In this document: positions 1 through 64,000 of the stretch, piece by piece
Position numbering within the stretch: position 1 is the first letter of the stretch
How the letters are laid out: every line of letters begins with the position of its first letter
Assembly (NCBI RefSeq): GCF_900128985.1
Contig: NZ_FQUC01000007.1
Location: 62,001 to 126,000, forward strand
From: Indolivaga macrotermitis
GTDB taxonomy: Bacteria; Bacteroidota; Bacteroidia; Bacteroidales; Dysgonomonadaceae
Length of the DNA: 64,000 nt
Direction of reading: 5' to 3'
Program-made: the position numbers and the translations under genes
Notes under the pieces: generated by a model
The model's input: the letters and a program-made list of their open reading frames with translations, nothing else
The model's database searches: none
What the model was told of the DNA's origin: nothing

Positions 1-934
1 CCGTCAATACAAGTGTTATGCCTATATACAATACAGTACAGACCGCCAGACAGTAAAGCATGGCACGGGGCATATCTCGTTGTGGGTTTTTACACTCTTC
101 GGCAGTGGTGGATATCGAGTCGAACCCTATAAATGAAAAGAATACAGCGGCTACACCACCGAGGACGCCTTGTATACCATTAGGGGCAAATGGCGACCAG
201 TTCTCGGGCTTTACAAAAAAACACCCTGCGAAAATAACCAGTAGTATAATTCCTATTTTAAGAAATACAAGTAAATTATTTACAACCTTGGATTCTTTAA
301 TCCCGACAAAAACCAGAACGCTTAATATGGCAATAATTGCTCCGGCAGGGATATTTACAAGGACTTTCATTCCCATAAATACGGGCGCGGTACGATATGT
401 TTCGGAGGCCAATAAAACATTAGACGGTAAATCTGTTGCTCCCGAAAGCGCCTGTTTATATGCCTCATATGCAGACAAATAGCCAATAGACAGGTAGTGT
501 GGCCAATGCAATCCAAAACCTTCGAGCATAGTAGTAAAATAACCCGACCACGAAATAGCTATAACCATATTAGAGACAGCATATTCGAGTATCAGAGCCC
601 AACCGATAGCCCAGGCAAATAATTCGCCCAATGTTGCATATGTATAGGTATAAGCACTTCCGCTGGTAGAGATCATGGACGCAAACTGGGCATAACAAAG
701 AGCTGTGAATACGCAGGCAAAAGCCACAAACACAAATAACAATGATACAGCAGGACCACCATTGAAAGCCGCCCGCCCTATTGTACTGAAAATACCTGCG
801 CCGATTATAGCTGCAATACCAAATAATGTGAGGTCTTTAACACCCAAAACTCTCTTTAACCCATAATCGGATATCTCTTCGCCGTATCCTCCCCTACTAA
901 TATCTTTCCTTCTAAATAACGATTTTACATCCAT
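1..934 (-). CDS. APC-family amino acid permease (C-terminus outside window)
   Basis: The frame stays open from an ATG at 934 to the window edge, giving the first 311 residues of a membrane protein. Early in the chain is the glycine-rich first helix of APC transporters (DLTLFGIAAIIGAGIFS, about residues 34-50), followed by roughly seven to eight further hydrophobic segments. The stretch FFSFIGFDSISTTAEECKNP near residue 275 is the typical APC/CAT helix-8 region. Members import amino acids by proton symport or exchange across the inner membrane; cationic amino acid transporter (YfnA/CAT) relatives look closest, but the substrate cannot be read from sequence. The C-terminal third lies before position 1. 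It stands alone, upstream of a same-strand DUF2851 gene. Confidence 0.9.
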   Translation of the reverse strand, partial: MDVKSLFRRKDISRGGYGEEISDYGLKRVLGVKDLTLFGIAAIIGAGIFSTIGRAAFNGGPAVSLLFVFVAFACVFTALCYAQFASMISTSGSAYTYTYATLGELFAWAIGWALILEYAVSNMVIAISWSGYFTTMLEGFGLHWPHYLSIGYLSAYEAYKQALSGATDLPSNVLLASETYRTAPVFMGMKVLVNIPAGAIIAILSVLVFVGIKESKVVNNLLVFLKIGIILLVIFAGCFFVKPENWSPFAPNGIQGVLGGVAAVFFSFIGFDSISTTAEECKNPQRDMPRAMLYCLAVCTVLYIGITLVLT

Positions 935-1059
935 CAACTAACCTTATTGTTGTGAATTGTGATAAGAAACCTCTTGTTTCTCTTTTTCTGAATCAGAACG
1001 ATCAGCAAAAGTAAGTCTTTAGATTTGAAATACTTTGATTTTTGTAAATAATAATACAT

Positions 1060-2325
1060 TCATTTACCCGAGAGTATCCTATAGCCTATTCTGCAATACA
1101 AGCATTTCCGCTTCTCACAATATTCGCGCTTAAGCTGTATCAATGCCTGTGTGTCGTATGCGTTCCGGCTCATTAATCCATAGTTGGCAAACTGCTTTAT
1201 AATAGAATTCGATTCTGGTTTAATTGTTTCCAGAAAACCGATAGCCCGGTCTATATACGATTCATCGTTAATACGCTTCCCGTATGAGAAAACCAATGGC
1301 ACTACGGCGTTAATAATCATCACATCCAGTGAGGCATCTCCTATATATTTATTTTTACGGGGAGATTCTTCTCCGAAAAAATAATGTGTCTGCCAGTATT
1401 CTGATGCATTAACCTGAAACAAAAGGCGTATCTGCCCTACGTCTTTGCTCGACAATACTTTGGCACATACACCCTGAATATTTTGCAGTAAGGCCGCCAA
1501 CTGGGCAATACGTATTACAGGCGACCCCGTAGGACGGCTGCGTAAGTTCCGGAATATCTCCTTACTTAGCGGAATTAAGGAATATTTATTTCGTAAAAAA
1601 TCATATTCCTGCTTTAGCCTTTCGAGGTAACTATCCGTTTTATCCGATTCGGATAACAATCCTGCCTGTCCGAAAAGGAGAGCTTCGATCTGTAGCAGAT
1701 TATCCCCCTGTTTCAATATATATTTCAAGGGAAGGCTCAAAGCTAACCTCTCGAATGCATCCGAATTGAGACCAAATCCCATAGACCGGCTAAGGATAAC
1801 ATAAAAGACATCTGCCCACGAACTTTCGAGCCGTTCGTACAAACGGATAATATCTCCGGATTTACGTTCTAATCGTTCGAGCATCAAAGAGTTGATCCAA
1901 CCGTTTATATGCAAAGACGGTATATCACGAAGGTAGTTACAACAAGGAACTGATACATCGGCGCTCAAAAGGAAATCGATATTTTCTTTAATGTGCTTCG
2001 GATATTTGATCTCACATTGAGGAATAATCCGCCCATCTTCGTTCCTTATTTCACATGTTGCACGCTCTACTACGTGAAGTATTACTGAGTTATACCCCTT
2101 ATCGGTATCGTGCTTATGGTGTTTCCATTCTTCGGAAGAAGTATGTATTTCTACATTGCCTGCCCAGACATTATCATTTACCTTTATCTTGACATTGAAG
2201 AAGTCGGGACCCTGATCCGTATTATATAAACCGACATCCAAAACCTCAATGGGAGTGCCGTCTGTCATAGTCAGATCGTTTTGGAATAGCCTGTGTTTCC
2301 AGACATAATGTAATATTTGTTCCAT
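1060..2325 (-). CDS. DUF2851 family protein
   Basis: This 421-residue soluble protein matches the Bacteroidota family DUF2851, recognised from the N-terminus (MEQILHYVWKHRLF, then DVGLYNTDQGPDFFNVKI) and a conserved block WAGNVEIHTSSEEW at about residues 54-67. The family's function is unknown. A Cys-rich tail (CEKRKCLYCRIGYRIL) could bind a metal, which is inference. There is no signal peptide or membrane segment. The start at 2325 is an ATG with no better upstream choice. It is divergent from the DUF4954 gene at 2435, and the 109 bp between them must hold both promoters. Confidence 0.85.
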   Translation of the reverse strand: MEQILHYVWKHRLFQNDLTMTDGTPIEVLDVGLYNTDQGPDFFNVKIKVNDNVWAGNVEIHTSSEEWKHHKHDTDKGYNSVILHVVERATCEIRNEDGRIIPQCEIKYPKHIKENIDFLLSADVSVPCCNYLRDIPSLHINGWINSLMLERLERKSGDIIRLYERLESSWADVFYVILSRSMGFGLNSDAFERLALSLPLKYILKQGDNLLQIEALLFGQAGLLSESDKTDSYLERLKQEYDFLRNKYSLIPLSKEIFRNLRSRPTGSPVIRIAQLAALLQNIQGVCAKVLSSKDVGQIRLLFQVNASEYWQTHYFFGEESPRKNKYIGDASLDVMIINAVVPLVFSYGKRINDESYIDRAIGFLETIKPESNSIIKQFANYGLMSRNAYDTQALIQLKREYCEKRKCLYCRIGYRILSGK

Positions 2326-2434
2326 AGTTCAGTATGGGTTGTGTTGTTTTTAAAATTCAAGGTACAAAAAAAGTAAGAATCTGAAAATATTTTTATGATA
2401 TTTGCGTTAGAAGTGTAAGTTTATACCCTTAAAT

Positions 2435-4420
2435 ATGACATATAGAAAATTAACTGTCTCTGAAATAGAAAAATTACAGGCTCAAGCCTGCACCTCCCAA
2501 AACTGGGATATAATAACTGTTCATCCTAATTTCGATACCCAATATATTCACCAAGTCAACTTTTCCGGGGATATCCGGTTAGGCTACTTTGAGTCCGAAT
2601 TCGATCTTCCGGGAGGTCTGAAAAAACATTCGGGATTGAAGAATGTTTGTCTGCACAATTGTACTATCGGAAATAATGTACTTATAAACAATGTACATAA
2701 TTATATAGCCAATTACGAAATTGATGACGATACATTTATTGAAAATCTGGAATTGATGTATGTCGAGGGTAGAACCTCTTTTGGTAATGGTGTACAGGCC
2801 TCTGTTTTGAACGAAACCGGCGGTCGCGAAGTATCTATTAATGATAAGCTAAGTGCTCATTTTGCATATATACACTCTTTTTATCGCCACCGTCCTCTGC
2901 TGGTTCAGAAAATGGAAGAAATCGTACAACGTTATGTCAACGAAGTTACCTCTGATATAGGTACTATCGGCAAAAATGTACGCATTACCAATACCGGAAC
3001 TATTAAAAATGTACGTATAGGAGATTGTGCTGTTATTGAAGGATCTCGTATTATTGAAAACGGAAGTATAAACAGTAATGAATACGATCCGGTACATGTC
3101 GGCTATAATGTGATGATCAAAGATTTCATTATCTGTTCAGGATCACGTATTGAAGACGGAACGATGCTTGCCAGATGCTTTATCGGACAAGCTTGTGAGT
3201 TAGGTCATACTTATTCTGCCAGTGACTCCCTGTTTTTCAGTAATTGTCAGGGAGAGAATGGCGAAGCATGTGCCATCTTTGCAGGGCCTTATACTGTTAC
3301 CCATCATAAATCCACTTTGCTTATTTCCGGCATGTTTTCTTTCATGAATGCAGGATCGGGTTCTAATCAAAGCAACCATATGTATAAGTTAGGTCCAATT
3401 CATCAGGGAGTAATGGAACGTGGTGGTAAAACTACCAGCGATTCGTACATTTTATGGCCTGCCAGAATCGGAGCATTTTCTCTTGTAATGGGACGCCATT
3501 ACCGGAATTCGGATACTTCAAAAATGCCATTTTCATACCTGATTGAGAATAATGACGAGACAGTACTTGTTCCCGGTGTTAACTTACGAAGTGTAGGTAC
3601 AATCCGCGACGCTCAGAAATTTCCGAAACGGGACAAACGTAAAGATCCTAATCAACTGGATCAAATCAACTTCAACCTTTTGAGCCCTTATACCGTTCAG
3701 AAGATGTTTCAGGGAATAGAAGCCCTGAAAGCACTCCAGGAAACAGGAGGTGAGTCGTCTCAAACATATACTTATCAAAGTTGTCGGATCAATGGTACAT
3801 CTTTAAAAAGGGGAATTAAATATTACAATATAGCGATCACCAAATTTTTAGGGAACTCTATTATCTCTCGTTTAAAAAATTGTGCTTGCAAAAGCAACGA
3901 AGAGATAAGGGAAGCATTAAATCCGACCACTACCGACGGATTATTCCAATGGAGAGATCTTGCAGGACTACTTGCTCCCAGCACAAAAATAGATGACTTA
4001 ATTGATGATATAGAAGCTGGAAAACTGACTCAAATGGAAGAGGTAAATAAGGTATTTGCCGAACTTCATAAAAACTACTACGAGCTGGAGTGGACATGGG
4101 CATGGGATAAGATACAAACGTATTTCGAAGTTAGCCTTGAAACAATTACCGCGAAAGATATTATTGATATTGTAGAGAAATGGAAAGACGCTGTGATCTC
4201 TCTTGACAAAATGATATATGATGACGCCAAGAAAGAATTTTCGCTTCCTACACGCATTAGTTTTGGTTTGGATGGAAATAAAAGAGACCAGAAAATCGAC
4301 TTTGAACGGGTTCGGGGTGTTTTCGAGAAGAATGCTTTTGTTGAAGCTGTTTTAGAGCATATTAAGGTTAAGACCCAACTGGGCGATAATACGATTAAAA
4401 AGTTAGAGCAAACCGTATAA
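2435..4420 (+). CDS. DUF4954 family protein with left-handed beta-helix repeats
   Basis: A 661-residue protein of the DUF4954 family, common in Bacteroidales. Residues of about 60-110 and 170-270 show hexapeptide-like repeats (IGKNVRI, IKNVRIGDCAVIEGSRI, VGYNVMIKDFIICSGSRIEDG) that predict left-handed parallel beta-helix coils like those of sugar nucleotide acyltransferases and pyrophosphorylases. His-rich loops such as TVTHHKSTLLISGMF and MGRHYRNSD are strongly conserved-looking and could line an active site. The C-terminal 200 residues are alpha-helical (a DUF6819-type tail, by recollection of the family). No signal peptide, so cytoplasmic. The reaction is unknown; a nucleotide-sugar-related transferase is a guess. 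Confidence 0.85.
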   Translation: MTYRKLTVSEIEKLQAQACTSQNWDIITVHPNFDTQYIHQVNFSGDIRLGYFESEFDLPGGLKKHSGLKNVCLHNCTIGNNVLINNVHNYIANYEIDDDTFIENLELMYVEGRTSFGNGVQASVLNETGGREVSINDKLSAHFAYIHSFYRHRPLLVQKMEEIVQRYVNEVTSDIGTIGKNVRITNTGTIKNVRIGDCAVIEGSRIIENGSINSNEYDPVHVGYNVMIKDFIICSGSRIEDGTMLARCFIGQACELGHTYSASDSLFFSNCQGENGEACAIFAGPYTVTHHKSTLLISGMFSFMNAGSGSNQSNHMYKLGPIHQGVMERGGKTTSDSYILWPARIGAFSLVMGRHYRNSDTSKMPFSYLIENNDETVLVPGVNLRSVGTIRDAQKFPKRDKRKDPNQLDQINFNLLSPYTVQKMFQGIEALKALQETGGESSQTYTYQSCRINGTSLKRGIKYYNIAITKFLGNSIISRLKNCACKSNEEIREALNPTTTDGLFQWRDLAGLLAPSTKIDDLIDDIEAGKLTQMEEVNKVFAELHKNYYELEWTWAWDKIQTYFEVSLETITAKDIIDIVEKWKDAVISLDKMIYDDAKKEFSLPTRISFGLDGNKRDQKIDFERVRGVFEKNAFVEAVLEHIKVKTQLGDNTIKKLEQTV

Positions 4421-4456
4421 TTTATATAACTGTGCTCATAAAAATTTATCCTTAGA

Positions 4457-4472
4457 TGTAACATATGTTACA
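4457..4472. promoter_or_regulatory. Perfect 16-bp palindrome, predicted CRP/FNR-family operator
   Basis: TGTAACATATGTTACA is an exact inverted repeat centred at 4464.5. It sits 21 bp upstream of a canonical Bacteroidota -7 box (4494-4501), so its centre falls about 40-43 bp before the expected transcription start, the position used by class II activators of the CRP/FNR superfamily. The GTAAC-N4-GTTAC core resembles, from memory, motifs described for HcpR-type nitrosative-stress regulators; this assignment is inference. Confidence 0.6.
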
Positions 4473-4493
4473 TACTTCTGGAAGGCAAACCTC

Positions 4494-4501
4494 TATCTTT
4501 G
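4494..4501 (+). promoter_or_regulatory. Promoter -7 box (TATCTTTG) of the YecH-like gene
   Basis: TATCTTTG matches the Bacteroidota primary-sigma -7 consensus TAnnTTTG exactly and lies 24 bp before the start codon at 4525. No good TTTG -33 box is found at the usual spacing; the palindrome at 4457-4472 occupies that region, which fits an activator-dependent promoter. Confidence 0.6.
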
Positions 4502-4524
4502 TATTATCAATATAGAAAAAGGTT

Positions 4525-4767
4525 ATGAATATGGAACAAAAACATGCTCACGAAGTTTTACATATGATGAATGGTAACAGCTATACCGAAGAATCTTTGG
4601 CTCAATCTATTAAAGATAATTTTGGAGAAGATCAAAGATTTTATGCCTGCTCGGCGGAAGGTATGGATATACCTGAATTAATTGAATTCCTTAAGATGAA
4701 AGGGAAGTTTATGCCTGCTAAAGAAGAAGAATTTACTGTGGATATAAGCAAAGTTTGCAATCACTAA
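4525..4767 (+). CDS. YecH-like small metal-binding protein (DUF2492)
   Basis: An 80-residue protein matching the YecH/DUF2492 family (also called a probable metal-binding protein). Recognisable blocks are HAHEVLHMMNGNSYTEESL near the N-terminus, FGEDQRFYACSAEGMD in the middle, a FLKMKGKFMP segment, and a final CNH. The conserved His and Cys residues (HAHEVLH, C in YACSAEGM, CNH) are the presumed metal ligands. Function is not established. It is monocistronic: preceded by its own promoter and palindrome and followed by a strong terminator. An alternative ATG two codons downstream (4531) would give MEQKHAHE. Confidence 0.85.
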   Translation: MNMEQKHAHEVLHMMNGNSYTEESLAQSIKDNFGEDQRFYACSAEGMDIPELIEFLKMKGKFMPAKEEEFTVDISKVCNH

Positions 4768-4787
4768 ATCATTATTCTCATTATAAG

Positions 4788-4820
4788 ACAAAGGCTTACC
4801 CTATAAGAGTAAGCCTTTGT
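4788..4820. terminator. Bidirectional hairpin terminator
   Basis: A perfect 12-bp stem ACAAAGGCTTAC (4788-4799) / GTAAGCCTTTGT (4809-4820) with a 9-nt loop lies between the convergent YecH-like gene and metG. It is followed by an AT-rich run on the plus strand, so it probably ends both transcripts. Confidence 0.8.
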
Positions 4821-4844
4821 TATTTATTGGTTATAATCGGTATA

Positions 4845-6884
4845 TCATCCTACTTTACTTCCCGGAGTAATTAGCGCAGATGGCTGTATAAGCGATAAAC
4901 TTCCGTCGGCATTTTCGGCTGATAATAACATACCGCACGATTCGATCCCACGCAGTTTGCGAGGCTCAAGGTTAGCGATAAAACAAACCTGACGACCGAC
5001 TAATTCTTCAGGTTTATACCACTGGGCAATTCCTGAAATAATTGTACGCTTAGATATACCATCATCAATAAGGAATTGTAATAATTTGTCGGCTTTAGGA
5101 ACCTTTATACACTCCAGTACTGTTCCCACACGAATATCTACCTTCTCAAAATCGGGGAACTGTATTGATGGTTTTACGGGAGCAGCTTTATATTCTGAAG
5201 CCTCATTGGCCTTTTTGGTATCTAAAAGTTTCTGAACTTGCTTTTCGATAGTTTCATCTTCTATTTTAGCAAACAGTAAATCTGCTGCATTCAACTGATG
5301 TCCCGTTGGCAGAATATCCACTTTACCTAACTGTTCCCAGGCCAGAGTTTCGACATTCAGCATATGCTGCAATTTATCGGCACTAAATGGCAGGAACGGT
5401 TCAAAAGCAATTGCAAGATTAGCCGCTATCTGCAACGAAATATTGAGGATAGTTTCGGTACGGGGCATATCCGATTTGGCAGTCTTCCAAGGTTCGGTAT
5501 CAGCCAGATATTTGTTTCCGATACGTGCCAGATTCATAGCTTCTTTCAGAGCATCGCGGAAACGGTATGTTTCGAGATATTTCTCTACCTCTTCTTTTAC
5601 ATTTGTAAACTCGGCTAATGTATCCTTATCATAATCGGTCAGTTCATGACAAGCAGGAACTTTGCCCTCAAAGTATTTATGGGTAAGCACCATTGCCCGG
5701 TTGACAAAGTTACCGAAGATGGCTACCAGTTCATTATTATTACGAGCCTGAAAGTCCTTCCATGTAAAGTCATTGTCTTTAGTTTCAGGTGCATTTGCAG
5801 TAAGAACATAACGGAGTACATCTTGCTGTCCGGGGAAATCTTCGAGATACTCATGTAACCATACCGCCCAGTTACGCGAAGTAGATATTTTATCTCCTTC
5901 GAGATTCAAAAATTCATTTGCGGGAACATTCTCCGGTAAAATAAATGAACCTTCGGCTTTCAACATCGCAGGGAATACAATACAATGGAACACTATATTG
6001 TCTTTCCCGATAAAGTGCAGCAGCTTTGTATCTTCGTCCTTCCACCATTTTTCCCAACTCTCAGGTAGTAATTCTTTCGTGTTTGAGATATAGCCGATCG
6101 GAGCGTCGAACCAGACATAAAGCACCTTGCCTTCGGCTCCTTCGAGAGGAATAGGCACTCCCCAATCTAAATCACGGCTTACGGCACGGGGTTGTAATCC
6201 CATATCGAGCCACGATTTGCATTGTCCGTATACATTCGACTTCCACTCTTTATGATCTTCTAGTATCCATTGTCTCAACCAGCTTTCGTGCTTATCAAGA
6301 GGTAGATACCAGTGTTTTGTTTCTCTCATCACAGGTGTTTTACCCGAAATCGTCGATCTTGGGTTCTTAAGATCCGTAGGGCTTAATGATGTTCCGCACG
6401 ATTCGCACTGGTCCCCATAAGCATTGGGGTTACCGCAATGTGGACATTCTCCCATAATATAGCGGTCGGCTAAGAACATCTTAGCCTCTTCATCGTAATA
6501 TTGTTCGCTCGTTTTTTCTTCGAATTCGCCTTTGTTATATAGTTTCAAGAAAAAATCGGAAGCTGTTTTTTTATGAATTTCGGAACTCGTACGAGAATAT
6601 ATATCGAACGCTATTCCGAACTCTTCAAACGATTTCTTGATTATTCCGTGGTACTTATCTACAATATCCTGTGGTGTTACTCCTTCCTTCTTTGCCCGGA
6701 TAGTAATGGGTACACCATGTTCGTCAGACCCTCCGATAAACAGTACCTCTTTACCTTTCAATCGCAAGTATCTTACATAAATGTCCGCAGGAATGTAAAC
6801 CCCTGCCAAGTGTCCGATATGCACAGGCCCATTGGCATAAGGAAGTGCAGATGTAACTAATGTTCTATTAAATTTCTTACTCAT
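4845..6884 (-). CDS. metG: Methionine--tRNA ligase
   Basis: Class I methionyl-tRNA synthetase that charges tRNA-Met with methionine. The catalytic domain has the HIGH motif in [14 protein letters not shown] near residue 22, the zinc-knuckle [18 protein letters not shown] of the connective domain, and the KMSKS-type loop as DKISTSRNW. The C-terminal 110 residues are a tRNA-binding/dimerisation OB-fold ([20 protein letters not shown]), as in long MetRS forms. At 679 residues it is full length. The open frame extends two codons to a TTG at 6890, but the ATG at 6884 ([19 protein letters not shown]) is the likely start. It converges on the YecH-like gene. Confidence 0.97.
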
Positions 6885-6945
6885 AATCAAGATCGAATAT
6901 AGCGGAAGACGGTCTCTGCCATCTTAATTTTTGTCAAAAAGAGTA

Positions 6946-6953
6946 CAAATATA
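6946..6953 (-). promoter_or_regulatory. Putative metG promoter -7 box
   Basis: CAAATATA on the plus strand reads TATATTTG on the minus strand, an exact TAnnTTTG match, 62 bp upstream of the metG ATG. No clear -33 box was found, so this is a moderate-strength call. Confidence 0.4.
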
Positions 6954-7066
6954 CTAAGATATAAGGAATAATAAGAAGCAGAGAATACCTTTCTTGAAAT
7001 TTAGACCCAAAACTAGAAATAAAGGGAGATAATACTTACATTCGCCTTTGCAAACTCAAAAAAACG

Positions 7067-7504
7067 ATGTACACTATTTCCAACACTTTTAAACAGTTTA
7101 TCAAATATGCGATTGTCGGCATAGTCGGAGCTATTATCGACTGGGCTTTATTCTTTATCCTACGCGATCTTCTAGATTTCAACTATATTTTAGCTCACAT
7201 CATTAGTTCAGTCGCAGCTATCATTAATAATTTCTTATTAAATACCTACTTTACTTTTAAAGTAAAGGATAAGATGTTGAAGCGTGGAATGTCTTTCTTA
7301 TTTATTGGCCTAATTGGGTTAATTATAGGCACGATCCTTCTTCCTGTAACTGTTAACCTTATATCCTTTTTCAAAGATCAACATATAAATATGCTTGATG
7401 AAAAAACAATACAGTCCATTTCAAAACTAATAGTAACTATAATTATAGCCTTAGGGCAATTTACATTCAATAAATTTCTGACTTTCAGAAAAGATAATCA
7501 ATAA
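7067..7504 (+). CDS. GtrA family membrane protein
   Basis: A 145-residue protein with four predicted transmembrane helices (about 12-32, 38-60, 76-96, 118-138) and the GtrA signature: FIKYAIVGIVGAIIDWALFF at the start, AAIINNFLLNTYFTF in the second helix, and FTFNKFLTFR at the end. GtrA proteins work with undecaprenyl-phosphate sugars, probably flipping the lipid-linked sugar for surface polysaccharide or teichoic acid glycosylation. No glycosyltransferase lies next to it; the nearest likely partners are the GT2/YfhO pair at 22.4-25.8 kb. It is convergent with the DNA metabolism gene that ends 7 bp away. Confidence 0.9.
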   Translation: MYTISNTFKQFIKYAIVGIVGAIIDWALFFILRDLLDFNYILAHIISSVAAIINNFLLNTYFTFKVKDKMLKRGMSFLFIGLIGLIIGTILLPVTVNLISFFKDQHINMLDEKTIQSISKLIVTIIIALGQFTFNKFLTFRKDNQ

Positions 7505-7510
7505 AAGTCG

Positions 7511-8272
7511 TTATTGTTTTTCAGTCAGATACTTCCAAAAACGTTTTGGCATATGCTGGCGTTGTAAGCGTAGATTGATTCGTTCTTTAATAGTCATAGA
7601 TTTAAAATACCCTTTCCATAGCTCCTGAAAGAGCTTCTCATCCTCAGCCATCAGGTTCTCATCCAGTTTACCGCTGAGCAGGTGATTGTCGTCGGTTAAA
7701 GTAATTTCGGAAGTAGTTTTTAAGTCGTAATAATAACCATATTTTCGTTTCAGATCATAAATAACCCATTTCTGATCGGCAAAGCGGTCTGTAAAATGGT
7801 CTACGGCAATCGGCAGAGCATTATAAACGGGTGAAACGGGAGCAAAAAATATGTCATCTGCCGCTTTCTGAAAACGGACAAACATACGCAGGTATTGTGC
7901 CTCATGGCTCACCTTACGGGCTATCTGATGAATCTCAAGAACATCACTATCTCCAAAATTGGTCTCGATAGACACTTTGCTGTCTATTGCTTTACGGATA
8001 TACCGGAAAAGAAGATCGTCACAACCTTCGGCTTCCGATAGCCATGCATGGGTAATCATGTTACAGGCCAGTTTAGACAGTTTCTTTTCGAGCGCTGTCC
8101 ACACCCTGACAGACTTATCCTCCTGAGTCAATACTGTATAACTGTCATCCATAAACAAAGGGGCAATATCTCCTTCTCCCAACAATTTGTCGGGAAAGGT
8201 CTTGCGGCTGTACGCATCGAAAACGGCAGTCAACAAGCCCTCAAATGTCTTATCATAAAAGAAAACAAGCAT
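7511..8272 (-). CDS. TIGR03915-type DNA metabolism protein (DUF4130)
   Basis: A 253-residue protein beginning MLVFFYDKTFEGLLTAVFDAY, characteristic of family TIGR03915 (DUF4130 C-terminal domain), a probable DNA metabolism protein. Conserved C-terminal blocks include DHFTDRFADQKWVIYDLKR and LWKGYFKSMTIKERIN. In many bacteria this family is encoded next to, or fused with, a uracil-DNA-glycosylase-like domain and a radical SAM protein. The radical SAM partner is immediately upstream on the same strand (17-bp gap). No UDG-like domain is present: the protein stops after the DUF4130 part. Its biochemical role is unproven. Confidence 0.88.
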   Translation of the reverse strand: MLVFFYDKTFEGLLTAVFDAYSRKTFPDKLLGEGDIAPLFMDDSYTVLTQEDKSVRVWTALEKKLSKLACNMITHAWLSEAEGCDDLLFRYIRKAIDSKVSIETNFGDSDVLEIHQIARKVSHEAQYLRMFVRFQKAADDIFFAPVSPVYNALPIAVDHFTDRFADQKWVIYDLKRKYGYYYDLKTTSEITLTDDNHLLSGKLDENLMAEDEKLFQELWKGYFKSMTIKERINLRLQRQHMPKRFWKYLTEKQ

Positions 8273-8289
8273 TTTAAAGAATGAGGTAT

Positions 8290-9555
8290 TTAGTCGGGAA
8301 AAATAATTTTCATCTGCTGATCATCATCTCCTTTGCGCTTTTTAGGCTCGGTCAATATTTTTCTCAAGTGTTCAGGAGTCGTTTCATTCACTGTATACAT
8401 AGGTAACTCGTTACAGGTAATAAAATATTGAGCCTTCTTCATTACAATACCCATCTTTTTTAACTGCGAAGCATTTAACCTGCCATAGCGACGTGAAGTA
8501 ACGATCAGCTTTGCCGATTTCACACCAATGCCCGGCACACGGAGGATCATCGAATAATCGGCACGATTAATATCAACCGGAAACATTTCGGGATGCCGCA
8601 GTGCCCATGCCAACTTAGGATCAATATCGAGGTCGAGGTTAGGAAAACGGTCATCAACAATCTCATCTGCACGGAACTCATAGAAACGCATCAGCCAATC
8701 GGCCTGATATAGACGGTTCTCCCTTACCAAAGGAGCGCTAGCCAGTACCGGCAGACGCTTATCGTAACTATTTACGGGAATAAAGCCCGAATAGTATACA
8801 CGCTTCATACTCGGACGCTTGTAGAGTAATGCTGATAAACGAATAATATCCTTATCAGTCTCATTGGTTGCTCCGACTATCATTTGGGTACTTTGTCCGG
8901 CAGGTACAAAACGGGGAGTCGAACGTATACGTTTACGGTCTTCGATACTTTGGAGCATTCCCTGCTGAATGTAGCGCATGGGTTGGAATACGCTGATATG
9001 ATCTTTTTCCGGTGCAAGAAGTTTCAGATTTTGCTCTGTCGGTATTTCGAGGTTGACACTCATACGGTCGGCATACAATCCGGCTTCGTTTACCAACTCC
9101 TGACTGGCTCCGGGTATGCTTTTCATATGGATATAGCCATTGAAGCGGTGAATAGTCCGTAATTCTTTTATTACACGCACCATACGTTCCATCGTATAAT
9201 CGGGATTATTAATAACTCCCGAACTAAGAAATAAGCCTTCGATATAATTTCGCCTGTAGAACTGAATTGTCAGGTCGACCAACTCATTTACGGTGAACGT
9301 AGCACGCCGTATATCGTTACTCCTCCGGTTGATGCAATACGCACAATCATAGATACAATTGTTGGTAAGCATAATCTTCAGCAACGACACACACCGTCCG
9401 TCTTCCGTAAAGCTATGACAGATGCCCATGCCTCCTACAGTGTTACCCAAGGTGCCCACTTTATTCTTACGGACAGTACCACTCGAGGAGCACGACACAT
9501 CGTATTTAGCCGACTCGGCAAGAACTTTAAGTTTCTCTAATACAGCGTCATTCAT
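8290..9555 (-). CDS. Putative DNA modification/repair radical SAM protein (TIGR03916)
   Basis: A 421-residue radical SAM enzyme. The 4Fe-4S cluster motif CIYDCAYC (CxxxCxxC, Cys67, 71, 74) begins the TIM-barrel domain, preceded by a Cys-bearing N-terminal segment (MGICHSFTEDGRC). The C-terminal part has a helix-hairpin-helix DNA-binding element (ILRVPGIGVKSAKLIVTSRR), supporting action on DNA. This domain order is that of TIGR03916, which is linked genetically to UDG-family proteins and to the TIGR03915 product encoded just downstream. The two genes probably form one operon. The modification or lesion handled is unknown. Confidence 0.9.
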   Translation of the reverse strand: MNDAVLEKLKVLAESAKYDVSCSSSGTVRKNKVGTLGNTVGGMGICHSFTEDGRCVSLLKIMLTNNCIYDCAYCINRRSNDIRRATFTVNELVDLTIQFYRRNYIEGLFLSSGVINNPDYTMERMVRVIKELRTIHRFNGYIHMKSIPGASQELVNEAGLYADRMSVNLEIPTEQNLKLLAPEKDHISVFQPMRYIQQGMLQSIEDRKRIRSTPRFVPAGQSTQMIVGATNETDKDIIRLSALLYKRPSMKRVYYSGFIPVNSYDKRLPVLASAPLVRENRLYQADWLMRFYEFRADEIVDDRFPNLDLDIDPKLAWALRHPEMFPVDINRADYSMILRVPGIGVKSAKLIVTSRRYGRLNASQLKKMGIVMKKAQYFITCNELPMYTVNETTPEHLRKILTEPKKRKGDDDQQMKIIFPD

Positions 9556-9743
9556 CGTATTACAAAGTAAGGAATTTTAGACAAAAGACCTATTAGAAAA
9601 AGTATTAAAAGCTTACTTTTTGTTGATAAAGTTTGTTGATACCTATAAAAGAAGAGAAAAGCGACCGATCAGATCTCAAGTTTACATTTTATTACCCAGA
9701 AGCGAAAAATAGTCTACATTTTCACACTTTTAAATATTTTTTA

Positions 9744-9751
9744 TATATTTG
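9744..9751 (+). promoter_or_regulatory. Promoter -7 box of the C10 protease gene
   Basis: TATATTTG, exact to TAnnTTTG, is 102 bp upstream of the protease ATG, leaving a 5' leader of roughly 90 nt. A weak TTTT run lies at the -33 position. The rest of the 298-bp gap from 9556 to 9853 shows no gene. Confidence 0.45.
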
Positions 9752-9853
9752 CGATACAAAACTTTGCAAATACCATACAAATAGCAGACACAGCTTTTAG
9801 AAACATTCTATATACACAGATAACATTTAAAACAACACACAAATTTGACAATC

Positions 9854-11026
9854 ATGAAAAAATTGTTTCCTTTTTTATTTGCATTTGTATTTTTATCGTG
9901 TAGCCACGATAACAGTATGGTGGACGAAAGTAGCCAAACAGACTTAGACACAAACTTTGTAGACATGCGCGAAGCTATCTCCATGGCAACACTCTTAGAG
10001 TATGATGTAACAAACCCCGGAACTTCAACCCGTAGTACCACTTATCTGGATGTAGAGAGTGCTGTACCCATAGGTGATACAGACAAACCCTCTTATTACA
10101 TTGTAAATTATGCAAACAATAGCGGATTTGTAATTATTGCAGCCGATAAACGGGCTGAACCGGTCTTAGCTTTCTCCACGGAGGGTAGTTTTGATATTGA
10201 CACAGATAAGCTACCGGGAGGCTTGGTAGAATGGATGTCCGGCACAAAGGATTATATACAAGATATCCGCGAATCGAATACACAATCTTCTGAAGCTCCT
10301 AACCTACGGCTTTGCGTCGCATTAAAATCGACCAGCACAAGAGCTTTAAATACAAGCGAATGCTCTAATAGTGCAAACTGCCCGGTTGAGTCGATATCTT
10401 CAACTGTGGTTGGCCCATTATTAGAAACAGCATGGAGTCAAGGAGTAGGTTTCAATGATTCAATTCCAATTCTCTGTGACGGAGGATGGCATGTACCCGC
10501 TGGTTGTGTGGCTATTGCGATGGCTCAGGTAATGTATTACCATAAATACCCAAGTACATATAATTGGGCAAAAATGCTCCCTTATCATGGAGGGAGTGAA
10601 GCCTCCCGTTTAATCAGGGACTTGGGCTTAACTGATGCCTTACACATGGATTATGGATGTGATGGTTCTTTCACAGATACAAAAAAAGCGGAATCTGTAT
10701 TCAAAAAGAATTTTGGATATAGCAGTGCTACATATGGAAGTTTCAACTCCAACATAGTACAAAGTCAGCTGAAAAGCGGATTACCTGTAATATTAAGAGG
10801 TGAAAAATCTTCAGGAGAAGCTGGACATGCTTGGGTATGCGATGGATTTATCCAAAGCAATACATGTACACACTCCACTCTGCAACTTCATATGAATTGG
10901 GGATGGGGTTCTCAATATACTACTACTGGGAAGAATTTTAACGGATGGTATGGAGTAAATGACTGGAATTCACCTAATGGTAATTTTAATCAAAAAAATG
11001 ATATGGTATATAATATCAAACCTTAA
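9854..11026 (+). CDS. Secreted C10-family (streptopain-type) cysteine protease, lipoprotein
   Basis: A 390-residue lipoprotein precursor: MKKLFPFLFAFVFLSCSHD gives a hydrophobic signal with a lipobox Cys. The frame can be extended three codons to a TTG at 9845, but the ATG at 9854 begins a proper signal peptide. Residues of about 80-110 (YYIVNYANNSGFVIIAADKR) match the Spi-type inhibitory propeptide of C10 peptidases. The mature domain has the catalytic Cys in AGCVAIAMAQVMYYHKYP (Cys218), the catalytic His in GHAWVCDGF (His325), and the NWGWG block. Relatives include streptopain, interpain, PrtT and Bacteroides fragilis Bfp proteases, which degrade host or environmental proteins. It heads a same-strand run of lipoprotein and barrel genes. 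Extra Cys residues in the propeptide/mature junction (ECSNSANCP) are unusual. Confidence 0.93.
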   Translation: MKKLFPFLFAFVFLSCSHDNSMVDESSQTDLDTNFVDMREAISMATLLEYDVTNPGTSTRSTTYLDVESAVPIGDTDKPSYYIVNYANNSGFVIIAADKRAEPVLAFSTEGSFDIDTDKLPGGLVEWMSGTKDYIQDIRESNTQSSEAPNLRLCVALKSTSTRALNTSECSNSANCPVESISSTVVGPLLETAWSQGVGFNDSIPILCDGGWHVPAGCVAIAMAQVMYYHKYPSTYNWAKMLPYHGGSEASRLIRDLGLTDALHMDYGCDGSFTDTKKAESVFKKNFGYSSATYGSFNSNIVQSQLKSGLPVILRGEKSSGEAGHAWVCDGFIQSNTCTHSTLQLHMNWGWGSQYTTTGKNFNGWYGVNDWNSPNGNFNQKNDMVYNIKP

Positions 11027-11044
11027 CAAAACACATAACAAGTT

Positions 11045-11554
11045 ATGAATAAATACACTAGTTACATAATTATACTTTTTGCTTTAATCGGATGTAGTGA
11101 TGATACCCCAGAAGTCCTACCTCCACCTCTAGGACAAAGTTTTTACCTCTTAGATAAGGATGGGGATGATCTGCTTGATCCACAAAGCGAGAAGGCTATT
11201 GACGCTAAAAAAATAAATATTTATTATTTAGTAAATGGGGAGAGAATAGAAGCAAACAGATACTTTCTAATGCTGAATTTTCCTACATTAAATTATGGAT
11301 TTGGAATAACTGCTCCAAATTCAGCAAATAATAAAAGTCATTATTATATCAATATAGCATTAAATCAATCTGGAAATAATGGCGATACCTTATATACATA
11401 TGTTGAATGGAATGAGAATGATATTGATACTATCAAATCAAAGATATATAAAAAGGGTAAAGTCTTTGATTGCACAATGGTAGCATACAACGACTCGGTA
11501 TGGACTCCAAACCAGTTAGAAAACAGAACTATATTTACAATTATTAAACCTTAG
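11045..11554 (+). CDS. Lipoprotein with EF-hand-like loop, paralogue A
   Basis: A 169-residue lipoprotein (signal ending LFALIGCSDD) of a family I do not recognise. After a short linker comes GQSFYLLDKDGDDLLDPQSE, whose DxDGDxxxD spacing resembles a calcium-binding EF-hand or dockerin loop. The rest is predicted beta-rich, ending VWTPNQLENRTIFTIIKP. It starts 18 bp after the C10 protease stop and so is probably co-transcribed. A paralogue follows at 11626. In B. fragilis, C10 protease genes are followed by small inhibitor genes; whether these lipoproteins inhibit the protease is inference from position only. The short stem at 11562 may limit read-through. Confidence 0.8.
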   Translation: MNKYTSYIIILFALIGCSDDTPEVLPPPLGQSFYLLDKDGDDLLDPQSEKAIDAKKINIYYLVNGERIEANRYFLMLNFPTLNYGFGITAPNSANNKSHYYINIALNQSGNNGDTLYTYVEWNENDIDTIKSKIYKKGKVFDCTMVAYNDSVWTPNQLENRTIFTIIKP

Positions 11555-11561
11555 AATAGAT

Positions 11562-11600
11562 GGAGGAGAGATAACATATTATTTACTCCTCCTTTCTTTT
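11562..11600 (+). terminator. Possible attenuator/terminator between the two lipoproteins
   Basis: GGAGGAG (11562-11568) pairs with CTCCTCC (11586-11592) across a 17-nt loop, followed by TTTCTTTT. The stem is only 7 bp, so it may attenuate rather than stop transcription between the two paralogues. Confidence 0.45.
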
Positions 11601-11625
11601 ACAACCCTAACAACACACAACATTT

Positions 11626-12147
11626 ATGAAGAAATACATTTTTACAGTTTTAATATTTTATATTTTTACTGCCTGTAGTAAAAATGAAAATGGTGAAGCT
11701 TTCAACTTTGTAGCTGGACAAAGTTTTTATCTTTTAGATAAGGATGGGAATGACCGGCTTAATCCACAGAGCGAGATGGCTATTAATGCCAAGAAAATAA
11801 GAATTTATTATTTAGTAGACGGAGAAAGAATGGAAGCTATTGAATACTTACATATGATGGCTCCCAATGCTATTTTAGATAATCCATATGGATTTGGGAT
11901 CGGAGCCCCAAGTCCAATAAGTAATCGAAGTTATTATAGTATTGATGTTGGATTAAACTGTAAAGGTAACGATGGAGATATTCTATACACTTATATAGAA
12001 TGGGATGAGAATGATACGGACACTATTAGGTCCGAGATATATAGAAAAAATTCCGTACTAAAATCTACAATAGTAGCATTTAACGACTCGGTATGGACTC
12101 CAAACCAATTAGAAAACAGAACTATATTTACAATTATTAAACCATAA
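11626..12147 (+). CDS. Lipoprotein with EF-hand-like loop, paralogue B
   Basis: A 173-residue lipoprotein (IFYIFTACSKN lipobox), clearly a tandem duplicate of the preceding gene: both carry GQSFYLLDKDG near the mature N-terminus, IYYLVxGERxEA, YGFGIxAP, DTLYTY/DILYTY followed by EWxEND, and the identical end VWTPNQLENRTIFTIIKP. In this copy the acidic loop is DKDGNDRLNPQSE. The last ~60 nt of both genes are nearly identical at the DNA level while the rest has diverged. Function unknown; see the protease neighbour for context. The DNA is AT-rich relative to the flanking housekeeping genes. Confidence 0.8.
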   Translation: MKKYIFTVLIFYIFTACSKNENGEAFNFVAGQSFYLLDKDGNDRLNPQSEMAINAKKIRIYYLVDGERMEAIEYLHMMAPNAILDNPYGFGIGAPSPISNRSYYSIDVGLNCKGNDGDILYTYIEWDENDTDTIRSEIYRKNSVLKSTIVAFNDSVWTPNQLENRTIFTIIKP

Positions 12148-12158
12148 AGTTTAATTCC

Positions 12159-12653
12159 ATGAACAGATTCTTTTATTTTATTCTGTTATGCTTTATTAGT
12201 ATAACGACAGTACAAGCTCAAAAATCGTCGCTAACCGTTGACCTTGGTTATCGGAATAAGTCCGACAGGGCAAACTGGGGGATTGGGACACAATTCAAAT
12301 ACACTTTAGTAAAGGATTTCCGTTTAGGTGCAGATGCAATGATATATATTCCTGAAGATAGTTACATGGGCTTGGATATCGGGGTTAATGCTCAATATCT
12401 TATACATTTACAGGAGAGACTTTTAGTTTATCCGGTTGCCGGGCTGATTATATCGAATCATAGATTCCCTTCGGATCCTAAGGCTAGACATGTAACCGGG
12501 TTGGGGTTCAGTTTTGGATTAGGAGGTGAATTTTATCTTAGCCAAAAATATTTTATTAATGCTGATTTAAGGTATTCTCTAATTGATAAAGATAAGCCTC
12601 ATTGGTATAAAGATTATGCTCTTTTCCGCGTTGGATTAGGTTTCAGGCTTTAA
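12159..12653 (+). CDS. Small outer-membrane beta-barrel protein
   Basis: A 164-residue protein with a cleavable signal peptide (ISITTVQAQ) and alternating amphipathic strands ending in an aromatic/hydrophobic terminus (FRVGLGFRL), the pattern of 8-stranded OmpA/OmpW-like barrels (porin-like/OMP_b-brl). Glycine-rich strands include GLGFSFGLGGEFYLS. It is 11 bp downstream of paralogue B and ends the island before a strong terminator, so it may be part of the protease-lipoprotein transcript. Its role could be an outer-membrane anchor or be unrelated. Confidence 0.75.
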   Translation: MNRFFYFILLCFISITTVQAQKSSLTVDLGYRNKSDRANWGIGTQFKYTLVKDFRLGADAMIYIPEDSYMGLDIGVNAQYLIHLQERLLVYPVAGLIISNHRFPSDPKARHVTGLGFSFGLGGEFYLSQKYFINADLRYSLIDKDKPHWYKDYALFRVGLGFRL

Positions 12654-12670
12654 TATGAATATTTAATAAA

Positions 12671-12710
12671 AAACGGATGTGATTGCTTTAGTCACATCCG
12701 TTTCTTGTTT
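12671..12710. terminator. Bidirectional hairpin terminator
   Basis: A perfect 12-bp stem AAACGGATGTGA (12671-12682) / TCACATCCGTTT (12692-12703), 9-nt loop, followed by TCTTGTTTTT on the plus strand and preceded by an A-run that becomes a T-run on the minus strand. It separates the convergent barrel gene and RNase G gene. Confidence 0.85.
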
Positions 12711-14285
12711 TTATTTCAGTTCGATGTCCTGTTTCAGGTCTATTTCTTCCCTGTCTTTATCATAAAAATGATATTCGAGAAATGCCAGGCTTTGGTCGGG
12801 TATTATCTTGAACCCGAATCCATAACGCCATTTCCATTGCCATTTTAACGAAGGAAATCCCTTTTCTATATATGCTGCTATGTACGGATGTACATGAAGG
12901 GTAAATTTTTTCACTTCCAGCTTATTTACTAAATAGCTGATCTTAGACCTTAATGAATCGGTAAATAAAATCGACGGTTTTATTTCACCTTTTCCAAAAC
13001 ATGTAGGGCATGTCTCTGTTGTATCTACTACCATTTCGGGGCGGACCCGTTGACGGGTAATCTGCATCAACCCGAATTTACTTAATGGCAATATATTGTG
13101 TTTTGCCCTGTCATTAGCCATCAATTCCTGCATTCGCGAGATCAGTTTGCTGCGATGCTCGCCTTCCGACATATCTATAAAATCGATTACTATAATTCCT
13201 CCCAAGTCGCGTAGGCGAAGTTGCCGTGAAATCTCTTCGGCCGCTGCCGAGTTTACTTCGAAGGCATTATTTTCTTGTCCGGCCTCCAATACTTTCGAAC
13301 GGTTACCACTGTTTACATCTATTACATGCAATGCCTCGGTATGTTCTATTATCAGATAGGCTCCATTACGGAAAGTTACAGTTTTGCCGAACAATGCTTT
13401 CATTTGTTTGGTTACGGCAAAGCTGTCGAAGATGGGTAGATCGCCTGTATAAAGCTTTACAATATCTTTTTTATCAGGAGCTATAATACTGATATAGTCC
13501 TTGATCTGGCTGAATATCTCTTTGTCATTGACGTGAATGTCCTGAAAGGACGAATTAAATACATCACGCAACAATCCTACGATACGGCCTGTTTCCTCAT
13601 AGATAAGGGTTGGCAGCTTTTCTTTTTGAATTTTCGGTAAGTTTTCCTCCCAGCGTTTCACCAAAGTTTTCAGCTCATTATCCAGCTCAATTACTTTTTT
13701 CCCTTCGGCTACGGTGCGGACTATTACTCCAAAATTCTTAGGCTTTATACTCTGAATCAACTGGCGAAGGCGTGCCCGTTCTTCTTTCGATTTTATTTTT
13801 TGTGATATCGATACTTTATCGTTGAACGGGATCAGTACCAGAAACCGTCCGGCAAATGAAAGCTCGGATGTAAGGCGGGGACCTTTGGTCGAAATAGGCT
13901 CTTTTGCTACCTGTACCAATATTTCCTGTCCGACTTTCAGTATATCGCTTATACTGCCATCCTTGTCGATATCTTTCTCAAGTGTCATCTTCGACACCAG
14001 CGGAAATTTTTTCTTGTCGTTTAATGCTTGTTTGTAGAATTTGTCTACAGATTTGAATTGTGGCCCTAGGTCTAAGTAGTGAAGAAATGCATCCTTCTTG
14101 TATCCGATGTCTATAAATGCAGCATTCAGGCCCGGCATCAGTTTTTTAACCCTGCCGGCATAAATGTTACCTACCGCGTACGAAACGTCTCTTGCTTCTT
14201 TCTGAAGTTCTACTAATTTCTTATCTTCCAGTACAGCAATAGAGATTTCTTGCGGTTGAACATCAACTACAAGTTCACTATTCAT
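12711..14285 (-). CDS. rng: Ribonuclease G/E family endoribonuclease
   Basis: A 524-residue Rne/Rng family enzyme that cleaves single-stranded AU-rich RNA in rRNA processing and mRNA decay. An S1 RNA-binding domain starts near residue 37 (GNIYAGRVKKLMPGLNAAF) and the 5'-sensor region follows. The catalytic metal ligands are in VIDVNSG (Asp323) and IVIDFIDMSEG (Asp368), and the zinc-link pair is CPTC (Cys426, Cys429). It lacks the long C-terminal degradosome scaffold of RNase E, matching RNase G length. Downstream on the same strand from HU and the small COX24-like protein, an order commonly seen in Bacteroidota. Confidence 0.96.
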   Translation of the reverse strand: MNSELVVDVQPQEISIAVLEDKKLVELQKEARDVSYAVGNIYAGRVKKLMPGLNAAFIDIGYKKDAFLHYLDLGPQFKSVDKFYKQALNDKKKFPLVSKMTLEKDIDKDGSISDILKVGQEILVQVAKEPISTKGPRLTSELSFAGRFLVLIPFNDKVSISQKIKSKEERARLRQLIQSIKPKNFGVIVRTVAEGKKVIELDNELKTLVKRWEENLPKIQKEKLPTLIYEETGRIVGLLRDVFNSSFQDIHVNDKEIFSQIKDYISIIAPDKKDIVKLYTGDLPIFDSFAVTKQMKALFGKTVTFRNGAYLIIEHTEALHVIDVNSGNRSKVLEAGQENNAFEVNSAAAEEISRQLRLRDLGGIIVIDFIDMSEGEHRSKLISRMQELMANDRAKHNILPLSKFGLMQITRQRVRPEMVVDTTETCPTCFGKGEIKPSILFTDSLRSKISYLVNKLEVKKFTLHVHPYIAAYIEKGFPSLKWQWKWRYGFGFKIIPDQSLAFLEYHFYDKDREEIDLKQDIELK

Positions 14286-14429
14286 TCTTTTTCTACTGTA
14301 TATATATGTTTTAAACTCATCTGTACGAGTCTGCTTCTATTCATTATATGCACAAAGAACAAACTTAAATCTGAAATCTGTTTTTAAGTTTGTTCTTGTA
14401 AATCTTTCTAACAAAAGTTTAGAAGAAAT

Positions 14430-14522
14430 TTATTTTTTCTTTTTATGTCTATTCTTTCTAAGTCTTTTCTTACGCTTGTGTGTAGACATTTTATGTCTCT
14501 TTCTTTTTTTACCACTTGGCAT
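14430..14522 (-). CDS. AURKAIP1/COX24-domain protein, 30 residues (bS22/mS38-like)
   Basis: A short gene starting ATG at 14522 and stopping at TAA 14430-14432. The product is extremely basic: MPSGKKRKRHKMSTHKRKKR, then LRKNRHKKKK. The RKRHKMSTHKRKKRLRKNR core is the AURKAIP1/COX24 signature known from mitochondrial small-subunit protein mS38 and from the tiny mycobacterial ribosomal protein bS22. Likely a small-subunit ribosomal protein buried in rRNA. It lies between HU and RNase G. It is much too short for usual ORF cut-offs, but codon structure and family match are clear. Confidence 0.88.
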   Translation of the reverse strand: MPSGKKRKRHKMSTHKRKKRLRKNRHKKKK

Positions 14523-14555
14523 GATCTATCGTTTTTATAAATTAATACTCAGTTA

Positions 14556-14831
14556 TTATTTCTTAACTTGGTTGACAAAAACTTTAGCCGGCTTAAAAGA
14601 AGGGATATTGTGCTCTGGAATGATGATAGTAGTATTCTTTGAGATGTTTCGAGCTGTTTTTTGTGCACGTTTTTTCACTACGAAGCTACCAAAACCTCTA
14701 AGGTAAACGTTTTCGCTTTTGCTAAGAGAATCCTTAACCACTTCCATAAAAGATTCTACAGCCGTTAGCACAGTTGCTTTATCAATACCTGTGTTTTTTG
14801 CGATTTCGTTAACGATATCTGCTTTTGTCAT
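14556..14831 (-). CDS. HU family DNA-binding protein
   Basis: A 91-residue HU/IHF-type nucleoid protein that bends DNA as a dimer. Helical N-terminus MTKADIVNEIAKNTGIDKAT, the conserved turn GFGSFVVKKR, the DNA-binding arm around RNISKNTTIIIPEHNIPSF, and C-terminal FKPAKVFVNQVKK. The frame is open 30 codons further upstream, but those codons cover the promoter and encode a Lys-rich non-homologous stretch, so the ATG at 14831 is chosen. A well-formed promoter lies 46 bp upstream. Confidence 0.95.
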   Translation of the reverse strand: MTKADIVNEIAKNTGIDKATVLTAVESFMEVVKDSLSKSENVYLRGFGSFVVKKRAQKTARNISKNTTIIIPEHNIPSFKPAKVFVNQVKK

Positions 14832-14876
14832 TTTGTATTTACTTTTATTGTTATTAATTACTAATTTTTTGGACTG

Positions 14877-14911
14877 CAAATATATAGCTTTTTTTTTCCT
14901 TAAAAAACAAA
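14877..14911 (-). promoter_or_regulatory. HU gene promoter (-33 TTTG, -7 TATATTTG)
   Basis: On the minus strand, TTTG (plus 14908-14911) and TATATTTG (plus 14877-14884) are 23 bp apart, close to the Bacteroidota -33/-7 arrangement. The box is 46 bp before the HU ATG, which supports the internal start choice. Confidence 0.6.
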
Positions 14912-15168
14912 TATTGGGCATTTTTTGTGAAAACTCAATATTCGAAGAAATAATTACATAAACCTCTCTCGATTATATGTTGAAAAACATAAAGATAGAT
15001 ATTATTTTCAAGAATCTCACCGGAACACAATAGTAACTAATAATTTCATTTAGTACTGAAGAAAGTATCTTAATTATATCTATTTTTGAAGAACCGGTGT
15101 GATTTAGTCACTTTTCGGTCGACATATATTATTATATAAGATTTTATCGTATACGCCATCACTGAATA
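14912..15168. other. Intergenic region upstream of the ECF sigma operon
   Basis: The gap between the divergent HU and sigma genes (14832-15168 in full) holds no gene. Apart from the HU promoter it is AT-rich. GAAC at 15091 followed by GGTC at 15117 may relate to an ECF-type self-promoter, but the match is too weak to call. Confidence 0.3.
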
Positions 15169-15648
15169 ATGCATAACAAGGGTTTAGAGAAAGATTTTAT
15201 GGAAATGGTACGCCTCAACGAGCGTATTATTTATAAGGTTGTCTCTTTCTATGCAGATATAGACCAAAGTAGCAGCGATTTGTATCAGGAAGTACTACTT
15301 AATCTTTGGAAAGCCTACCCTTCGTTCAGAGGAGAAAGTAAACTATCGACATGGATATACCGTATCTCGCTGAACACATGTATTACGTTTTTCCGCCGCA
15401 GTAAAAGATCGGTCACCTATTCGGCACTCAATATAGATATATCTGATACTCCGGATGATAATGAGAATATTAAAGAACTATATAGGCTGATAAATAAACT
15501 TGACAAAATAGAGAAAGCCCTTGTCCTTCTCTATCTTGACGAGAAACCGTATAAAGAGATAGCTGATATTACCGGGCTTACCGTTACCAATGTAGCGACA
15601 AAGCTGAACCGTATAAAAGATAAACTTAAGAAAATGTCTAACGAATAG
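15169..15648 (+). CDS. ECF-type RNA polymerase sigma factor
   Basis: A 159-residue sigma-70 family protein with only regions 2 and 4. Region 2 contains DLYQEVLLNLWKAYPSFRG and STWIYRISLNTCITFFRR (-10 recognition and core binding); region 4 has the helix-turn-helix KPYKEIADITGLTVTNVATK. It is 41 bp upstream of a membrane protein gene and then a TraB/GumN gene, apparently one operon. ECF factors are usually held inactive by a membrane anti-sigma partner; the following gene fits by position. An internal ATG at residue 11 could be an alternative start. Confidence 0.93.
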   Translation: MHNKGLEKDFMEMVRLNERIIYKVVSFYADIDQSSSDLYQEVLLNLWKAYPSFRGESKLSTWIYRISLNTCITFFRRSKRSVTYSALNIDISDTPDDNENIKELYRLINKLDKIEKALVLLYLDEKPYKEIADITGLTVTNVATKLNRIKDKLKKMSNE

Positions 15649-15689
15649 CTCTTTTTGGGAGCTATCCATCAAAATAACACCAGAATATA

Positions 15690-16289
15690 ATGGATTTGGA
15701 CAACTTAAAAAAAGTATGGAATGAAAACCAGCAGGATTTGCCGTCGATTACTGATGACAAACTGCTGTCTATGCTTAAAAGTAATGGCCGCACAGCCCTA
15801 AACAAACTACGTCTGTGGGAGCTGATAGGTGCAATAGTAATTTTACCCCTGACAGGTATACCACTCATACATAATAAGATTTTTGTTTTGTTTCAATATT
15901 CCGCCTTCACGCTGTACTTTTTTATAGCGTTCTGCCTGCTGGGATTTGTATGGCAGTTATATAAAATATGGACTCTGAAAAAGGTCGATATTCTGAATAA
16001 TAGCATTTTGGTATGCTCTAAATATATTCTCAAATACAAACTCTGTATAAAGATCGAGGTATTTATTTCCCTCATATTTATGATCATATTCATGGGGTCT
16101 TTCTTCTATCCGCTTGTCGACTCTCTTGCCGATGACCGAAAAATTCTCTTCTATATAGTAGCTGCCGTATGGACAATTATTATGGTCGCACTCTTATGGT
16201 TCATTTATAGGAGGTTTTACCGGAAGCAGACTAAACGGATCGAAGAGTCTCTAAAAGAAATTGAAGAACTGGAAAGAGATAATTATTAA
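15690..16289 (+). CDS. Four-helix membrane protein, candidate anti-sigma factor
   Basis: A 199-residue protein with a cytoplasmic-looking N-terminus (MDLDNLKKVWNENQQDLPSI, about 50 residues) and four hydrophobic helices (about 50-66, 70-90, 125-145, 153-172), then a charged coiled-coil-like tail rich in Glu/Lys/Arg. I recognise no named family. Its place directly after an ECF sigma gene, and its cytosolic head plus membrane anchor, suggest it regulates the sigma factor; it is not a FecR-type anti-sigma. This role is inference. Confidence 0.75.
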   Translation: MDLDNLKKVWNENQQDLPSITDDKLLSMLKSNGRTALNKLRLWELIGAIVILPLTGIPLIHNKIFVLFQYSAFTLYFFIAFCLLGFVWQLYKIWTLKKVDILNNSILVCSKYILKYKLCIKIEVFISLIFMIIFMGSFFYPLVDSLADDRKILFYIVAAVWTIIMVALLWFIYRRFYRKQTKRIEESLKEIEELERDNY

Positions 16290-16316
16290 TACACCAAATA
16301 TTTAAATATTAAAAAA

Positions 16317-17222
16317 ATGAGCCACATACGGTTATCCATTCTATTTATATACTTCATCTGCTCTTCTCTGTTTGCAGTAAATGCTCAGAAAGCAGAATTT
16401 ACAGGTTCGGTATTATGGAAAATATCCGGTAAAGATCTACCGGGCCCTTCATATATAGTAGGGACAAATCATATTATCTCGGATTCTTTTCTGGATAGTA
16501 TTCCCGGATTGAAAGAGGCTATGAATTCTACAGGGCAGGTTATTGGAGAAATGGACATGGACAATGTGAAAGCCGATATGGCTGCAATGGCTACAGCATC
16601 GATTATCCCTGACGGAAAAACATACTCGGAACTATTAACAGAAGAAAGATACCAGCTATTAGATTCGGTTCTTCGTAACGATTTAGGGATAGCTTTATCA
16701 CAGGTCGAGATGATCAGCCCGGTAACATTATCGAACCTCTACGTTATCAATGTCTATAATAAAGTGAGTCCGAAAAATAAAGATTCCGAGAATATGGATA
16801 CGTACTTCCAAACATATGCCCGCGAAAAAGGTAAGCCTGTGCTGGCTCTGGAAACTCTGGAAGAACAAATCCGGTACCTGTATTACCTGAAACCCTTAGA
16901 TAAGCAAATAGAGGAATTATTCTGTACCATAACATCCGACCATCTGGAAAGTGATATTCTGGAACTTGACAGTTTGTATCGAAAGGGTGATCTTACCGGA
17001 TTAGAACAATTGATGGACAGAGAAGACCTTAGTTGCCCTGGCGATCCGGAAGAAAAAGACATTCTATATCTTCAACGGAATAATAACTGGCTCGAAAAAC
17101 TGCCCGCTATAATGAAATCGGAAACGTCGCTGATTGCGGTCGGTTGTCTGCATCTGGCCGGTGAAGACGGGTTGTTAAACCGTCTGTCCGAAATGGGATA
17201 TGAAGTGACTCCTGTTAAGTAG
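16317..17222 (+). CDS. TraB/GumN family protein
   Basis: A 301-residue exported protein (signal peptide ending VNAQK). The TraB/GumN fold is indicated by SVLWKISGKDLPGPSYIVGT with NHI following, a central alpha-helical region, and the C-terminal SLIAVGCLHLAGEDGLLNRL with the conserved GxxHL. Relatives such as TIKI are proposed metalloproteases; the His in GTNH and in GCLHL are the expected metal ligands. It is the third gene of the ECF sigma operon (27 bp after the membrane protein). It ends 5 bp from a convergent glycosyltransferase gene. Confidence 0.88.
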   Translation: MSHIRLSILFIYFICSSLFAVNAQKAEFTGSVLWKISGKDLPGPSYIVGTNHIISDSFLDSIPGLKEAMNSTGQVIGEMDMDNVKADMAAMATASIIPDGKTYSELLTEERYQLLDSVLRNDLGIALSQVEMISPVTLSNLYVINVYNKVSPKNKDSENMDTYFQTYAREKGKPVLALETLEEQIRYLYYLKPLDKQIEELFCTITSDHLESDILELDSLYRKGDLTGLEQLMDREDLSCPGDPEEKDILYLQRNNNWLEKLPAIMKSETSLIAVGCLHLAGEDGLLNRLSEMGYEVTPVK

Positions 17223-17227
17223 AACAA

Positions 17228-18322
17228 TCATTTGCTACCCCAAAAGTCGAGGTACTGCTGTGCAACCTTTATATAGTTGTGATGAGTATCGACAAACCTC
17301 CGGCTGTCGAGCCCGTATGTAGGCAGATCGAACTTTTGGCGGATTACGCTCTCCAGCGAATGATAAATAGACTCCTCTGCCGGATATACATTAATAACAG
17401 GACGATTGGAATCCTCACCCGATAAGCTGTACATCTCGGGTTCGCCGCCTCCTACCAATACCTTACCCAAAGCCATAGTTAATAGACCATTCATAGCAGG
17501 CGAATAAGAATATATCTGGTCGAGTACTACATGCGCATCACTTATCAGCCTCAAGTATTCGGAATAATCTACCGATTCGGCTTTTAATATGCGAACATCA
17601 TCCGGGTAGTTTTTTTGTAAACTTGTCAGCGCCCGGTACAACATATCGGTACCTTTAAATTCGCTTCGTGCTTTATTTATTCCTATAAAGAAATTAATTT
17701 GGTCAGTTATGGGAATCGGGCGGCTTATAATCTTTTTTGTATTGACGGGCAGAGGTATATAAGCTAGTTTATCGTTATACTGGTCTTTGTAAGCCTCGAA
17801 ATACTCATACAGGCAGGCTATTATTCCGTTACAGGTTTCGGCTATCTCTATATTGGCATCTTTACGTTTTGTTTCGAGCCAATCGTGTCTGATCTTTTGG
17901 TTATAAGACAGATTATTCTCATGGTCTCCGATATTAAACTCCGAATACCTGAATTTTTTATCGAGACAGGCTTTAAGCCAATAATAATCATCGCCGAATG
18001 CTCCCAGAAATACCTTGTAATTATGCCGCTTCAGATACCTATACAGCTTCAGGTTCACCTCTATGTTTTGTGTAGTAAAGCAAGGATTGATAATCTGAAC
18101 TATGTCATATCCTTTGAATTTAGGCAGATTCGCTATTATCCTTTTAAGACCTACAGCTGTATCCCATAAACCGGAGCTTTTGCGTAAAAGGTCGATATCC
18201 CTGTAGTAATTCTTGAAACCGTCTCCGTCCGAAGCTACCGTTACCTGATGGCCTAAGTATTTGAGGCCTTCTGCCAAAGTCAAATGCAGTCCGCTATATT
18301 CGCCTAACAACAGGATTTTCAT
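17228..18322 (-). CDS. Glycosyltransferase (GT-B fold, group 1-like)
   Basis: A 364-residue protein with a GT-B-type layout: N-terminal Rossmann strand MKILLLGEYSGLHLTLAEGL (glycine loop for nucleotide sugar), and a C-terminal half with ITDQINFFIGINKARSEFKG and LDQIYSYSPAMNGLLTMALG, the region that binds the donor in GT4-like enzymes. The usual EX7E motif is only loosely visible (GGEPEMYSLSGED), so sugar and family are uncertain. It is downstream on the same strand of lptD (42 bp gap). Confidence 0.75.
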   Translation of the reverse strand: MKILLLGEYSGLHLTLAEGLKYLGHQVTVASDGDGFKNYYRDIDLLRKSSGLWDTAVGLKRIIANLPKFKGYDIVQIINPCFTTQNIEVNLKLYRYLKRHNYKVFLGAFGDDYYWLKACLDKKFRYSEFNIGDHENNLSYNQKIRHDWLETKRKDANIEIAETCNGIIACLYEYFEAYKDQYNDKLAYIPLPVNTKKIISRPIPITDQINFFIGINKARSEFKGTDMLYRALTSLQKNYPDDVRILKAESVDYSEYLRLISDAHVVLDQIYSYSPAMNGLLTMALGKVLVGGGEPEMYSLSGEDSNRPVINVYPAEESIYHSLESVIRQKFDLPTYGLDSRRFVDTHHNYIKVAQQYLDFWGSK

Positions 18323-18364
18323 ACGCTTTCGGTTTAGAGAAACAGATAAATATCACACCGGACA

Positions 18365-21136
18365 TCAATCCCAGGCAGGATCGTAACTGGTGCGGCGGCC
18401 TCGCTTCTCATATTTGAGATCTTGTAACATAGACGAATTGACCCTGAGTGTAACAAAATATGAAGTATAGTTTCCGAAAGGAACCAACGATGCCGAAATA
18501 TTCCAGCAGTGCAGGTTACGGCTGATATTACAGTTCATATACGAAATCTTCTTGGCATCGAAATCATAACCCGATGTAAACGAAAAGTTCCAGTTTTTGG
18601 TTGGCTGTATCGAGCCATTGAAACTCAGGTTATGCCTGATTTTACCCTTATATTCCATTTTTTCTTTATCGAAATCGCCGTAACCGTAATTCATTCCGTA
18701 ACTGAAACTCAGGTTCCACTTGATCTCCGATCTCAGGTAACCGTCATCGTCATATGTACCCGAATCTTTTTTCTTATCGAACATACTTCCTTTACGCTCC
18801 TCTCTGCCTTCTGTATCTTCGGAGGCCAGATCGCTGTCGTAATCATCCAGATTATTGTCTTTCGATTTATCTTTCTTCGGTTTGTCATCACCTTTGCCAA
18901 ACCACTTTTTGAAAGTGTCTTGGTTGATTGATGGAGAGATGGAATATCCGGTACTCTTCAACCGTCCTAAGGTTCCGTATTTCTTTATTCTCAGCTCATT
19001 CCTTTTTTCCGGATTACCGTTTTTATCCAATCCGTATGTATAAGGGTCGAATGTAGCATTGATATTTACCGTAAGGTTTTTGCTGAGCTTCAGACGGGTA
19101 TTGGTCGAAATATCACTCCACTTGTACTTGTCGGCAGCCATATTATAGCTGAAACTAACCCCGAAATTATCAATAAGGCTAATAATCTTCGTTGAGTCAT
19201 TATCGGTGCCGACCTTCATCTCGATATTATTATCGAAACTAAAGTTGATATTACCCTGCTTTCCGGCCGAAGGTGCGCCAAATATATTATTCTGGTAAGG
19301 CGAGTATATATTCTCCACCAAATCTCCGTCTGCATTATAATAGCTGTAACGCTCGAATGATCCGTAACGGGCTTCACTAAAATCGGGACTTCCGCTATAG
19401 CTGATCGATGGTGTAAATACATGCCTGATCTTTTGCAGCTTACCTATCTTGAATACCGGCTCGTAAAACCCGTACAACTTGGTTTGCAGGCTTACCGAAT
19501 AATTAAAGTCGTACACCCGATGGAAACCGTAAGTTGTATCGCTGGTAACAGTTTTCTGAAGCGATGGATCCCAGTCCATCAGTATTTTTTTAGTATACCA
19601 ACGTTCGCGATATGTAAAGTTAGGCGAGATATTCAGATACTTAAACAGGCTGAATGTGGCTCCTGTGCTTACCTTATGCTGTGCAGCATTTTGCCAGTCT
19701 TTTATTAACGACGATTTAAGAAGCTTATCATCTTTGGTATTGATACTATTCTTGAAATCAAAAGAATAGTCGAGCGAAATCTTTTCGTACCACTTCTCAT
19801 CACCTACCATTATCTTGCGTTTAAACGGATAGATACGCCTCATCGTCACCGACAGGTTAGGCAGGGTCATTGATACTGAAGAGTCGCGCGCATTTTGATT
19901 CGCTGTTGCATTCAGCGATATGGTGAAAGGCGAATCGGGGAATGTCTGGGTTAGCGTTACCGTAGAACTACGGGTTGCGCTTGTCTCCATATTCGCAATC
20001 TGGTTCAGGCTGTTCCTGCTGTATGTAGATGTCTGGTAGCTTACACTTGCCGACAGGGTACGGTACATATTTGCTTTAGGGTCTTGCGAGTGAGTCCAGT
20101 TCAGGCTGAAGTCTTTGGATTCGCTAAAGCTTTCGGGAATATCGCGATCTCCAATCTTAGTGTACAGGTAATTCATGTTGAATGAACCGCTTCTCCTGTA
20201 ACGGTACTTATATGTAGAGCGGGCCGATAGTCCCCATGATCCCTTTGTGTATATTTCTCCGGTAAGAGCCAGATCATAATTATCGTTGATGGCAAAATAG
20301 TAACCTCCGTCACGCAGATTGAACCCTCTATCCATATCATCGCCATAAGACGGCATGATAACCCCCGATGAATATTTTTCCGAAAAGGGGAAAAACCCGA
20401 ATGGTATTGCTAGGGGTAAGGGCAAGTCTTCGATTACGAGATAAGCCGGACCGGTTATTACATTCTTTTTAGGCCGGACTTTGGCTTTAGTCAACATCAT
20501 ATAAAAGTGCGGATGCTCGTGATCGTCGCAAGTCGTATATTTTCCGTCACACATAAAGAATGTGTCGTCAGCATTTTTCTTCGCTCTGTCGGCAACTATA
20601 TATCCTTCGCCCTGCTGTGTAATTACGTGCCGGATATATCCCTTCTTCGATTTGAAGTTGTAGCTTACATTCTTCATCTCATATTCGGTTCCATTATCCG
20701 AAAAAATGGGATAACCAAACTCCTGCCCTACCGAATCGAGCCCGTAAGAGGCATGCACAATACTGCTATCCATGCTCATCGAGATGTTTTCGGCTTTGAT
20801 AGACATGGTCTGATAATCGACCTTACTGTCTCCATACAGATATCCCATATTGCCTGATGAGAATACGATAGAGTCGTTCGCTTCATAAATAACAGGGGCA
20901 TCGAGTGCCGCTTTTTTCGGCACAGTATCCTGAGCAGCCGTATCCTGTAAGGCTGTACCTGCATTTATACTGTCGTGAGGCAAAGAATCCGCAACTCCGG
21001 CAGAAGGAATGACAGTATCGGCCAAGAGCATATCGCTCCGACTTTTCTCAACACTCTTCGATAATTGGGCACCCCAAAATGGTGATGAAAATAACAGGAA
21101 AATTAAAGTGTATATACAGAAATGAGTTTTCTTCAT
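18365..21136 (-). CDS. lptD: LPS-assembly outer-membrane protein LptD
   Basis: A 923-residue outer-membrane protein. After the signal peptide (MKKTHFCIYTLIFLLFSSPF), an OstA-like beta-jellyroll repeats near residues 100-230 (VDYQTMSIKAENISMSMDSS, VIADRAKKN-type strands), and the large C-terminal domain is rich in alternating strands that form the lipopolysaccharide translocation barrel. The Cys pair in FMCDGKYTTCDDHEHPHF may form a structural disulphide. Low-complexity Lys/Asp linker around GKGDDKPKKDKSKDNN is probably an extracellular or periplasmic loop. The frame extends to a TTG at 21166, but the ATG at 21136 starts a proper signal peptide. Confidence 0.88.
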   Translation of the reverse strand: MKKTHFCIYTLIFLLFSSPFWGAQLSKSVEKSRSDMLLADTVIPSAGVADSLPHDSINAGTALQDTAAQDTVPKKAALDAPVIYEANDSIVFSSGNMGYLYGDSKVDYQTMSIKAENISMSMDSSIVHASYGLDSVGQEFGYPIFSDNGTEYEMKNVSYNFKSKKGYIRHVITQQGEGYIVADRAKKNADDTFFMCDGKYTTCDDHEHPHFYMMLTKAKVRPKKNVITGPAYLVIEDLPLPLAIPFGFFPFSEKYSSGVIMPSYGDDMDRGFNLRDGGYYFAINDNYDLALTGEIYTKGSWGLSARSTYKYRYRRSGSFNMNYLYTKIGDRDIPESFSESKDFSLNWTHSQDPKANMYRTLSASVSYQTSTYSRNSLNQIANMETSATRSSTVTLTQTFPDSPFTISLNATANQNARDSSVSMTLPNLSVTMRRIYPFKRKIMVGDEKWYEKISLDYSFDFKNSINTKDDKLLKSSLIKDWQNAAQHKVSTGATFSLFKYLNISPNFTYRERWYTKKILMDWDPSLQKTVTSDTTYGFHRVYDFNYSVSLQTKLYGFYEPVFKIGKLQKIRHVFTPSISYSGSPDFSEARYGSFERYSYYNADGDLVENIYSPYQNNIFGAPSAGKQGNINFSFDNNIEMKVGTDNDSTKIISLIDNFGVSFSYNMAADKYKWSDISTNTRLKLSKNLTVNINATFDPYTYGLDKNGNPEKRNELRIKKYGTLGRLKSTGYSISPSINQDTFKKWFGKGDDKPKKDKSKDNNLDDYDSDLASEDTEGREERKGSMFDKKKDSGTYDDDGYLRSEIKWNLSFSYGMNYGYGDFDKEKMEYKGKIRHNLSFNGSIQPTKNWNFSFTSGYDFDAKKISYMNCNISRNLHCWNISASLVPFGNYTSYFVTLRVNSSMLQDLKYEKRGRRTSYDPAWD

Positions 21137-21315
21137 TAAAAAAGGAAACAGCCTTATATATTTCAACTTGCAAAACTAAGCAATTAATGAAAAAGGAAAA
21201 GCAAAAAAAATGAAAATATGCCCTTTAAAACAAAATATATGGATAATATACAATAAATAGCTCCGGTACAAATCCTAAAAGTAACGAAATCACAACATTC
21301 TATTGTATCAACAAA

Positions 21316-21345
21316 TTGTTTCTTTTTACTATTTTAGTACCTTTG
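21316..21345 (+). promoter_or_regulatory. Promoter of the methyltransferase-YfhO-GT2 run
   Basis: TTG (21316-21318), 19-bp spacer, then TACCTTTG (21338-21345): a textbook Bacteroidota -33/-7 pair, 99 bp upstream of the methyltransferase ATG. The remainder of the 308-bp gap between the divergent lptD and methyltransferase genes shows no coding capacity. Confidence 0.65.
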
Positions 21346-21444
21346 CAACGCTCGTGATGATTTTTATCTCATTAATTTTATGAACGGCTTATTACCCTAA
21401 TTATGCCGGATAACAATTATCGAATAGTTTATTTATTGTAGCCG

Positions 21445-22341
21445 ATGAACACAATACATACTGATTTTTGTCCGGTTTGTACAAACAGCAATTGTTCCGA
21501 ATCGATTAAATGCAAAGACCATTTGGTCTCGAAGGACTTTTTTTCGGTTTACCAATGTCCTCAATGCGGATTTGCTTTCACTCAGGACTTTCCGGCTGAA
21601 TCCGAGATCGGTATATATTACGATGCTCCCGAATACGTTTCGCATACCGATTCGCACAAAGGTATTATCAATACATTGTATCATCAGGCACGCAAAATTT
21701 CCTTGCGTTCTAAAGTCAGGTTTGTACAGAAATGCGCAGCTGTAAAGGCAGGCACATTGCTCGATATAGGCTGCGGAACAGGTTATTTCCTCGATGCTAT
21801 GCGCCATCATAAATGGATAGTGACAGGTATCGAAAAATCTGAACCGACACGTAAATATGCCCATGAGAAGTTCGGATTAAATATTCAGGATTCGGAGTAC
21901 CTATTCGAAATCCCCGCAAAGACTAAGGATACAATCACCCTCTGGCATGTATTGGAGCATTTGGAGAAGCTGAATGAGACGATGGCTAACCTGCACCGGA
22001 TACTGAAAGACAATGGTGTGCTTTTCATTGCACTGCCCAATAAAAAATCAGTTGATGCCCGGTACTATCAGGCAGATTGGGCTGCATACGATGTTCCCCG
22101 TCATTTATGGCACTTTTCGCCCGATGATTTCGAACAGTTTGCAGCAAAACATCATTTTGAGTTGGTCAAAATAAAAGGAATGCCTTTTGATCCCTTTTAT
22201 ATTTCAATGCTGAGCGAAAAGAACAAGGGTACTTTTGCCGGTAGCCTGCTCGGCTTGATCAAAGGCGGATGGTTTTTCCTCAGAAGCCTGTTTAACACCA
22301 GACAAAGCAGTTCACTTATTTATATACTAAAAAAGAAATAA
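21445..22341 (+). CDS. Class I SAM-dependent methyltransferase with N-terminal zinc ribbon
   Basis: A 298-residue enzyme. Residues 9-45 form a four-Cys zinc ribbon (CPVCTNSNC ... CPQCGFAFTQDFP). The Rossmann methyltransferase core follows, with motif I LLDIGCGTGYFLDAM near residue 111 and TITLWHVLEHLEKLNE as the post-I/motif IV region (Methyltransf_23 type). Such proteins often modify sugars or lipids in surface glycan loci. It is followed within 39 bp by yfhO and then a GT2 gene, so a surface glycan role is plausible, but the substrate is unknown. Confidence 0.88.
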   Translation: MNTIHTDFCPVCTNSNCSESIKCKDHLVSKDFFSVYQCPQCGFAFTQDFPAESEIGIYYDAPEYVSHTDSHKGIINTLYHQARKISLRSKVRFVQKCAAVKAGTLLDIGCGTGYFLDAMRHHKWIVTGIEKSEPTRKYAHEKFGLNIQDSEYLFEIPAKTKDTITLWHVLEHLEKLNETMANLHRILKDNGVLFIALPNKKSVDARYYQADWAAYDVPRHLWHFSPDDFEQFAAKHHFELVKIKGMPFDPFYISMLSEKNKGTFAGSLLGLIKGGWFFLRSLFNTRQSSSLIYILKKK

Positions 22342-22380
22342 GGTCTTTGACCCGACACAATACTAAAACCGCAAAATAAT

Positions 22381-24891
22381 ATGATACAACAGAAGAAACC
22401 GGTCCTCCAACAAATACTTCCGCATGTATTTGCCATTGTATGCTTTTTAGCCGTTACATTCGTTTATTTCAGCCCTCTTATCGAAGGAAGGGTGCTACCC
22501 CAAAGTGACGTGCAACAATTTAAAGGCACCGGACGCGAACTGAGTCAATATTATTATAACGAAGGACAATCTTCGGCATGGACCGGTACGGTTTTTTCGG
22601 GCATGCCTTCTTATCAGATCGGGGTGTGGGGCGGAGCTCCCAACTTTCTCGATTATCTCGAAATGCCGCTGAAAGCGCTGGGCAGCAGCACTGCCGGAGC
22701 TGTATTTACAGGGATGCTGATGGCTTACATCCTCTTTTGTATTATGGGTGTGGGTTTTCTGCCTGCGATACTGGGGGCAATAGCCTATTCGTTGTCGTCA
22801 TATAATATCATTATTCTGGATGCTGGGCACGTTACCAAAGCATGGTCTATTGCATATATGCCTCTGATTATTGCAGGCATGGTCGCGGCATTCAAGCGTA
22901 AATATTTGATGAGCGGATTGCTGATGGCGTTCGGTTTAGCGCTGCAGATCAAAAACAACCACCTGCAAATAACATATTATACCGGACTTTTATGTGCTTT
23001 CTTATATATAGGATTACTGATCAACGATATCCGAAAAAAGAACCTCAGCGGATTTTTTAAAGCGACAGGGGTTTTAGCCGCAGGTGTATTAGTTGCGGTA
23101 CTGTGTAACCTCGGCAATATCTATTCGAACTACGAAATGTCTAAAGAAAGTATCCGTGGACAATCGGAACTCTCGAAACCGACCAACAGCGAGAAACAGT
23201 CATCGGGACTAGATAAAGAGTATGCCTTTGCATGGAGTTACGGAAAAATGGAAACACTTTCTCTACTCGTTCCCGATATTAACGGTGGTGCTTCGGGCGG
23301 ATTGTTATCTCCTAACTCGAACCTTTATAAGGCGATCAGGGCAAATGCTCCGGGGGCACAACTCGATGCCAAAGGTATTCAGGCACAGACTTACTGGGGC
23401 GACCAGCCATTTACTTCGGGCCCGGTATACATCGGGGCAATCGTATGTTTCCTTTTCTTATTAGGTATGTTTACTATTAAGAACCCTGTAAAATGGGTAC
23501 TTCTGGCTGCTACCGTATTTTTCATTTTCCTCTCATGGGGACACAACTTCGAAACTTTTAACGACTGGTTCTTCTACCATTTCCCGATGTATAATAAGTT
23601 CAGGGCGGTATCTACAGCCTTGGTTATTCCGGCTCTCACCATGGTTATGGTTGCCATATGGGGAGTAAAAGAATTTCTGGAAGAAGAAGATAAAAAGAAA
23701 CAAACCCGTTCGCTTTACATATCGGCTGGAATTACCGCAGGAATCAGCTTGCTATTGTGGCTTGCTCCGGGAATTTTCGGACTGACATTCTCTACTGAAA
23801 GCGATACCCAATGGATCAGTCAGGTTCCCGATTGGTATTACACAGCGCTGCTGGCCGACCGTAAAGACTTGTTATCATCCGACGCTTTGCGTTCGTTCTT
23901 CTTTATCCTGCTAGCCGGAGTCGTACTGTTTGCTACCCTGAAGGCGAAAGGAAACAAACAACAAATGGCATTTTATGCTACTTTAGCGCTGGTGGTATTG
24001 GTACTGGTTGATTTATGGGGAGTAGACAAAAGATATCTGGATAATGATAAATTTCTTCCAAAATCGAGCTATAATGTGAGTCAGCCATTCCCTAAAACGG
24101 CTGTCGATGAAGCAATATTACAGGATAAAGGATTGTCGCACCGGGTTCTTAACCTGAACAATCCGTTTACCGAGACAAAGACATCGTATTATCACAAATC
24201 GATAGGCGGATACCATGCTGCTAAACTGAAACGTTATCAGGAGCTGATCGATTACCGCCTGCAACCGGAGATTAACCATATTATAGGATCATTCGATTCT
24301 CAGAATATAGATACTATTATCGGTTCTTTCAAAGCAAATACAGCTTTGAATATGCTGAATGCCAAATATATTATTTTCAGTGCCGACCAGCCTCCATTAC
24401 AAAACCCGTATGCGATGGGGAATGCATGGTTTGTCCAGGAATTAAACTTTGTGGATACACCCGATCAGGAAATAGAATCGCTGAATACGTTAGACCCTCT
24501 TAAAACTGCTGTATTGAATAAAAAATATGAGGAAGAATTCTCAGGATTTAATCTTGTTCCGGATTCTACTGCACATATCGAACTGACAGAGTACAAGCCC
24601 AATATACTCAAATATAAATCGTCTGCTAAGACTGAACAGTTTGCCGTATTATCAGAAATTTATTATCAGAATGGCTGGGAGGCTTATATCGACGGACAGG
24701 AAGTTCCTCATTACTGTGCCGACTGGACTCTGAGGGCTATACGCATACCTGCCGGAGAACACGAGATCGAATTCAAATTTATTCCCCATAAATACAATAC
24801 TGCCCGTACTGTGGCATCAATCAGTACAGGTTTGCTCATCTTGTTATTATTGGGAGGTATTGTATTCACATTTGTACGAAAAGAGAAGTAA
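22381..24891 (+). CDS. YfhO family membrane protein
   Basis: An 836-residue polytopic inner-membrane protein (about 12 helices) followed by a soluble beta-rich C-terminal region and a final helix. YfhO hallmarks: FVYFSPLIEGRVLPQSDVQQ near the N-terminus, and FSGMPSYQIGVWGGAPNFLD. In Bacillus, YfhO transfers GlcNAc from a lipid carrier onto lipoteichoic acid, acting with GT2 CsbB and a GtrA flippase; in Bacteroidota the acceptor is unknown. The gene overlaps the next GT2 gene by one base (TAATG), indicating translational coupling. Confidence 0.9.
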   Translation: MIQQKKPVLQQILPHVFAIVCFLAVTFVYFSPLIEGRVLPQSDVQQFKGTGRELSQYYYNEGQSSAWTGTVFSGMPSYQIGVWGGAPNFLDYLEMPLKALGSSTAGAVFTGMLMAYILFCIMGVGFLPAILGAIAYSLSSYNIIILDAGHVTKAWSIAYMPLIIAGMVAAFKRKYLMSGLLMAFGLALQIKNNHLQITYYTGLLCAFLYIGLLINDIRKKNLSGFFKATGVLAAGVLVAVLCNLGNIYSNYEMSKESIRGQSELSKPTNSEKQSSGLDKEYAFAWSYGKMETLSLLVPDINGGASGGLLSPNSNLYKAIRANAPGAQLDAKGIQAQTYWGDQPFTSGPVYIGAIVCFLFLLGMFTIKNPVKWVLLAATVFFIFLSWGHNFETFNDWFFYHFPMYNKFRAVSTALVIPALTMVMVAIWGVKEFLEEEDKKKQTRSLYISAGITAGISLLLWLAPGIFGLTFSTESDTQWISQVPDWYYTALLADRKDLLSSDALRSFFFILLAGVVLFATLKAKGNKQQMAFYATLALVVLVLVDLWGVDKRYLDNDKFLPKSSYNVSQPFPKTAVDEAILQDKGLSHRVLNLNNPFTETKTSYYHKSIGGYHAAKLKRYQELIDYRLQPEINHIIGSFDSQNIDTIIGSFKANTALNMLNAKYIIFSADQPPLQNPYAMGNAWFVQELNFVDTPDQEIESLNTLDPLKTAVLNKKYEEEFSGFNLVPDSTAHIELTEYKPNILKYKSSAKTEQFAVLSEIYYQNGWEAYIDGQEVPHYCADWTLRAIRIPAGEHEIEFKFIPHKYNTARTVASISTGLLILLLLGGIVFTFVRKEK

Positions 24892-25796
24892 TGAAGTTTT
24901 CGTTTGTAACTTCCACATATAACCGCGACAGGTATATCGGGCAGGCGCTACAGTCGACCTGTGACCAGACATATCCGAACGAGGACTATGAAATCGTGAT
25001 TGTCGATAACAACAGTACAGACAACACGGCTGCAATCTGCAACGAATTTATATCGAAATACCCTGAAAAGCAGATCAGGTATTTTAAAGAAATGGAACAG
25101 GGCATTGCTCCTGCTCAAAACCGTGCTATCAGGGAAGCACGGGGCGAATACATCATCTTTGTGGACGATGACGAAACCATCATACCCGAACATCTTGAGC
25201 GACTGGCGGAACATCTGAAAAACTATCCGCAGGCTGAACTTATAGGTACTGCCGTTATTCCGGTGTATGAGGTAGAGCAGCCTAAATGGATGTCGTACTA
25301 TACACAGCGGCTGATAGGCGGATATTTCGATCAGGGTAAAAAGGTAAAGACCCTGAGTGCTAAGAATTATCCGGGGACGGGACATACCATCATCAAAAAA
25401 GAACTATACGAGAGATACGGTTATTATAAAACCGAACTGGGACGGAAAGGAAAATCGCTTATCGGGGCGGAAGATAAGGATATGATCAACCGGCTTATAA
25501 ATTTGGGGATCACTTGTTATTATTTCCCCAACATACCGATATACCATCATATTCCTGCAAGTAAAATGACCGATGACTTTTTTCACCGGGTAACTTACGC
25601 TATTGGGAAAAGCGAACGGATGAGAACCAAGTCGGTATCAGAAAAAGAATTCCGGAAACGTATTATATCCGAAATAATTAAATGGGCGGCTTCGTTCGTC
25701 TTATGTATCGGCTATACCGTGACATTACGTCCGGCTAAAGGCTTCAGGTTATTACAATTCAGATGGAATGTAAGCAAAGGGTTGCTGGGTAAATGA
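24891..25796 (+). CDS. Glycosyltransferase family 2
   Basis: A 301-residue GT-A enzyme: N-terminal MKFSFVTSTYNRDRYIGQAL, nucleotide-binding IVDNNSTDNT, and the DXD metal-binding site in GEYIIFVDDDETIIPEH. The acceptor loop has GAEDKDMINRL. A C-terminal hydrophobic helix (AASFVLCIGYTVTLRP) may associate with the membrane. Start overlaps the yfhO stop by one base. It probably makes a polyprenyl- or surface-linked sugar together with YfhO; the precise sugar is unknown. Confidence 0.9.
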   Translation: MKFSFVTSTYNRDRYIGQALQSTCDQTYPNEDYEIVIVDNNSTDNTAAICNEFISKYPEKQIRYFKEMEQGIAPAQNRAIREARGEYIIFVDDDETIIPEHLERLAEHLKNYPQAELIGTAVIPVYEVEQPKWMSYYTQRLIGGYFDQGKKVKTLSAKNYPGTGHTIIKKELYERYGYYKTELGRKGKSLIGAEDKDMINRLINLGITCYYFPNIPIYHHIPASKMTDDFFHRVTYAIGKSERMRTKSVSEKEFRKRIISEIIKWAASFVLCIGYTVTLRPAKGFRLLQFRWNVSKGLLGK

Positions 25797-25829
25797 TCGA
25801 ACCTTCTGCTATTTTTTTATTGCCAATTT

Positions 25830-26864
25830 TTAAAATATCTCCTTTATTTTTACCTTCTTATTTACAGGTAATTGTATTGAATCAGATCTCCTCTTAAGGT
25901 AAACGTCATAAGTATTAGAAACAGAATTCTTTTTCCACTTTGAATAGGAATCAACATTCTCCCTACCCGAGTCAAAAATATATTTCCCTAATTTATTTTG
26001 CACATATTCTGCTTCTACATGATATTTCCTAATGCCTGTAGTTACAACACCTCTCTTTTTCATTGTTCCAACAGTCCAAAGGCCGGTTGCTTCGACTGAA
26101 TAACTTACATATAATATTGCCTGTGTAGCTTCATCAATAATCAGGTATCCATTTCTTTTCTTGTCTTGATAATAAATTTTTAATGATTGTCTTCCTTTAT
26201 AGTTTATATGCTCAAAGTTATCATAACTATAAGATTTATAATATCGTACTACATCATGTTTTTGGATTGGAATAATATTCAAAAAATCATACGGCTTCAT
26301 AAAGAATACGTTTTGCTTAAGTTCATCCGATACATATTCCCTCTCTGGTTTTTTAGCTATATATAAATCTTTTTCCTCTTGATTAAGCTGTATTATTCCC
26401 TTATAATCAATCAACTGTTCTGTATTTTCTTCACCAATCTTCTTATATAACAGCTCTGTATCAAATACCAAATTATCATCAAACGGATCAGAATAGTTTT
26501 CGGGTATCTTTCTTATAACCTCCTTCATGTATTTTTTAGCATCAAAAACCTCAGATACAACCACTTCTTTCAGGGCTATTAATTCATCTTCCAGATAAAT
26601 AGTTGCAGTATCCATCGTGAATTTTAAGTCGTGAAACAAATACTTTTCAGGCCTATAACTCAAATGAGAAAAATAAAGGGTGTCATTGGGTGTCAACTTA
26701 TCTCGTCCAATATGTATAATTCCATCTTTGTCGGAATGCCAGAAGCCATCTCCTTGCCTGACATATACGCCTTCTACTGGTTGATTGCCGAAATCAATAA
26801 CCCTCATAACAAACTGATCTTTAGCAGTAATAAGACTTAGTAGCAGCAAAAGATTAAATACCAT
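25830..26864 (-). CDS. Exported protein with carboxypeptidase-regulatory-like domain
   Basis: A 344-residue protein with an N-terminal hydrophobic signal (MVFNLLLLLSLITAKDQ). Residues of about 18-95 form a CarboxypepD_reg-like beta-sandwich (MRVIDFGNQPVEGVYVRQGD, then YFSHLSYRPEKY), the fold found at the N-terminus of SusC/TonB-dependent proteins, ending LIALKEVVVSE. The rest is beta-rich with no plug or barrel, so it is a stand-alone relative. Family members are common in Bacteroidota and of unknown function. No SusD or TonB gene is adjacent. AT-rich compared with neighbours. Confidence 0.75.
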   Translation of the reverse strand: MVFNLLLLLSLITAKDQFVMRVIDFGNQPVEGVYVRQGDGFWHSDKDGIIHIGRDKLTPNDTLYFSHLSYRPEKYLFHDLKFTMDTATIYLEDELIALKEVVVSEVFDAKKYMKEVIRKIPENYSDPFDDNLVFDTELLYKKIGEENTEQLIDYKGIIQLNQEEKDLYIAKKPEREYVSDELKQNVFFMKPYDFLNIIPIQKHDVVRYYKSYSYDNFEHINYKGRQSLKIYYQDKKRNGYLIIDEATQAILYVSYSVEATGLWTVGTMKKRGVVTTGIRKYHVEAEYVQNKLGKYIFDSGRENVDSYSKWKKNSVSNTYDVYLKRRSDSIQLPVNKKVKIKEIF

Positions 26865-26945
26865 TTTACATAGTAATATTTAGTGTTGGTTTTCTTACGT
26901 CAAACTTACAGTAATTCCGGTAACTTTTGAATCCCGAGGTAAAAA

Positions 26946-27740
26946 TTAGTCCTGAATATATATGTCGCCTTTAAAGTATAATTGGGCTCGCCCTCCTATC
27001 TCTACTCTTTTATCTGACAATTTGCATCGCAAATGACCTTTCCGGTTTGATAATTGCATTGCTGTGAGTTCCGTTTTATTCAGCTTTCCGGCCCAATATG
27101 GAGTTAAAGTTGTATGAGCCGATCCGGTAACGGGGTCTTCAATTACTCCCGATTGAGGGGCAAAAAATCTGGACACGAAATCTACAGTCTCCCCTTTCGC
27201 TGTTATTATTACTCCTCTAGCCTGTAGTTTTGCGATAAACTCAAAGTTAGGCCTAATCTCAATAATATCTGATTCTTTTTCGTATACCAGCATATAGTCT
27301 GATTTTCCTTTATATGCCTCAACCGGTTTTTTATCGAAACAGTTTTCTATTTCTTTCGTTACAGATGTACTCCGGAACTCATCTACAGGAAAATCGAGTA
27401 TCAATTCATCATACTTTCTATTTACTGCCAGTATTCCGCTTCTGAGGGAATAAAATCTGATAGAGTCGCCCTCATAGTCTTCATAATGGAATATAACGTA
27501 TGCTGCTGCCAATGTAGCATGCCCGCACAGGTCTACCTCTACACTGGGTGTAAACCACCGGATTTCATAACCATCACTCTGTTTCACATAAAAAGCTGTC
27601 TCTGCCAGATTATTTTCCATCGCAATTTTTTGCAAAAGATCGTCATCTAACCACTCATCAAGTGGGCAAACAGCAGCCGGGTTTCCACCGAATAGCTTTT
27701 CGGTAAACGCATCGACCTGATATAATTTATACTTTTTCAT
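26946..27740 (-). CDS. PhzF family isomerase-like protein
   Basis: A 264-residue protein of the PhzF/diaminopimelate-epimerase fold. Blocks: YQVDAFTEKLFGGNPAAVCP at the N-terminus, NNLAETAF containing the conserved active-site Glu (ETAF), VDLCGHATLAAAYV (CGHATL loop), and EDPVTGSAHTTLTPYW in the second half. PhzF in phenazine producers isomerises DHHA; here no phenazine genes exist, so this is one of the many PhzF homologues of unknown substrate. It is downstream, same strand, of an uncharacterised gene (14 bp). Confidence 0.92.
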   Translation of the reverse strand: MKKYKLYQVDAFTEKLFGGNPAAVCPLDEWLDDDLLQKIAMENNLAETAFYVKQSDGYEIRWFTPSVEVDLCGHATLAAAYVIFHYEDYEGDSIRFYSLRSGILAVNRKYDELILDFPVDEFRSTSVTKEIENCFDKKPVEAYKGKSDYMLVYEKESDIIEIRPNFEFIAKLQARGVIITAKGETVDFVSRFFAPQSGVIEDPVTGSAHTTLTPYWAGKLNKTELTAMQLSNRKGHLRCKLSDKRVEIGGRAQLYFKGDIYIQD

Positions 27741-27754
27741 ATTTCTACATTAAG

Positions 27755-28297
27755 TTACTTCAAAATACTATGATGTTGACGTATTTTATTCTTGATAGTA
27801 TTCGTCAGGTCAAGATTGTCTAACTCCACCAGATACCTGTAATGTTTATTAAGGAACTCGGGGTATTCTATCTTGTTGGGCAACTGACGGAACGTTCTGA
27901 TAATTTCTATATCCCTTTTTTCTCCATCCTTCAATTGAAAGGTTGTCGGGGATGTAACTTTGCCAAAAGCTTCGAAAATGGATTGCCATATTTTTCTCGG
28001 ACCATTCACGTATTTTCCATTGAAACAAACTCCACGAATAAGTATCCCTCCATCTGTCGTATCATTACTCCCCAAAGTAATATCTATACCTTGATTGTGA
28101 TAACGCCACTCGCCCCCTATACGGTTATGTTCATGAGTATACTCGTCGGGATGATGACCTTCGTTAAAGTAATAAAACTCTATCTCGGTAAACCTGAATA
28201 CAGTCTCATTAACATATAAAGCCTTTTGAGTCAGAATCTCTTTAGCAATCCTATCGAAAGATGCCTCTATTGCCGCGTTATCAATTTCGAAATTCAT
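27755..28297 (-). CDS. Conserved protein of unknown function
   Basis: A 180-residue soluble protein starting MNFEIDNAAIEASFDRIAKE. The frame could extend 39 codons upstream to a GTG, but that region codes for a hydrophobic, non-conserved stretch crossing the iteron cluster, so ATG 28297 is preferred. Noteworthy segments are VFRFTEIEFYYFNEGHHPDE, RIGGEWRYHNQGIDITLG and GGILIRGVCFNGKYVNGPRK. These glycine- and His-containing blocks look like an enzyme active site, and recall nucleic acid base-modifying proteins only faintly. I do not recognise the family. Likely co-transcribed with phzF. Confidence 0.7.
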   Translation of the reverse strand: MNFEIDNAAIEASFDRIAKEILTQKALYVNETVFRFTEIEFYYFNEGHHPDEYTHEHNRIGGEWRYHNQGIDITLGSNDTTDGGILIRGVCFNGKYVNGPRKIWQSIFEAFGKVTSPTTFQLKDGEKRDIEIIRTFRQLPNKIEYPEFLNKHYRYLVELDNLDLTNTIKNKIRQHHSILK

Positions 28298-28422
28298 AAT
28301 CAGTGTATTTTTGTAAACCCGATAAAGATAAACAAAAGAACCTGCCCGAGAATATTTATCTATAACAAAAAGAACCAAGAAAAAAATTATCCAATGAGTA
28401 CAGAAAAAAAACACAAAATATG

Positions 28423-28560
28423 TGTCACTTTTGTCACCTTTGTCACCCTTTCGACACTCTATTTATTGATAGACAACATATTACCAAGGCAACAAAGTAA
28501 ACTGTAAGGTGACACCCGTGTACACCTTTTTGTATAGGTTTGTATACTTTGTGTCACCTT
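28423..28560. repeat. GTCAC/GTGAC iteron cluster, locus 1
   Basis: Three TGTCAC units start at 28423, 28432 and 28441, exactly 9 bp apart, plus a degenerate fourth at 28450. Further on, AAGGTGACAC (28506-28515) and GTGTCACCTT (28551-28560) form a perfect 10-bp inverted repeat enclosing the palindromes GTGTACAC (28518-28525) and GTATAC (28542-28547). It occupies the 340-bp gap between divergent genes (28298-28637), which otherwise holds only the downstream promoter. A similar cluster is at 46921-47119. Confidence 0.75.
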
Positions 28561-28586
28561 CAACCCTTTATTTTATTTTGTTTGTA

Positions 28587-28594
28587 TATATTTG
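28587..28594 (+). promoter_or_regulatory. Promoter -7 box for the gene at 28638
   Basis: TATATTTG matches TAnnTTTG and is 44 bp before the ATG. The iteron half-site GTGTCACCTT lies 27-36 bp upstream, at the -33/-45 position, where a bound protein could affect transcription. Confidence 0.5.
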
Positions 28595-28637
28595 AAGCTA
28601 TATAAGTAACAGCTACTTAAAAGAACGATTAAATCTT

Positions 28638-29207
28638 ATGAGAAAAAGTAAAAAGAAATTTCTTGCTAAACTCTTTATTATAATTATCGCAATATTCATT
28701 GCTGCTTTCATATTCAGAGGTGCCCTTTATCGCGTTGCGGTCAGTTACAAGGAAGATGGCAGCAGAAAGAACTATAAAGTAAAGGATAAGAACTTTGCGA
28801 TGTATATTGAAGATAATATATCGGATGCTCCGAATGACATAGAGTCTATTATCGACCTGTCGCAGGAGATTACAAGTAAAGCATTGGAATTTTCGCTCGA
28901 AGCCAAAGAAAACGATCCTAATAAAACAGTACTTCTGCGCCGTGCCAATTGTATCGGATATGCCGCTTTTACTGCTGCTACCGGAAATTACCTGATCGAT
29001 AAATATAAACTATCGGAAGTATGGGAAGCTAAACCTGTAAAAGGCAAGCTGTTTATTTTCGGTCAGGATGCCCATAAAAAAACCAAAATGAAGTCTTTCA
29101 AAGACCATGATTTCGTTATCTTCAAGAACAAAGTAACGAAGCGTGAAATAGCTGTTGACCCGACTGTCGAGGATAAATTCGGAATAAAACGAATCACCAA
29201 ATATTAA
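28638..29207 (+). CDS. Membrane-anchored protein with candidate papain/transglutaminase-like triad
   Basis: A 189-residue protein with a basic N-terminus (MRKSKKKFLAK) and one membrane helix (about 11-30), then a periplasmic domain. Three blocks have the spacing and context of a transglutaminase-like triad: Cys105 in RRANCIGYAAFTA (Cys at a helix start), His157 in FKDHDFVIF and Asp174 in IAVDPTVEDKFG (His and Asp on successive strands). Family not recognised; the triad is my inference from sequence order. The gene stops one base before queG starts, implying an operon, though a functional link with queuosine synthesis is not obvious. Confidence 0.65.
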   Translation: MRKSKKKFLAKLFIIIIAIFIAAFIFRGALYRVAVSYKEDGSRKNYKVKDKNFAMYIEDNISDAPNDIESIIDLSQEITSKALEFSLEAKENDPNKTVLLRRANCIGYAAFTAATGNYLIDKYKLSEVWEAKPVKGKLFIFGQDAHKKTKMKSFKDHDFVIFKNKVTKREIAVDPTVEDKFGIKRITKY

Positions 29208-29208
29208 G

Positions 29209-30147
29209 ATGAATAAAGCAGCATATTCAACAGAGATCAAAGAGTATGCCCTTTCGCTCGGTTTTGACGCTTGCGGCATCTGCCGCGCAGAACCTATCGG
29301 AGATACAGACAAATCGCATCTGGATAAATGGATCGAAGACGGTTATCAGGCAGATATGGATTACCTCGCCCATAATACGGATAAACGGATAAACCCGACC
29401 TTGCTTGTTGACGGCGCAAAATCCATAATCAGTGTCGCCCTCAATTACTACCCTCACGAACGGCAATCCGAAGCCGCCCCTCAGTTCGCATACTATGCTT
29501 ACGGCAAGGACTATCACGATGTAATGAAAGATAAGTTGGGCAAACTGTTCTCATTTATCAAATCGCTATTGCCGGATACACAAGGCCGGATATTCTGCGA
29601 TACCGCTCCGGTAATGGAAAGATACTGGGCTGCTAAAGCCGGACTGGGATTTATCGGCAAGAACACATTGCTTATTATCCCCAAGAAAGGCTCGTATTTC
29701 TTTCTGGGAGAAGTTATACTGGACCAGGAACTCGAATATGATAAACCGCTTGACTTATCATGCGGAAAATGCACCCGCTGTCTGGAGGCCTGCCCTACCG
29801 GTGCGATCGAAAAGCCTCATCTATTGAACGCCCGTAAATGTATATCTTACCAGACTATCGAGAATAAGGGTGAGATAGATGATACTATTAAGCCTCTATT
29901 GAACAACCGCATGTACGGTTGCGATATCTGCCAGCAAGTCTGCCCGTGGAACAGGTACTCGAAGCCTCACCGGACAGAAGAATTTACTCCTCATCCGGAG
30001 TTTCTTGCGATGGATTACAAATCTTTACAGGAGATGGAAGTAGGAGATTACCAAAGGATATTCAAAGGATCAGCAGTTAAGCGAGCCAAATACAACGGGC
30101 TGATACGAAACATCAAGGCACTGACAGAGAACCGTGATCAGATATAG
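29209..30147 (+). CDS. queG: Epoxyqueuosine reductase
   Basis: A 312-residue cobalamin-dependent, iron-sulphur enzyme that reduces epoxyqueuosine to queuosine in tRNA anticodons. The N-terminal domain has DACGICRAEPIG and the region DTAPVMERYWAAKAGLGFIG (cobalamin side), followed by two 4Fe-4S motifs: CGKCTRCLEACPTGAI and CDICQQVCPWN. Standard length and architecture. It follows the candidate transglutaminase-fold gene without a gap, and overlaps the convergent response regulator gene by 10 bp at the 3' end. Confidence 0.96.
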   Translation: MNKAAYSTEIKEYALSLGFDACGICRAEPIGDTDKSHLDKWIEDGYQADMDYLAHNTDKRINPTLLVDGAKSIISVALNYYPHERQSEAAPQFAYYAYGKDYHDVMKDKLGKLFSFIKSLLPDTQGRIFCDTAPVMERYWAAKAGLGFIGKNTLLIIPKKGSYFFLGEVILDQELEYDKPLDLSCGKCTRCLEACPTGAIEKPHLLNARKCISYQTIENKGEIDDTIKPLLNNRMYGCDICQQVCPWNRYSKPHRTEEFTPHPEFLAMDYKSLQEMEVGDYQRIFKGSAVKRAKYNGLIRNIKALTENRDQI

Positions 30148-30788
30148 TATTCCGACACATCAACAATACCCGCGCGCATAGCATATTTGGTTGCCTCATG
30201 TACATTATTCACCTCAAGCTTACGGAAGATATTCTTACGGTGGGTGATAATAGTATGGAAACTAAGGTTACGATCGGCAGCTATTTCTTTTGTGGTTTTA
30301 CCCAAAGCTATTTCTTTCAGTATTTCTCTTTCGGTCGTTGTCAGATGATTGTCCAACGAATCTTGCAAAGAACGTGTTAATGTACGGATATGATTATCCA
30401 CGCGTTTGCACAAGAACTGATCGCCAACTAAGGTAGACACAACGGCATCGCGAATCTCGCTTACCTCATTTGACTTCAGAGCAATACTAAAAGGCAGCCT
30501 GTTGGCTTGCATATCACGAAGGAACGTATCGCTCAACTCATCAGAAAACAATAACCAATCGGCTTGGGGATATCTTTCGTGCAGAATCTGAAGTTCATTC
30601 AGTGATGAGAAATCCGAAAGAGTATAGTCCAGAATTACCATTGCATTGCTATTGTCGGACAGTAGTTTCAAAAGCTCATTTTTATCCGTTATTTCGTGAA
30701 CAACATCTATTCCCTTGATGTCATTCGTCAGATATTTAAGACCTAAACGGGTAATATCTTGAGCATCGGCTATAATCAGATTTCTCAT
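30138..30788 (-). CDS. LuxR/NarL-type DNA-binding response regulator
   Basis: A 216-residue two-domain regulator. Residues 1-120 are a receiver domain (MRNLIIADAQDITRLGLKYL, phospho-acceptor in VILDYTLSDF), and residues of about 140-205 a LuxR-type HTH (TTEREILKEIALGKTTKEIA, HRKNIFRKLEVNN). The frame extends to a TTG at 30839 but the ATG at 30788 matches the family start. The receiver lacks the usual DD pair, having DAQD in the acidic pocket position, so its phosphorylation is uncertain. No histidine kinase is next to it (orphan). Confidence 0.9.
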   Translation of the reverse strand: MRNLIIADAQDITRLGLKYLTNDIKGIDVVHEITDKNELLKLLSDNSNAMVILDYTLSDFSSLNELQILHERYPQADWLLFSDELSDTFLRDMQANRLPFSIALKSNEVSEIRDAVVSTLVGDQFLCKRVDNHIRTLTRSLQDSLDNHLTTTEREILKEIALGKTTKEIAADRNLSFHTIITHRKNIFRKLEVNNVHEATKYAMRAGIVDVSEYYI

Positions 30789-31089
30789 TTTTTTATCCGG
30801 ATAATGCAATTTTTGTACAAATCTAATAAAAGTGAACAATATACACCCTATAATTTCCTTTAATATATGCCGTTTTCAGACGATTATGGCTAGGATCAAG
30901 ACCAACGAAGAAGTATTTTAAGCCGTATAACACAATAAACGATAAAAAAACAATAAAAATCGTTAATGTAATGAACTTTTCATTTTTATTCGTTTTTCGA
31001 TAACAAATTAGATCGCTAAAAATCAGTTAATTATATTTTAATGAGAAAAAAGGACATTGTTAAATACATGAAAGTTACAGGACTTACAG

Positions 31090-31121
31090 TTGTTTTTAAC
31101 AAAATAAAAACACTATCTTTG
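31090..31121 (+). promoter_or_regulatory. ndk promoter
   Basis: TTG (31090-31092), 21-bp spacer, TATCTTTG (31114-31121). The -7 box is 57 bp before the ATG at 31179 and lies within the longer open frame, which argues against the longer start. The rest of the 390-bp gap from 30789 holds no other gene; TTGTTTTTAACAA at 31090-31102 is an imperfect palindrome over the -33 box. Confidence 0.6.
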
Positions 31122-31178
31122 AATAATTCGTATGTAAGAGAAACAGTTAAAATTGTATATAAACGTAGTATCATTTTT

Positions 31179-31640
31179 ATGGAGAAAACACTTGTTATAC
31201 TTAAACCTTCTGCCGTGCAGAGAGGTTTGATCGGAGAAGTAACTTCGCGATTTGAACGAAAAGGTTTAATACTAACAGGTACAAAGATGATACAATTGGA
31301 TGATGAAATTCTGAGCGATCATTATTCACATCTAAAAGACAAACCGTTTTTCCAGAGGGTTAAGAATTCCATGAAAGCATCACCCGTTATTGTTCAATGT
31401 TGGGAAGGTGCAGAAGCAGTGGCAGTAGTAAGAGCCCTCGTAGGTAAAACAAATGGACGAGAAGCAACAGCAGGCACTATCAGAGGTGATTATTCAATCA
31501 GCTTTCAGGAGAATATTGTGCACGCATCCGATTCAGTAGAAGCGGCAAAAGTTGAACTCGCCCGGTTTTTTAAAGAGAATGAAATCTTTGAATATAAGAA
31601 GGCTGTATTATCGTTTTTATATTCAAATGATGAAATATAA
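31179..31640 (+). CDS. ndk: Nucleoside-diphosphate kinase
   Basis: A 153-residue enzyme that transfers the gamma phosphate from ATP to other NDPs through a phospho-histidine. MEKTLVILKPSAVQRGLIGE is the Kpn start, and the active-site His115 is in NIVHASDS. The tail EFYK-like segment FFKENEIFEYKKAVLSFLYS is normal for Bacteroidota. The open frame reaches 46 codons further upstream to 31041, but that part is non-homologous and includes the promoter, so the internal ATG at 31179 is used. Confidence 0.96.
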   Translation: MEKTLVILKPSAVQRGLIGEVTSRFERKGLILTGTKMIQLDDEILSDHYSHLKDKPFFQRVKNSMKASPVIVQCWEGAEAVAVVRALVGKTNGREATAGTIRGDYSISFQENIVHASDSVEAAKVELARFFKENEIFEYKKAVLSFLYSNDEI

Positions 31641-31673
31641 GTTCAACATTAATGTATCAAAAAGTTATTTAAC

Positions 31674-32651
31674 GTGAGTTTGAAAACAATCAAAGCCTGT
31701 ACATTAGCTACTTCGCTGCTGATTATCCCTTTGTGCTCTTTTGCGCAGGCCGAAGGCCACAAAGATGATGCTGCCAGAGTAGAGCTTACTTACAAGCAAA
31801 GGCACAGCAAACCGTCGAATGACCTCTACGCGGACGGTATAAAAATTAAGCGAGATTTATCACTAATCAAAGAGGCGCAAGAAGAACGTATAATGGATGC
31901 AGACGAAATTCCTTCTGACGACTTATACGGTAGTATATGGAATAACCGATATGTTAACATATACGGATCTTTAGAAACAATACCTTCGACGTACACGGTC
32001 GACCTTTCCAACTTCTCAATGCCTACAGTAGGCTACACAACTTCAAATTACGGACATCGCGGCAGAAGAATGCACCACGGTATCGACCTGAAAGTTCAGA
32101 TCGGGGATACTATTTATGCGGCATTCGATGGTAAGATCCGTGTAGTTGAATACGAAAGAAGAGGATACGGAAACTATGTAGTGATCAGGCATCCCAATGG
32201 GCTGGAAACTGTATACGGACACTTGTCTAAGTTTTTGGTTTCGAACAATGATGTCGTAAAATCCGGAGACCCTATCGCATTAGGAGGAAACACCGGACGG
32301 TCTACCGGATCGCACCTACACTTCGAGCTACGCTTCTTAGGGAGATCGATTGATCCTACAGACGTAATAGATTTCGAAAATAAGGTATGCCATAAAGACC
32401 AGTTCATGGTTGTAACAAGCACATTAGGAACTCCGGGGCAAAAGCTAAAAGTAGCTAATACAAGCCGTTCGTCTGCAAAATCAACAAACAAGTATGCTAC
32501 CGGAACAGTATCGTACTACCGTATCAAGAAGGGCGACACTTTAGGCAAAATTGCGAGAGCACACGGTATATCTGTAAACAAATTATGTTCATTGAACAAC
32601 ATGTCATCAAGAGAAACTCTTCGCTTAGGCAAAACTTTACGGGTTTCATAA
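31674..32651 (+). CDS. M23 family peptidoglycan endopeptidase with LysM domain
   Basis: A 325-residue secreted hydrolase. It starts at a GTG (the only upstream ATG is closed by a stop after six codons) and has a signal peptide ending CSFAQAEG. The LytM/M23 zinc metallopeptidase fold is in residues of about 120-235: HHGIDLKVQIGD and HLHFELRFLG carry the metal ligands (HxxxD and HxH). A C-terminal LysM (YRIKKGDTLGKIARAHGISV) binds peptidoglycan. It acts in cell-wall remodelling or division. Terminated by a strong hairpin. Confidence 0.93.
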   Translation: MSLKTIKACTLATSLLIIPLCSFAQAEGHKDDAARVELTYKQRHSKPSNDLYADGIKIKRDLSLIKEAQEERIMDADEIPSDDLYGSIWNNRYVNIYGSLETIPSTYTVDLSNFSMPTVGYTTSNYGHRGRRMHHGIDLKVQIGDTIYAAFDGKIRVVEYERRGYGNYVVIRHPNGLETVYGHLSKFLVSNNDVVKSGDPIALGGNTGRSTGSHLHFELRFLGRSIDPTDVIDFENKVCHKDQFMVVTSTLGTPGQKLKVANTSRSSAKSTNKYATGTVSYYRIKKGDTLGKIARAHGISVNKLCSLNNMSSRETLRLGKTLRVS

Positions 32652-32683
32652 TTTGAGTATCAGAGTACTTACTTAATATACAG

Positions 32684-32720
32684 AAAAGCATAGGGTTTTC
32701 CTTATGCTTTTGTTTTTTTT
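32684..32720 (+). terminator. Rho-independent terminator
   Basis: AAAAGCATA (32684-32692) pairs with TATGCTTTT (32703-32711), 10-nt loop, followed by GTTTTTTTT. It closes the M23 peptidase transcript and precedes the next promoter. Confidence 0.85.
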
Positions 32721-32722
32721 CC

Positions 32723-32730
32723 TACCTTTG
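32723..32730 (+). promoter_or_regulatory. Putative promoter -7 box for the DUF1599-folE run
   Basis: TACCTTTG matches TAnnTTTG and lies immediately after the terminator, giving a leader of about 80 nt before the ATG at 32814. A -33 box is poor. Confidence 0.45.
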
Positions 32731-32813
32731 TACAAATAGGATATTTAAAGCCTCTAACAGGCAAATAATGGTATAAGTGTTTACATACAAAAAGTTTATC
32801 ATAAGGAAAAGAG

Positions 32814-33365
32814 ATGCCGAATACTGAACAACAATTTGATCACATCATAGCTACATGCCGGGATTTATTCAGAAAGAAACTGATTGATTATGGTGCATCA
32901 TGGCGGATTCTACGTCCCCAGTCTGTTACTGATCAAATACTCATTAAAGCCAAAAGGATACGTAGTATCGAAGAAAAAGGCATCAGTAAAGTCGATGAAG
33001 GTATTAACTCCGAATTTATTGGCATTGTCAACTATGGCATTGTCGGGCTTATACAATTGGAATTGCAACATACCGATAGTGTAGACATCACAACAGAAGA
33101 GGCGATGTCCTTATACGACAAATATGCTCAACAAAGCAAAGAATTGATGTTTGCCAAAAACCACGATTATGGAGAAGCGTGGAGAAGCATGCGTATAAGT
33201 TCATATACAGACCTTATTCTTGTCAAGCTATTCAGGACTAAACAAATTGAAAATAACGAAGGCCATACACTTGTTTCTGAAGGGATAGATGCAAATTACA
33301 TGGATATGATAAACTATTCTATTTTCGGGTTGATTAAACTAAATTACCCGGAAGACAAAGAATAA
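32814..33365 (+). CDS. DUF1599 protein (Nmad1-like)
   Basis: A 183-residue soluble protein made of two related halves: KKLIDYGASWRILRPQSVTD / FIGIVNYGIVGLIQLEL and AKNHDYGEAWRSMRISSYTD / YMDMINYSIFGLIKLNY. This is DUF1599, also named nucleotide modification associated domain 1. The duplicated DYGxxWR and NYGIxGLIxL motifs suggest a pseudo-twofold active site. Function unproven. It opens a run (DoxX, tpiA, SPOR, folE) that is a recurring Bacteroidales order. Confidence 0.88.
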   Translation: MPNTEQQFDHIIATCRDLFRKKLIDYGASWRILRPQSVTDQILIKAKRIRSIEEKGISKVDEGINSEFIGIVNYGIVGLIQLELQHTDSVDITTEEAMSLYDKYAQQSKELMFAKNHDYGEAWRSMRISSYTDLILVKLFRTKQIENNEGHTLVSEGIDANYMDMINYSIFGLIKLNYPEDKE

Positions 33366-33393
33366 TCCACATACATATTATCATACAATCTTT

Positions 33394-34728
33394 ATGGGGC
33401 AGACAAAATCAATGATAGAAAAAGCGATTGTAGAGGTAGCACGTATACTACTTGCGGCAACCTTTATATTCTCAGGCTTTGTCAAATCGATCGATCCTTT
33501 GGGTACAGCCTATAAGGTTCAGGACTACATGACTTCATTCGGTTTTTCCGAACTGCACCAATTTGCCTTACCTATATCCATTGCACTCTGTGCCGGTGAA
33601 CTATGTCTGGGTATATTTATGCTATTCGGGCTATACAGAAAGTGGACTTCGCGGTTACTTTTTATAGTCTTGCTATTCATGACCCCGCTAACCCTATATC
33701 TGGCAATTACCAATCCGGTAAAAGACTGCGGATGCTTTGGCGATGCACTTATCATTACCAACTGGCAAACTTTTTTCAAGAATATTATTCTATTAGCTTG
33801 TTCCATTACCACCCTGTTCTGGTACGAAAAGATCATGAATATATTTACCGGTAAATTTTACTGGTTAGTAGCAATATACATCATTGCCGGTGGTATTGTA
33901 TTCTGTATATTCAATACTATCAACGAACCGTTGATAGACTTCCGTCCATATAAGATCGGAGCTAATATTCCTAAACTGATGACCGTTGAAGAAAACAAGG
34001 CTCCTGTATATGAAAATACCTTTATCTATAAAAAGGATGGTGTAGAGAAAGAATTTACCGAAGATAATTATCCGTGGCAAGACTCAACATGGATATTTGT
34101 AGACCGTTATAATAAACTCATCAAAGAGGGTGAAGAACCCGTTATACACGATTTCTCAATCAATCGCCTTTATCTGAATAAAGACAAGACGGAAATAGAA
34201 GCAGAGGAAGACATCACAAACGAAGTTCTTTCGGACAGCAATTATATCTTTCTGATGATTGCTTACTCACTCACCGATATGCGGATCAATAATCTGGATA
34301 ACTTTGAAGATGTAAATAACTATGCAAAAGATCATCAGTACAAATTTTATTGCCTGACATCTTCCCCGAGGGATACAATTATACAGTTCGAAAATGACAA
34401 TATTACGAACTTCGATTTTTGTCTTACCGACGAGCGTACCCTGAAGACTATTACACGATCTAATCCCGGGCTATTATTGATAAAGGATGGTATTATAATA
34501 AATAAATGGGGGGATAAGAAGGTACCCAACGAAAAAGAATTGAACAGACCGATAGAGGAATTACCGATAGCTCATCCCGAGAACAATCAGGCTCCGACGA
34601 CTAGGGATATAGCAAATCTTATTCTGCTATTTTTCATTCCTCTGGCAGTTGTGAAAATCCTCGATGCTGTTCTTTATCACAGAAAGAGTATCACACCGAA
34701 AGGTGAACAGAAGAACAAATCAGAATAA
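33394..34728 (+). CDS. BT_3928-type DoxX family membrane protein
   Basis: A 444-residue protein. The N-terminal 140 residues form a DoxX/MauE-like four-helix membrane module ([20 protein letters not shown], then [20 protein letters not shown] with the conserved CGCFGD). A further helix, a ~220-residue periplasmic part and a final helix near 405-425 follow. The DoxX-like part suggests redox or quinone-linked membrane chemistry. The CXC in CGCFGD is notable. It is 28 bp after the DUF1599 gene and 44 bp before tpiA. Confidence 0.85.
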
Positions 34729-34772
34729 ATGATTATTCATTTTTTTATAATTATATAATAATAAATTCTATT

Positions 34773-35534
34773 ATGAGAAAGAATATCGTTGCCGGAAACT
34801 GGAAGATGAATAAGAATCTTCAAGAAGGTTTGGCTTTAATCGATGCATTAAAAGTGGCATTAGCCGACAGAGACAAAGTAAATTGCGATGTAGTACTTGG
34901 TACTCCGTTCATTCACTTGGCAAATGCAGTTGCTGCAGTTGGAGACAAAAAAATAGGTATCGCTGCACAAAACTGCGCAGACAAAGCTTCGGGTGCATAC
35001 ACCGGTGAGATTTCGGCTGCTATGATTGCTTCAACAGGTGCTAAATACGTAATTTTAGGCCACTCTGAACGTCGTACCTACTATGGCGAAACTGATGCTA
35101 CACTAAAAGAAAAAGTGGTTTTGGCATTGGCTAATGAACTTACTCCAATCTTCTGTATAGGTGAAGTTCTTGAAGAAAGAGAAGCAAACAAACAAGAAGC
35201 GGTAGTAAAATCTCAGATCGAAAATGCTCTTTTTACTCTTTCAGCTCAGGATTTTTCTAAAATAGTACTTGCTTACGAACCTGTATGGGCAATCGGTACC
35301 GGAAAAACGGCTACATCTGCTCAAGCTCAGGAAATGCATGCATTTATCCGCAAAACTGTTGCTGAAAAATATGGCAAAGAAATAGCAGATAACACATCTA
35401 TCCTTTATGGAGGTAGCTGTAATGCTTCGAATGCAAAAGAACTGTTTTCAAACCCGGATGTTGATGGTGGACTTATCGGCGGTGCTTCTCTTGAAGTAGA
35501 CAAGTTTACTCCTATTATTGATGCTTTTAATTAA
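34773..35534 (+). CDS. tpiA: Triosephosphate isomerase
   Basis: A 253-residue TIM-barrel glycolytic enzyme interconverting DHAP and glyceraldehyde 3-phosphate. [15 protein letters not shown] carries the N and K residues of the active site, [13 protein letters not shown] the catalytic His, [14 protein letters not shown] the catalytic Glu and loop 6, and [11 protein letters not shown] the phosphate-binding loop. Standard length. Third gene of the DUF1599-DoxX-tpiA run and followed by a hairpin. Confidence 0.98.
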
Positions 35535-35548
35535 TCATAAATAAAGGA

Positions 35549-35581
35549 TAACAGAGAGTTATGGATAATGGCTCTCTGTTA
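35549..35581 (+). terminator. Hairpin after tpiA
   Basis: A 10-bp stem TAACAGAGAG (35549-35558) / CTCTCTGTTA (35572-35581) with a 13-nt loop, followed by TATTCTTTAT. It probably terminates or attenuates transcription from tpiA. Confidence 0.6.
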
Positions 35582-35702
35582 TATTCTTTATAAAAGTTTT
35601 TTCTAAAGTGCCCGCTATATCTGCACGGAGACAGAAAAATCCGAACTTATACATTTACATGTTTGTTTAAACTTGTACAGCAGATATTTATATAAAAACA
35701 TT

Positions 35703-36227
35703 ATGAATAAACTAACTTATATATTATTTTTCTTTTTCGGCAGTTGTCTATTACTCGGTGCTCAGAATAAATCCATTATTAATGACCTGAATACGACTAA
35801 AGGAGGACAAGGTAAAATTGTTATTTATCAGGATGACGCAATCAAAAACCTGGTTGGAACAACTATTAACGCAGGCTCATCGGTATCGAATGCTAATGAA
35901 CTCGAATCGCAATTAGCCGGCGTTTCTGAAAATAATAACGGATCGAAGAATTTTGTCAAAGCAAAGGGATACCGTATACAAGTATTTTCGGGAAGTGACC
36001 AGAAAAGGTCAAAAAACGAAGCTCAGTCTCGTAAAAACGCAGTTCAGTCGGCATATCCTAATATGGATGTCGTGGTATCGTATGCTTCACCGGTATGGCG
36101 TGTCAGAGCCGGAAATTTCAAGAATCATGAGCAAGCTCAACAAGCTTTGTCCGAAATGCAAGCCAAACTATCTTTTGGCCGCGAAATGCGTATTGTTGAA
36201 GATGTTATAAAAGTAGCCATCAACTAA
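35703..36227 (+). CDS. SPOR domain protein
   Basis: A 174-residue exported protein. MNKLTYILFFFFGSCLLLGA is the signal peptide; the frame can start at a TTG at 35673, but the ATG at 35703 fits. The C-terminal SPOR domain (about 95-172; KGYRIQVFSGSDQKRSKNEA, VWRVRAGNFKNHEQAQQALS) binds denuded septal peptidoglycan. Between tpiA and folE as in many Bacteroidales. Confidence 0.9.
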   Translation: MNKLTYILFFFFGSCLLLGAQNKSIINDLNTTKGGQGKIVIYQDDAIKNLVGTTINAGSSVSNANELESQLAGVSENNNGSKNFVKAKGYRIQVFSGSDQKRSKNEAQSRKNAVQSAYPNMDVVVSYASPVWRVRAGNFKNHEQAQQALSEMQAKLSFGREMRIVEDVIKVAIN

Positions 36228-36318
36228 GCACATAATAAACTCACTTTTGATAAAATAGCAGGAAACAGATATTATTACTCAAGTACAAATATCCTGCATC
36301 AAACTTAAAAAAAGAGAA

Positions 36319-36906
36319 ATGCCATCAACAGATAGCACTATTGCTAATCAGACTACATCTATATTAGCTGATAATTACAAAAATATAATCCGCCTGCTTG
36401 GCGAAGATACAGACCGTGAAGGTCTTCTTGATACACCCGAAAGAGTAGCGAAAGCGATGCAATTTCTGACAAGCGGATACTCTCAAAATCCGGAAGAAAT
36501 TCTTCAAAAAGCGCTTTTCAAGGAAGATTACAAACAAATGGTAATCGTAAAGGATATTGATTTTTACTCATTATGCGAGCACCATATGCTCCCATTTTGG
36601 GGTAAAGCACACGTAGCTTATATTCCGAACGGCTATATAACAGGTCTAAGTAAAATACCTCGTATTGTAGATGTATTTTCGAGACGGTTACAGGTACAAG
36701 AACGTCTTACAACACAGATAAAAGATTGCCTACAAAATACACTGAATCCATTAGGTGTAATGGTAGTAATAGAAGCCCAGCATATGTGTATGCAAATGCG
36801 GGGTGTGCAAAAGCAAAATTCGACTACTACAACTTCTGACTTTACAGGAGCATTTAATCAAGCAAAAACCCGCGAAGAATTTATCAATTTGATTCGTCAG
36901 AGATAA
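36319..36906 (+). CDS. folE: GTP cyclohydrolase I
   Basis: A 195-residue enzyme converting GTP to 7,8-dihydroneopterin triphosphate for folate (and queuosine/pterin) synthesis. Zinc ligands and catalytic residues are in [20 protein letters not shown], plus [20 protein letters not shown] and [17 protein letters not shown]. Full length, normal architecture. The last gene of the run. Confidence 0.97.
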
Positions 36907-36941
36907 GCAAAAACTCTTTTGCTATAATTTCGATTACACAG

Positions 36942-38066
36942 TCATAACCGGGAAGCAAAGAGTGTTAATTCATCAGAGAAAACAGCCCACGAAAGCCGTT
37001 TTTTCTCTTCTTTTATATGCTTTGTAAAAGTTTCGCGATTCGTTTCCTCTTCAGCAAAGTAACCTTTTATACCTTCACTTAAGGATATAGATGAAACATC
37101 ATTTACAATGATACCGGTAGACCCTTTCCGTATAGAGTCTCCCAATGCTCCTACATTTGTTGCGATAAGAGGGGTCTCCATCTGATAGGCTACAGCAACA
37201 ACTCCGCTTTGTGTTGCATCTCTGTATGGCAGAACCAACACATCAGCAGCAGAGAATAATAACGAGACTTTTTCGTCAGGAATATACTCCTGCATCACTT
37301 TGATATTATTTTTCAGAGGAGAAGCTTCTATCGAGTCCTGATAACCTTGAAAACTACCATAACATTCGCCGGCTATTACCAGCTGGTAATTATTATCCAG
37401 CAAAGCCATAGATTCGATAAGGATATCAAGCCCTTTGTACTCCCTGATGAGACCGAAAAAAAGAAGAATCTTTTTATCTTTATCAACCCCTAATTTAAGG
37501 CATGCTTCAGCACGGTCTATTCTATTTCCATAATGATCGTAAATAGGATGAGGGCTTACCAATACCGGTTTCTGTGGAACAATAGCTTTTAAATCATCTT
37601 TTACGAGGTTACTCAGTGCTACAAATCCATCACATTGCGAGAAAAAATATTTAGCGAATGGTCTATCAAAGAAACGTTTTTCGTGCGGTATTGCATTATG
37701 GATAAGTCCTATGATCTTTGTCTTCTTTTTTATAAACCTGCAAACCGTACCCAGAGCCGGAGCGAGGAAAGACATCCAATAAGGAATAATCAGTATATCG
37801 GGCGAAAATTTATTTATCGCCGAAGCTGTAATATAATATGAAAAGGGGTTAACACTATTTAATAGCCTTTTACTCTTCACGGGTATTGCAGAGTCTTCGT
37901 CTGTAACATATTGTGTTTTACCGGGAAAAAGAAAAGACGGATAAAGAGTTGTAAAGTTGAAGAGTTGTACTTCATTCGTTTTAGAAAGCTCTTCGTATAA
38001 GCGCCCGCTAAATTGAGCCATTCCTCCGCGGAAAGGATAAAATGGGGATAATATTGCAATTTTCAT
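36942..38066 (-). CDS. Glycosyltransferase family 4
   Basis: A 374-residue GT-B enzyme. N-terminal donor/acceptor domain MKIAILSPFYPFRGGMAQFS; C-terminal part with ILLFFGLIREYKGLDILIES and LFSAADVLVLPYRDATQSGV, where the EX7E-like pocket lies (residues of about 280-300). It overlaps the upstream GT9 gene by 4 bp (ATGA), indicating coupling. It probably adds a sugar to LPS core or another surface glycan. Confidence 0.9.
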   Translation of the reverse strand: MKIAILSPFYPFRGGMAQFSGRLYEELSKTNEVQLFNFTTLYPSFLFPGKTQYVTDEDSAIPVKSKRLLNSVNPFSYYITASAINKFSPDILIIPYWMSFLAPALGTVCRFIKKKTKIIGLIHNAIPHEKRFFDRPFAKYFFSQCDGFVALSNLVKDDLKAIVPQKPVLVSPHPIYDHYGNRIDRAEACLKLGVDKDKKILLFFGLIREYKGLDILIESMALLDNNYQLVIAGECYGSFQGYQDSIEASPLKNNIKVMQEYIPDEKVSLLFSAADVLVLPYRDATQSGVVAVAYQMETPLIATNVGALGDSIRKGSTGIIVNDVSSISLSEGIKGYFAEEETNRETFTKHIKEEKKRLSWAVFSDELTLFASRL

Positions 38067-39118
38067 TGCTCTATTTCATTACTACCTTTACCTTTAAAAA
38101 GTATCTCGGCAACTTTTTCTAGTATCTCTTTTTCAGTTATCGCATTCAGGCATGCTAAGTCTTTTCGGGCACAAGGAACTTCTCCATATACCGAACAAGG
38201 TCTGCATTCGATATCAGTTTGTATTACGTTATCTAGATCTTGATTGAATCCGTAAAAACCTAAGTTTGGATGAGTAGCTCCCCAAATTGAAACAACAGGT
38301 GTTTCGACCAATGATGCCAAATGCATATTAGCAGAATCCATTGAGATCATAACGTCTATATATGATATGAGCAGAAGCTCATTTATCAGGTTAAGCTTTC
38401 CAGATATCGATATTACATTTTCATATTTACCTTCCCATTCTTCCAATACAGAACGTTCTTGAGGTCCTGAACCGAATAAGAAGATTTTAGCACCAAAATT
38501 TTCGGATAACTTTTTAAGCACAGTTTCCATTTTATCCAGAGGATATATTTTCTCTGCGTGTTTTGAGAAAGGTGCAATTCCGATCCATGCACAGTTTTTT
38601 TCTTTAACAACAGCACGGAGTGGGTATAACGACCTTTCTTTAAACTCAAAGAAATTCTTAAAAACCATTTCTGCCGGAAACCCTATTTCTTCAAAAACCG
38701 CCATATAACGTTCGTAACTTGAAGTCAATGGTGGATAAAGTTGCTTGGAGACAATCATTTGTCTCTTTTCAGCCCTTCCTTTATCTATATAAGCGGTCTT
38801 TTTTCCGAGCATTGCCATACATCTGCGAATAAGCTTCGTACGTAAAACATCATGAACATCCGCAACATGAGAATACCCATATTTTAAGACATTCTTAAGC
38901 AACATAAGTGTTCCGAAAAAGCCTTTATGATGATTAGACGGATCAAAAGTAACCGCATTGATATTGAAGCCCAGATTTTCGAATAACGGGGCGAAGGATT
39001 TACGTGTCAACACGATAAACCTATCCTGCGGATAACGTGCTGCTACAGAAAAGACAACAGGTACCAACATTGCCACATCTCCAAAAGATGACAATCTGGT
39101 TATTAATATTTTAGCCAT
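38063..39118 (-). CDS. Glycosyltransferase family 9 (heptosyltransferase-like)
   Basis: A 351-residue enzyme of the ADP-heptose:LPS heptosyltransferase family. MAKILITRLSSFGDVAMLVP is the family N-terminus; WIGIAPFSKHAEKIYPLDKM and YIDVMISMDSANMHLASLVE with PVVSIWGATHPNLGFYGF are the nucleotide-sugar binding region. A Cys-rich segment (ECRPCSVYGEVPCARKDLAC) near the C-terminus is typical in Bacteroidota forms and may be structural. The stop overlaps the GT4 start. Downstream of DUF4254. Confidence 0.9.
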   Translation of the reverse strand: MAKILITRLSSFGDVAMLVPVVFSVAARYPQDRFIVLTRKSFAPLFENLGFNINAVTFDPSNHHKGFFGTLMLLKNVLKYGYSHVADVHDVLRTKLIRRCMAMLGKKTAYIDKGRAEKRQMIVSKQLYPPLTSSYERYMAVFEEIGFPAEMVFKNFFEFKERSLYPLRAVVKEKNCAWIGIAPFSKHAEKIYPLDKMETVLKKLSENFGAKIFLFGSGPQERSVLEEWEGKYENVISISGKLNLINELLLISYIDVMISMDSANMHLASLVETPVVSIWGATHPNLGFYGFNQDLDNVIQTDIECRPCSVYGEVPCARKDLACLNAITEKEILEKVAEILFKGKGSNEIEQ

Positions 39119-39155
39119 TATTAATTATAATACATTATTCTGAAACCGAAACGAG

Positions 39156-39767
39156 TTACTTTCCTTTTTGCTCGTACAATACAGGGTTCAGATCCGGATC
39201 GTTATACATTTTCATCTGCTTGTACACTTTCATGTACTTATGCCCATTCTCAATATCTCCGAGCAAATCGGTAATTGCCTCTGAGAGATCCTTTCTTTGT
39301 TCGAGCAAAACAGATAACTTTTTCTGACATTGTTCCCGATGAGACTCACTTGCATCGGGCCTGTTTACCTCCTGTTCCATATGATATATTTTCAATGCCA
39401 GAATAGACAGGCGGTCAATAGCCCATGCAGGGCTCTCGGTATTAATTTTAGCTTCGGGTGAAGCAATTACATCCTTATATTTATCAAGGAAATAGCTATC
39501 AATAAGTTCAACCAGGTCTGTACGATCCTGATTCGATTTATCAATCCTTCTTTTGATTCCGAGTGCAACTACCGGGTCTATCTGTGGATCCCGGATAATA
39601 TCTTCTAAATGCCATTGAACTGTATCTATCCAATTTTTGAGATACAGATAATACTCTATAGTCTTTACCTCAAAAGGATTAGACACCGGAGTATCAACGT
39701 TATCTGTCTTATGATAATCTTCAATTACATTACTGAAGATAGTATTGCTTAATTCTGTAAATTTCAT
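39156..39767 (-). CDS. DUF4254 family protein
   Basis: A 203-residue alpha-helical soluble protein, DUF4254 by its start (MKFTELSNTIFSNVIEDYHK) and conserved NRPDASESHREQCQKKL and DRLSILALKIYHMEQ. No catalytic motif is seen. The family is commonly next to GT9 heptosyltransferases, as here; its role in LPS assembly is plausible but unproven. It precedes the GT9 gene by 37 bp. Confidence 0.88.
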   Translation of the reverse strand: MKFTELSNTIFSNVIEDYHKTDNVDTPVSNPFEVKTIEYYLYLKNWIDTVQWHLEDIIRDPQIDPVVALGIKRRIDKSNQDRTDLVELIDSYFLDKYKDVIASPEAKINTESPAWAIDRLSILALKIYHMEQEVNRPDASESHREQCQKKLSVLLEQRKDLSEAITDLLGDIENGHKYMKVYKQMKMYNDPDLNPVLYEQKGK

Positions 39768-39904
39768 AAATTCACATTACTCTATAATGATACAAACAAA
39801 AAGATACTATTACCAGTCTGTAAAAATAACCATTAAAACAAACAGGTAAAAACATCTCCCTCATTAACATATTAGGCAAATATAATAAAAAGCTTTACAT
39901 AAAC

Positions 39905-41446
39905 CTATTTATTGGCCCAATTTTCTCTATCCAGATTGCGGTAGTTAATTGCTTCAGCCAAATGATTTGGCAAAATGTTTACTGATCCATCCAAATCGGC
40001 TATTGTCCGCGACACTTTTAGGATACGGTCGTATGCCCTGGCCGACAAATTAAACAAATCCATAGCTTGTTTTAGTAACTTTAGACCAGACTCGTCAGGT
40101 GCAGCGTATTTACGCATCAGTTTAGATGTCATTTGAGCATTGCAATGAATTTCAGGTTCTTTCTTAAACCTTTCAGCCTGAATCTCTCTGGCTTTTATTA
40201 CTCTGTTACGTATAGCTTCACTGTTTTCCGCTACTGCTGCATTTGATATTTTATCGAATGGAACAGGCACTATTTCTATCTGAATATCGATTCTATCGAG
40301 TAAAGGCCCGGATATTTTATTCAGATATTTCTGAACAGCTCCTTGCGAACATACACATTGTTTTTCGGGATGGTTATAATACCCGCAAGGGCAAGGATTC
40401 ATTGAAGACACCAGCATGAAGCTTGCCGGATACTCGATGGAGAATTTTGACCGGGATATGCAAATAAGCCTATCCTCCAATGGCTGCCGTAATACTTCCA
40501 AAACACTGCGGTTAAACTCGGGCAATTCGTCCAGAAATAACACTCCATTGTGTGCCAAACTTATTTCTCCGGGTTGCGGATAGATTCCTCCCCCAACCAT
40601 AGCTACATCCGAAATAGTGTGATGTGGCGACCGGAATGGACGTACCGACATTAGGGATGTATCTGAATTCATTCGCCCGGCTACACTATGGATTTTCGTT
40701 GTTTCCAATGCTTCCTGAAGTGTAAAAGGGGGTAATATGCTCGGTATTCGTTTAGCCATCATCGACTTTCCTGCTCCCGGAGGACCTATCATTATCAAGT
40801 TATGTCCACCGGCTGCGGCTACTTCAATAGCACGCTTTACGTTTTCCTGCCCTTTTACATCAGTAAAGTCGAATTCAAACTCGAATTGCCTCTTCAAAAA
40901 TTCTTCACGGGTATTTATTTCGACAGGAGTAAGAGTAATCTTATCATTAAAGAAATCTACTACTTCTGTGATTTTGTCTACTCCATATACCTCCAGATTA
41001 TTAACAACTGCGGCTTCCCGTGCATTTTTCCGGGGAACAATTAATCCTTTAAAGCCTAATTCCCTCGCCTTTATCGCAATAGGTAAAACCCCTTTTACAG
41101 GAAGAATAGTACCATCGAGAGATAACTCTCCCATAAGCATATATTCCTCTAACTTCCCGGTTTCGAGTGTTTCTGATGCAGCCATAATACCTATAGCTAG
41201 AGGAAGATCATAAGATGACCCTTCCTTCCGGATGTCGGCAGGAGACATATTTATTATAACTTGTTGTCTGGGGAATTTATATCCGTTAACCTGTAATGCC
41301 GAGATAATACGCTCGTGACTTTCTTTGACCGAAGCATCGGGTAAGCCGACCAACATAAACTTTATCCCTTTCGAACAATTAACTTCTATTGTGATTAGTG
41401 TGGCATCTATACCTTGCACTGCTGCTCCAAATACTTTTACCAGCAT
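39905..41446 (-). CDS. YifB/ComM family magnesium-chelatase-like ATPase
   Basis: A 513-residue AAA+ protein, full length. The N-terminal ~180 residues are a Lon-protease-like substrate domain (GIDATLITIEVNCSKGIKF, MVGLPDASVKESHERI). Walker A is in MIGPPGAGKSMMAKRIP, Walker B in VLFLDELPEF, and the zinc/insertion part is CPCGYYNHPEKQCVCS. ComM in Vibrio promotes branch migration during natural transformation; this relative likely acts on DNA in a similar way. A 137-bp gap separates it from the DUF4254 gene. Confidence 0.95.
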   Translation of the reverse strand: MLVKVFGAAVQGIDATLITIEVNCSKGIKFMLVGLPDASVKESHERIISALQVNGYKFPRQQVIINMSPADIRKEGSSYDLPLAIGIMAASETLETGKLEEYMLMGELSLDGTILPVKGVLPIAIKARELGFKGLIVPRKNAREAAVVNNLEVYGVDKITEVVDFFNDKITLTPVEINTREEFLKRQFEFEFDFTDVKGQENVKRAIEVAAAGGHNLIMIGPPGAGKSMMAKRIPSILPPFTLQEALETTKIHSVAGRMNSDTSLMSVRPFRSPHHTISDVAMVGGGIYPQPGEISLAHNGVLFLDELPEFNRSVLEVLRQPLEDRLICISRSKFSIEYPASFMLVSSMNPCPCGYYNHPEKQCVCSQGAVQKYLNKISGPLLDRIDIQIEIVPVPFDKISNAAVAENSEAIRNRVIKAREIQAERFKKEPEIHCNAQMTSKLMRKYAAPDESGLKLLKQAMDLFNLSARAYDRILKVSRTIADLDGSVNILPNHLAEAINYRNLDRENWANK

Positions 41447-41517
41447 AAATTTGTGTTACAAATGTTGTTTGGAGCAAATATAATAGAAAAAAAGGATATT
41501 TTGGAAAGCTAAAAAAT

Positions 41518-42630
41518 TTACTCTTCTGAATTAGTCTTGCTCTTTATATTATATCTTGTGTACAGAGACCTCATATCAACATCCCGCTCCTCAATAATAC
41601 CTTCGGGAGAAACTAATATCATATACGGAGTGGAAGTTACATGGTATTTCTTTACAATATTCGAACTCCATTTCTTTCCATCGAAAAGGATTGTCCAATC
41701 TAAAGAATTCGCAATATCTACGATTTCGGGTTCGGGATATCTGGCATCGACATCAATAACAATAGTCAAAAAAATAACTTTATCCTTCAATTCTTTCTGA
41801 GCCCCCTTAAGCATCTCAAAATACTTAATATTCTGAGGGGTAGATTTCAGGTCAAACATCAGTAAAACATCCTTACCCTTACCTCTGAAATCTTTCAGGC
41901 TGACATCGTCTCCTTTCGAACTTTTCAGTGTAAAATCAGGGGCAACGGCTCCTACTTCTGACTTTTTGACTCTTTCATAAAAACTTCTTAAGGCTGTTGT
42001 CAGATAGAAATCGGCTGCTTCTCCTTTCAGGAGTTCTATATCATTGCCCAATAATTCGGGGGATACATTGTTTATAGAATAATCGTCCATTAAAACTACA
42101 CTAGCCATTTTCGTCGGATTATTCCCAACATATTCGCGGACGCATCTTGCTAACTGAAAGTTTACATTCTTCAATTCGGCAGGATCCAGATTCTTTTGTT
42201 TACTTAATATTCTTGACCGGGCTTGCAATAAATTCTGGTTTTCCGTTTTAAAAGACATCAAATCGTCATTTACCCGTCCTCCTTTCAATTCAGCCAAGCC
42301 AAAATCGGCAACATTCGCCTTCAATTTTACAGAGTATCCCGGTTCGAGGAAAAAGGTAATATGAGCTTTACCTTCTCCGCAAAACAGATCAACCAAAGTC
42401 GGCCCCTCCACTTTTCCTTTGTAAGTAAACTCTCCACTATTACTAACAACTATAGTATCTATTGCTACCGAATCTCCCGATATCTCACGTACTGCATACA
42501 ATTGGGTAGCTGACAGATTATCCAGCTTTCCTTCTACCTTAAAATTCGTATCACTATTCTTTGTACACGACTGTAGCAGTAAGAACAGAATACTAAAAAA
42601 ACACAAATATTTTATATTGGAAAATAACAT
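41518..42630 (-). CDS. Thioredoxin-fold lipoprotein lacking CXXC (DUF4369/TlpA-like)
   Basis: A 370-residue lipoprotein (signal ending LFLLLQSCTKNSD). The frame can begin at a TTG at 42636, but the ATG at 42630 gives the same signal. Residues of about 30-150 match the DUF4369 beta-domain (VEGKLDNLSATQLYAVREIS). The C-terminal ~150 residues form a thioredoxin/AhpC-TSA fold (APDFTLKSSKGDDVSLKDFR, later STPYMILVSPEGIIEERD). At the active site, where TlpA has WCxxC, the sequence reads LMFDLKSTPQNIKYFE with no Cys, so it cannot act as a disulphide oxidoreductase. Its function may be scaffolding or chaperone-like. Confidence 0.87.
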   Translation of the reverse strand: MLFSNIKYLCFFSILFLLLQSCTKNSDTNFKVEGKLDNLSATQLYAVREISGDSVAIDTIVVSNSGEFTYKGKVEGPTLVDLFCGEGKAHITFFLEPGYSVKLKANVADFGLAELKGGRVNDDLMSFKTENQNLLQARSRILSKQKNLDPAELKNVNFQLARCVREYVGNNPTKMASVVLMDDYSINNVSPELLGNDIELLKGEAADFYLTTALRSFYERVKKSEVGAVAPDFTLKSSKGDDVSLKDFRGKGKDVLLMFDLKSTPQNIKYFEMLKGAQKELKDKVIFLTIVIDVDARYPEPEIVDIANSLDWTILFDGKKWSSNIVKKYHVTSTPYMILVSPEGIIEERDVDMRSLYTRYNIKSKTNSEE

Positions 42631-42833
42631 AAACAATATTCTTTTTTAAATCCAGCATAGAATAATCAACAAATATTATGCCTAAATATATTATCTTGTC
42701 GAAGAAATTCAATTTGCAAAGATAGAATTTTACATTAGATTATTCTTGCATTTTTTCATCTTTTTTAACATCGGTGAGTTTTTTTTGCAGATTGAAGAAT
42801 TTACTCAAAAGCTTCAATAACACATATATGTTT

Positions 42834-42841
42834 TATCTTTG
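42834..42841 (+). promoter_or_regulatory. Promoter -7 box of the dipeptidyl peptidase gene
   Basis: TATCTTTG matches TAnnTTTG and is 24 bp before the ATG at 42865, giving a very short leader. No strong -33 box is present; the gap from 42631 to 42864 has no gene. Confidence 0.5.
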
Positions 42842-42864
42842 TTATCAAATAAACGTGTAATGAT

Positions 42865-45030
42865 ATGAGAATGTTTAAGAATTTGTTGTTTACTGTCGTT
42901 TTACTAATTTCAACAACCATTATGGCTCAAAGTAATCAGCCGCCACTTTCGTTAGAAGATTTGATACCAGGTGGTAATTCGTTTAATAAATACAGAGTGC
43001 AATCCCCCTCACAAGTACAATGGTGGGCGGATACTCCGGTTCAGGTAAAAGGGGATTCTGTCGTAACATTACCGATCGACGAAAAACAGACATCGAAAGT
43101 AATAATATCGAAAGACAATATAAACAAGAGTATTTCTTCAATAGGAAAAGAACCTCTGGCAACCCTCGGCACCATTAGTTTCCCATACGGAGAAGAGCCT
43201 GTAATGATGCTAACCAGAGGGAGCAACAGCTATTTGTATAACTTAGACAGCCAAACGATAGAAGCTTCATTCTCATTACCCAAAGATGCCTCTAACAACG
43301 ACTTCTCCAAAGAAGGCAAGGCTATTGCTTATACCAGAGATAATAACTTATATATTCTCGATACTGATTCCAGAGAAACCGCTATCACAGCGGATACCGA
43401 TAAAGGTATTGTAAACGGACAAGCTGTCCACCGCAATGAGTTTGGTATTAGCAAAGGTACTTTCTGGTCTCCGACAGGGAATCAGTTAGCCTTCTACAGA
43501 ATGGATGAGACAATGGTTACCGACTATCCTCTTGTCGATATTTCTACCAGAATTGCTGAGCTGAAAGACATCAAATATCCGATGGCCGGAATGAAAAGCC
43601 ATCATGTAACTGTTGGGGTATTTAACCGCACGACCGGACAAACAACATTCTTAAAAACCGGTACTCCTAAAGAGAAATACCTGACAAATATAGCATGGAG
43701 CCCCGATGAGAAGTATATCTATCTGGCAGAATTGAATAGAGGTCAGGATACATGTAAAGTAGTTAGATATGATGCCGTTTCAGGAAAGTTAGACGCAACG
43801 CTGTTTGTCGAGACACACCCTAAGTACGTAGAGCCCGAACATCCTGTCCTGTTCTTGAAAAACGACCCTAACCTGTTTATCTGGCAAAGTGAAAGGGATG
43901 GATACAATCACCTATATCTTTACGACACATCAGGGAATATGAAGAAACAAATCACTTCCGGCAAATGGGATGTTACCGATGTATTAGGTTTTGATGTGAC
44001 AGGAAACTACTTATATTATGTATCAACAGAAGTAACCCCACTCGAAAGGCATATATATCAGCTTAGTTTAAAGAATGGCAAAACCGTACAGCTATCGAAA
44101 GAAGCCGGAGTACATTCTGCCCTACTTAGTGAAAGCGGTAAATACCTTATCGACAGATATACATCTCAGTACAACCCCGGAAAAATTGCCATTACTGACA
44201 CTAAAAGGAACAAGAGTTATGAGGCTTTTGCAGCAAAGAATCCATACAAAGATATTACACTACCCGAAATCACTTTAGGTTCGCTTAAAGCAGATGATGG
44301 AAAATCTGACCTTTACTACAGATTGGTAAAGCCTTTAAACTTCGATCCTTCCGTTAAATACCCAACTATAGTATATGTGTACGGAGGTCCGCACTCGCAG
44401 CTGGTTGATAACTCGTGGATGGGGCAAGTGCGTGGATGGGATATCTATATGGCTGAGAAAGGATATATCGTATTCACTCTCGATAATCGTGGAACGGCAA
44501 ACAGGGGTATCGACTTTGAGAATATAACCCACCGCCAACTAGGAGTAGTAGAAACTCAGGATCAAATGACCGGAGTCAACTATCTGAAATCTCTGCCATA
44601 TGTTGATGCAGACCGCATAGGTGTTCACGGATGGAGCTTTGGCGGATTCATGACTCTCAATCTGATGTTACGCCATCCCGAAACATTCAAGGTAGGGGTT
44701 GCCGGAGGACCTGTCACCAACTGGAAATATTATGAGATAATGTATGGAGAACGATATATGGACTCCCCTAAAGAGAATCCCGAAGGTTATGCCGAAACCA
44801 GTATGGTAGACAAAGCCGGAGACCTGAAAGGACGCCTGATGCTTATTCACGGAGACGAAGACCCTACGGTAGTAATGCAGCACAGTTTGCAGTTCCTGAA
44901 ATCGGCTATCAAGAAAGGAACTCATCCCGATTTCTTCGTATATCCGGGGCATGGACACAATATGATCGGTCGCGACCGTGTGCATCTGCACGAACATATA
45001 ACACGATACTTTGACGACTTCCTGAAATAA
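42865..45030 (+). CDS. Dipeptidyl peptidase IV (S9 family)
   Basis: A 721-residue exported serine peptidase that removes dipeptides, typically X-Pro, from peptides in the periplasm. Signal peptide MRMFKNLLFTVVLLISTTIM. An eight-bladed beta-propeller N-terminal domain (residues of about 60-480) precedes the alpha/beta-hydrolase domain. The triad: Ser591 in GVHGWSFGGFMTLN, Asp in LMLIHGDEDPTVV, His in YPGHGHNMIG. The Glu-bearing segment NRGIDFEN resembles the substrate amino-terminus binding site. The gene is monocistronic, ending at a terminator. Confidence 0.96.
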   Translation: MRMFKNLLFTVVLLISTTIMAQSNQPPLSLEDLIPGGNSFNKYRVQSPSQVQWWADTPVQVKGDSVVTLPIDEKQTSKVIISKDNINKSISSIGKEPLATLGTISFPYGEEPVMMLTRGSNSYLYNLDSQTIEASFSLPKDASNNDFSKEGKAIAYTRDNNLYILDTDSRETAITADTDKGIVNGQAVHRNEFGISKGTFWSPTGNQLAFYRMDETMVTDYPLVDISTRIAELKDIKYPMAGMKSHHVTVGVFNRTTGQTTFLKTGTPKEKYLTNIAWSPDEKYIYLAELNRGQDTCKVVRYDAVSGKLDATLFVETHPKYVEPEHPVLFLKNDPNLFIWQSERDGYNHLYLYDTSGNMKKQITSGKWDVTDVLGFDVTGNYLYYVSTEVTPLERHIYQLSLKNGKTVQLSKEAGVHSALLSESGKYLIDRYTSQYNPGKIAITDTKRNKSYEAFAAKNPYKDITLPEITLGSLKADDGKSDLYYRLVKPLNFDPSVKYPTIVYVYGGPHSQLVDNSWMGQVRGWDIYMAEKGYIVFTLDNRGTANRGIDFENITHRQLGVVETQDQMTGVNYLKSLPYVDADRIGVHGWSFGGFMTLNLMLRHPETFKVGVAGGPVTNWKYYEIMYGERYMDSPKENPEGYAETSMVDKAGDLKGRLMLIHGDEDPTVVMQHSLQFLKSAIKKGTHPDFFVYPGHGHNMIGRDRVHLHEHITRYFDDFLK

Positions 45031-45052
45031 GACTTTTCTATATAATAAAAGT

Positions 45053-45082
45053 AAAAGCGGAAAAATCACTTTTTCCGCTTTT
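45053..45082. terminator. Hairpin terminator overlapping the end of a small gene
   Basis: A perfect 13-bp stem AAAAGCGGAAAAA (45053-45065) / TTTTTCCGCTTTT (45070-45082), loop TCAC. The plus-strand copy terminates the dipeptidyl peptidase gene; on the minus strand the same bases encode the C-terminal RKK and stop of the small membrane protein at 45066-45251. Confidence 0.75.
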
Positions 45083-45251
45083 GTTGTCTTTTAAAGAGAT
45101 ATGCCAAAGCCAGAATCACTATTACATTGCCTGCAATAATCAACAGGAACTTACCCATCTCCCCTTTATCACTATAATAAGGATAAATCACTACCGAAAT
45201 AAGGATCAGGTAAAGGGCTGATATTATCAGAAACAGAAGTGTCTTCGGCAT
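45066..45251 (-). CDS. Small two-helix membrane protein
   Basis: A 61-residue protein with two predicted transmembrane helices (residues of about 4-24 and 33-53) separated by YYSDKGEMGKF, ending with a strongly basic tail KRQQKRKK. The ATG at 45251 and absence of competing frames favour a real gene, but no family is recognised. Its stop lies in the hairpin at 45053-45082. The positive-inside rule puts the basic tail in the cytoplasm. A role cannot be assigned. Confidence 0.55.
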   Translation of the reverse strand: MPKTLLFLIISALYLILISVVIYPYYSDKGEMGKFLLIIAGNVIVILALAYLFKRQQKRKK

Positions 45252-45340
45252 ATATGGTTATATTAAGTAACAGTAAGTATTTAATGATATGTTTTCAGCA
45301 TATAACTACCTATTGTTATTTCACTTACAAAACCCATAAA

Positions 45341-45355
45341 AAGGTCTGAGACCTT
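45341..45355. repeat. Short palindromic repeat AAGGTCT-G-AGACCTT
   Basis: A perfect 7-bp stem with a one-base centre, 3 bp after the pepD stop, followed by ATTTT on the plus strand. Its mirror image, with the opposite centre base, sits just upstream of pepD at 46834-46848, so the gene is bracketed by the pair. Resembles a REP-like hairpin; may also act as terminator for pepD. Confidence 0.55.
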
Positions 45356-45358
45356 ATT

Positions 45359-46813
45359 TTATTTCAACTCTGCCAGAATAGCTGTCAGATAGTCATAGAA
45401 GCGTTCTACTGTATCTATCTCAACAAACTCATCCGGCGAGTGCGGATTCATAATGGTAGGACCGAACGAAACAATATCCAATCCGGGTGTACTGTCTAAG
45501 ATTATACCACATTCCAATCCGGCATGAACAACCTGTACAACAGGCTCTTTTCCGAACTTAGAATTAAAGATCTTTCTCATCACCTCTAATGTTTTGGAAT
45601 GGGCATTGGGTTGCCAGCCGGGATAAGCATTCACAGCTTCTACTTTAGCATCCGCCAATGAGAAAAGGCTTTCGATCATCGAGTCTAAAGCTTCTTTCTT
45701 GGTTTCAGACGAACTGCGGGTCAGGAATTTCACTTCTACTTTTCCTTCGCCCGACTTAACCGAAGCAATATTAGTGGAAGTCTCCACTATACCCGGAAAT
45801 GATTGCAACATCCCGATAACTCCGTTAGGACATGCTACTATAGCATTGATCACATCATCCTGCACTTCTTCCGGTAAAACGGTCTTTGGCAATTCTGTCT
45901 TCTCTGCTTTCAATGTCAGGTTAAGTTCAACATCAGCATACTCTTCGTTATACAAGTCGTTATAATCATCAACCAGTTCGAGCAGGGCATCTACATTTTC
46001 GGGCAGTACAGTTAATATAGCAAAAGCTTCACGGGGTATTGCATTACGCAACGATCCGCCATCTACCCAAGCCAGACGGGCATCTAATGACCTTACCGTA
46101 TCTTTCAGGAAACGGAACATAAGCTTATTCGCATTGGCACGCCCTAAATGTATTTCACCTCCCGAGTGACCACCTTTCAATCCACGAAGGCTTACTTTTA
46201 CAGCAACATCTCCGGCAGGAACTTCAACTTCTTTATACTGCCATGTTATATTCTCGTCGATACCTCCGGCACAACCGATACACAGTTCGCCTTCCTCTTC
46301 AGTATCCAGATTAAGCATTATACTACCTGTCAGGAATCCGGGTTGTAATCCGAAAGCACCAACCATTCCTTCCTCTTCGTCTATAGTGAAGAATCCTTCG
46401 ATCTTGCCATGTGCAAGTGTATTGTCTTCCATCACCGCTAATATAGCGGCAGCCCCGATACCATTATCGGCTCCCAGTGTTGTAGACTTGGCTTTTACAA
46501 TATTACCATCGATAACCGTTTCTATCGGGTCTTTAAGAAAATCATGCTGTACATCGGCATTCTTTTGCGGAACCATATCCAGATGCGCCTGTAATATTAC
46601 GGTAGGAGCGTTTTCCATCCCTTTCGATGCTGGTTTGGTTATCAAAACATTGCCTACTTTATCTTGTTTCACATCCAGATTTAAGGACTTGGCAAAATCT
46701 ACCACATACTTCTCAACTGCCTTCGTATGGCCTGTCGGACGGGGAATTTGTGTTAACTCATAAAAATGCTTCCAAACATTCTCCGGTTTCAACTTTAAAA
46801 TTTCTTTTGACAT
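45359..46813 (-). CDS. pepD: Cytosolic non-specific dipeptidase (M20C)
   Basis: A 484-residue zinc dipeptidase, also known as aminoacyl-histidine dipeptidase. MSKEILKLKPENVWKHFYEL is the family start. Metal ligands: VILQAHLDMVP (HLD), TLGADNGIGAA (GADN), IDEEEGMVGAF (catalytic Glu pair), then NLDTEEEGELCIGCAGG and HAGLECGII. The lid/dimerisation domain lies in the middle (VSLRGLKGGHSGGEIHLGRA). It hydrolyses Xaa-Xaa dipeptides in the cytoplasm. Flanked by palindromic hairpins and with an iteron cluster upstream of its promoter. Confidence 0.96.
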   Translation of the reverse strand: MSKEILKLKPENVWKHFYELTQIPRPTGHTKAVEKYVVDFAKSLNLDVKQDKVGNVLITKPASKGMENAPTVILQAHLDMVPQKNADVQHDFLKDPIETVIDGNIVKAKSTTLGADNGIGAAAILAVMEDNTLAHGKIEGFFTIDEEEGMVGAFGLQPGFLTGSIMLNLDTEEEGELCIGCAGGIDENITWQYKEVEVPAGDVAVKVSLRGLKGGHSGGEIHLGRANANKLMFRFLKDTVRSLDARLAWVDGGSLRNAIPREAFAILTVLPENVDALLELVDDYNDLYNEEYADVELNLTLKAEKTELPKTVLPEEVQDDVINAIVACPNGVIGMLQSFPGIVETSTNIASVKSGEGKVEVKFLTRSSSETKKEALDSMIESLFSLADAKVEAVNAYPGWQPNAHSKTLEVMRKIFNSKFGKEPVVQVVHAGLECGIILDSTPGLDIVSFGPTIMNPHSPDEFVEIDTVERFYDYLTAILAELK

Positions 46814-46833
46814 AATACGATATGTTTATTATA

Positions 46834-46848
46834 AGGTCTCAGACCTGT
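46834..46848. repeat. Short palindromic repeat AAGGTCTCAGACCTG
   Basis: AGGTCT-C-AGACCT, 6-bp stem with a one-base centre, 21 bp upstream of the pepD ATG, hence in its 5' leader. It is the reverse-complement equivalent of the hairpin at 45341-45355 and related to AGGTTT-C-AAACCT at 60434-60446. Confidence 0.55.
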
Positions 46849-46906
46849 TTATTATGGAGGTAAATAAAACAACACTTGCCGCTAATTACCATTCTATTTC
46901 TTAAAA

Positions 46907-47119
46907 CAAAAGTACACAAAAGTGACCCGAAAGTGACATGGTTGTACACCTTTGTTTACTCACTAAACTATTTGCTCTAAAATGATTAACAACCAAAAGG
47001 TGACAAAAGTGACACTTTTTAATGTTTTTTTACGTTCACATTTCATTAAACCATTCAAAACAAAACACTTACATTCAACCAGAAATAAAAAAAGTAACAA
47101 CCGGTGTCACCTTTGTCAC
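46907..47119. repeat. GTGAC/GTCAC iteron cluster, locus 2, with candidate pepD promoter
   Basis: CAAAAGTA at 46907-46914 reads TACTTTTG (TAnnTTTG) on the minus strand, a candidate pepD -7 box. Just upstream of it are AGTGAC at 46921 and 46932 and TGTACACC at 46943. Then GTGAC at 47000 and 47009 (9 bp apart) and TGTCAC at 47105 and 47114 (9 bp apart) form inverted arms about 100 bp apart. The units and the TGTACACCTTT string are shared with locus 1 (28423-28560). It fills the 356-bp gap 46814-47169, which has no convincing gene. Confidence 0.7.
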
Positions 47120-47169
47120 TTTTTATTCAGGTATGATCTGTATTGTACCAATCTTCTCAAAGAACTTCT

Positions 47170-47910
47170 CTATTGTATAGATAAATCCCAGACTTCCTGT
47201 ACAGGCACAATTTTACGAGAACATTTATTTATATCCTGCCCTTCCTTAGTCCACAGATAAGGATAGAATGACATAGCCTGTGTTCCCGATATATTTTCGA
47301 GATCTTTTTCGTAGCCATCCCACTGCGAATCCAGATAGAACATATCTAAATCCCCCTGAAAACACCACACAATAAAAGCAGAATAACTCAACTCCAGAGG
47401 TTCCCATTCTTTCGTATCAGGAGCAAAATAATAGATCTGCCCTATTCCTTCCGGAGATAAGCCACCTCCGTTCAAAGCAAAAAAACCGCCCAATACATCA
47501 TCGGCAACTAATAAGAAAGAAGGTTGCTCTCCTGCTTCATTATACGATTTTCCTTTGTTCCATTCGGGCAAACTACGATCGAGCCGCTTATGTCCCGAAC
47601 CCAAAACCCGAAGCCATCCTTTATTGATCAGTATCCCCCCGGTTTCGTATATAATCGCTCCCATGGGTGAACGGGTAGTTACCTGAGTTTCGTATAATGC
47701 CTGTTCCGCCCGTTTCGGGTCACGGGGCAATATTTCAACCTTATTGGTTGCTTCTTTATACCATTCCCGCACAATGTCCATTCCCGGCTCTTCGGTATCT
47801 ATCAGTTGCGACAATTCTCTCATATTCTTCTTATCTGTAATATTATTTCCCGTTTGACAACTGGCTGTGAGGGTAAACATTATCAATAATATGCCCGATA
47901 GTATTCTCAT
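47170..47910 (-). CDS. DUF2625 family lipoprotein
   Basis: A 246-residue protein with a lipoprotein signal (MRILSGILLIMFTLTASCQT) and the DUF2625 signature: TTRSPMGAIIYETGGILINK, LRVLGSGHKRLDRSLPEWNK, and LVADDVLGGFFALNGGGLSP. The GGFFALNGGG and WCFQGDLDMFYLDSQWDGYE regions look like an SMI1/KNR4-related ligand-binding fold. Function unknown. It is 10 bp after the upstream lipoprotein gene, in one operon. Confidence 0.85.
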   Translation of the reverse strand: MRILSGILLIMFTLTASCQTGNNITDKKNMRELSQLIDTEEPGMDIVREWYKEATNKVEILPRDPKRAEQALYETQVTTRSPMGAIIYETGGILINKGWLRVLGSGHKRLDRSLPEWNKGKSYNEAGEQPSFLLVADDVLGGFFALNGGGLSPEGIGQIYYFAPDTKEWEPLELSYSAFIVWCFQGDLDMFYLDSQWDGYEKDLENISGTQAMSFYPYLWTKEGQDINKCSRKIVPVQEVWDLSIQ

Positions 47911-47920
47911 GGTTCAATCT

Positions 47921-48505
47921 TTATCGTTTTTCGAACTTTCCGGTTGATGTGATCATTATTACTTCATCCCTCGATTCGGGCGTCGCATAAGCATCGTATC
48001 TCGTAACGTATATCATCGGTTTATGCATATCTATAAGAGTACTTGTTTGCCATGCGCCTTCGGCATTATCATACAGAACTTCCAGTGCATCTATAAATTT
48101 ACCGTCGGGGGTATAATTGACAAGCCAACACGCCCATTCCGAGTCATAATCTTCAGCTATCAGGTAAGTTTTGAAACCACTATCGAAAGATACCTCTCTT
48201 AGCAGGTAATAGGTGAACTGATCTTGTCCGTCTTTCAAACGGGTAAACGTTTCCAGATGGTATTTTTTCGGGTCAACTATAGGTTTTTTTACCGATTTCA
48301 GTGTACGGCGATAGTAATCTTCATCTACAATGATTGTACTCTCTGTTTCTTTCGGTATTTCAGGCACATTTATAACAGCCGGGATTGTATCGTCTTTTAT
48401 CTCGATACTTTCTTCCGATGGCTGTTCCTGCTCTTTTGCCCGTTCTTTATTTATACACGAACAAGCAACCAGAATACAGATAAAGACAGATAAATGCCGC
48501 CTCAT
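47921..48505 (-). CDS. Hypothetical lipoprotein
   Basis: A 194-residue lipoprotein (signal MRRHLSVFICILVACSC, lipobox Cys). An acidic/proline-rich linker (QEQPSEESIEIKDDTIPAVI) leads to a beta-rich domain ending TSTGKFEKR. No family recognised. It overlaps the end of the LPG-type membrane protein gene by 4 bp (ATGA on the minus strand) and precedes the DUF2625 gene, so the three are co-transcribed. Confidence 0.7.
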   Translation of the reverse strand: MRRHLSVFICILVACSCINKERAKEQEQPSEESIEIKDDTIPAVINVPEIPKETESTIIVDEDYYRRTLKSVKKPIVDPKKYHLETFTRLKDGQDQFTYYLLREVSFDSGFKTYLIAEDYDSEWACWLVNYTPDGKFIDALEVLYDNAEGAWQTSTLIDMHKPMIYVTRYDAYATPESRDEVIMITSTGKFEKR

Positions 48506-49521
48506 TTTTTACTGTCTTTCAAAGACAGGGCAAACATACTGAACAACCCGCAAACAACTATCCACAATGACTGTATGGCAAATACTGCAAAAGCAAAAGC
48601 TTCGCCCGAATTTTTCGTTACACCATATAAGCCTAATGACAATACCACCGCAGCATGCCATACACCCATACCTCCGTTGGTAGGAATAGCCATACTCAGG
48701 CTACTCAAAGCAAAGGCGATCAATCCGGCGGTAAAGCCTAAATGACGGGTAAAATCAAATGCATAGAATGTAATATAAAAGTACAAGAAGTATGAAGCCC
48801 ATATACTAAATGTATAAAAAAGGAAAAGCCCTTTCTGTTTCATCTTGAAGATAGCTTTCATATCATTCCACAAGCCAATAAGTAAGCCACTTATCTTTTT
48901 TACGATCTTATTCTCTTTGAATACCGTAAAGGTTAAAACTAATAGTACGATTATTCCCATAATACTTCCTATAAGCCATGGCGAAGCGAATAATTTCTCG
49001 ATAGATGCTGACAAAGCTTGGTTTTCTTGTATATACGACAAAAATACTTCGACATTAAAACAACAAGCTAGCAGAATTACACATGCAACGGTACAGGTAT
49101 CTGCAACACGATCGAGCAGCATCGAACCGATCACCTTTGTAAAAGGGATATTCTCCCCTTTAGCAACCACTGCACACCGCCAGACCTCTCCTCCACGCGG
49201 AATAGCTATATTCACGGCATAACTTCCCAATACGGAATAAATAAGCGTAGACCTCGAAGGCTTATAGCCCAATGGTTCCATCAGCAATTGCCAGCGTATA
49301 CCTCTGATTGTGTTTCCTAAAGGCCCGAAAATCAAAGACAATGCCAATATTCCGAAATTAGCGTCTTTGATGGTTAACCACATTTTATCGAAATCCGTAT
49401 CACGGTATAGAAACCAGAGGATAACAACACCCAATATCAAGGGTATAGTAATTTTCAGTGCCTTAGATATCAACGATTCTTTTTTCCTCGTTCCCTCTGC
49501 CTGAGTAGTAGTATTCTCCAT
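48502..49521 (-). CDS. Lysylphosphatidylglycerol synthase-type membrane protein (UPF0104)
   Basis: A 339-residue protein with about eight transmembrane helices and the LPG_synthase_TM (UPF0104) layout: ILGVVILWFLYRDTDFDKMW, FGPLGNTIRGIRWQLLMEPL, NIAIPRGGEVWRCAVVAKGE, and AIPTNGGMGVWHAAV. The IPRGGEVWR and PTNGGMGVWHA motifs are diagnostic. It lacks the C-terminal aminoacyl-transferase domain of MprF, so it is the flippase-like part only and probably moves a lipid or lipid-linked substrate. First gene of a three-gene operon with two lipoproteins. Confidence 0.9.
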   Translation of the reverse strand: MENTTTQAEGTRKKESLISKALKITIPLILGVVILWFLYRDTDFDKMWLTIKDANFGILALSLIFGPLGNTIRGIRWQLLMEPLGYKPSRSTLIYSVLGSYAVNIAIPRGGEVWRCAVVAKGENIPFTKVIGSMLLDRVADTCTVACVILLACCFNVEVFLSYIQENQALSASIEKLFASPWLIGSIMGIIVLLVLTFTVFKENKIVKKISGLLIGLWNDMKAIFKMKQKGLFLFYTFSIWASYFLYFYITFYAFDFTRHLGFTAGLIAFALSSLSMAIPTNGGMGVWHAAVVLSLGLYGVTKNSGEAFAFAVFAIQSLWIVVCGLFSMFALSLKDSKK

Positions 49522-49637
49522 CTAATATTTTTTTGGATGAAAATTTGTTGTCTATTCATGCGCAAAAGCATCTGTACACTTTACAGGAAAATACAGACAC
49601 AAAAGCCTTATTTCTCTTATCTATAGGATAAAATGAT

Positions 49638-49645
49638 TAACTTTG
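49638..49645 (+). promoter_or_regulatory. Promoter -7 box of rsmA
   Basis: TAACTTTG, an exact TAnnTTTG, lies 36 bp before the rsmA ATG. The -33 region is AT-rich without a clear TTTG. Confidence 0.5.
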
Positions 49646-49680
49646 CACGTCACAAAGATAACGATTTATAATAAATACGG

Positions 49681-50496
49681 ATGGGAGCAGTAACACCGAA
49701 AAAATTTTTGGGTCAACATTTTCTGACAGACTTGCAGATTGCCCGGCAAATAGCTGATACGTTAGACGATTTCAGCAACATTCCGGCAATAGAAGTCGGG
49801 CCCGGCATGGGTGTTCTGACACAATTTTTGTTAGAAAAAAATATAGACCTCACAGTCATAGAGATAGACCGCGAATCGGTTCCTTATTTGCAGGAAAACT
49901 TTCCGGCTTTGAACGGCCGTATTGTTGAAGCTGATTTTCTAAAGCTGAACCTCTCTGATATTTATCCCGGCCAGTTTACCGTAATCGGTAATTATCCGTA
50001 TAACATATCATCACAAATATTCTTTAAGGTACTCGATTACAAGGAGCAGATTCCCTGCTGTTCGGGCATGTTGCAGAAAGAGGTTGCAGAGCGCATAGCT
50101 TCCAAGCCCGGAAAAAAAGCTTATGGTATACTGAGTGTGTTACTACAAGCATGGTACGATATAGAATACTTATTCACCGTAAGCGAAACAGTATTCAATC
50201 CGCCACCGAAGGTTAAATCTGCCGTTATCAAGCTGGTAAGGAACAACAGGCAATCGCTCGATTGTGACGAAAAGCTTTTCAAGACGGTTATAAAGACATC
50301 GTTCAACCAGCGCCGCAAGACTTTGCGCAATTCGATGAAACCTATTTTAGGTAAAGATAACGAGATATACACTGATCCGATATTTGATAAAAGGCCCGAA
50401 CAATTATCAGTTGAAGAATTTATATATCTGACCAATCTGACTCAAGATCATATGCCTGCCGGAGGCGAAAATTCGGGAATCAGGAGAAGAGAATAA
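49681..50496 (+). CDS. rsmA: 16S rRNA dimethyladenosine transferase
   Basis: A 271-residue methyltransferase (KsgA) that dimethylates A1518 and A1519 (E. coli numbering) in 16S rRNA. SAM-binding motif [19 protein letters not shown], catalytic [12 protein letters not shown] (motif IV), and the C-terminal helical domain with [14 protein letters not shown]. Full length. It is 28 bp ahead of corA and likely shares its transcript. Confidence 0.97.
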
Positions 50497-50523
50497 GAAA
50501 ATAACGAAGAAAAACGGAGTATT

Positions 50524-51468
50524 ATGTCAGAAGTAAGACTGTTTTACCACAAAGACAATGTCATCCGTATAAGCCGGAGCATTGAATTCTTGAAAACGAC
50601 GCCTATCAAGAATTTCTTATGGATAGACCTTAATAATGTAGACGAGGAAATAGAAAACGAACTCGAAGACTACCTGAAAATTTATATTCAGGAAGAGGAA
50701 GAAATGATCGAGATCGAGATGTCGTCGCGTTATATGGAAACGAGTGATTCGCTTGTGGTCAACTTCAACTTCCTCCGGCTCAATTTCGAAAGAGAGCCGG
50801 TATCGTTCATACTCAAAGACAATATACTGATAACCGTACGTGACGAAGATCTGACCTCGTTTCAGGAAACGGTAAAGAAAATATCCGCCAGCCCCAAAAA
50901 CTATCCTACCGGATACCATGTATTCGTAGCCTTGCTCGAAACCCGTGTAGAGGTGGATGCTGATATGATCGAAGAGATGACCCAAAGAATTACCATCCTC
51001 AGTAACAGCCTCACCATGGAAGAAGCAGATGCTGAACTCTTGATGGAAATAAAAGACCTGCAGGAAAAAACTATGCTGCTTCGCGAAAACATTATCGAGA
51101 AGCAAAGGGCGGTATCCAATATGCTGAAAAGCGAACTCATCCCTCACGAATTGCATGCCAAACTGACTATCGTTGTAAAAGACATTAATTCGTTGCTCGA
51201 ACATATACGGTTTAGTTTCGACCGTCTCGACTATTTGCAGGATACGTTTCTGGGGTTTGTTAACATCGAGCAGAATAAAATCATCAAGATGTTTACCATT
51301 ATATCGGTGATCTTTATGCCCCCTACCCTCATAGCAAGTATTTACGGGATGAACTTCGATATTATGCCCGAACTACACTGGGATTACGGCTACATTATAG
51401 CCATTATACTGATGATTGCGTCTTCAGGTGTTATCTTATATTATTTCAGGAGGAAAAAGTGGTTGTAA
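50524..51468 (+). CDS. CorA family divalent metal transporter
   Basis: A 314-residue CorA-type magnesium/cobalt channel. The cytoplasmic N-terminal funnel (residues 1-250) with long helices (EMTQRITILSNSLTMEEADA, EKQRAVSNMLKSEL) is followed by two C-terminal transmembrane helices. The ion-selectivity loop GMN is present as IYGMNFDIMPEL. Normal size. Likely co-transcribed with rsmA. Confidence 0.95.
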   Translation: MSEVRLFYHKDNVIRISRSIEFLKTTPIKNFLWIDLNNVDEEIENELEDYLKIYIQEEEEMIEIEMSSRYMETSDSLVVNFNFLRLNFEREPVSFILKDNILITVRDEDLTSFQETVKKISASPKNYPTGYHVFVALLETRVEVDADMIEEMTQRITILSNSLTMEEADAELLMEIKDLQEKTMLLRENIIEKQRAVSNMLKSELIPHELHAKLTIVVKDINSLLEHIRFSFDRLDYLQDTFLGFVNIEQNKIIKMFTIISVIFMPPTLIASIYGMNFDIMPELHWDYGYIIAIILMIASSGVILYYFRRKKWL

Positions 51469-51489
51469 AGGCTCTGTTCAATTCTTCTA

Positions 51490-52674
51490 TCAGCTTACCT
51501 TACGCCGGATAATAAGAATATTCAACAGAGACAGTAAGACAAATATACCCACACCTATACCGATAATACAAACAGGTGATGCCAATTCGATTGTGGTAAG
51601 AACTTTGTTTATCTCATTCAGATATTTACCTCTGGCTATCAACACCACAGCCAAAGACAAAACCAATATTATAAAATTAAGTGCCACCGATAAAATTTCG
51701 TAAGGGCGCACTACATACGATTTACTGTAGCCAATGAGCCTCAATGTCCGTAGTTTGCTCATATTCTTTTCCAATAGCAAATAGATACTCAGGACGAGTA
51801 CAAAGAACGATAAGAAGCATATAACGACCCCCACAATCAGTACTATCCCTACTATTATTTTCAGGAAAAACGCCATTTTGCTGGCAGTAGTATTATCTCC
51901 GCTTATTTCATAGCCTTTCGTTTTGAAGTAGCTGTCGAGATTAGGATCAGCAATATTGCTTATCTCTACAATCAACCTTGCAGGATGTACTTCCATATTA
52001 TTTCCATAATGAGCATTAGCCCATGTCATAAATGACTGCGGAACAAGTATCGTATTTATCCGGTTAGAGAAACCGGCTATACGCCCCTTCATCTGCTTTG
52101 GCTCCTTGTATTTGGTAAATATAGTAATATCAAGATTGACCAATCCGATCAGCCCTTCTGTCAGCTTCGGCATTGATTTGGATTCGGCAAAGCCGAAATT
52201 ATACAGGTCAAGATAATTCTTTGGTAATATAATAGGTACACTTGTATCTTCCGGTGAGAATTTCCAGTCTTCAGATTTTACATCAATAAAATCATCGGGA
52301 ACAGATTCGAAGAACATTTCGGTATTGAAGCCCACTCCCATATTCTGGTTGTTGAATCCGGCAAATACACTAAACTGGGACGGAGTAAAAGCTCCCACTT
52401 TTTTTACAAATGGTTGCTTCTCCAAATCTTCTATCTCTGCAGACGAAAAGCCGCCAGACCGAGCGGTCAGTCCACTTATCAAACCCACTTGTTTTGATAC
52501 AGTTACATAGTCTTTTTTGAAAAGTTTGTCTTTCTCGCTAAATACAGGGCTTATGTCCATATAGAACTGAATAGCCAGCAGTATGATGCTCAAACCGATC
52601 AGATTTGCAAAACCAAAGCCTATTAATTGGGCCTTGCTGATATTCTCCCGAAGTAATTTCCAGACCAGTTTCAT
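51490..52674 (-). CDS. ABC transporter permease (FtsX/MacB-like)
   Basis: A 394-residue membrane protein with one N-terminal helix (about 18-39), a ~200-residue extracytoplasmic domain, and three C-terminal helices (about 265-290, 310-345, 357-380), the FtsX/MacB type VII layout. The C-terminal SLAVVLIARGKYLNEINKVL is typical. It overlaps the ATPase gene by 4 bp. There is only one permease gene and no periplasmic adaptor, so it is more like LolCDE or FtsEX-type mechanotransmission than an efflux pump. Substrate unknown. Confidence 0.85.
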   Translation of the reverse strand: MKLVWKLLRENISKAQLIGFGFANLIGLSIILLAIQFYMDISPVFSEKDKLFKKDYVTVSKQVGLISGLTARSGGFSSAEIEDLEKQPFVKKVGAFTPSQFSVFAGFNNQNMGVGFNTEMFFESVPDDFIDVKSEDWKFSPEDTSVPIILPKNYLDLYNFGFAESKSMPKLTEGLIGLVNLDITIFTKYKEPKQMKGRIAGFSNRINTILVPQSFMTWANAHYGNNMEVHPARLIVEISNIADPNLDSYFKTKGYEISGDNTTASKMAFFLKIIVGIVLIVGVVICFLSFFVLVLSIYLLLEKNMSKLRTLRLIGYSKSYVVRPYEILSVALNFIILVLSLAVVLIARGKYLNEINKVLTTIELASPVCIIGIGVGIFVLLSLLNILIIRRKVS

Positions 52675-53315
52675 AGTAGCAATACTTTAGAATAATCGAG
52701 AGGAAGGTGTTTCCCTATAGAAGTAACGATGATACCTGCATTCTGTTCCTCCGACTCGTGCAGCAGCAATTCGGCCATTTTACGGGCATTTTCGTCATCG
52801 AGGTGGCTGATAGGTTCATCAAGTATAATAAAGTCGAAAGGCTGGCATAACGAGCGTATTAATGCTACCCGCTGTTGCTGTCCCCACGACATTTTACCGA
52901 CTAGTGTATTTTTCTTTCCTGCAATATCCAACTGGTCGAACATATCATCTATAGCGGCAGCAGACTTGTAATTGGTCAGATTGTTTTTGAGCAAAACATT
53001 TTCTAAAGCTGTCAATTCGGGGAACAAACACAGTTCCTGAAATAACAAGCTTAGATGCCTGCTTCGTATAGTATCCCAAAAAGACACTTTCTGATCCCTT
53101 ATTTTCTGATTATCAAACAGGATATCGCCGGAATAATCGGCCCTGTAGCCATATAGATAGCTACAGAGCGAACTTTTTCCTGTACCGGAACTGGCCTCTA
53201 TCAGATAGCGCCCTCCCCGTTCGAAAGAAACATTGTGTTTCCAGATTTCAGAACGAAGGTCTGTTTCCGACGAGAATATGTCAGGTAGTGTATTATTGAG
53301 AAAAATCTTTTCCAT
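52671..53315 (-). CDS. ABC transporter ATP-binding protein with divergent signature
   Basis: A 214-residue ATPase subunit. Walker A is IEASSGTGKSSL (residues 40-50), Q-loop QELCLFPE near 93, Walker B IILDEP at 163-168 followed by the D-loop SHLD. The ABC signature reads MSWGQQQRV instead of LSGGQ, and the H-loop His is replaced (VTSIGKH), which is unusual. The missing H-loop His suggests low or altered ATPase activity, though a His four residues later may substitute. The gene overlaps the permease gene by 4 bp. Confidence 0.9.
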   Translation of the reverse strand: MEKIFLNNTLPDIFSSETDLRSEIWKHNVSFERGGRYLIEASSGTGKSSLCSYLYGYRADYSGDILFDNQKIRDQKVSFWDTIRSRHLSLLFQELCLFPELTALENVLLKNNLTNYKSAAAIDDMFDQLDIAGKKNTLVGKMSWGQQQRVALIRSLCQPFDFIILDEPISHLDDENARKMAELLLHESEEQNAGIIVTSIGKHLPLDYSKVLLL

Positions 53316-53319
53316 TCTC

Positions 53320-55017
53320 TTAGAACATAGAGCCTAAGTTTGTTATCGCTTTGTCTATCTGGTCGCAGATAACAGCCAGGCTATTCTTGTCCTTATCTAC
53401 AAAGGTTACTTTACCTTCACCAGACAGATCGGAAGTATTAGCTGTGTACTGATATTTATCTAAAGGTGACAGATATGGCAGGAACTGAGCGGTTGATCTG
53501 TCTATGCCCGAAAGATCTTTAAGCTTAGCAAAGTCACCAAAGAATATAACAGATTTACCTTTGACCAATTCAGTATAATTATTCTTCAAACCGTCTTTAT
53601 TGAGGTTATCATATACCGATTTATTATTGGTTGCAAAGAAAGTATTCTTATTTACACCAAAATATACTTTCTCGCCATCCAGATCCACCAGATATTTTCC
53701 TTCTTCGAGATTCTCACAAACAAATTCATTCTCTTTTATCAAATCACTTAATAAGCGTTTGATATCATCCGGCTTAGAAACATCAGCCATCACATAGAAT
53801 TTAGGAGAAACATTGTCAAGAGTATTAGATCCGTCTTCGAATACGAGCTCTTCATCCAATACACTCGAATCGCCTTCTATCTTTGTATCTTCAACCACTA
53901 CATCGGGCTGAGTTGTATTACTATTCTTCTTCTCGAAAGACGTTAAAGCCATAGTTACATCTCCTTCGCATGACTGAAGAATGGACAGTAACTGTTCTTT
54001 AACTTTAGCATCCCGGCTGTCGGAGTCCAATTTGGATATAATTCCCAGTGTTTTCAGATAGTCAAATACGCCCATACCCTTAACATTAGCTGTAAAAGCA
54101 ACAACAGGGTCAGACTCTATAAACCTAAGATGGTCGCCCTTTATCGTTCCCGACATCTGGGCTGCCAGATCCTTAAATTTCTTTTCAGATTCTGCAGATT
54201 CGAAATAGTATTTACTTGACAGAACAATTTCTCCTTTTTCGAATGACCCGTTAACTCCGGTAGATACACCTTCGAACTGGCTTAGCATCTTTTTCATAGG
54301 ATCCATATACGACAATCCGTAAGGAAGATAAGACAGCCCCAGAGACTCCATTTTATCCAAGCCTTTCATCGAAAAGAATACCGAGAAATCTTTTTGAGTT
54401 TTCGCAAATTCAACATATTCTTTGTTCGAATTAATGCTCTTATCGGCACCTTGTACCAACAAGTCTTTAGACAGTTGGTTAACATCCAACGCATCGGCAG
54501 CATTGCCCGGATCGTTATATGCATTACGTATGTCTGCCAGTATAACAAAACGTTTATTGTTCCATGCAATAGCGCCATCGCTGCCCGGAGTTATCGAATA
54601 GGTATTACCATCTTTAGTGACATTCAAATCGCTTCCGGGATACAATCCGCTAACAACTTCTTTCAGCTTATCGGCATCATTAACACCTATAACAACACCA
54701 TACACTTTCAGGTTAGAGAATACATACACTTCGCCTTTTACGTCCAAGCCCAGAGCATTGGAATTTTTCAGGAAATCATCCAGCAATTTAATTTTTGCAT
54801 CATCTTTCAAGAAAACCCTGTACATATTGAGACCCTGCTGAACGGTAGGGTTCTTGAAAAGATCGTACTGAGATTTTTCAACAAGAGATTTAGTATCGAT
54901 TCTAAGAATATAATTCGCATCCGCTGGAATAGCATTGCTCAGATCAGATGACTGATTACACGACGTAAATATCAGCAATGCAGCTAATATCGTAAATAAA
55001 ATCCGGTTAAAATGCAT
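53320..55017 (-). CDS. DUF4836 family lipoprotein
   Basis: A 565-residue lipoprotein (MHFNRILFTILAALLIFTSC). DUF4836 is indicated by IPADANYILRIDTKSLVEKS and duplicated halves: an N-terminal half up to ~330 and a C-terminal half in which FYVMADVSKPDDIKRLLSDL and KVYFGVNKNTFFATNNK repeat the pattern. Both halves look like periplasmic ligand or lipid-binding folds. An acidic linker (TKIEGDSSVLDEELVFEDGS) joins them. Function unknown. It is 4 bp upstream of the ABC ATPase gene, so it could be an accessory of that transporter. Confidence 0.85.
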   Translation of the reverse strand: MHFNRILFTILAALLIFTSCNQSSDLSNAIPADANYILRIDTKSLVEKSQYDLFKNPTVQQGLNMYRVFLKDDAKIKLLDDFLKNSNALGLDVKGEVYVFSNLKVYGVVIGVNDADKLKEVVSGLYPGSDLNVTKDGNTYSITPGSDGAIAWNNKRFVILADIRNAYNDPGNAADALDVNQLSKDLLVQGADKSINSNKEYVEFAKTQKDFSVFFSMKGLDKMESLGLSYLPYGLSYMDPMKKMLSQFEGVSTGVNGSFEKGEIVLSSKYYFESAESEKKFKDLAAQMSGTIKGDHLRFIESDPVVAFTANVKGMGVFDYLKTLGIISKLDSDSRDAKVKEQLLSILQSCEGDVTMALTSFEKKNSNTTQPDVVVEDTKIEGDSSVLDEELVFEDGSNTLDNVSPKFYVMADVSKPDDIKRLLSDLIKENEFVCENLEEGKYLVDLDGEKVYFGVNKNTFFATNNKSVYDNLNKDGLKNNYTELVKGKSVIFFGDFAKLKDLSGIDRSTAQFLPYLSPLDKYQYTANTSDLSGEGKVTFVDKDKNSLAVICDQIDKAITNLGSMF

Positions 55018-55042
55018 AATTCAATTATGATTAAAAATGAAA

Positions 55043-55072
55043 AAGGATGGCACATTTACATAGGCCACCCTT
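55043..55072 (-). terminator. Terminator of the OmpH/BamA operon
   Basis: On the minus strand AAGGGTGGC (plus 55064-55072) pairs with GCCATCCTT (plus 55043-55051), one G-U wobble, 12-nt loop, followed by TTTCATTTTTAA. It lies between the second OmpH gene and the DUF4836 gene. Confidence 0.65.
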
Positions 55073-55101
55073 ATTATTTATAGTAAATTTGGCTTTACAA
55101 A

Positions 55102-55596
55102 TTAATTGATGCCAAGTTCAGTTTTTACTAATTTACCTGCATCTACAGCACTTGCCGAGATATAAGGTGCAGCACCAACTTCGATGATATAAGTAAATCC
55201 GTTTTTATCGCCTACTGATTTGATAGCAGCCTGCATTTTTTGTTGTAGCGGTGCTAGTAATTGTTGGCGCAAATCAGAAAATTCTTTATCGCTGTTTTGA
55301 AGATATGTTTCGTATCTTTCTTGTATTTGTTGCAATTGTCTTGCCTGATCTTGTGCTACTGCATCTGTAGCCTGACCTGAAGCCTTGAATTCTTCGATTT
55401 TTTTATCATACTCAGCTTGGATAGCTGAAAGGTTCTTTTTGATCTCTTCTTGTTTAGCTCCTAGTTGAGTCTCAACATTTTTAATCTCAGGCATCTGAGT
55501 AAATACCTCTTGAGTATTGATGTATGCCAGCTTGTCCTGAGCAAATGCAGCCATAGGCGCTATAACGATCAAAAGGATAATAAGTTTCTTAAACAT
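55102..55596 (-). CDS. OmpH/Skp family periplasmic chaperone, copy 2
   Basis: A 164-residue protein with a signal peptide (MFKKLIILLIVIAPMAAFAQ). The OmpH domain shows KLAYINTQEVFTQMPEIKNV, long coiled-coil helices (about 40-125) and a C-terminal hydrophobic strand region GFTYIIEVGAAPYISA. Skp captures unfolded outer-membrane proteins in the periplasm. A related copy is directly upstream and bamA follows the same strand order, so it supplies BamA substrates. Confidence 0.93.
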   Translation of the reverse strand: MFKKLIILLIVIAPMAAFAQDKLAYINTQEVFTQMPEIKNVETQLGAKQEEIKKNLSAIQAEYDKKIEEFKASGQATDAVAQDQARQLQQIQERYETYLQNSDKEFSDLRQQLLAPLQQKMQAAIKSVGDKNGFTYIIEVGAAPYISASAVDAGKLVKTELGIN

Positions 55597-55664
55597 AGTT
55601 TTTCGTGTTTCTTGTTATAATTTTTACTTTTACTTTCAATTATTTACGCACAAATGTAAATAAT

Positions 55665-56180
55665 TTATTTTGAATATCCGAGTTTCGCTAAAACTTCATT
55701 ACTGATATCAATCCGGGGTGATGCAAATATCACGCTGCTCGCCGATGCCCTGTCCAGAATCAACTGATATCCTTTGGCTTCCGAAATTTCTTTTACAGCA
55801 TTATAGATATCATCCTGAATAGGTTTTATAAGTGCTTCGCGTCTTTTGAACAATTCGCCGTCAGCACCAAAATACTTCCGTTTCAACTCTTGTGCTTCCT
55901 TTTCTTTTTCTACAATCTCATTTTCTTTTTTGGTCTTTTGTTCTGCCGATAAGAAAACTTGTTCCGACTGATATGATTTATACATATTCTGAACCTGTTG
56001 CTGCGCAGTTTCTACTTCCGACTGCCACTTCTTCGATACAGCCTCCAATTGCTGGTTGGCTGTTTCGTAGCTACTTATGTTCTTTAGAATATATTCCATA
56101 TCTATCAACGCAAACTTTTGCGAATAACTGCTTGCCGTAAATGCTACGAATAGCCCGAATAATAAAACTAACTTCTTCAT
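55665..56180 (-). CDS. OmpH/Skp family periplasmic chaperone, copy 1
   Basis: A 171-residue OmpH family protein with a signal peptide (VAFTASSYSQ). KFALIDMEYILKNISSYETA starts the mature domain, a coiled coil rich in Glu and Lys follows (EKEKEAQELKRKYFGADGEL), and GYQLILDRASASSVIFASP ends it. It differs from the second copy in its coiled-coil composition; tandem OmpH genes after bamA are common in Bacteroidales. It is 85 bp downstream of bamA. Confidence 0.93.
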   Translation of the reverse strand: MKKLVLLFGLFVAFTASSYSQKFALIDMEYILKNISSYETANQQLEAVSKKWQSEVETAQQQVQNMYKSYQSEQVFLSAEQKTKKENEIVEKEKEAQELKRKYFGADGELFKRREALIKPIQDDIYNAVKEISEAKGYQLILDRASASSVIFASPRIDISNEVLAKLGYSK

Positions 56181-56265
56181 ATTTCCTGAAATTTTATGTG
56201 CTTATACATAAAAGACGCTTATTTCGCCAAATAGTTTATTTACAGATACCCAAATAGTGTTAAAA

Positions 56266-58929
56266 TTAGAATTCCTGTCCGATAATAAAGTGGAACTGGC
56301 TACCGCTATATTGCCTGCTGCCATTCACCTTATCGAAACCGTATGCCCAGTCGATACCGATAAGCCCGATCATAGGAAGCATGATACGCGCACCGAATCC
56401 GGCAGAACGTTTCAGATCAAAAGGATTAAAGTCTTTAATATTATCCCACGCATTACCTGCTTCTACAAACGAAAGTACATAGATGGTAGAACTAGGTTCG
56501 AGTATCAGAGGATATCTTAACTCCAAAGCCAGACGTGTGTAGGCACTAGAGTAATATCCGATAGATCCGTTTTCGTAACCACGGAGCCCGATTGTTTCTG
56601 TGGCATATCCCGATGAATATCCCGACATACCGTCACCCCCCATATAGAAGGTTTCGAATGGCGATTTCTTATGTTTGTTATAATATCCTACAAATCCGTA
56701 CTCGGCACGGGTCATCAATACCGGAGTTTTTTGGATAGAAGGCATCAGAGATACGAATGTTTTTGATTTGAATTTCCATTTGTGGTATTCAACCCAGCGG
56801 TATTTTTCACCCGATTCTGTTCCATCTTCATTAAGAGCAATTGCCGCATAGTCTTTTCCGTCCCATGCCGAATATGGAGGAGTTGCCTGTACACTCAACG
56901 AGAATTGTGATCCACGACGGGTATATACAGGTTGGTCCATAGAGTTACGTGACAGGGTTAATGACAAGCTGATATTGTTGCTCGATCCGTTAGGAACAAG
57001 GAAGTATTCCCAGTTTTTCATTTTATACAACTGGTAAGACAATCCGGCTTCTATCTGGAAATAGTCATCAGGCCAGTTCAAACGCTTACCATAACCAACC
57101 GAAAGACCCAATGTTTTGATCGACTTATCAGGGTCAAGCGCATTGTTATAATAGCTATTGTCGTAACCCGAATTATAATAACTGCTGTAATAATTGTTAT
57201 AATAGCTGTTGTTGTAATAATTGCTGTTCACACCTGTTTGCACAGAGTAATAAGCTCCTACTGATAAGAAATTAGGTCTCTTGCCACCAAACCATGGATC
57301 GGTAAACGAAATCGAATAGGATTGATAGTATTTACCATTGGTTTGTCCACTCAACTGCAATGTTTGTCCTTCTCCCTGAGGTATGATTCCTTTATAAGAA
57401 CCGGGATTCAACAGGTTTTTCAATGAGAAGTTCGTAAACTTCAAGCTTAAGCGTCCCAATACTCCGGTTTGTCCCCATCCTGCTGAGAACTCGATCTGGT
57501 CATTGGCTTTCGATGCCAACGGATAAGCAATATCCACAGTTCCCGATTCCGGGTCGGGTTGAATATCCGGCTGAAGTTTCTCTGGGTCGAAGTGTCCCAT
57601 CTGGGCAACCTCACGGAGCGAACGCATCAAATCGTCACGGCTGAATAATGCTCCGGGTTTAGTTCTCAACTCACGGCGGACAATATCTTCATATAGACGG
57701 TCGTTACCCGAGATAGAGACTTTACGGATAGTTGCTTTTGGCCCCTCAACAATACGGATTTCGAGGTCGATCGAGTCATTCTCGATATTCACTTCCACAG
57801 GATCGGCCTGATAGAATATATAACCGTTATTATAATAGAAGGCATTACCTACAGCATCTTCATCTGCAACCAAACGGTCACTCAATTTTTTCTGATTGTA
57901 AATGTCTCCGGCTTTCATATTCAAAGCCATATTTAACTGGTCTGTCGAGAACTCGGTATTACCAACCCAGTTAATCTTACGGACATAATATTTCTGCCCT
58001 TCTTCCAGTTTTATATCGATGTTTACTTTCTTATCATTATACTTATATACAGTGTCCCACAAGATACGGGCATCACGGTATCCAAGCTCATTGTATTTAC
58101 TTATAAGGTGTTCTTTATCTTCCTCATAGCTCTCGGGAACATAGTTTGTCGAACGTAGGAAGTTCCTGATTTTTGCAGACATCGTATGTTTATGGCGAGT
58201 TTTCTTCATCGCCTTTTCCAATGTCTTGGCATTGACTTCCTCATTACCTTCGAAAACAATATTGTTAACTTTGATTTTTTCCTTTTTATTTACATCGATA
58301 CCCAAAATAATCTGGTTCTCTTTAGACAGGTCTTCTGTTTGGGTGATGTTTATAATCGCATTATTAAAACCTTTTCCTTCGAAGTATTTTTTGATTATAC
58401 TCTTGGCACGGTCTACCATGTTAGGTGTTATCTGGTTTCCTTTTACCACACCTATTTTACTTTCCAGATCTTCTCTTTCGCCCTTCTTTACTCCGGTAAA
58501 TGAGATATCGGAAATACGTGGACGGTCTGTTAACTCAAGGTTCAGCCAGATCTTATCACCTTCTATTTTTGTCGCGGTAATCTTTATATCCGAAAATAAT
58601 CCTTGTTTCCAAAAACGTTTCACCGCATTGGTTATCTCCGAGCCGGGAATATCTACTTTATCGCCAACCGACAAACCCGAAAAACTAATCAATACATAGT
58701 CTTCATAGAGCGCATTCTTTAAACCCGAGATCGTAATGTCTGCAATTTCGTATTTCTGGGGAGTAAGAGAGTATGTTATTACCGGAAGCGGTAATTTCGA
58801 AGACTGTGTCGTATTTGCTAACACCTTATTAATGGCTTCTACCGAAACTGAGTCCGCAACCTGAGCCTTTGCTCCAAAATTGAAGACAAATAGAGAGAAT
58901 GATAAAGCAAATAAACCTCTTTTGAACAT
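56266..58929 (-). CDS. bamA: Outer-membrane protein assembly factor BamA
   Basis: An 887-residue Omp85 protein that inserts beta-barrels into the outer membrane. After the signal (LFVFNFGAKAQ) come five POTRA domains, each recognisable by its conserved glycine (residues of about 60-450; e.g. ISDISFTGVKKGEREDLESK, VNNIVFEGNEEVNAKTLEKA). The barrel spans about 480-887, with the conserved GLRGYENGSIG (substituting VRGY) and the C-terminal aromatic QFHFIIGQEF. A Tyr/Asn-rich insertion at about 567-596 is described separately. It heads the OmpH pair and follows uppS. Confidence 0.97.
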   Translation of the reverse strand: MFKRGLFALSFSLFVFNFGAKAQVADSVSVEAINKVLANTTQSSKLPLPVITYSLTPQKYEIADITISGLKNALYEDYVLISFSGLSVGDKVDIPGSEITNAVKRFWKQGLFSDIKITATKIEGDKIWLNLELTDRPRISDISFTGVKKGEREDLESKIGVVKGNQITPNMVDRAKSIIKKYFEGKGFNNAIINITQTEDLSKENQIILGIDVNKKEKIKVNNIVFEGNEEVNAKTLEKAMKKTRHKHTMSAKIRNFLRSTNYVPESYEEDKEHLISKYNELGYRDARILWDTVYKYNDKKVNIDIKLEEGQKYYVRKINWVGNTEFSTDQLNMALNMKAGDIYNQKKLSDRLVADEDAVGNAFYYNNGYIFYQADPVEVNIENDSIDLEIRIVEGPKATIRKVSISGNDRLYEDIVRRELRTKPGALFSRDDLMRSLREVAQMGHFDPEKLQPDIQPDPESGTVDIAYPLASKANDQIEFSAGWGQTGVLGRLSLKFTNFSLKNLLNPGSYKGIIPQGEGQTLQLSGQTNGKYYQSYSISFTDPWFGGKRPNFLSVGAYYSVQTGVNSNYYNNSYYNNYYSSYYNSGYDNSYYNNALDPDKSIKTLGLSVGYGKRLNWPDDYFQIEAGLSYQLYKMKNWEYFLVPNGSSNNISLSLTLSRNSMDQPVYTRRGSQFSLSVQATPPYSAWDGKDYAAIALNEDGTESGEKYRWVEYHKWKFKSKTFVSLMPSIQKTPVLMTRAEYGFVGYYNKHKKSPFETFYMGGDGMSGYSSGYATETIGLRGYENGSIGYYSSAYTRLALELRYPLILEPSSTIYVLSFVEAGNAWDNIKDFNPFDLKRSAGFGARIMLPMIGLIGIDWAYGFDKVNGSRQYSGSQFHFIIGQEF
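57142..57229 (-). repeat. Tyr/Asn/Ser-rich tandem repeat inside bamA
   Basis: Encodes about 30 residues of the barrel (11 Tyr, 10 Asn, 6 Ser), built from units like SYYNN and SSYYNS. The DNA string TTGTTATAATAGCT is repeated, 51 bp apart and in frame, with related triplet units between. Most likely a surface loop grown by slippage or unequal crossover. Confidence 0.75.
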
Positions 58930-58953
58930 ATTTTTATTTTTGTTTAATTCTGA

Positions 58954-59691
58954 TTAGCCCTTAACTTGTTCGCTTGTTTTTCCAAAACGTCTTTCTCTTG
59001 TCTGATAATCGAGAATAGAATCACAAAAAGCCTCTTCTCTGAAATCAGGCCATAACACATCCGAAAAAACCAATTCGGCATATGCTATTTGCCACAAAAG
59101 AAAATTACTGATACGGAATTCGCCTCCGGTACGGATCAATAGGTCGGGATCTGGTATTTCCCGGGTAGTAAGGTAATCCGATACAGTAGTTTCATCAATA
59201 TCTTTTATCAGCCCGTTTTTGAAATCCTCAGCGATATGTTGTACGGCATTGGTTATCTCCCATCTCGAAGAATAACTGATAGCTAATACAATGGTTAACC
59301 CCGAAGACTGAGATGTATCATCAATACATTTATCAAGTGCAGCCCGGGTAGTATCCGGTAAGCGTTGAATATCGCCGATAGCTTTGAGCCTTATGTTGTT
59401 TTTTAGAAGTGACGGAGTCTCATGAACTACAGACTCGACCAGTAAATCCATTAATGCAGATACTTCTTCTTCTGGGCGGTTCCAGTTTTCGGTCGAAAAA
59501 GTATATAATGTAACATACTTGATATCCAGTCTGGCGGCTGTTTCTGTTATTGCACGTACTGATTCGGCTCCTTCTTTGTGTCCGAAAGTACGATCGAGGC
59601 CTCTCTGTTTAGCCCAACGCCCGTTGCCGTCCATTATGATAGCAACATGCTGTGGGATCCTTTCTTTACTTATATCCTCTAAAAAAGCCAT
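58954..59691 (-). CDS. uppS: Isoprenyl transferase (undecaprenyl diphosphate synthase)
   Basis: A 245-residue cis-prenyltransferase that builds the undecaprenyl diphosphate carrier for cell-wall and LPS sugars. The active-site start is [20 protein letters not shown], with [12 protein letters not shown] and the C-terminal [20 protein letters not shown]; the expected DxG and RTxG binding residues are intact. It lies 25 bp ahead of bamA in the same operon, coupling carrier lipid synthesis with outer-membrane assembly. Confidence 0.97.
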
Positions 59692-59708
59692 TTTTTATAT
59701 TTTAATTC

Positions 59709-60425
59709 TTAATACAGACTGTTTATACACGATTTGGAACGGACACCGAAATCCCAGGTTATGGAAAACATGGTTAACACATACCAATCTTTATTCTTAA
59801 AAAAATTACTCTCTATCTTGTAGGGGTCTTCCAAATTAAATCCGTCGCTTTTGGATGTCACATCAAATGAATCTCCAAAGAGCTTCCGAAACGAGAATTC
59901 GAAACCTACATTCAGCCTTTCCTTCCATTTATATTTAAGTCCGATACCCAAAGGCAGGTTAGCCCCAAAGAAAGACTTATCACCACTCCCATACGTTACC
60001 CCTAATCCGGTAAACAGGTAAGGAGATAAGCGTCTGGTACCCAAATACTGGTACTTATCGCTATAATGAAAAAAATTATACTCGACCTGTCCTCCCAGCT
60101 CATAAAATGTACGGCTAAACGAAGCGTTCTCTCCTCCCGGAAATACATTTCCCGATTTGCGGGTATCTCCCGAAACCCCTCCTATCAGAAAATTGCCTTT
60201 GTAAGCCCACCTGAAATTACGGTTGTACCTGAAAATCACACCTGTCGCTAAATGAGGGCTCTGAAAAAGCTTTGACTTATTGGCATCTCCCATATAAAAA
60301 GACGTGCCTAAAGTGCCTCCTATTTCATATTCATATTCCTGAGCAAAACCCTTTTGAGGGAAAATAAGAATTACGAATAACAATAAGATGCCACATACTT
60401 TTTCTTTATTTTGCCTTAGCTTCAT
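59709..60425 (-). CDS. DUF6089 family outer-membrane barrel protein
   Basis: A 238-residue outer-membrane protein with signal FPQKGFAQEYEYE. DUF6089 pattern: YEIGGTLGTSFYMGDANKSK, FRYNRNFRWAYKGNFLIGGV, and GLKYKWKERLNVGFEFSFRK. It is a small beta-barrel found next to bamA and uppS in Bacteroidota, probably aiding outer-membrane assembly; the function is unproven. 17 bp separate it from uppS. Confidence 0.9.
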   Translation of the reverse strand: MKLRQNKEKVCGILLLFVILIFPQKGFAQEYEYEIGGTLGTSFYMGDANKSKLFQSPHLATGVIFRYNRNFRWAYKGNFLIGGVSGDTRKSGNVFPGGENASFSRTFYELGGQVEYNFFHYSDKYQYLGTRRLSPYLFTGLGVTYGSGDKSFFGANLPLGIGLKYKWKERLNVGFEFSFRKLFGDSFDVTSKSDGFNLEDPYKIESNFFKNKDWYVLTMFSITWDFGVRSKSCINSLY

Positions 60426-60433
60426 TTAGTTAA

Positions 60434-60446
60434 AGGTTTCAAACCT
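60434..60446. repeat. Short palindromic repeat AGGTTT-C-AAACCT
   Basis: A 6-bp stem with a one-base centre in the 35-bp gap between the DUF6089 and DUF6242 genes. The flanks (AA before, G after) also match the copy at 46834-46848. Confidence 0.5.
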
Positions 60447-60460
60447 GCAAATACTGATGA

Positions 60461-61870
60461 TCAGGGGATAAGACTATTTAACCGTCCTCTCCATACATCA
60501 TTGAGGTATGTACCACTTTCGGATACTCCTCCGAATATCCAAATATAATTCTGATCGTCTACTATAACAGACTGATCTTTTCTTTTTGTTATCTGCGAAC
60601 TCAACATCTGTTTTGACGGTGCTTCTTCCCACTTTTCGCCCCACGCTGTCGATATATAAAATTGATTCAGTTGCAATACATACATCTTACTGTCATAAGC
60701 GAACAGCGACACCCCTGTTCCCGAGAAAAGTGAATTTTTCGAATAAGGACTTAATTCCAGTCCCTGATCGGTATTCTTCACCAACCATGTTGTAGGCAAA
60801 TTAACCGACGACTGGCTTACTCCTCCCGAAATAATCAGCATGCGGCTATTTTTCGTTGTGGAGAAATTGGTATAATCAGAAGCTCCCTTCAACGGGAAGT
60901 TTGCAGGCACAGTATTATCAGCCGGCGAAACAGAAAGGTATTCGACCTGAGTTATAGTCTGCATATCTTTTGTTTTACCAAAGTAATAGCTACCATCTTC
61001 CTCAAATGTAACTAAAAGCTGATCATCCGTTCTGTTCTCGGCAGGTAACACTCCCAATATTGATTCTACCACCTTGTTGGATGTCAGTTTCGACCAGGTT
61101 GTTCCTGTAGTTGATTTGTACGCTGTACCGGATTTATCTATTCCGTAAAACACATCATTCAATACCGAGATACTCTTAGGGTTGAATGTACCGGGCATAC
61201 CTGTTAAAGTTTGTTCTTTCCATACTATAGAATTCACTGCTGTTGAATACAACTTGGCAGCTCCGTTTACAATTGTATATGTGAAGAACGAAGGTACATC
61301 CTGCTCATCTTTTGCCAACAGGGTTTTAGACTCTCCTATAGATGCCGGATAAGAAGACATCTTATCCCACAAGATAGTATCGGGATCTACTTTATGAATA
61401 CGTATATCGAAGTTATATGTTTTGGATGTTCCTCCATAAGATGCTACTTTGAAAGACATAGGCGCTTTTCCAACAAAAACAGAATCCGACAGATTCCAGT
61501 CATATCCGTTTATCGAGTCAGGGCTAAAGATAGTAACCTTAGATACTCCGTACGTCGAATTGAATGTAAGGGATAATGCCACCTTCTCAAGGATAGTTCC
61601 ATAAGGCATGGAATCCTGATTATATATAGATCCACTAACCTGATCTATCGAAAACTTAGTTTTATTGACTATTGCAAATATGCTATTTTGTTCGATCTGC
61701 TCCAGAGAATCAGACACTTGCCGAACAGGAGCAACCATAGAAAATGAATATATCTGTGCATCTTTCGACGAAGAAGTGTAATCTGTTGTACTACTACTAT
61801 CATTACATGACGAGAATAAAAAAGAAAGAAACAGGCTGGGAAATAAATAGATTATATACTTTATATTCAT
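60461..61870 (-). CDS. DUF6242 family lipoprotein with kelch-like repeats
   Basis: A 469-residue lipoprotein (LFLSFLFSSCNDSS). An ATG at 61870 starts the signal; the frame could extend ten codons more. The N-terminal 150 residues have Ig/DUF6242 features (QIYSFSMVAPVRQVSDS), and the C-terminal part has propeller-like blades (LNDVFYGIDKSGTAYKSTTG, IWIFGGVSESGTYLNDVWRG) resembling kelch repeats. It is a surface or periplasmic lipoprotein of unknown ligand, upstream of DUF6089 on the same strand. Confidence 0.82.
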   Translation of the reverse strand: MNIKYIIYLFPSLFLSFLFSSCNDSSSTTDYTSSSKDAQIYSFSMVAPVRQVSDSLEQIEQNSIFAIVNKTKFSIDQVSGSIYNQDSMPYGTILEKVALSLTFNSTYGVSKVTIFSPDSINGYDWNLSDSVFVGKAPMSFKVASYGGTSKTYNFDIRIHKVDPDTILWDKMSSYPASIGESKTLLAKDEQDVPSFFTYTIVNGAAKLYSTAVNSIVWKEQTLTGMPGTFNPKSISVLNDVFYGIDKSGTAYKSTTGTTWSKLTSNKVVESILGVLPAENRTDDQLLVTFEEDGSYYFGKTKDMQTITQVEYLSVSPADNTVPANFPLKGASDYTNFSTTKNSRMLIISGGVSQSSVNLPTTWLVKNTDQGLELSPYSKNSLFSGTGVSLFAYDSKMYVLQLNQFYISTAWGEKWEEAPSKQMLSSQITKRKDQSVIVDDQNYIWIFGGVSESGTYLNDVWRGRLNSLIP

Positions 61871-61949
61871 TTTGTTTATACAGTTTTTATACAGTATCAA
61901 TGTGCAAAAATAGAAAGATTTTCCACTTAAACTCGCAGAAAACCAATAT

Positions 61950-63017
61950 TTATAATATTTTATATTTCTCTACATTACTTAAATGTATTGCCTGCGAACA
62001 GCCAATCTCTTTATCATCTATAAGAACACCATCGATCCGAGGGGCTTTTACACCGCTCTCAAATATAATATCGGCGACTTCGATATAAGCCTCGTCCCAA
62101 GCTTTTGCATCGATAAAAGATTGCAGGAGAAGGGCACCGCCTTCTACTAAAACCGAATTAATCTTCCGGCTGTGTAATTCCCTCATAATTACGGGAATCA
62201 TTTCCTTTCCAAAAGGTATTTCTACAAAAGAAGTCCTTTTCCGGTTATTATTTTCGGGAGCTTTTTCACAAAACACAATAGTATCGACATTATCATCGAG
62301 CACCTGATAATCGGATGGTACGCGCAAAGAGCGGTCCAGAATGAGCCGCACAGGATTCCTGCCGGCCCAATAGCGGGTCGTCAACGACGGATTATCATTC
62401 ACTGCAGTATTGGTAGCCACCATAATAGAGGCAACTTCAGATCTCATTTTATGTACCAACATACGGGTATAAGTATTCGAAATAGGCGTCGGTATCTTCG
62501 GTTTTCCTTCTACTCTGGCACGATCAATATATCCGTCTCTGGTCTGAGCCCATTTCAAATATATATAAGGCCTGTTTTCCTGCTGAGCGGCAAAGAAACC
62601 TTTGTTTAAGTTGCGGGCTTCTGCCTCAAGCACCCCTGTTTTTACTTCTATTCCGGCTTCTTTCAACATATTTATACCACGTCCCGAGACTTTAAAGTAC
62701 GGATCGAGTGTCGCAATCACTACTTTGGGAATACGGCTGTCTATTATCAGTTGCGAACACGGTGGAGTCTTTCCATAATGCGAACATGGTTCGAGCGACA
62801 CATAAATTGTCGATTCACAAAGCAGGCTTTTATCTTTCACACTATTGATAGCATTTACCTCAGCATGAGCTTTACCATATTCACGGTGATAACCTTCGCC
62901 TATGATCTTTCCTTTGTGAACCACAACTGCACCCACCATCGGATTAGGAGAAACGTGCCCACTGCCGTTAGCAGCAAGCTGTAAACACCGTTGCATATAA
63001 TATTCGTCTGTATACAT
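61950..63017 (-). CDS. ribD: Bifunctional diaminohydroxyphosphoribosylaminopyrimidine deaminase/reductase
   Basis: A 355-residue riboflavin biosynthesis enzyme. The N-terminal deaminase domain has MQRCLQLAANGSGHVSPNPM and the zinc ligands in HAEVNAIN and PCSHYGKTPPC. The C-terminal reductase domain carries MLVHKMRSEVASIMVATN and INSVLVEGGALLLQSFIDA (NADPH region). Full length. It is divergent from prmC, 108 bp away. Confidence 0.96.
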   Translation of the reverse strand: MYTDEYYMQRCLQLAANGSGHVSPNPMVGAVVVHKGKIIGEGYHREYGKAHAEVNAINSVKDKSLLCESTIYVSLEPCSHYGKTPPCSQLIIDSRIPKVVIATLDPYFKVSGRGINMLKEAGIEVKTGVLEAEARNLNKGFFAAQQENRPYIYLKWAQTRDGYIDRARVEGKPKIPTPISNTYTRMLVHKMRSEVASIMVATNTAVNDNPSLTTRYWAGRNPVRLILDRSLRVPSDYQVLDDNVDTIVFCEKAPENNNRKRTSFVEIPFGKEMIPVIMRELHSRKINSVLVEGGALLLQSFIDAKAWDEAYIEVADIIFESGVKAPRIDGVLIDDKEIGCSQAIHLSNVEKYKIL

Positions 63018-63125
63018 TCTTATTCAGATAGATTCGTTCGCCCAAATACAGGATTTGCCGTTTATTTTAAAATATTTACTTTTGTTCTTTTACTCTTGTA
63101 CCGATAAACTTTATTCTTCGCTGAT

Positions 63126-63974
63126 ATGTCCGACATCATCCAATTTATTAAATCGTCCTTATCCGGACTATATCCCGATACCGAGATCGCAGGTATCTCC
63201 CGTATTATTATCGAATCTGTTACGGGCTATCCTTTGCACGTATTATTATCGGACAAAAGTAAAAAAATAACAGAGACTCAATATGTAAAAATCCAAAAGA
63301 TTATACAACGTTTGCTAACATCGGAACCGATACAATATATATTGGGCGAAACCGAGTTCTTCGGGTTGCCTTTTATTGTGAATGAGAATGTACTGATTCC
63401 ACGTCCCGAAACCGAAGAACTAGTAGAGTTAATCTTATCCGAAAATCAAAATCCCCGTCTTACTATTCTCGATATAGGTACAGGTAGTGGATGCATTGCC
63501 ATTGCATTAAAAAAATACCTCCCTGAGGCAAATATACATGCATGGGATTTTTCGACAGGAGCTTTAGGTGTCGCTCGGGAAAATGCCTCCCGAAACAAGG
63601 TTGATGTTAAATTTAGCAGGGTTGATGTTTTAAAAGAATACCCCACCGACACCATGTTTGATATAATAGTGAGCAATCCACCATATGTTTTAGAATCGGA
63701 AAAAACCGGAATAAATAAGAATGTACTGGACTACGAACCTCATTCCGCCCTGTTTGTACCTGATAATAACGGACTGCTCTTTTACAAAAGGATTGCCGAT
63801 ATAGCGAAAGAACTATTGCATGACAACGGAAAACTGTATTTCGAGATCAATCAGCAAAAAGGTATTGACACCAAAGATATGCTTACCGCGAAAGGGTTTT
63901 CAAATATCCGTGTAATTAAAGATCTGTCGGGAAACGACCGTATAGTAGCTTCTCAAATAACAAAGGTCGTATGA
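63126..63974 (+). CDS. prmC: Peptide chain release factor N5-glutamine methyltransferase
   Basis: A 282-residue SAM-dependent enzyme (HemK) that methylates the Gln of the GGQ motif in release factors. N-terminal helical domain ending IPRPETEELVELIL, SAM motif I ILDIGTGSGCIAIALKKYLP, and the catalytic NPPY in FDIIVSNPPYVLESEK. Full length. Its stop overlaps the next start by 4 bp (ATGA). Confidence 0.96.
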   Translation: MSDIIQFIKSSLSGLYPDTEIAGISRIIIESVTGYPLHVLLSDKSKKITETQYVKIQKIIQRLLTSEPIQYILGETEFFGLPFIVNENVLIPRPETEELVELILSENQNPRLTILDIGTGSGCIAIALKKYLPEANIHAWDFSTGALGVARENASRNKVDVKFSRVDVLKEYPTDTMFDIIVSNPPYVLESEKTGINKNVLDYEPHSALFVPDNNGLLFYKRIADIAKELLHDNGKLYFEINQQKGIDTKDMLTAKGFSNIRVIKDLSGNDRIVASQITKVV

Positions 63975-64000
63975 AATATTCGGAAAGTCAGGCATTAGTA
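63971..64000 (+). CDS. Start of a gene, probably recX (partial)
   Basis: The ATG at 63971 overlaps the prmC stop by 4 bp and opens MKYSESQALV to the window edge, 10 codons. In Bacteroidales, recX commonly follows prmC, and this opening resembles RecX N-termini, but ten residues cannot prove it. Confidence 0.4.
   Translation, partial: MKYSESQALV

Follow-up and report, generated by a model that had tools for sequence, protein, structure and literature searches.

A C10 protease of Indolivaga macrotermitis with two adjoining lipoproteins as its very probable dedicated partners and possible inhibitors

Genes for C10 cysteine proteases in Bacteroides have been described together with small neighbours. 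In Bacteroides fragilis, Bfp1 and Bfp4 are accompanied within 35 bp by Bfi1A, Bfi1B and Bfi4, with which they are co-transcribed (PMC2873492). Passages of the same paper characterize the Bfi proteins as staphostatin-like, 116–138 residues long and in two of three cases predicted lipoproteins, and Spi as a propeptide analogue (PMC2873492). In Bacteroides thetaiotaomicron the C10 genes BtpA/B/Z are coupled to BtiA/B/Z at distances of 4–14 bp; two of the three partners are likely lipoproteins, and two passages of the source disagree on which (PMC3462683). The earlier proposal of C10-adjoining inhibitors in Bacteroides rested on weak staphostatin similarity.

Here we describe a similar arrangement in a 64,000-nucleotide stretch of DNA from Indolivaga macrotermitis, a relative of Dysgonomonas; this stretch is referred to as the window. 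On its forward strand, positions 9854..11026 (ATG at 9854, stop at 11024–11026) encode a C10 cysteine protease with a lipoprotein signal (Cys16), an I69/Spi-type propeptide and a catalytic domain. A Pfam scan with the protein from codon 2 on matched PF01640 at 1.8e-28 (100.5 bits against a curated cut-off of 26) and the Spi-type propeptide family PF13734 at 2.5e-18. The catalytic residues are Cys218 in PAGCVAIA and His325 in GHAW; both columns are invariant in an alignment of 13 sequences, and streptopain was aligned as well. By its domain score and catalytic motif the protein is a member of peptidase family C10, with predicted activity. Domains and signal agree with the first-pass annotation, which had been made from the letters of the DNA and had called it a secreted streptopain-type protease with a Spi-like propeptide.

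Two paralogous small lipoproteins had been noted 18 bp further on, and this holds: the ATG of LP1 (11045..11554, forward strand, 169 residues, predicted β-rich fold) lies 18 bp after the protease stop, and LP2 (11626..12147, forward strand, 173 residues) is 59% identical to it. The genes are separated by 71 bp, and a further 11 bp lead from the LP2 stop to the ATG of a small outer-membrane β-barrel (12159..12653, forward strand; PF13505 at 1.7e-8). Upstream, a radical-SAM gene (8290–9555, reverse strand) diverges from the operon, and downstream an RNase E/G-type gene (12711–14285, reverse strand) converges on it. The motif TATATTTG at 9744..9751 (forward strand), which we take to be a Bacteroidota −7 element (TAnnTTTG), is a possible part of the operon promoter. 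Between LP1 and LP2 an RNA hairpin at 11552..11601 (forward strand) is a possible attenuator; the predicted folding energy of the segment 11552–11625 is −16.3 kcal/mol, with a z of −5.6 relative to shuffled sequences. The strong terminator that had been suggested is a hairpin at 12671..12703, where the barrel gene and the RNase E/G-type gene converge, with a stem of 15 pairs followed by a T-rich tail; it is distinguished by stem length alone, because the two terminator-like sites in the region equal the shuffle mean of 2.0. The island is AT-rich, again as first noted: its GC content is 35.4%, while the window as a whole has 39.2%, and of 305 windows of 3 kb, 5 are equally low. This is due to the lipoprotein genes at 31–32%; the protease gene, at 40%, does not contribute.

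What kind of proteins are LP1 and LP2? Neither matches a family above its cut-off in Pfam, NCBIfam or PHROGs, and none of the open-access literature listings consulted names the family. Both match the profiles of a C10-linked lipoprotein family, of which they are themselves rows, carry the lipoprotein cysteine (followed in LP1 by S-D-D) and stand directly behind a C10 gene. Complete members that were aligned or followed mostly have 140–185 residues; one from a plasmid record has 224. The proposed EF-hand-like DKDGxD loop did not survive inspection. DKDG is present at residue 37 in LP1 and 38 in LP2, but the calcium-loop core pattern D.[DNS].[DNSG]G occurs in neither protein and no EF-hand model matched in Pfam; a looser 12-residue pattern gave a single match, at LP2 residue 116, distant from the motif.

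The impression that these lipoproteins resemble neither staphostatins nor Spi is borne out by the Pfam, PDB-profile, fold-list and propeptide comparisons made. Pfam includes staphostatin models, and neither these nor PF13734 appeared among the matches of LP1 and LP2 at E values up to 1; likewise, no PDB chain matched the A4 profile of the family at E up to 1. A fold search with LP1 gave weak Ig-like matches only; staphostatins and other inhibitors are absent from the fold lists shown, an absence that carries no weight. Descent of the lipoproteins from the C10 propeptide was also considered and rejected: the two profiles align (hhalign) over 34 columns, confined to the signal regions.

Recurrent adjacency to C10 proteases in other genomes had been named as the mark of a functional pair, and it is found in part. 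Among 34 lipoprotein loci examined in a survey of 392 Bacteroidales genomes, a C10 gene lies directly upstream in 19, and in 15 there is none within the stretch read. Eight of the 15 genomes with such orphan loci have no C10 match at E 1e-5, so for some members of the family there must be another mode of action, or a protease from another organism as the target. In a family-level set, which shares two genomes with the order-level one, the lipoprotein directly follows a same-strand C10 gene in six of eight lipoprotein-bearing genomes; one of the other two loci is at a contig end and one is without C10. C10 adjoins the lipoprotein in three of five named loci and is absent beside two, where those of D. 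alginatilytica and D. hofstadii are the G001 and G010 loci again and that of Aequorivita sinensis is new. Three of four further class-level loci are without an adjoining C10.

Where the two genes do meet they are close, with a median spacing of 14 bp (23 loci, five with a disrupted C10 excluded). Viewed from the protease, the lipoprotein is carried by all 17 matches above 300 bits to the C10-subfamily profile and by 19 of the best 20, given that this profile was built from lipoprotein-linked rows only and contains 9 of the 17. Some small lipoprotein follows the protease in 17 of 21 short C10 loci examined at family level, six of them with the LP1/LP2 family. Tandem arrays of two to three strongly diverged lipoprotein copies also occur.

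No relatives turned up in viral contigs, and LP1 had no tblastn match in plasmids or phages at E 0.01. Two plasmid records with a lipoprotein behind C10 were found via the protease (5 of 14 records examined). The B. uniformis pBUN1 protein is a weak member, with a profile match of 6e-5 and a phmmer link only to a divergent member in genome G060. The P. distasonis protein matches at 4e-13, in a record called a plasmid that may be a piece of chromosome, because it also carries mfd.

Some loci show decay. A disrupted C10 gene stands next to an intact lipoprotein in G105, G272, G227, G831 and one of two loci in G180, no intact C10 gene without any intact lipoprotein was seen among loci of the family, and in G154 a broken second lipoprotein copy lies behind an intact first. 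Since most loci were found via the lipoprotein, this asymmetry is biased and is given no evidential use.

The protease tree adds a further link. Of 24 C10 genes followed by an LP1/LP2-family lipoprotein, 23 fall into one branch (support 96/95), the exception being a P. distasonis gene; the label changes only twice, against 11.6 times in shuffles, and 0 of 500 shuffles were as low. Across 24 C10–lipoprotein pairs, protease and lipoprotein distances are correlated (r 0.415), a value that none of 5000 permutations reached. On the lipoprotein tree, C10 linkage is not clearly clustered: it takes 12 changes, against 14.3–14.4 in shuffles, and 53–61 of 500 shuffles gave a count that low. The C10 genes paired with lipoprotein family B form no clade (four changes, a count no higher in any of the 500 shuffles), and lineage matching is therefore shown for the LP1/LP2 family only. 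Kinship of LP1 and LP2 with other C10-associated lipoprotein families was rejected, as signal regions alone align; the exception is family C, with 40 columns aligned at 82% probability.

The barrel, which had been counted as part of the island, is indeed present behind LP2 and is probably co-transcribed with the C10–lipoprotein genes, but its partnership hardly recurs. A gene for a barrel or a barrel-like protein is next downstream in 2 of 25 loci of the lipoprotein family (runs judged by eye, some stopping at a contig end), namely the window and G352:C73, and the protein of the latter matches PF13568 at 2.7e-4, below its cut-off, with no significant BLASTP match to the window barrel. In G004, which has no C10 gene at this place, a 52% homologue of the window barrel is flanked by the RNase G and MetRS genes. 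Other C10 genes are followed by a PF13568 barrel protein in G017 and by barrel-like proteins in G035 and G372 (by eye; no significant Pfam match). The barrel is not supported as a regular third component of the module.

What could LP1 and LP2 be doing? They are very probably dedicated, cognate partners of the window protease, since their family often directly follows such proteases elsewhere, and they are perhaps its inhibitors. We give an even chance to a module in which a lipid-anchored C10 zymogen is accompanied by cognate membrane lipoproteins that bind and inhibit the mature protease. Its basis is the recurrent adjacency, the matched C10 clade, the lipoprotein signals and the repeated tandem copies. 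The protease would be synthesized with its anchor and with the I69 propeptide over the active site, and maturation would release the catalytic domain from the lipid. LP1 and LP2, presumably made from the same transcript and tethered to the same membrane, would stay there and block the mature enzyme near the producing cell. They would form a second, membrane-bound lock, the role of Spi and staphostatins being filled by another protein family. A structure model of a single C10–LP1 fusion is of low confidence (pTM 0.50, pLDDT 68).

A conserved partner could equally well be an activator, a chaperone or a substrate. In the rival reading that we take most seriously, although we think it rather unlikely, LP1 and LP2 would activate the protease, help it to fold or dock it at the membrane instead of inhibiting it: any obligate partner would give the same adjacency and matched lineage, but there would be nothing to activate in the eight orphan-bearing genomes without a C10 match, and tandem, strongly diverged copies would be unusual for a folding helper.

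Alternatively, protease and lipoproteins may be a toxin–immunity pair directed against other bacteria, the tandem copies and orphans conferring immunity to variants. Many other short C10 genes carry dissimilar lipoproteins of different families, one C10–lipoprotein pair adjoins mobilization genes on a plasmid, and the unit is missing at the same site in the closest sister genome, G002, where the segment 9672..12693 (forward strand) stays unaligned. These points, together with the arrays and the C10-free orphans, hint at such a role; no delivery domain came up, however, when the proteins of the window were scanned with Pfam, and self-protection accounts equally for every part. We regard the idea as improbable. 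Equally speculative is its general form, in which lipid-anchored C10 proteases of Bacteroidota would be a toxin-like system, each protease lineage having recruited its own non-homologous lipoprotein inhibitors, with tandem copies and orphans as immunity against the proteases of neighbours.

A role as substrates or cargo cut by the protease at the membrane is compatible with co-location and matched lineage, but up to three tandem paralogues and C10-free orphans are not expected of it, and we hold it to be quite doubtful. Least probable is the absence of any functional link, the genes being adjacent by chance or carried along together on one mobile unit: the unit does occupy a variable site and joint travel of linked genes alone can yield correlated distances, but the pair persists while flanking genes differ between loci (by eye), has spread across Bacteroidales and into Aequorivita, and is adjacent in 19 of 34 loci where a rough estimate, from a few C10 genes in ~3000, expects well under one.

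If LP1 and LP2 are inhibitors, how do they relate to those already described? The matched and mismatched C10–lipoprotein pairs now at hand would allow specific inhibition to be probed, and offer a route toward naming many hypothetical lipoproteins. As in SpeB–Spi of Streptococcus pyogenes, a C10 protease is joined by a neighbouring candidate inhibitor gene, and the window protease itself bears an I69 propeptide; Spi is a propeptide analogue, whereas LP1 and LP2 have no I69 match. Staphopains and staphostatins likewise have adjacent genes, but the protease belongs to family C47, not C10, and no staphostatin was among the sequence matches of LP1 or among its listed fold matches. Closer are the Bacteroides systems, in so far as the cited passages describe them. 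Bfp–Bfi has, as in the window, a C10 lipo-zymogen adjoining small exported proteins, often lipoproteins; by description the Bfi proteins are set apart by their 116–138 residues and staphostatin likeness from a family of mostly 140–185 residues that showed no staphostatin similarity in these comparisons. Btp–Bti, compared by gene layout and description, also couples a C10 gene to a close small partner that is often a lipoprotein. LP1 and LP2 share this layout, being C10-adjoining, exported and lipoproteins by their signals. The architecture is already known from Bfp–Bfi and Btp–Bti. What may be new is the lipoprotein family, for which no library searched has a model and which tracks one C10 clade through the order and outside it; other short C10 genes pair with other families.

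The C10 protease gene of the window (9854–11026, plus strand, start codon at 9854) encodes a lipoprotein-type signal, a Spi-type (I69) propeptide and a catalytic domain in which Cys and His motifs are present. It is followed on the same strand by the paralogous lipoprotein genes LP1 (11045–11554) and LP2 (11626–12147) and a small outer-membrane barrel gene (12159–12653), and a hairpin terminator closes the run. The first-pass annotation had described all of these elements correctly, including the Spi-like propeptide. Its AT-rich island is apt for the lipoprotein genes, whose 31–32% GC accounts for the low value, but not for the C10 gene (40%); a calcium role for the lipoproteins found no support, and the barrel is not a regular member. 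Barrel or barrel-like proteins do occur elsewhere after C10, or after C10 and a lipoprotein (L157 2345–2944, L036 694–1281, L045 2949–3605, L191 2232–2951). Between LP1 and LP2 lies a hairpin (11552–11601) with a T-rich stretch behind it, and 11552–11625 folds at -16.3 kcal/mol (z -5.6). This is a possible attenuator, which could lower LP2 expression.

In the closest sister genome (G002), the proteins flanking the island site are 94–95% identical and their genes are separated by 932 bp. The two genomes align over window 9404–9671 and 12694–12830 but not over the island, in place of which stands a 196-residue ORF (L221, G002:C18:34800-36000, 315–905) that by eye looks like a small terminase subunit. 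The island is therefore a presence/absence unit between the two genomes.

Does the pairing recur? Among 101 Dysgonomonadaceae genomes, eight carry the family of LP1 and LP2 (LP family) and 28 a C10 match, 27 of them over the cut-off. C10 lies directly upstream in six of the eight, with one lipoprotein behind it in G001 and G060, two in G000 and G027, and three in G005 and G010; of the others, the G004 locus begins at a contig end and G012 is without C10. Across the Bacteroidales, 30 of 392 genomes carry the family, in 40 listed places that amount to 36 loci, 34 of which were examined (G413:C73 and G130:C126 were left out). The recurrent adjacency that would argue for a functional pair is seen in 19 of these 34 (15 of 30 best loci and 4 of 4 second loci), while the opposite expectation, homologues away from C10, describes the other 15, where longer stretches of up to ~6 kb per side, as contigs allowed, held no C10. 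Three of five named loci are paired (D. alginatilytica and D. hofstadii, the loci of G001 and G010, and Aequorivita sinensis); those of an uncultured Flavobacteriaceae bacterium and Bacteroides reticulotermitis have no C10 in the stretch read. By eye, the flanking genes of the family-level and named loci vary from one genome to another. In the Bacteroidia set, 3 of 396 genomes besides the window's carry the family at four loci, one beside a disrupted C10 and three without C10 in the stretch read. Disrupted C10 genes next to intact lipoprotein genes were noted, in a biased sample, at L080, L084, L060, L062 and L235.

Fourteen plasmid records have a C10 match. Among the five opened, a P. distasonis record has an LP-family member 21 bp behind a short C10 gene, and B. 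uniformis pBUN1 one of weaker family membership 6 bp behind. On the latter (L118, NZ_AP019725.1, 2992–4962), a Bacteroides uniformis plasmid typed mobilizable, C10 and the small lipoprotein gene adjoin mobilization genes.

For a count from the protease side, the same 392 genomes were searched with a profile built on 13 C10 proteins, every one from lipoprotein-linked loci, which gave 17 matches above 300 bits; all 17 have an LP-family lipoprotein, nine are profile rows, and all had previously been found via the lipoprotein. The best 20 matches include 19 with such a lipoprotein and G372, with a barrel-like gene in its place; lower matches are mostly long C10 proteins. In G109, the LP-family member behind C10 (2.4e-10) had been missed by the lipoprotein search.

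Of the 24 C10 proteins with an LP-family lipoprotein in a 38-protein C10 tree, 23 lie behind a single branch (support 96/95), the exception being the long-branched P. distasonis protein; the label needs 2 changes, against 11.6 in shuffles (0/500 as low). Three closely related C10 genes followed by another lipoprotein family (C) also form a clade; those with family B do not (4 changes, 500/500 as low). C10 and lipoprotein distances correlate over 24 pairs (r 0.415; 0/5000 permutations as high), which linked inheritance alone can explain. On the 49-row lipoprotein tree (a G113 fragment and G004 left out), C10 linkage is scattered: 12 changes versus 14.3 to 14.4 shuffled, with 53 to 61 of 500 as low. 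In one subclade 7 of 8 members lie away from C10 (L126, L128, L131, L133, L134, L135, L142; the eighth is L016), and by eye it has a W-x-DG motif. Altogether, the case for a pairing of C10 with LP-family lipoproteins is strong.

Many other short C10 genes have lipoproteins of their own. In Dysgonomonadaceae genomes, 21 short C10 loci were examined, and at 17 of them a small lipoprotein gene lies ≤300 bp behind C10, six from the LP family and 11 from others. This count uses a loose lipobox pattern and excludes near-copies, the second C10 genes in several genomes, disrupted C10 genes that score below the limit, long C10 genes that run off the end of the locus, and a barrel-like gene in L036 that the pattern flagged. 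Those 11 have no phmmer similarity to the LP family at 0.01, and for three of their groups hhalign aligned mainly signal regions. Tandem paralogues occur as triples in G005, G010, G015 and G093 (by eye outside the LP family) and as pairs in the window, G027 and the second C10 locus of G005 (by eye outside the LP family). Families other than LP stand behind short C10 genes at L030, L194, L204, L033, L040, L041 and L052, at several of these loci as tandem paralogues.

What might the lipoproteins do? The propeptide would be the first lock on the protease, and LP1 and LP2 could form a second, membrane-bound one; we give their inhibiting C10 about even odds. Fusing the catalytic domain to LP1 through the natural gap gave no confident model (pTM 0.50). 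Eight of the 15 Bacteroidales genomes with unlinked LP-family members have no C10 match, which speaks against pure activators of C10 and would allow roles that are immunity-like or unrelated.

The proposed double lock has published parallels. Published work predicts lipid-tethered C10 zymogens in B. fragilis that are freed on maturation, and for the small proteins neighbouring C10, of which several are predicted lipoproteins, it proposes an inhibitor role from sequence (PMC2873492, PMC3462683). SDDDD is put forward, in another report, as a surface export signal of B. fragilis lipoproteins (PMC5080379). LP1 starts with the similar C-S-D-D, a mere hint at such export, since LP2 (C-S-K-N-E) and C10 (C-S-H-D-N) fit less well. 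The window module thus shares the anatomy of the published B. fragilis C10 scheme but has a different lipoprotein family: the architecture is already known, the lipoprotein family is new.
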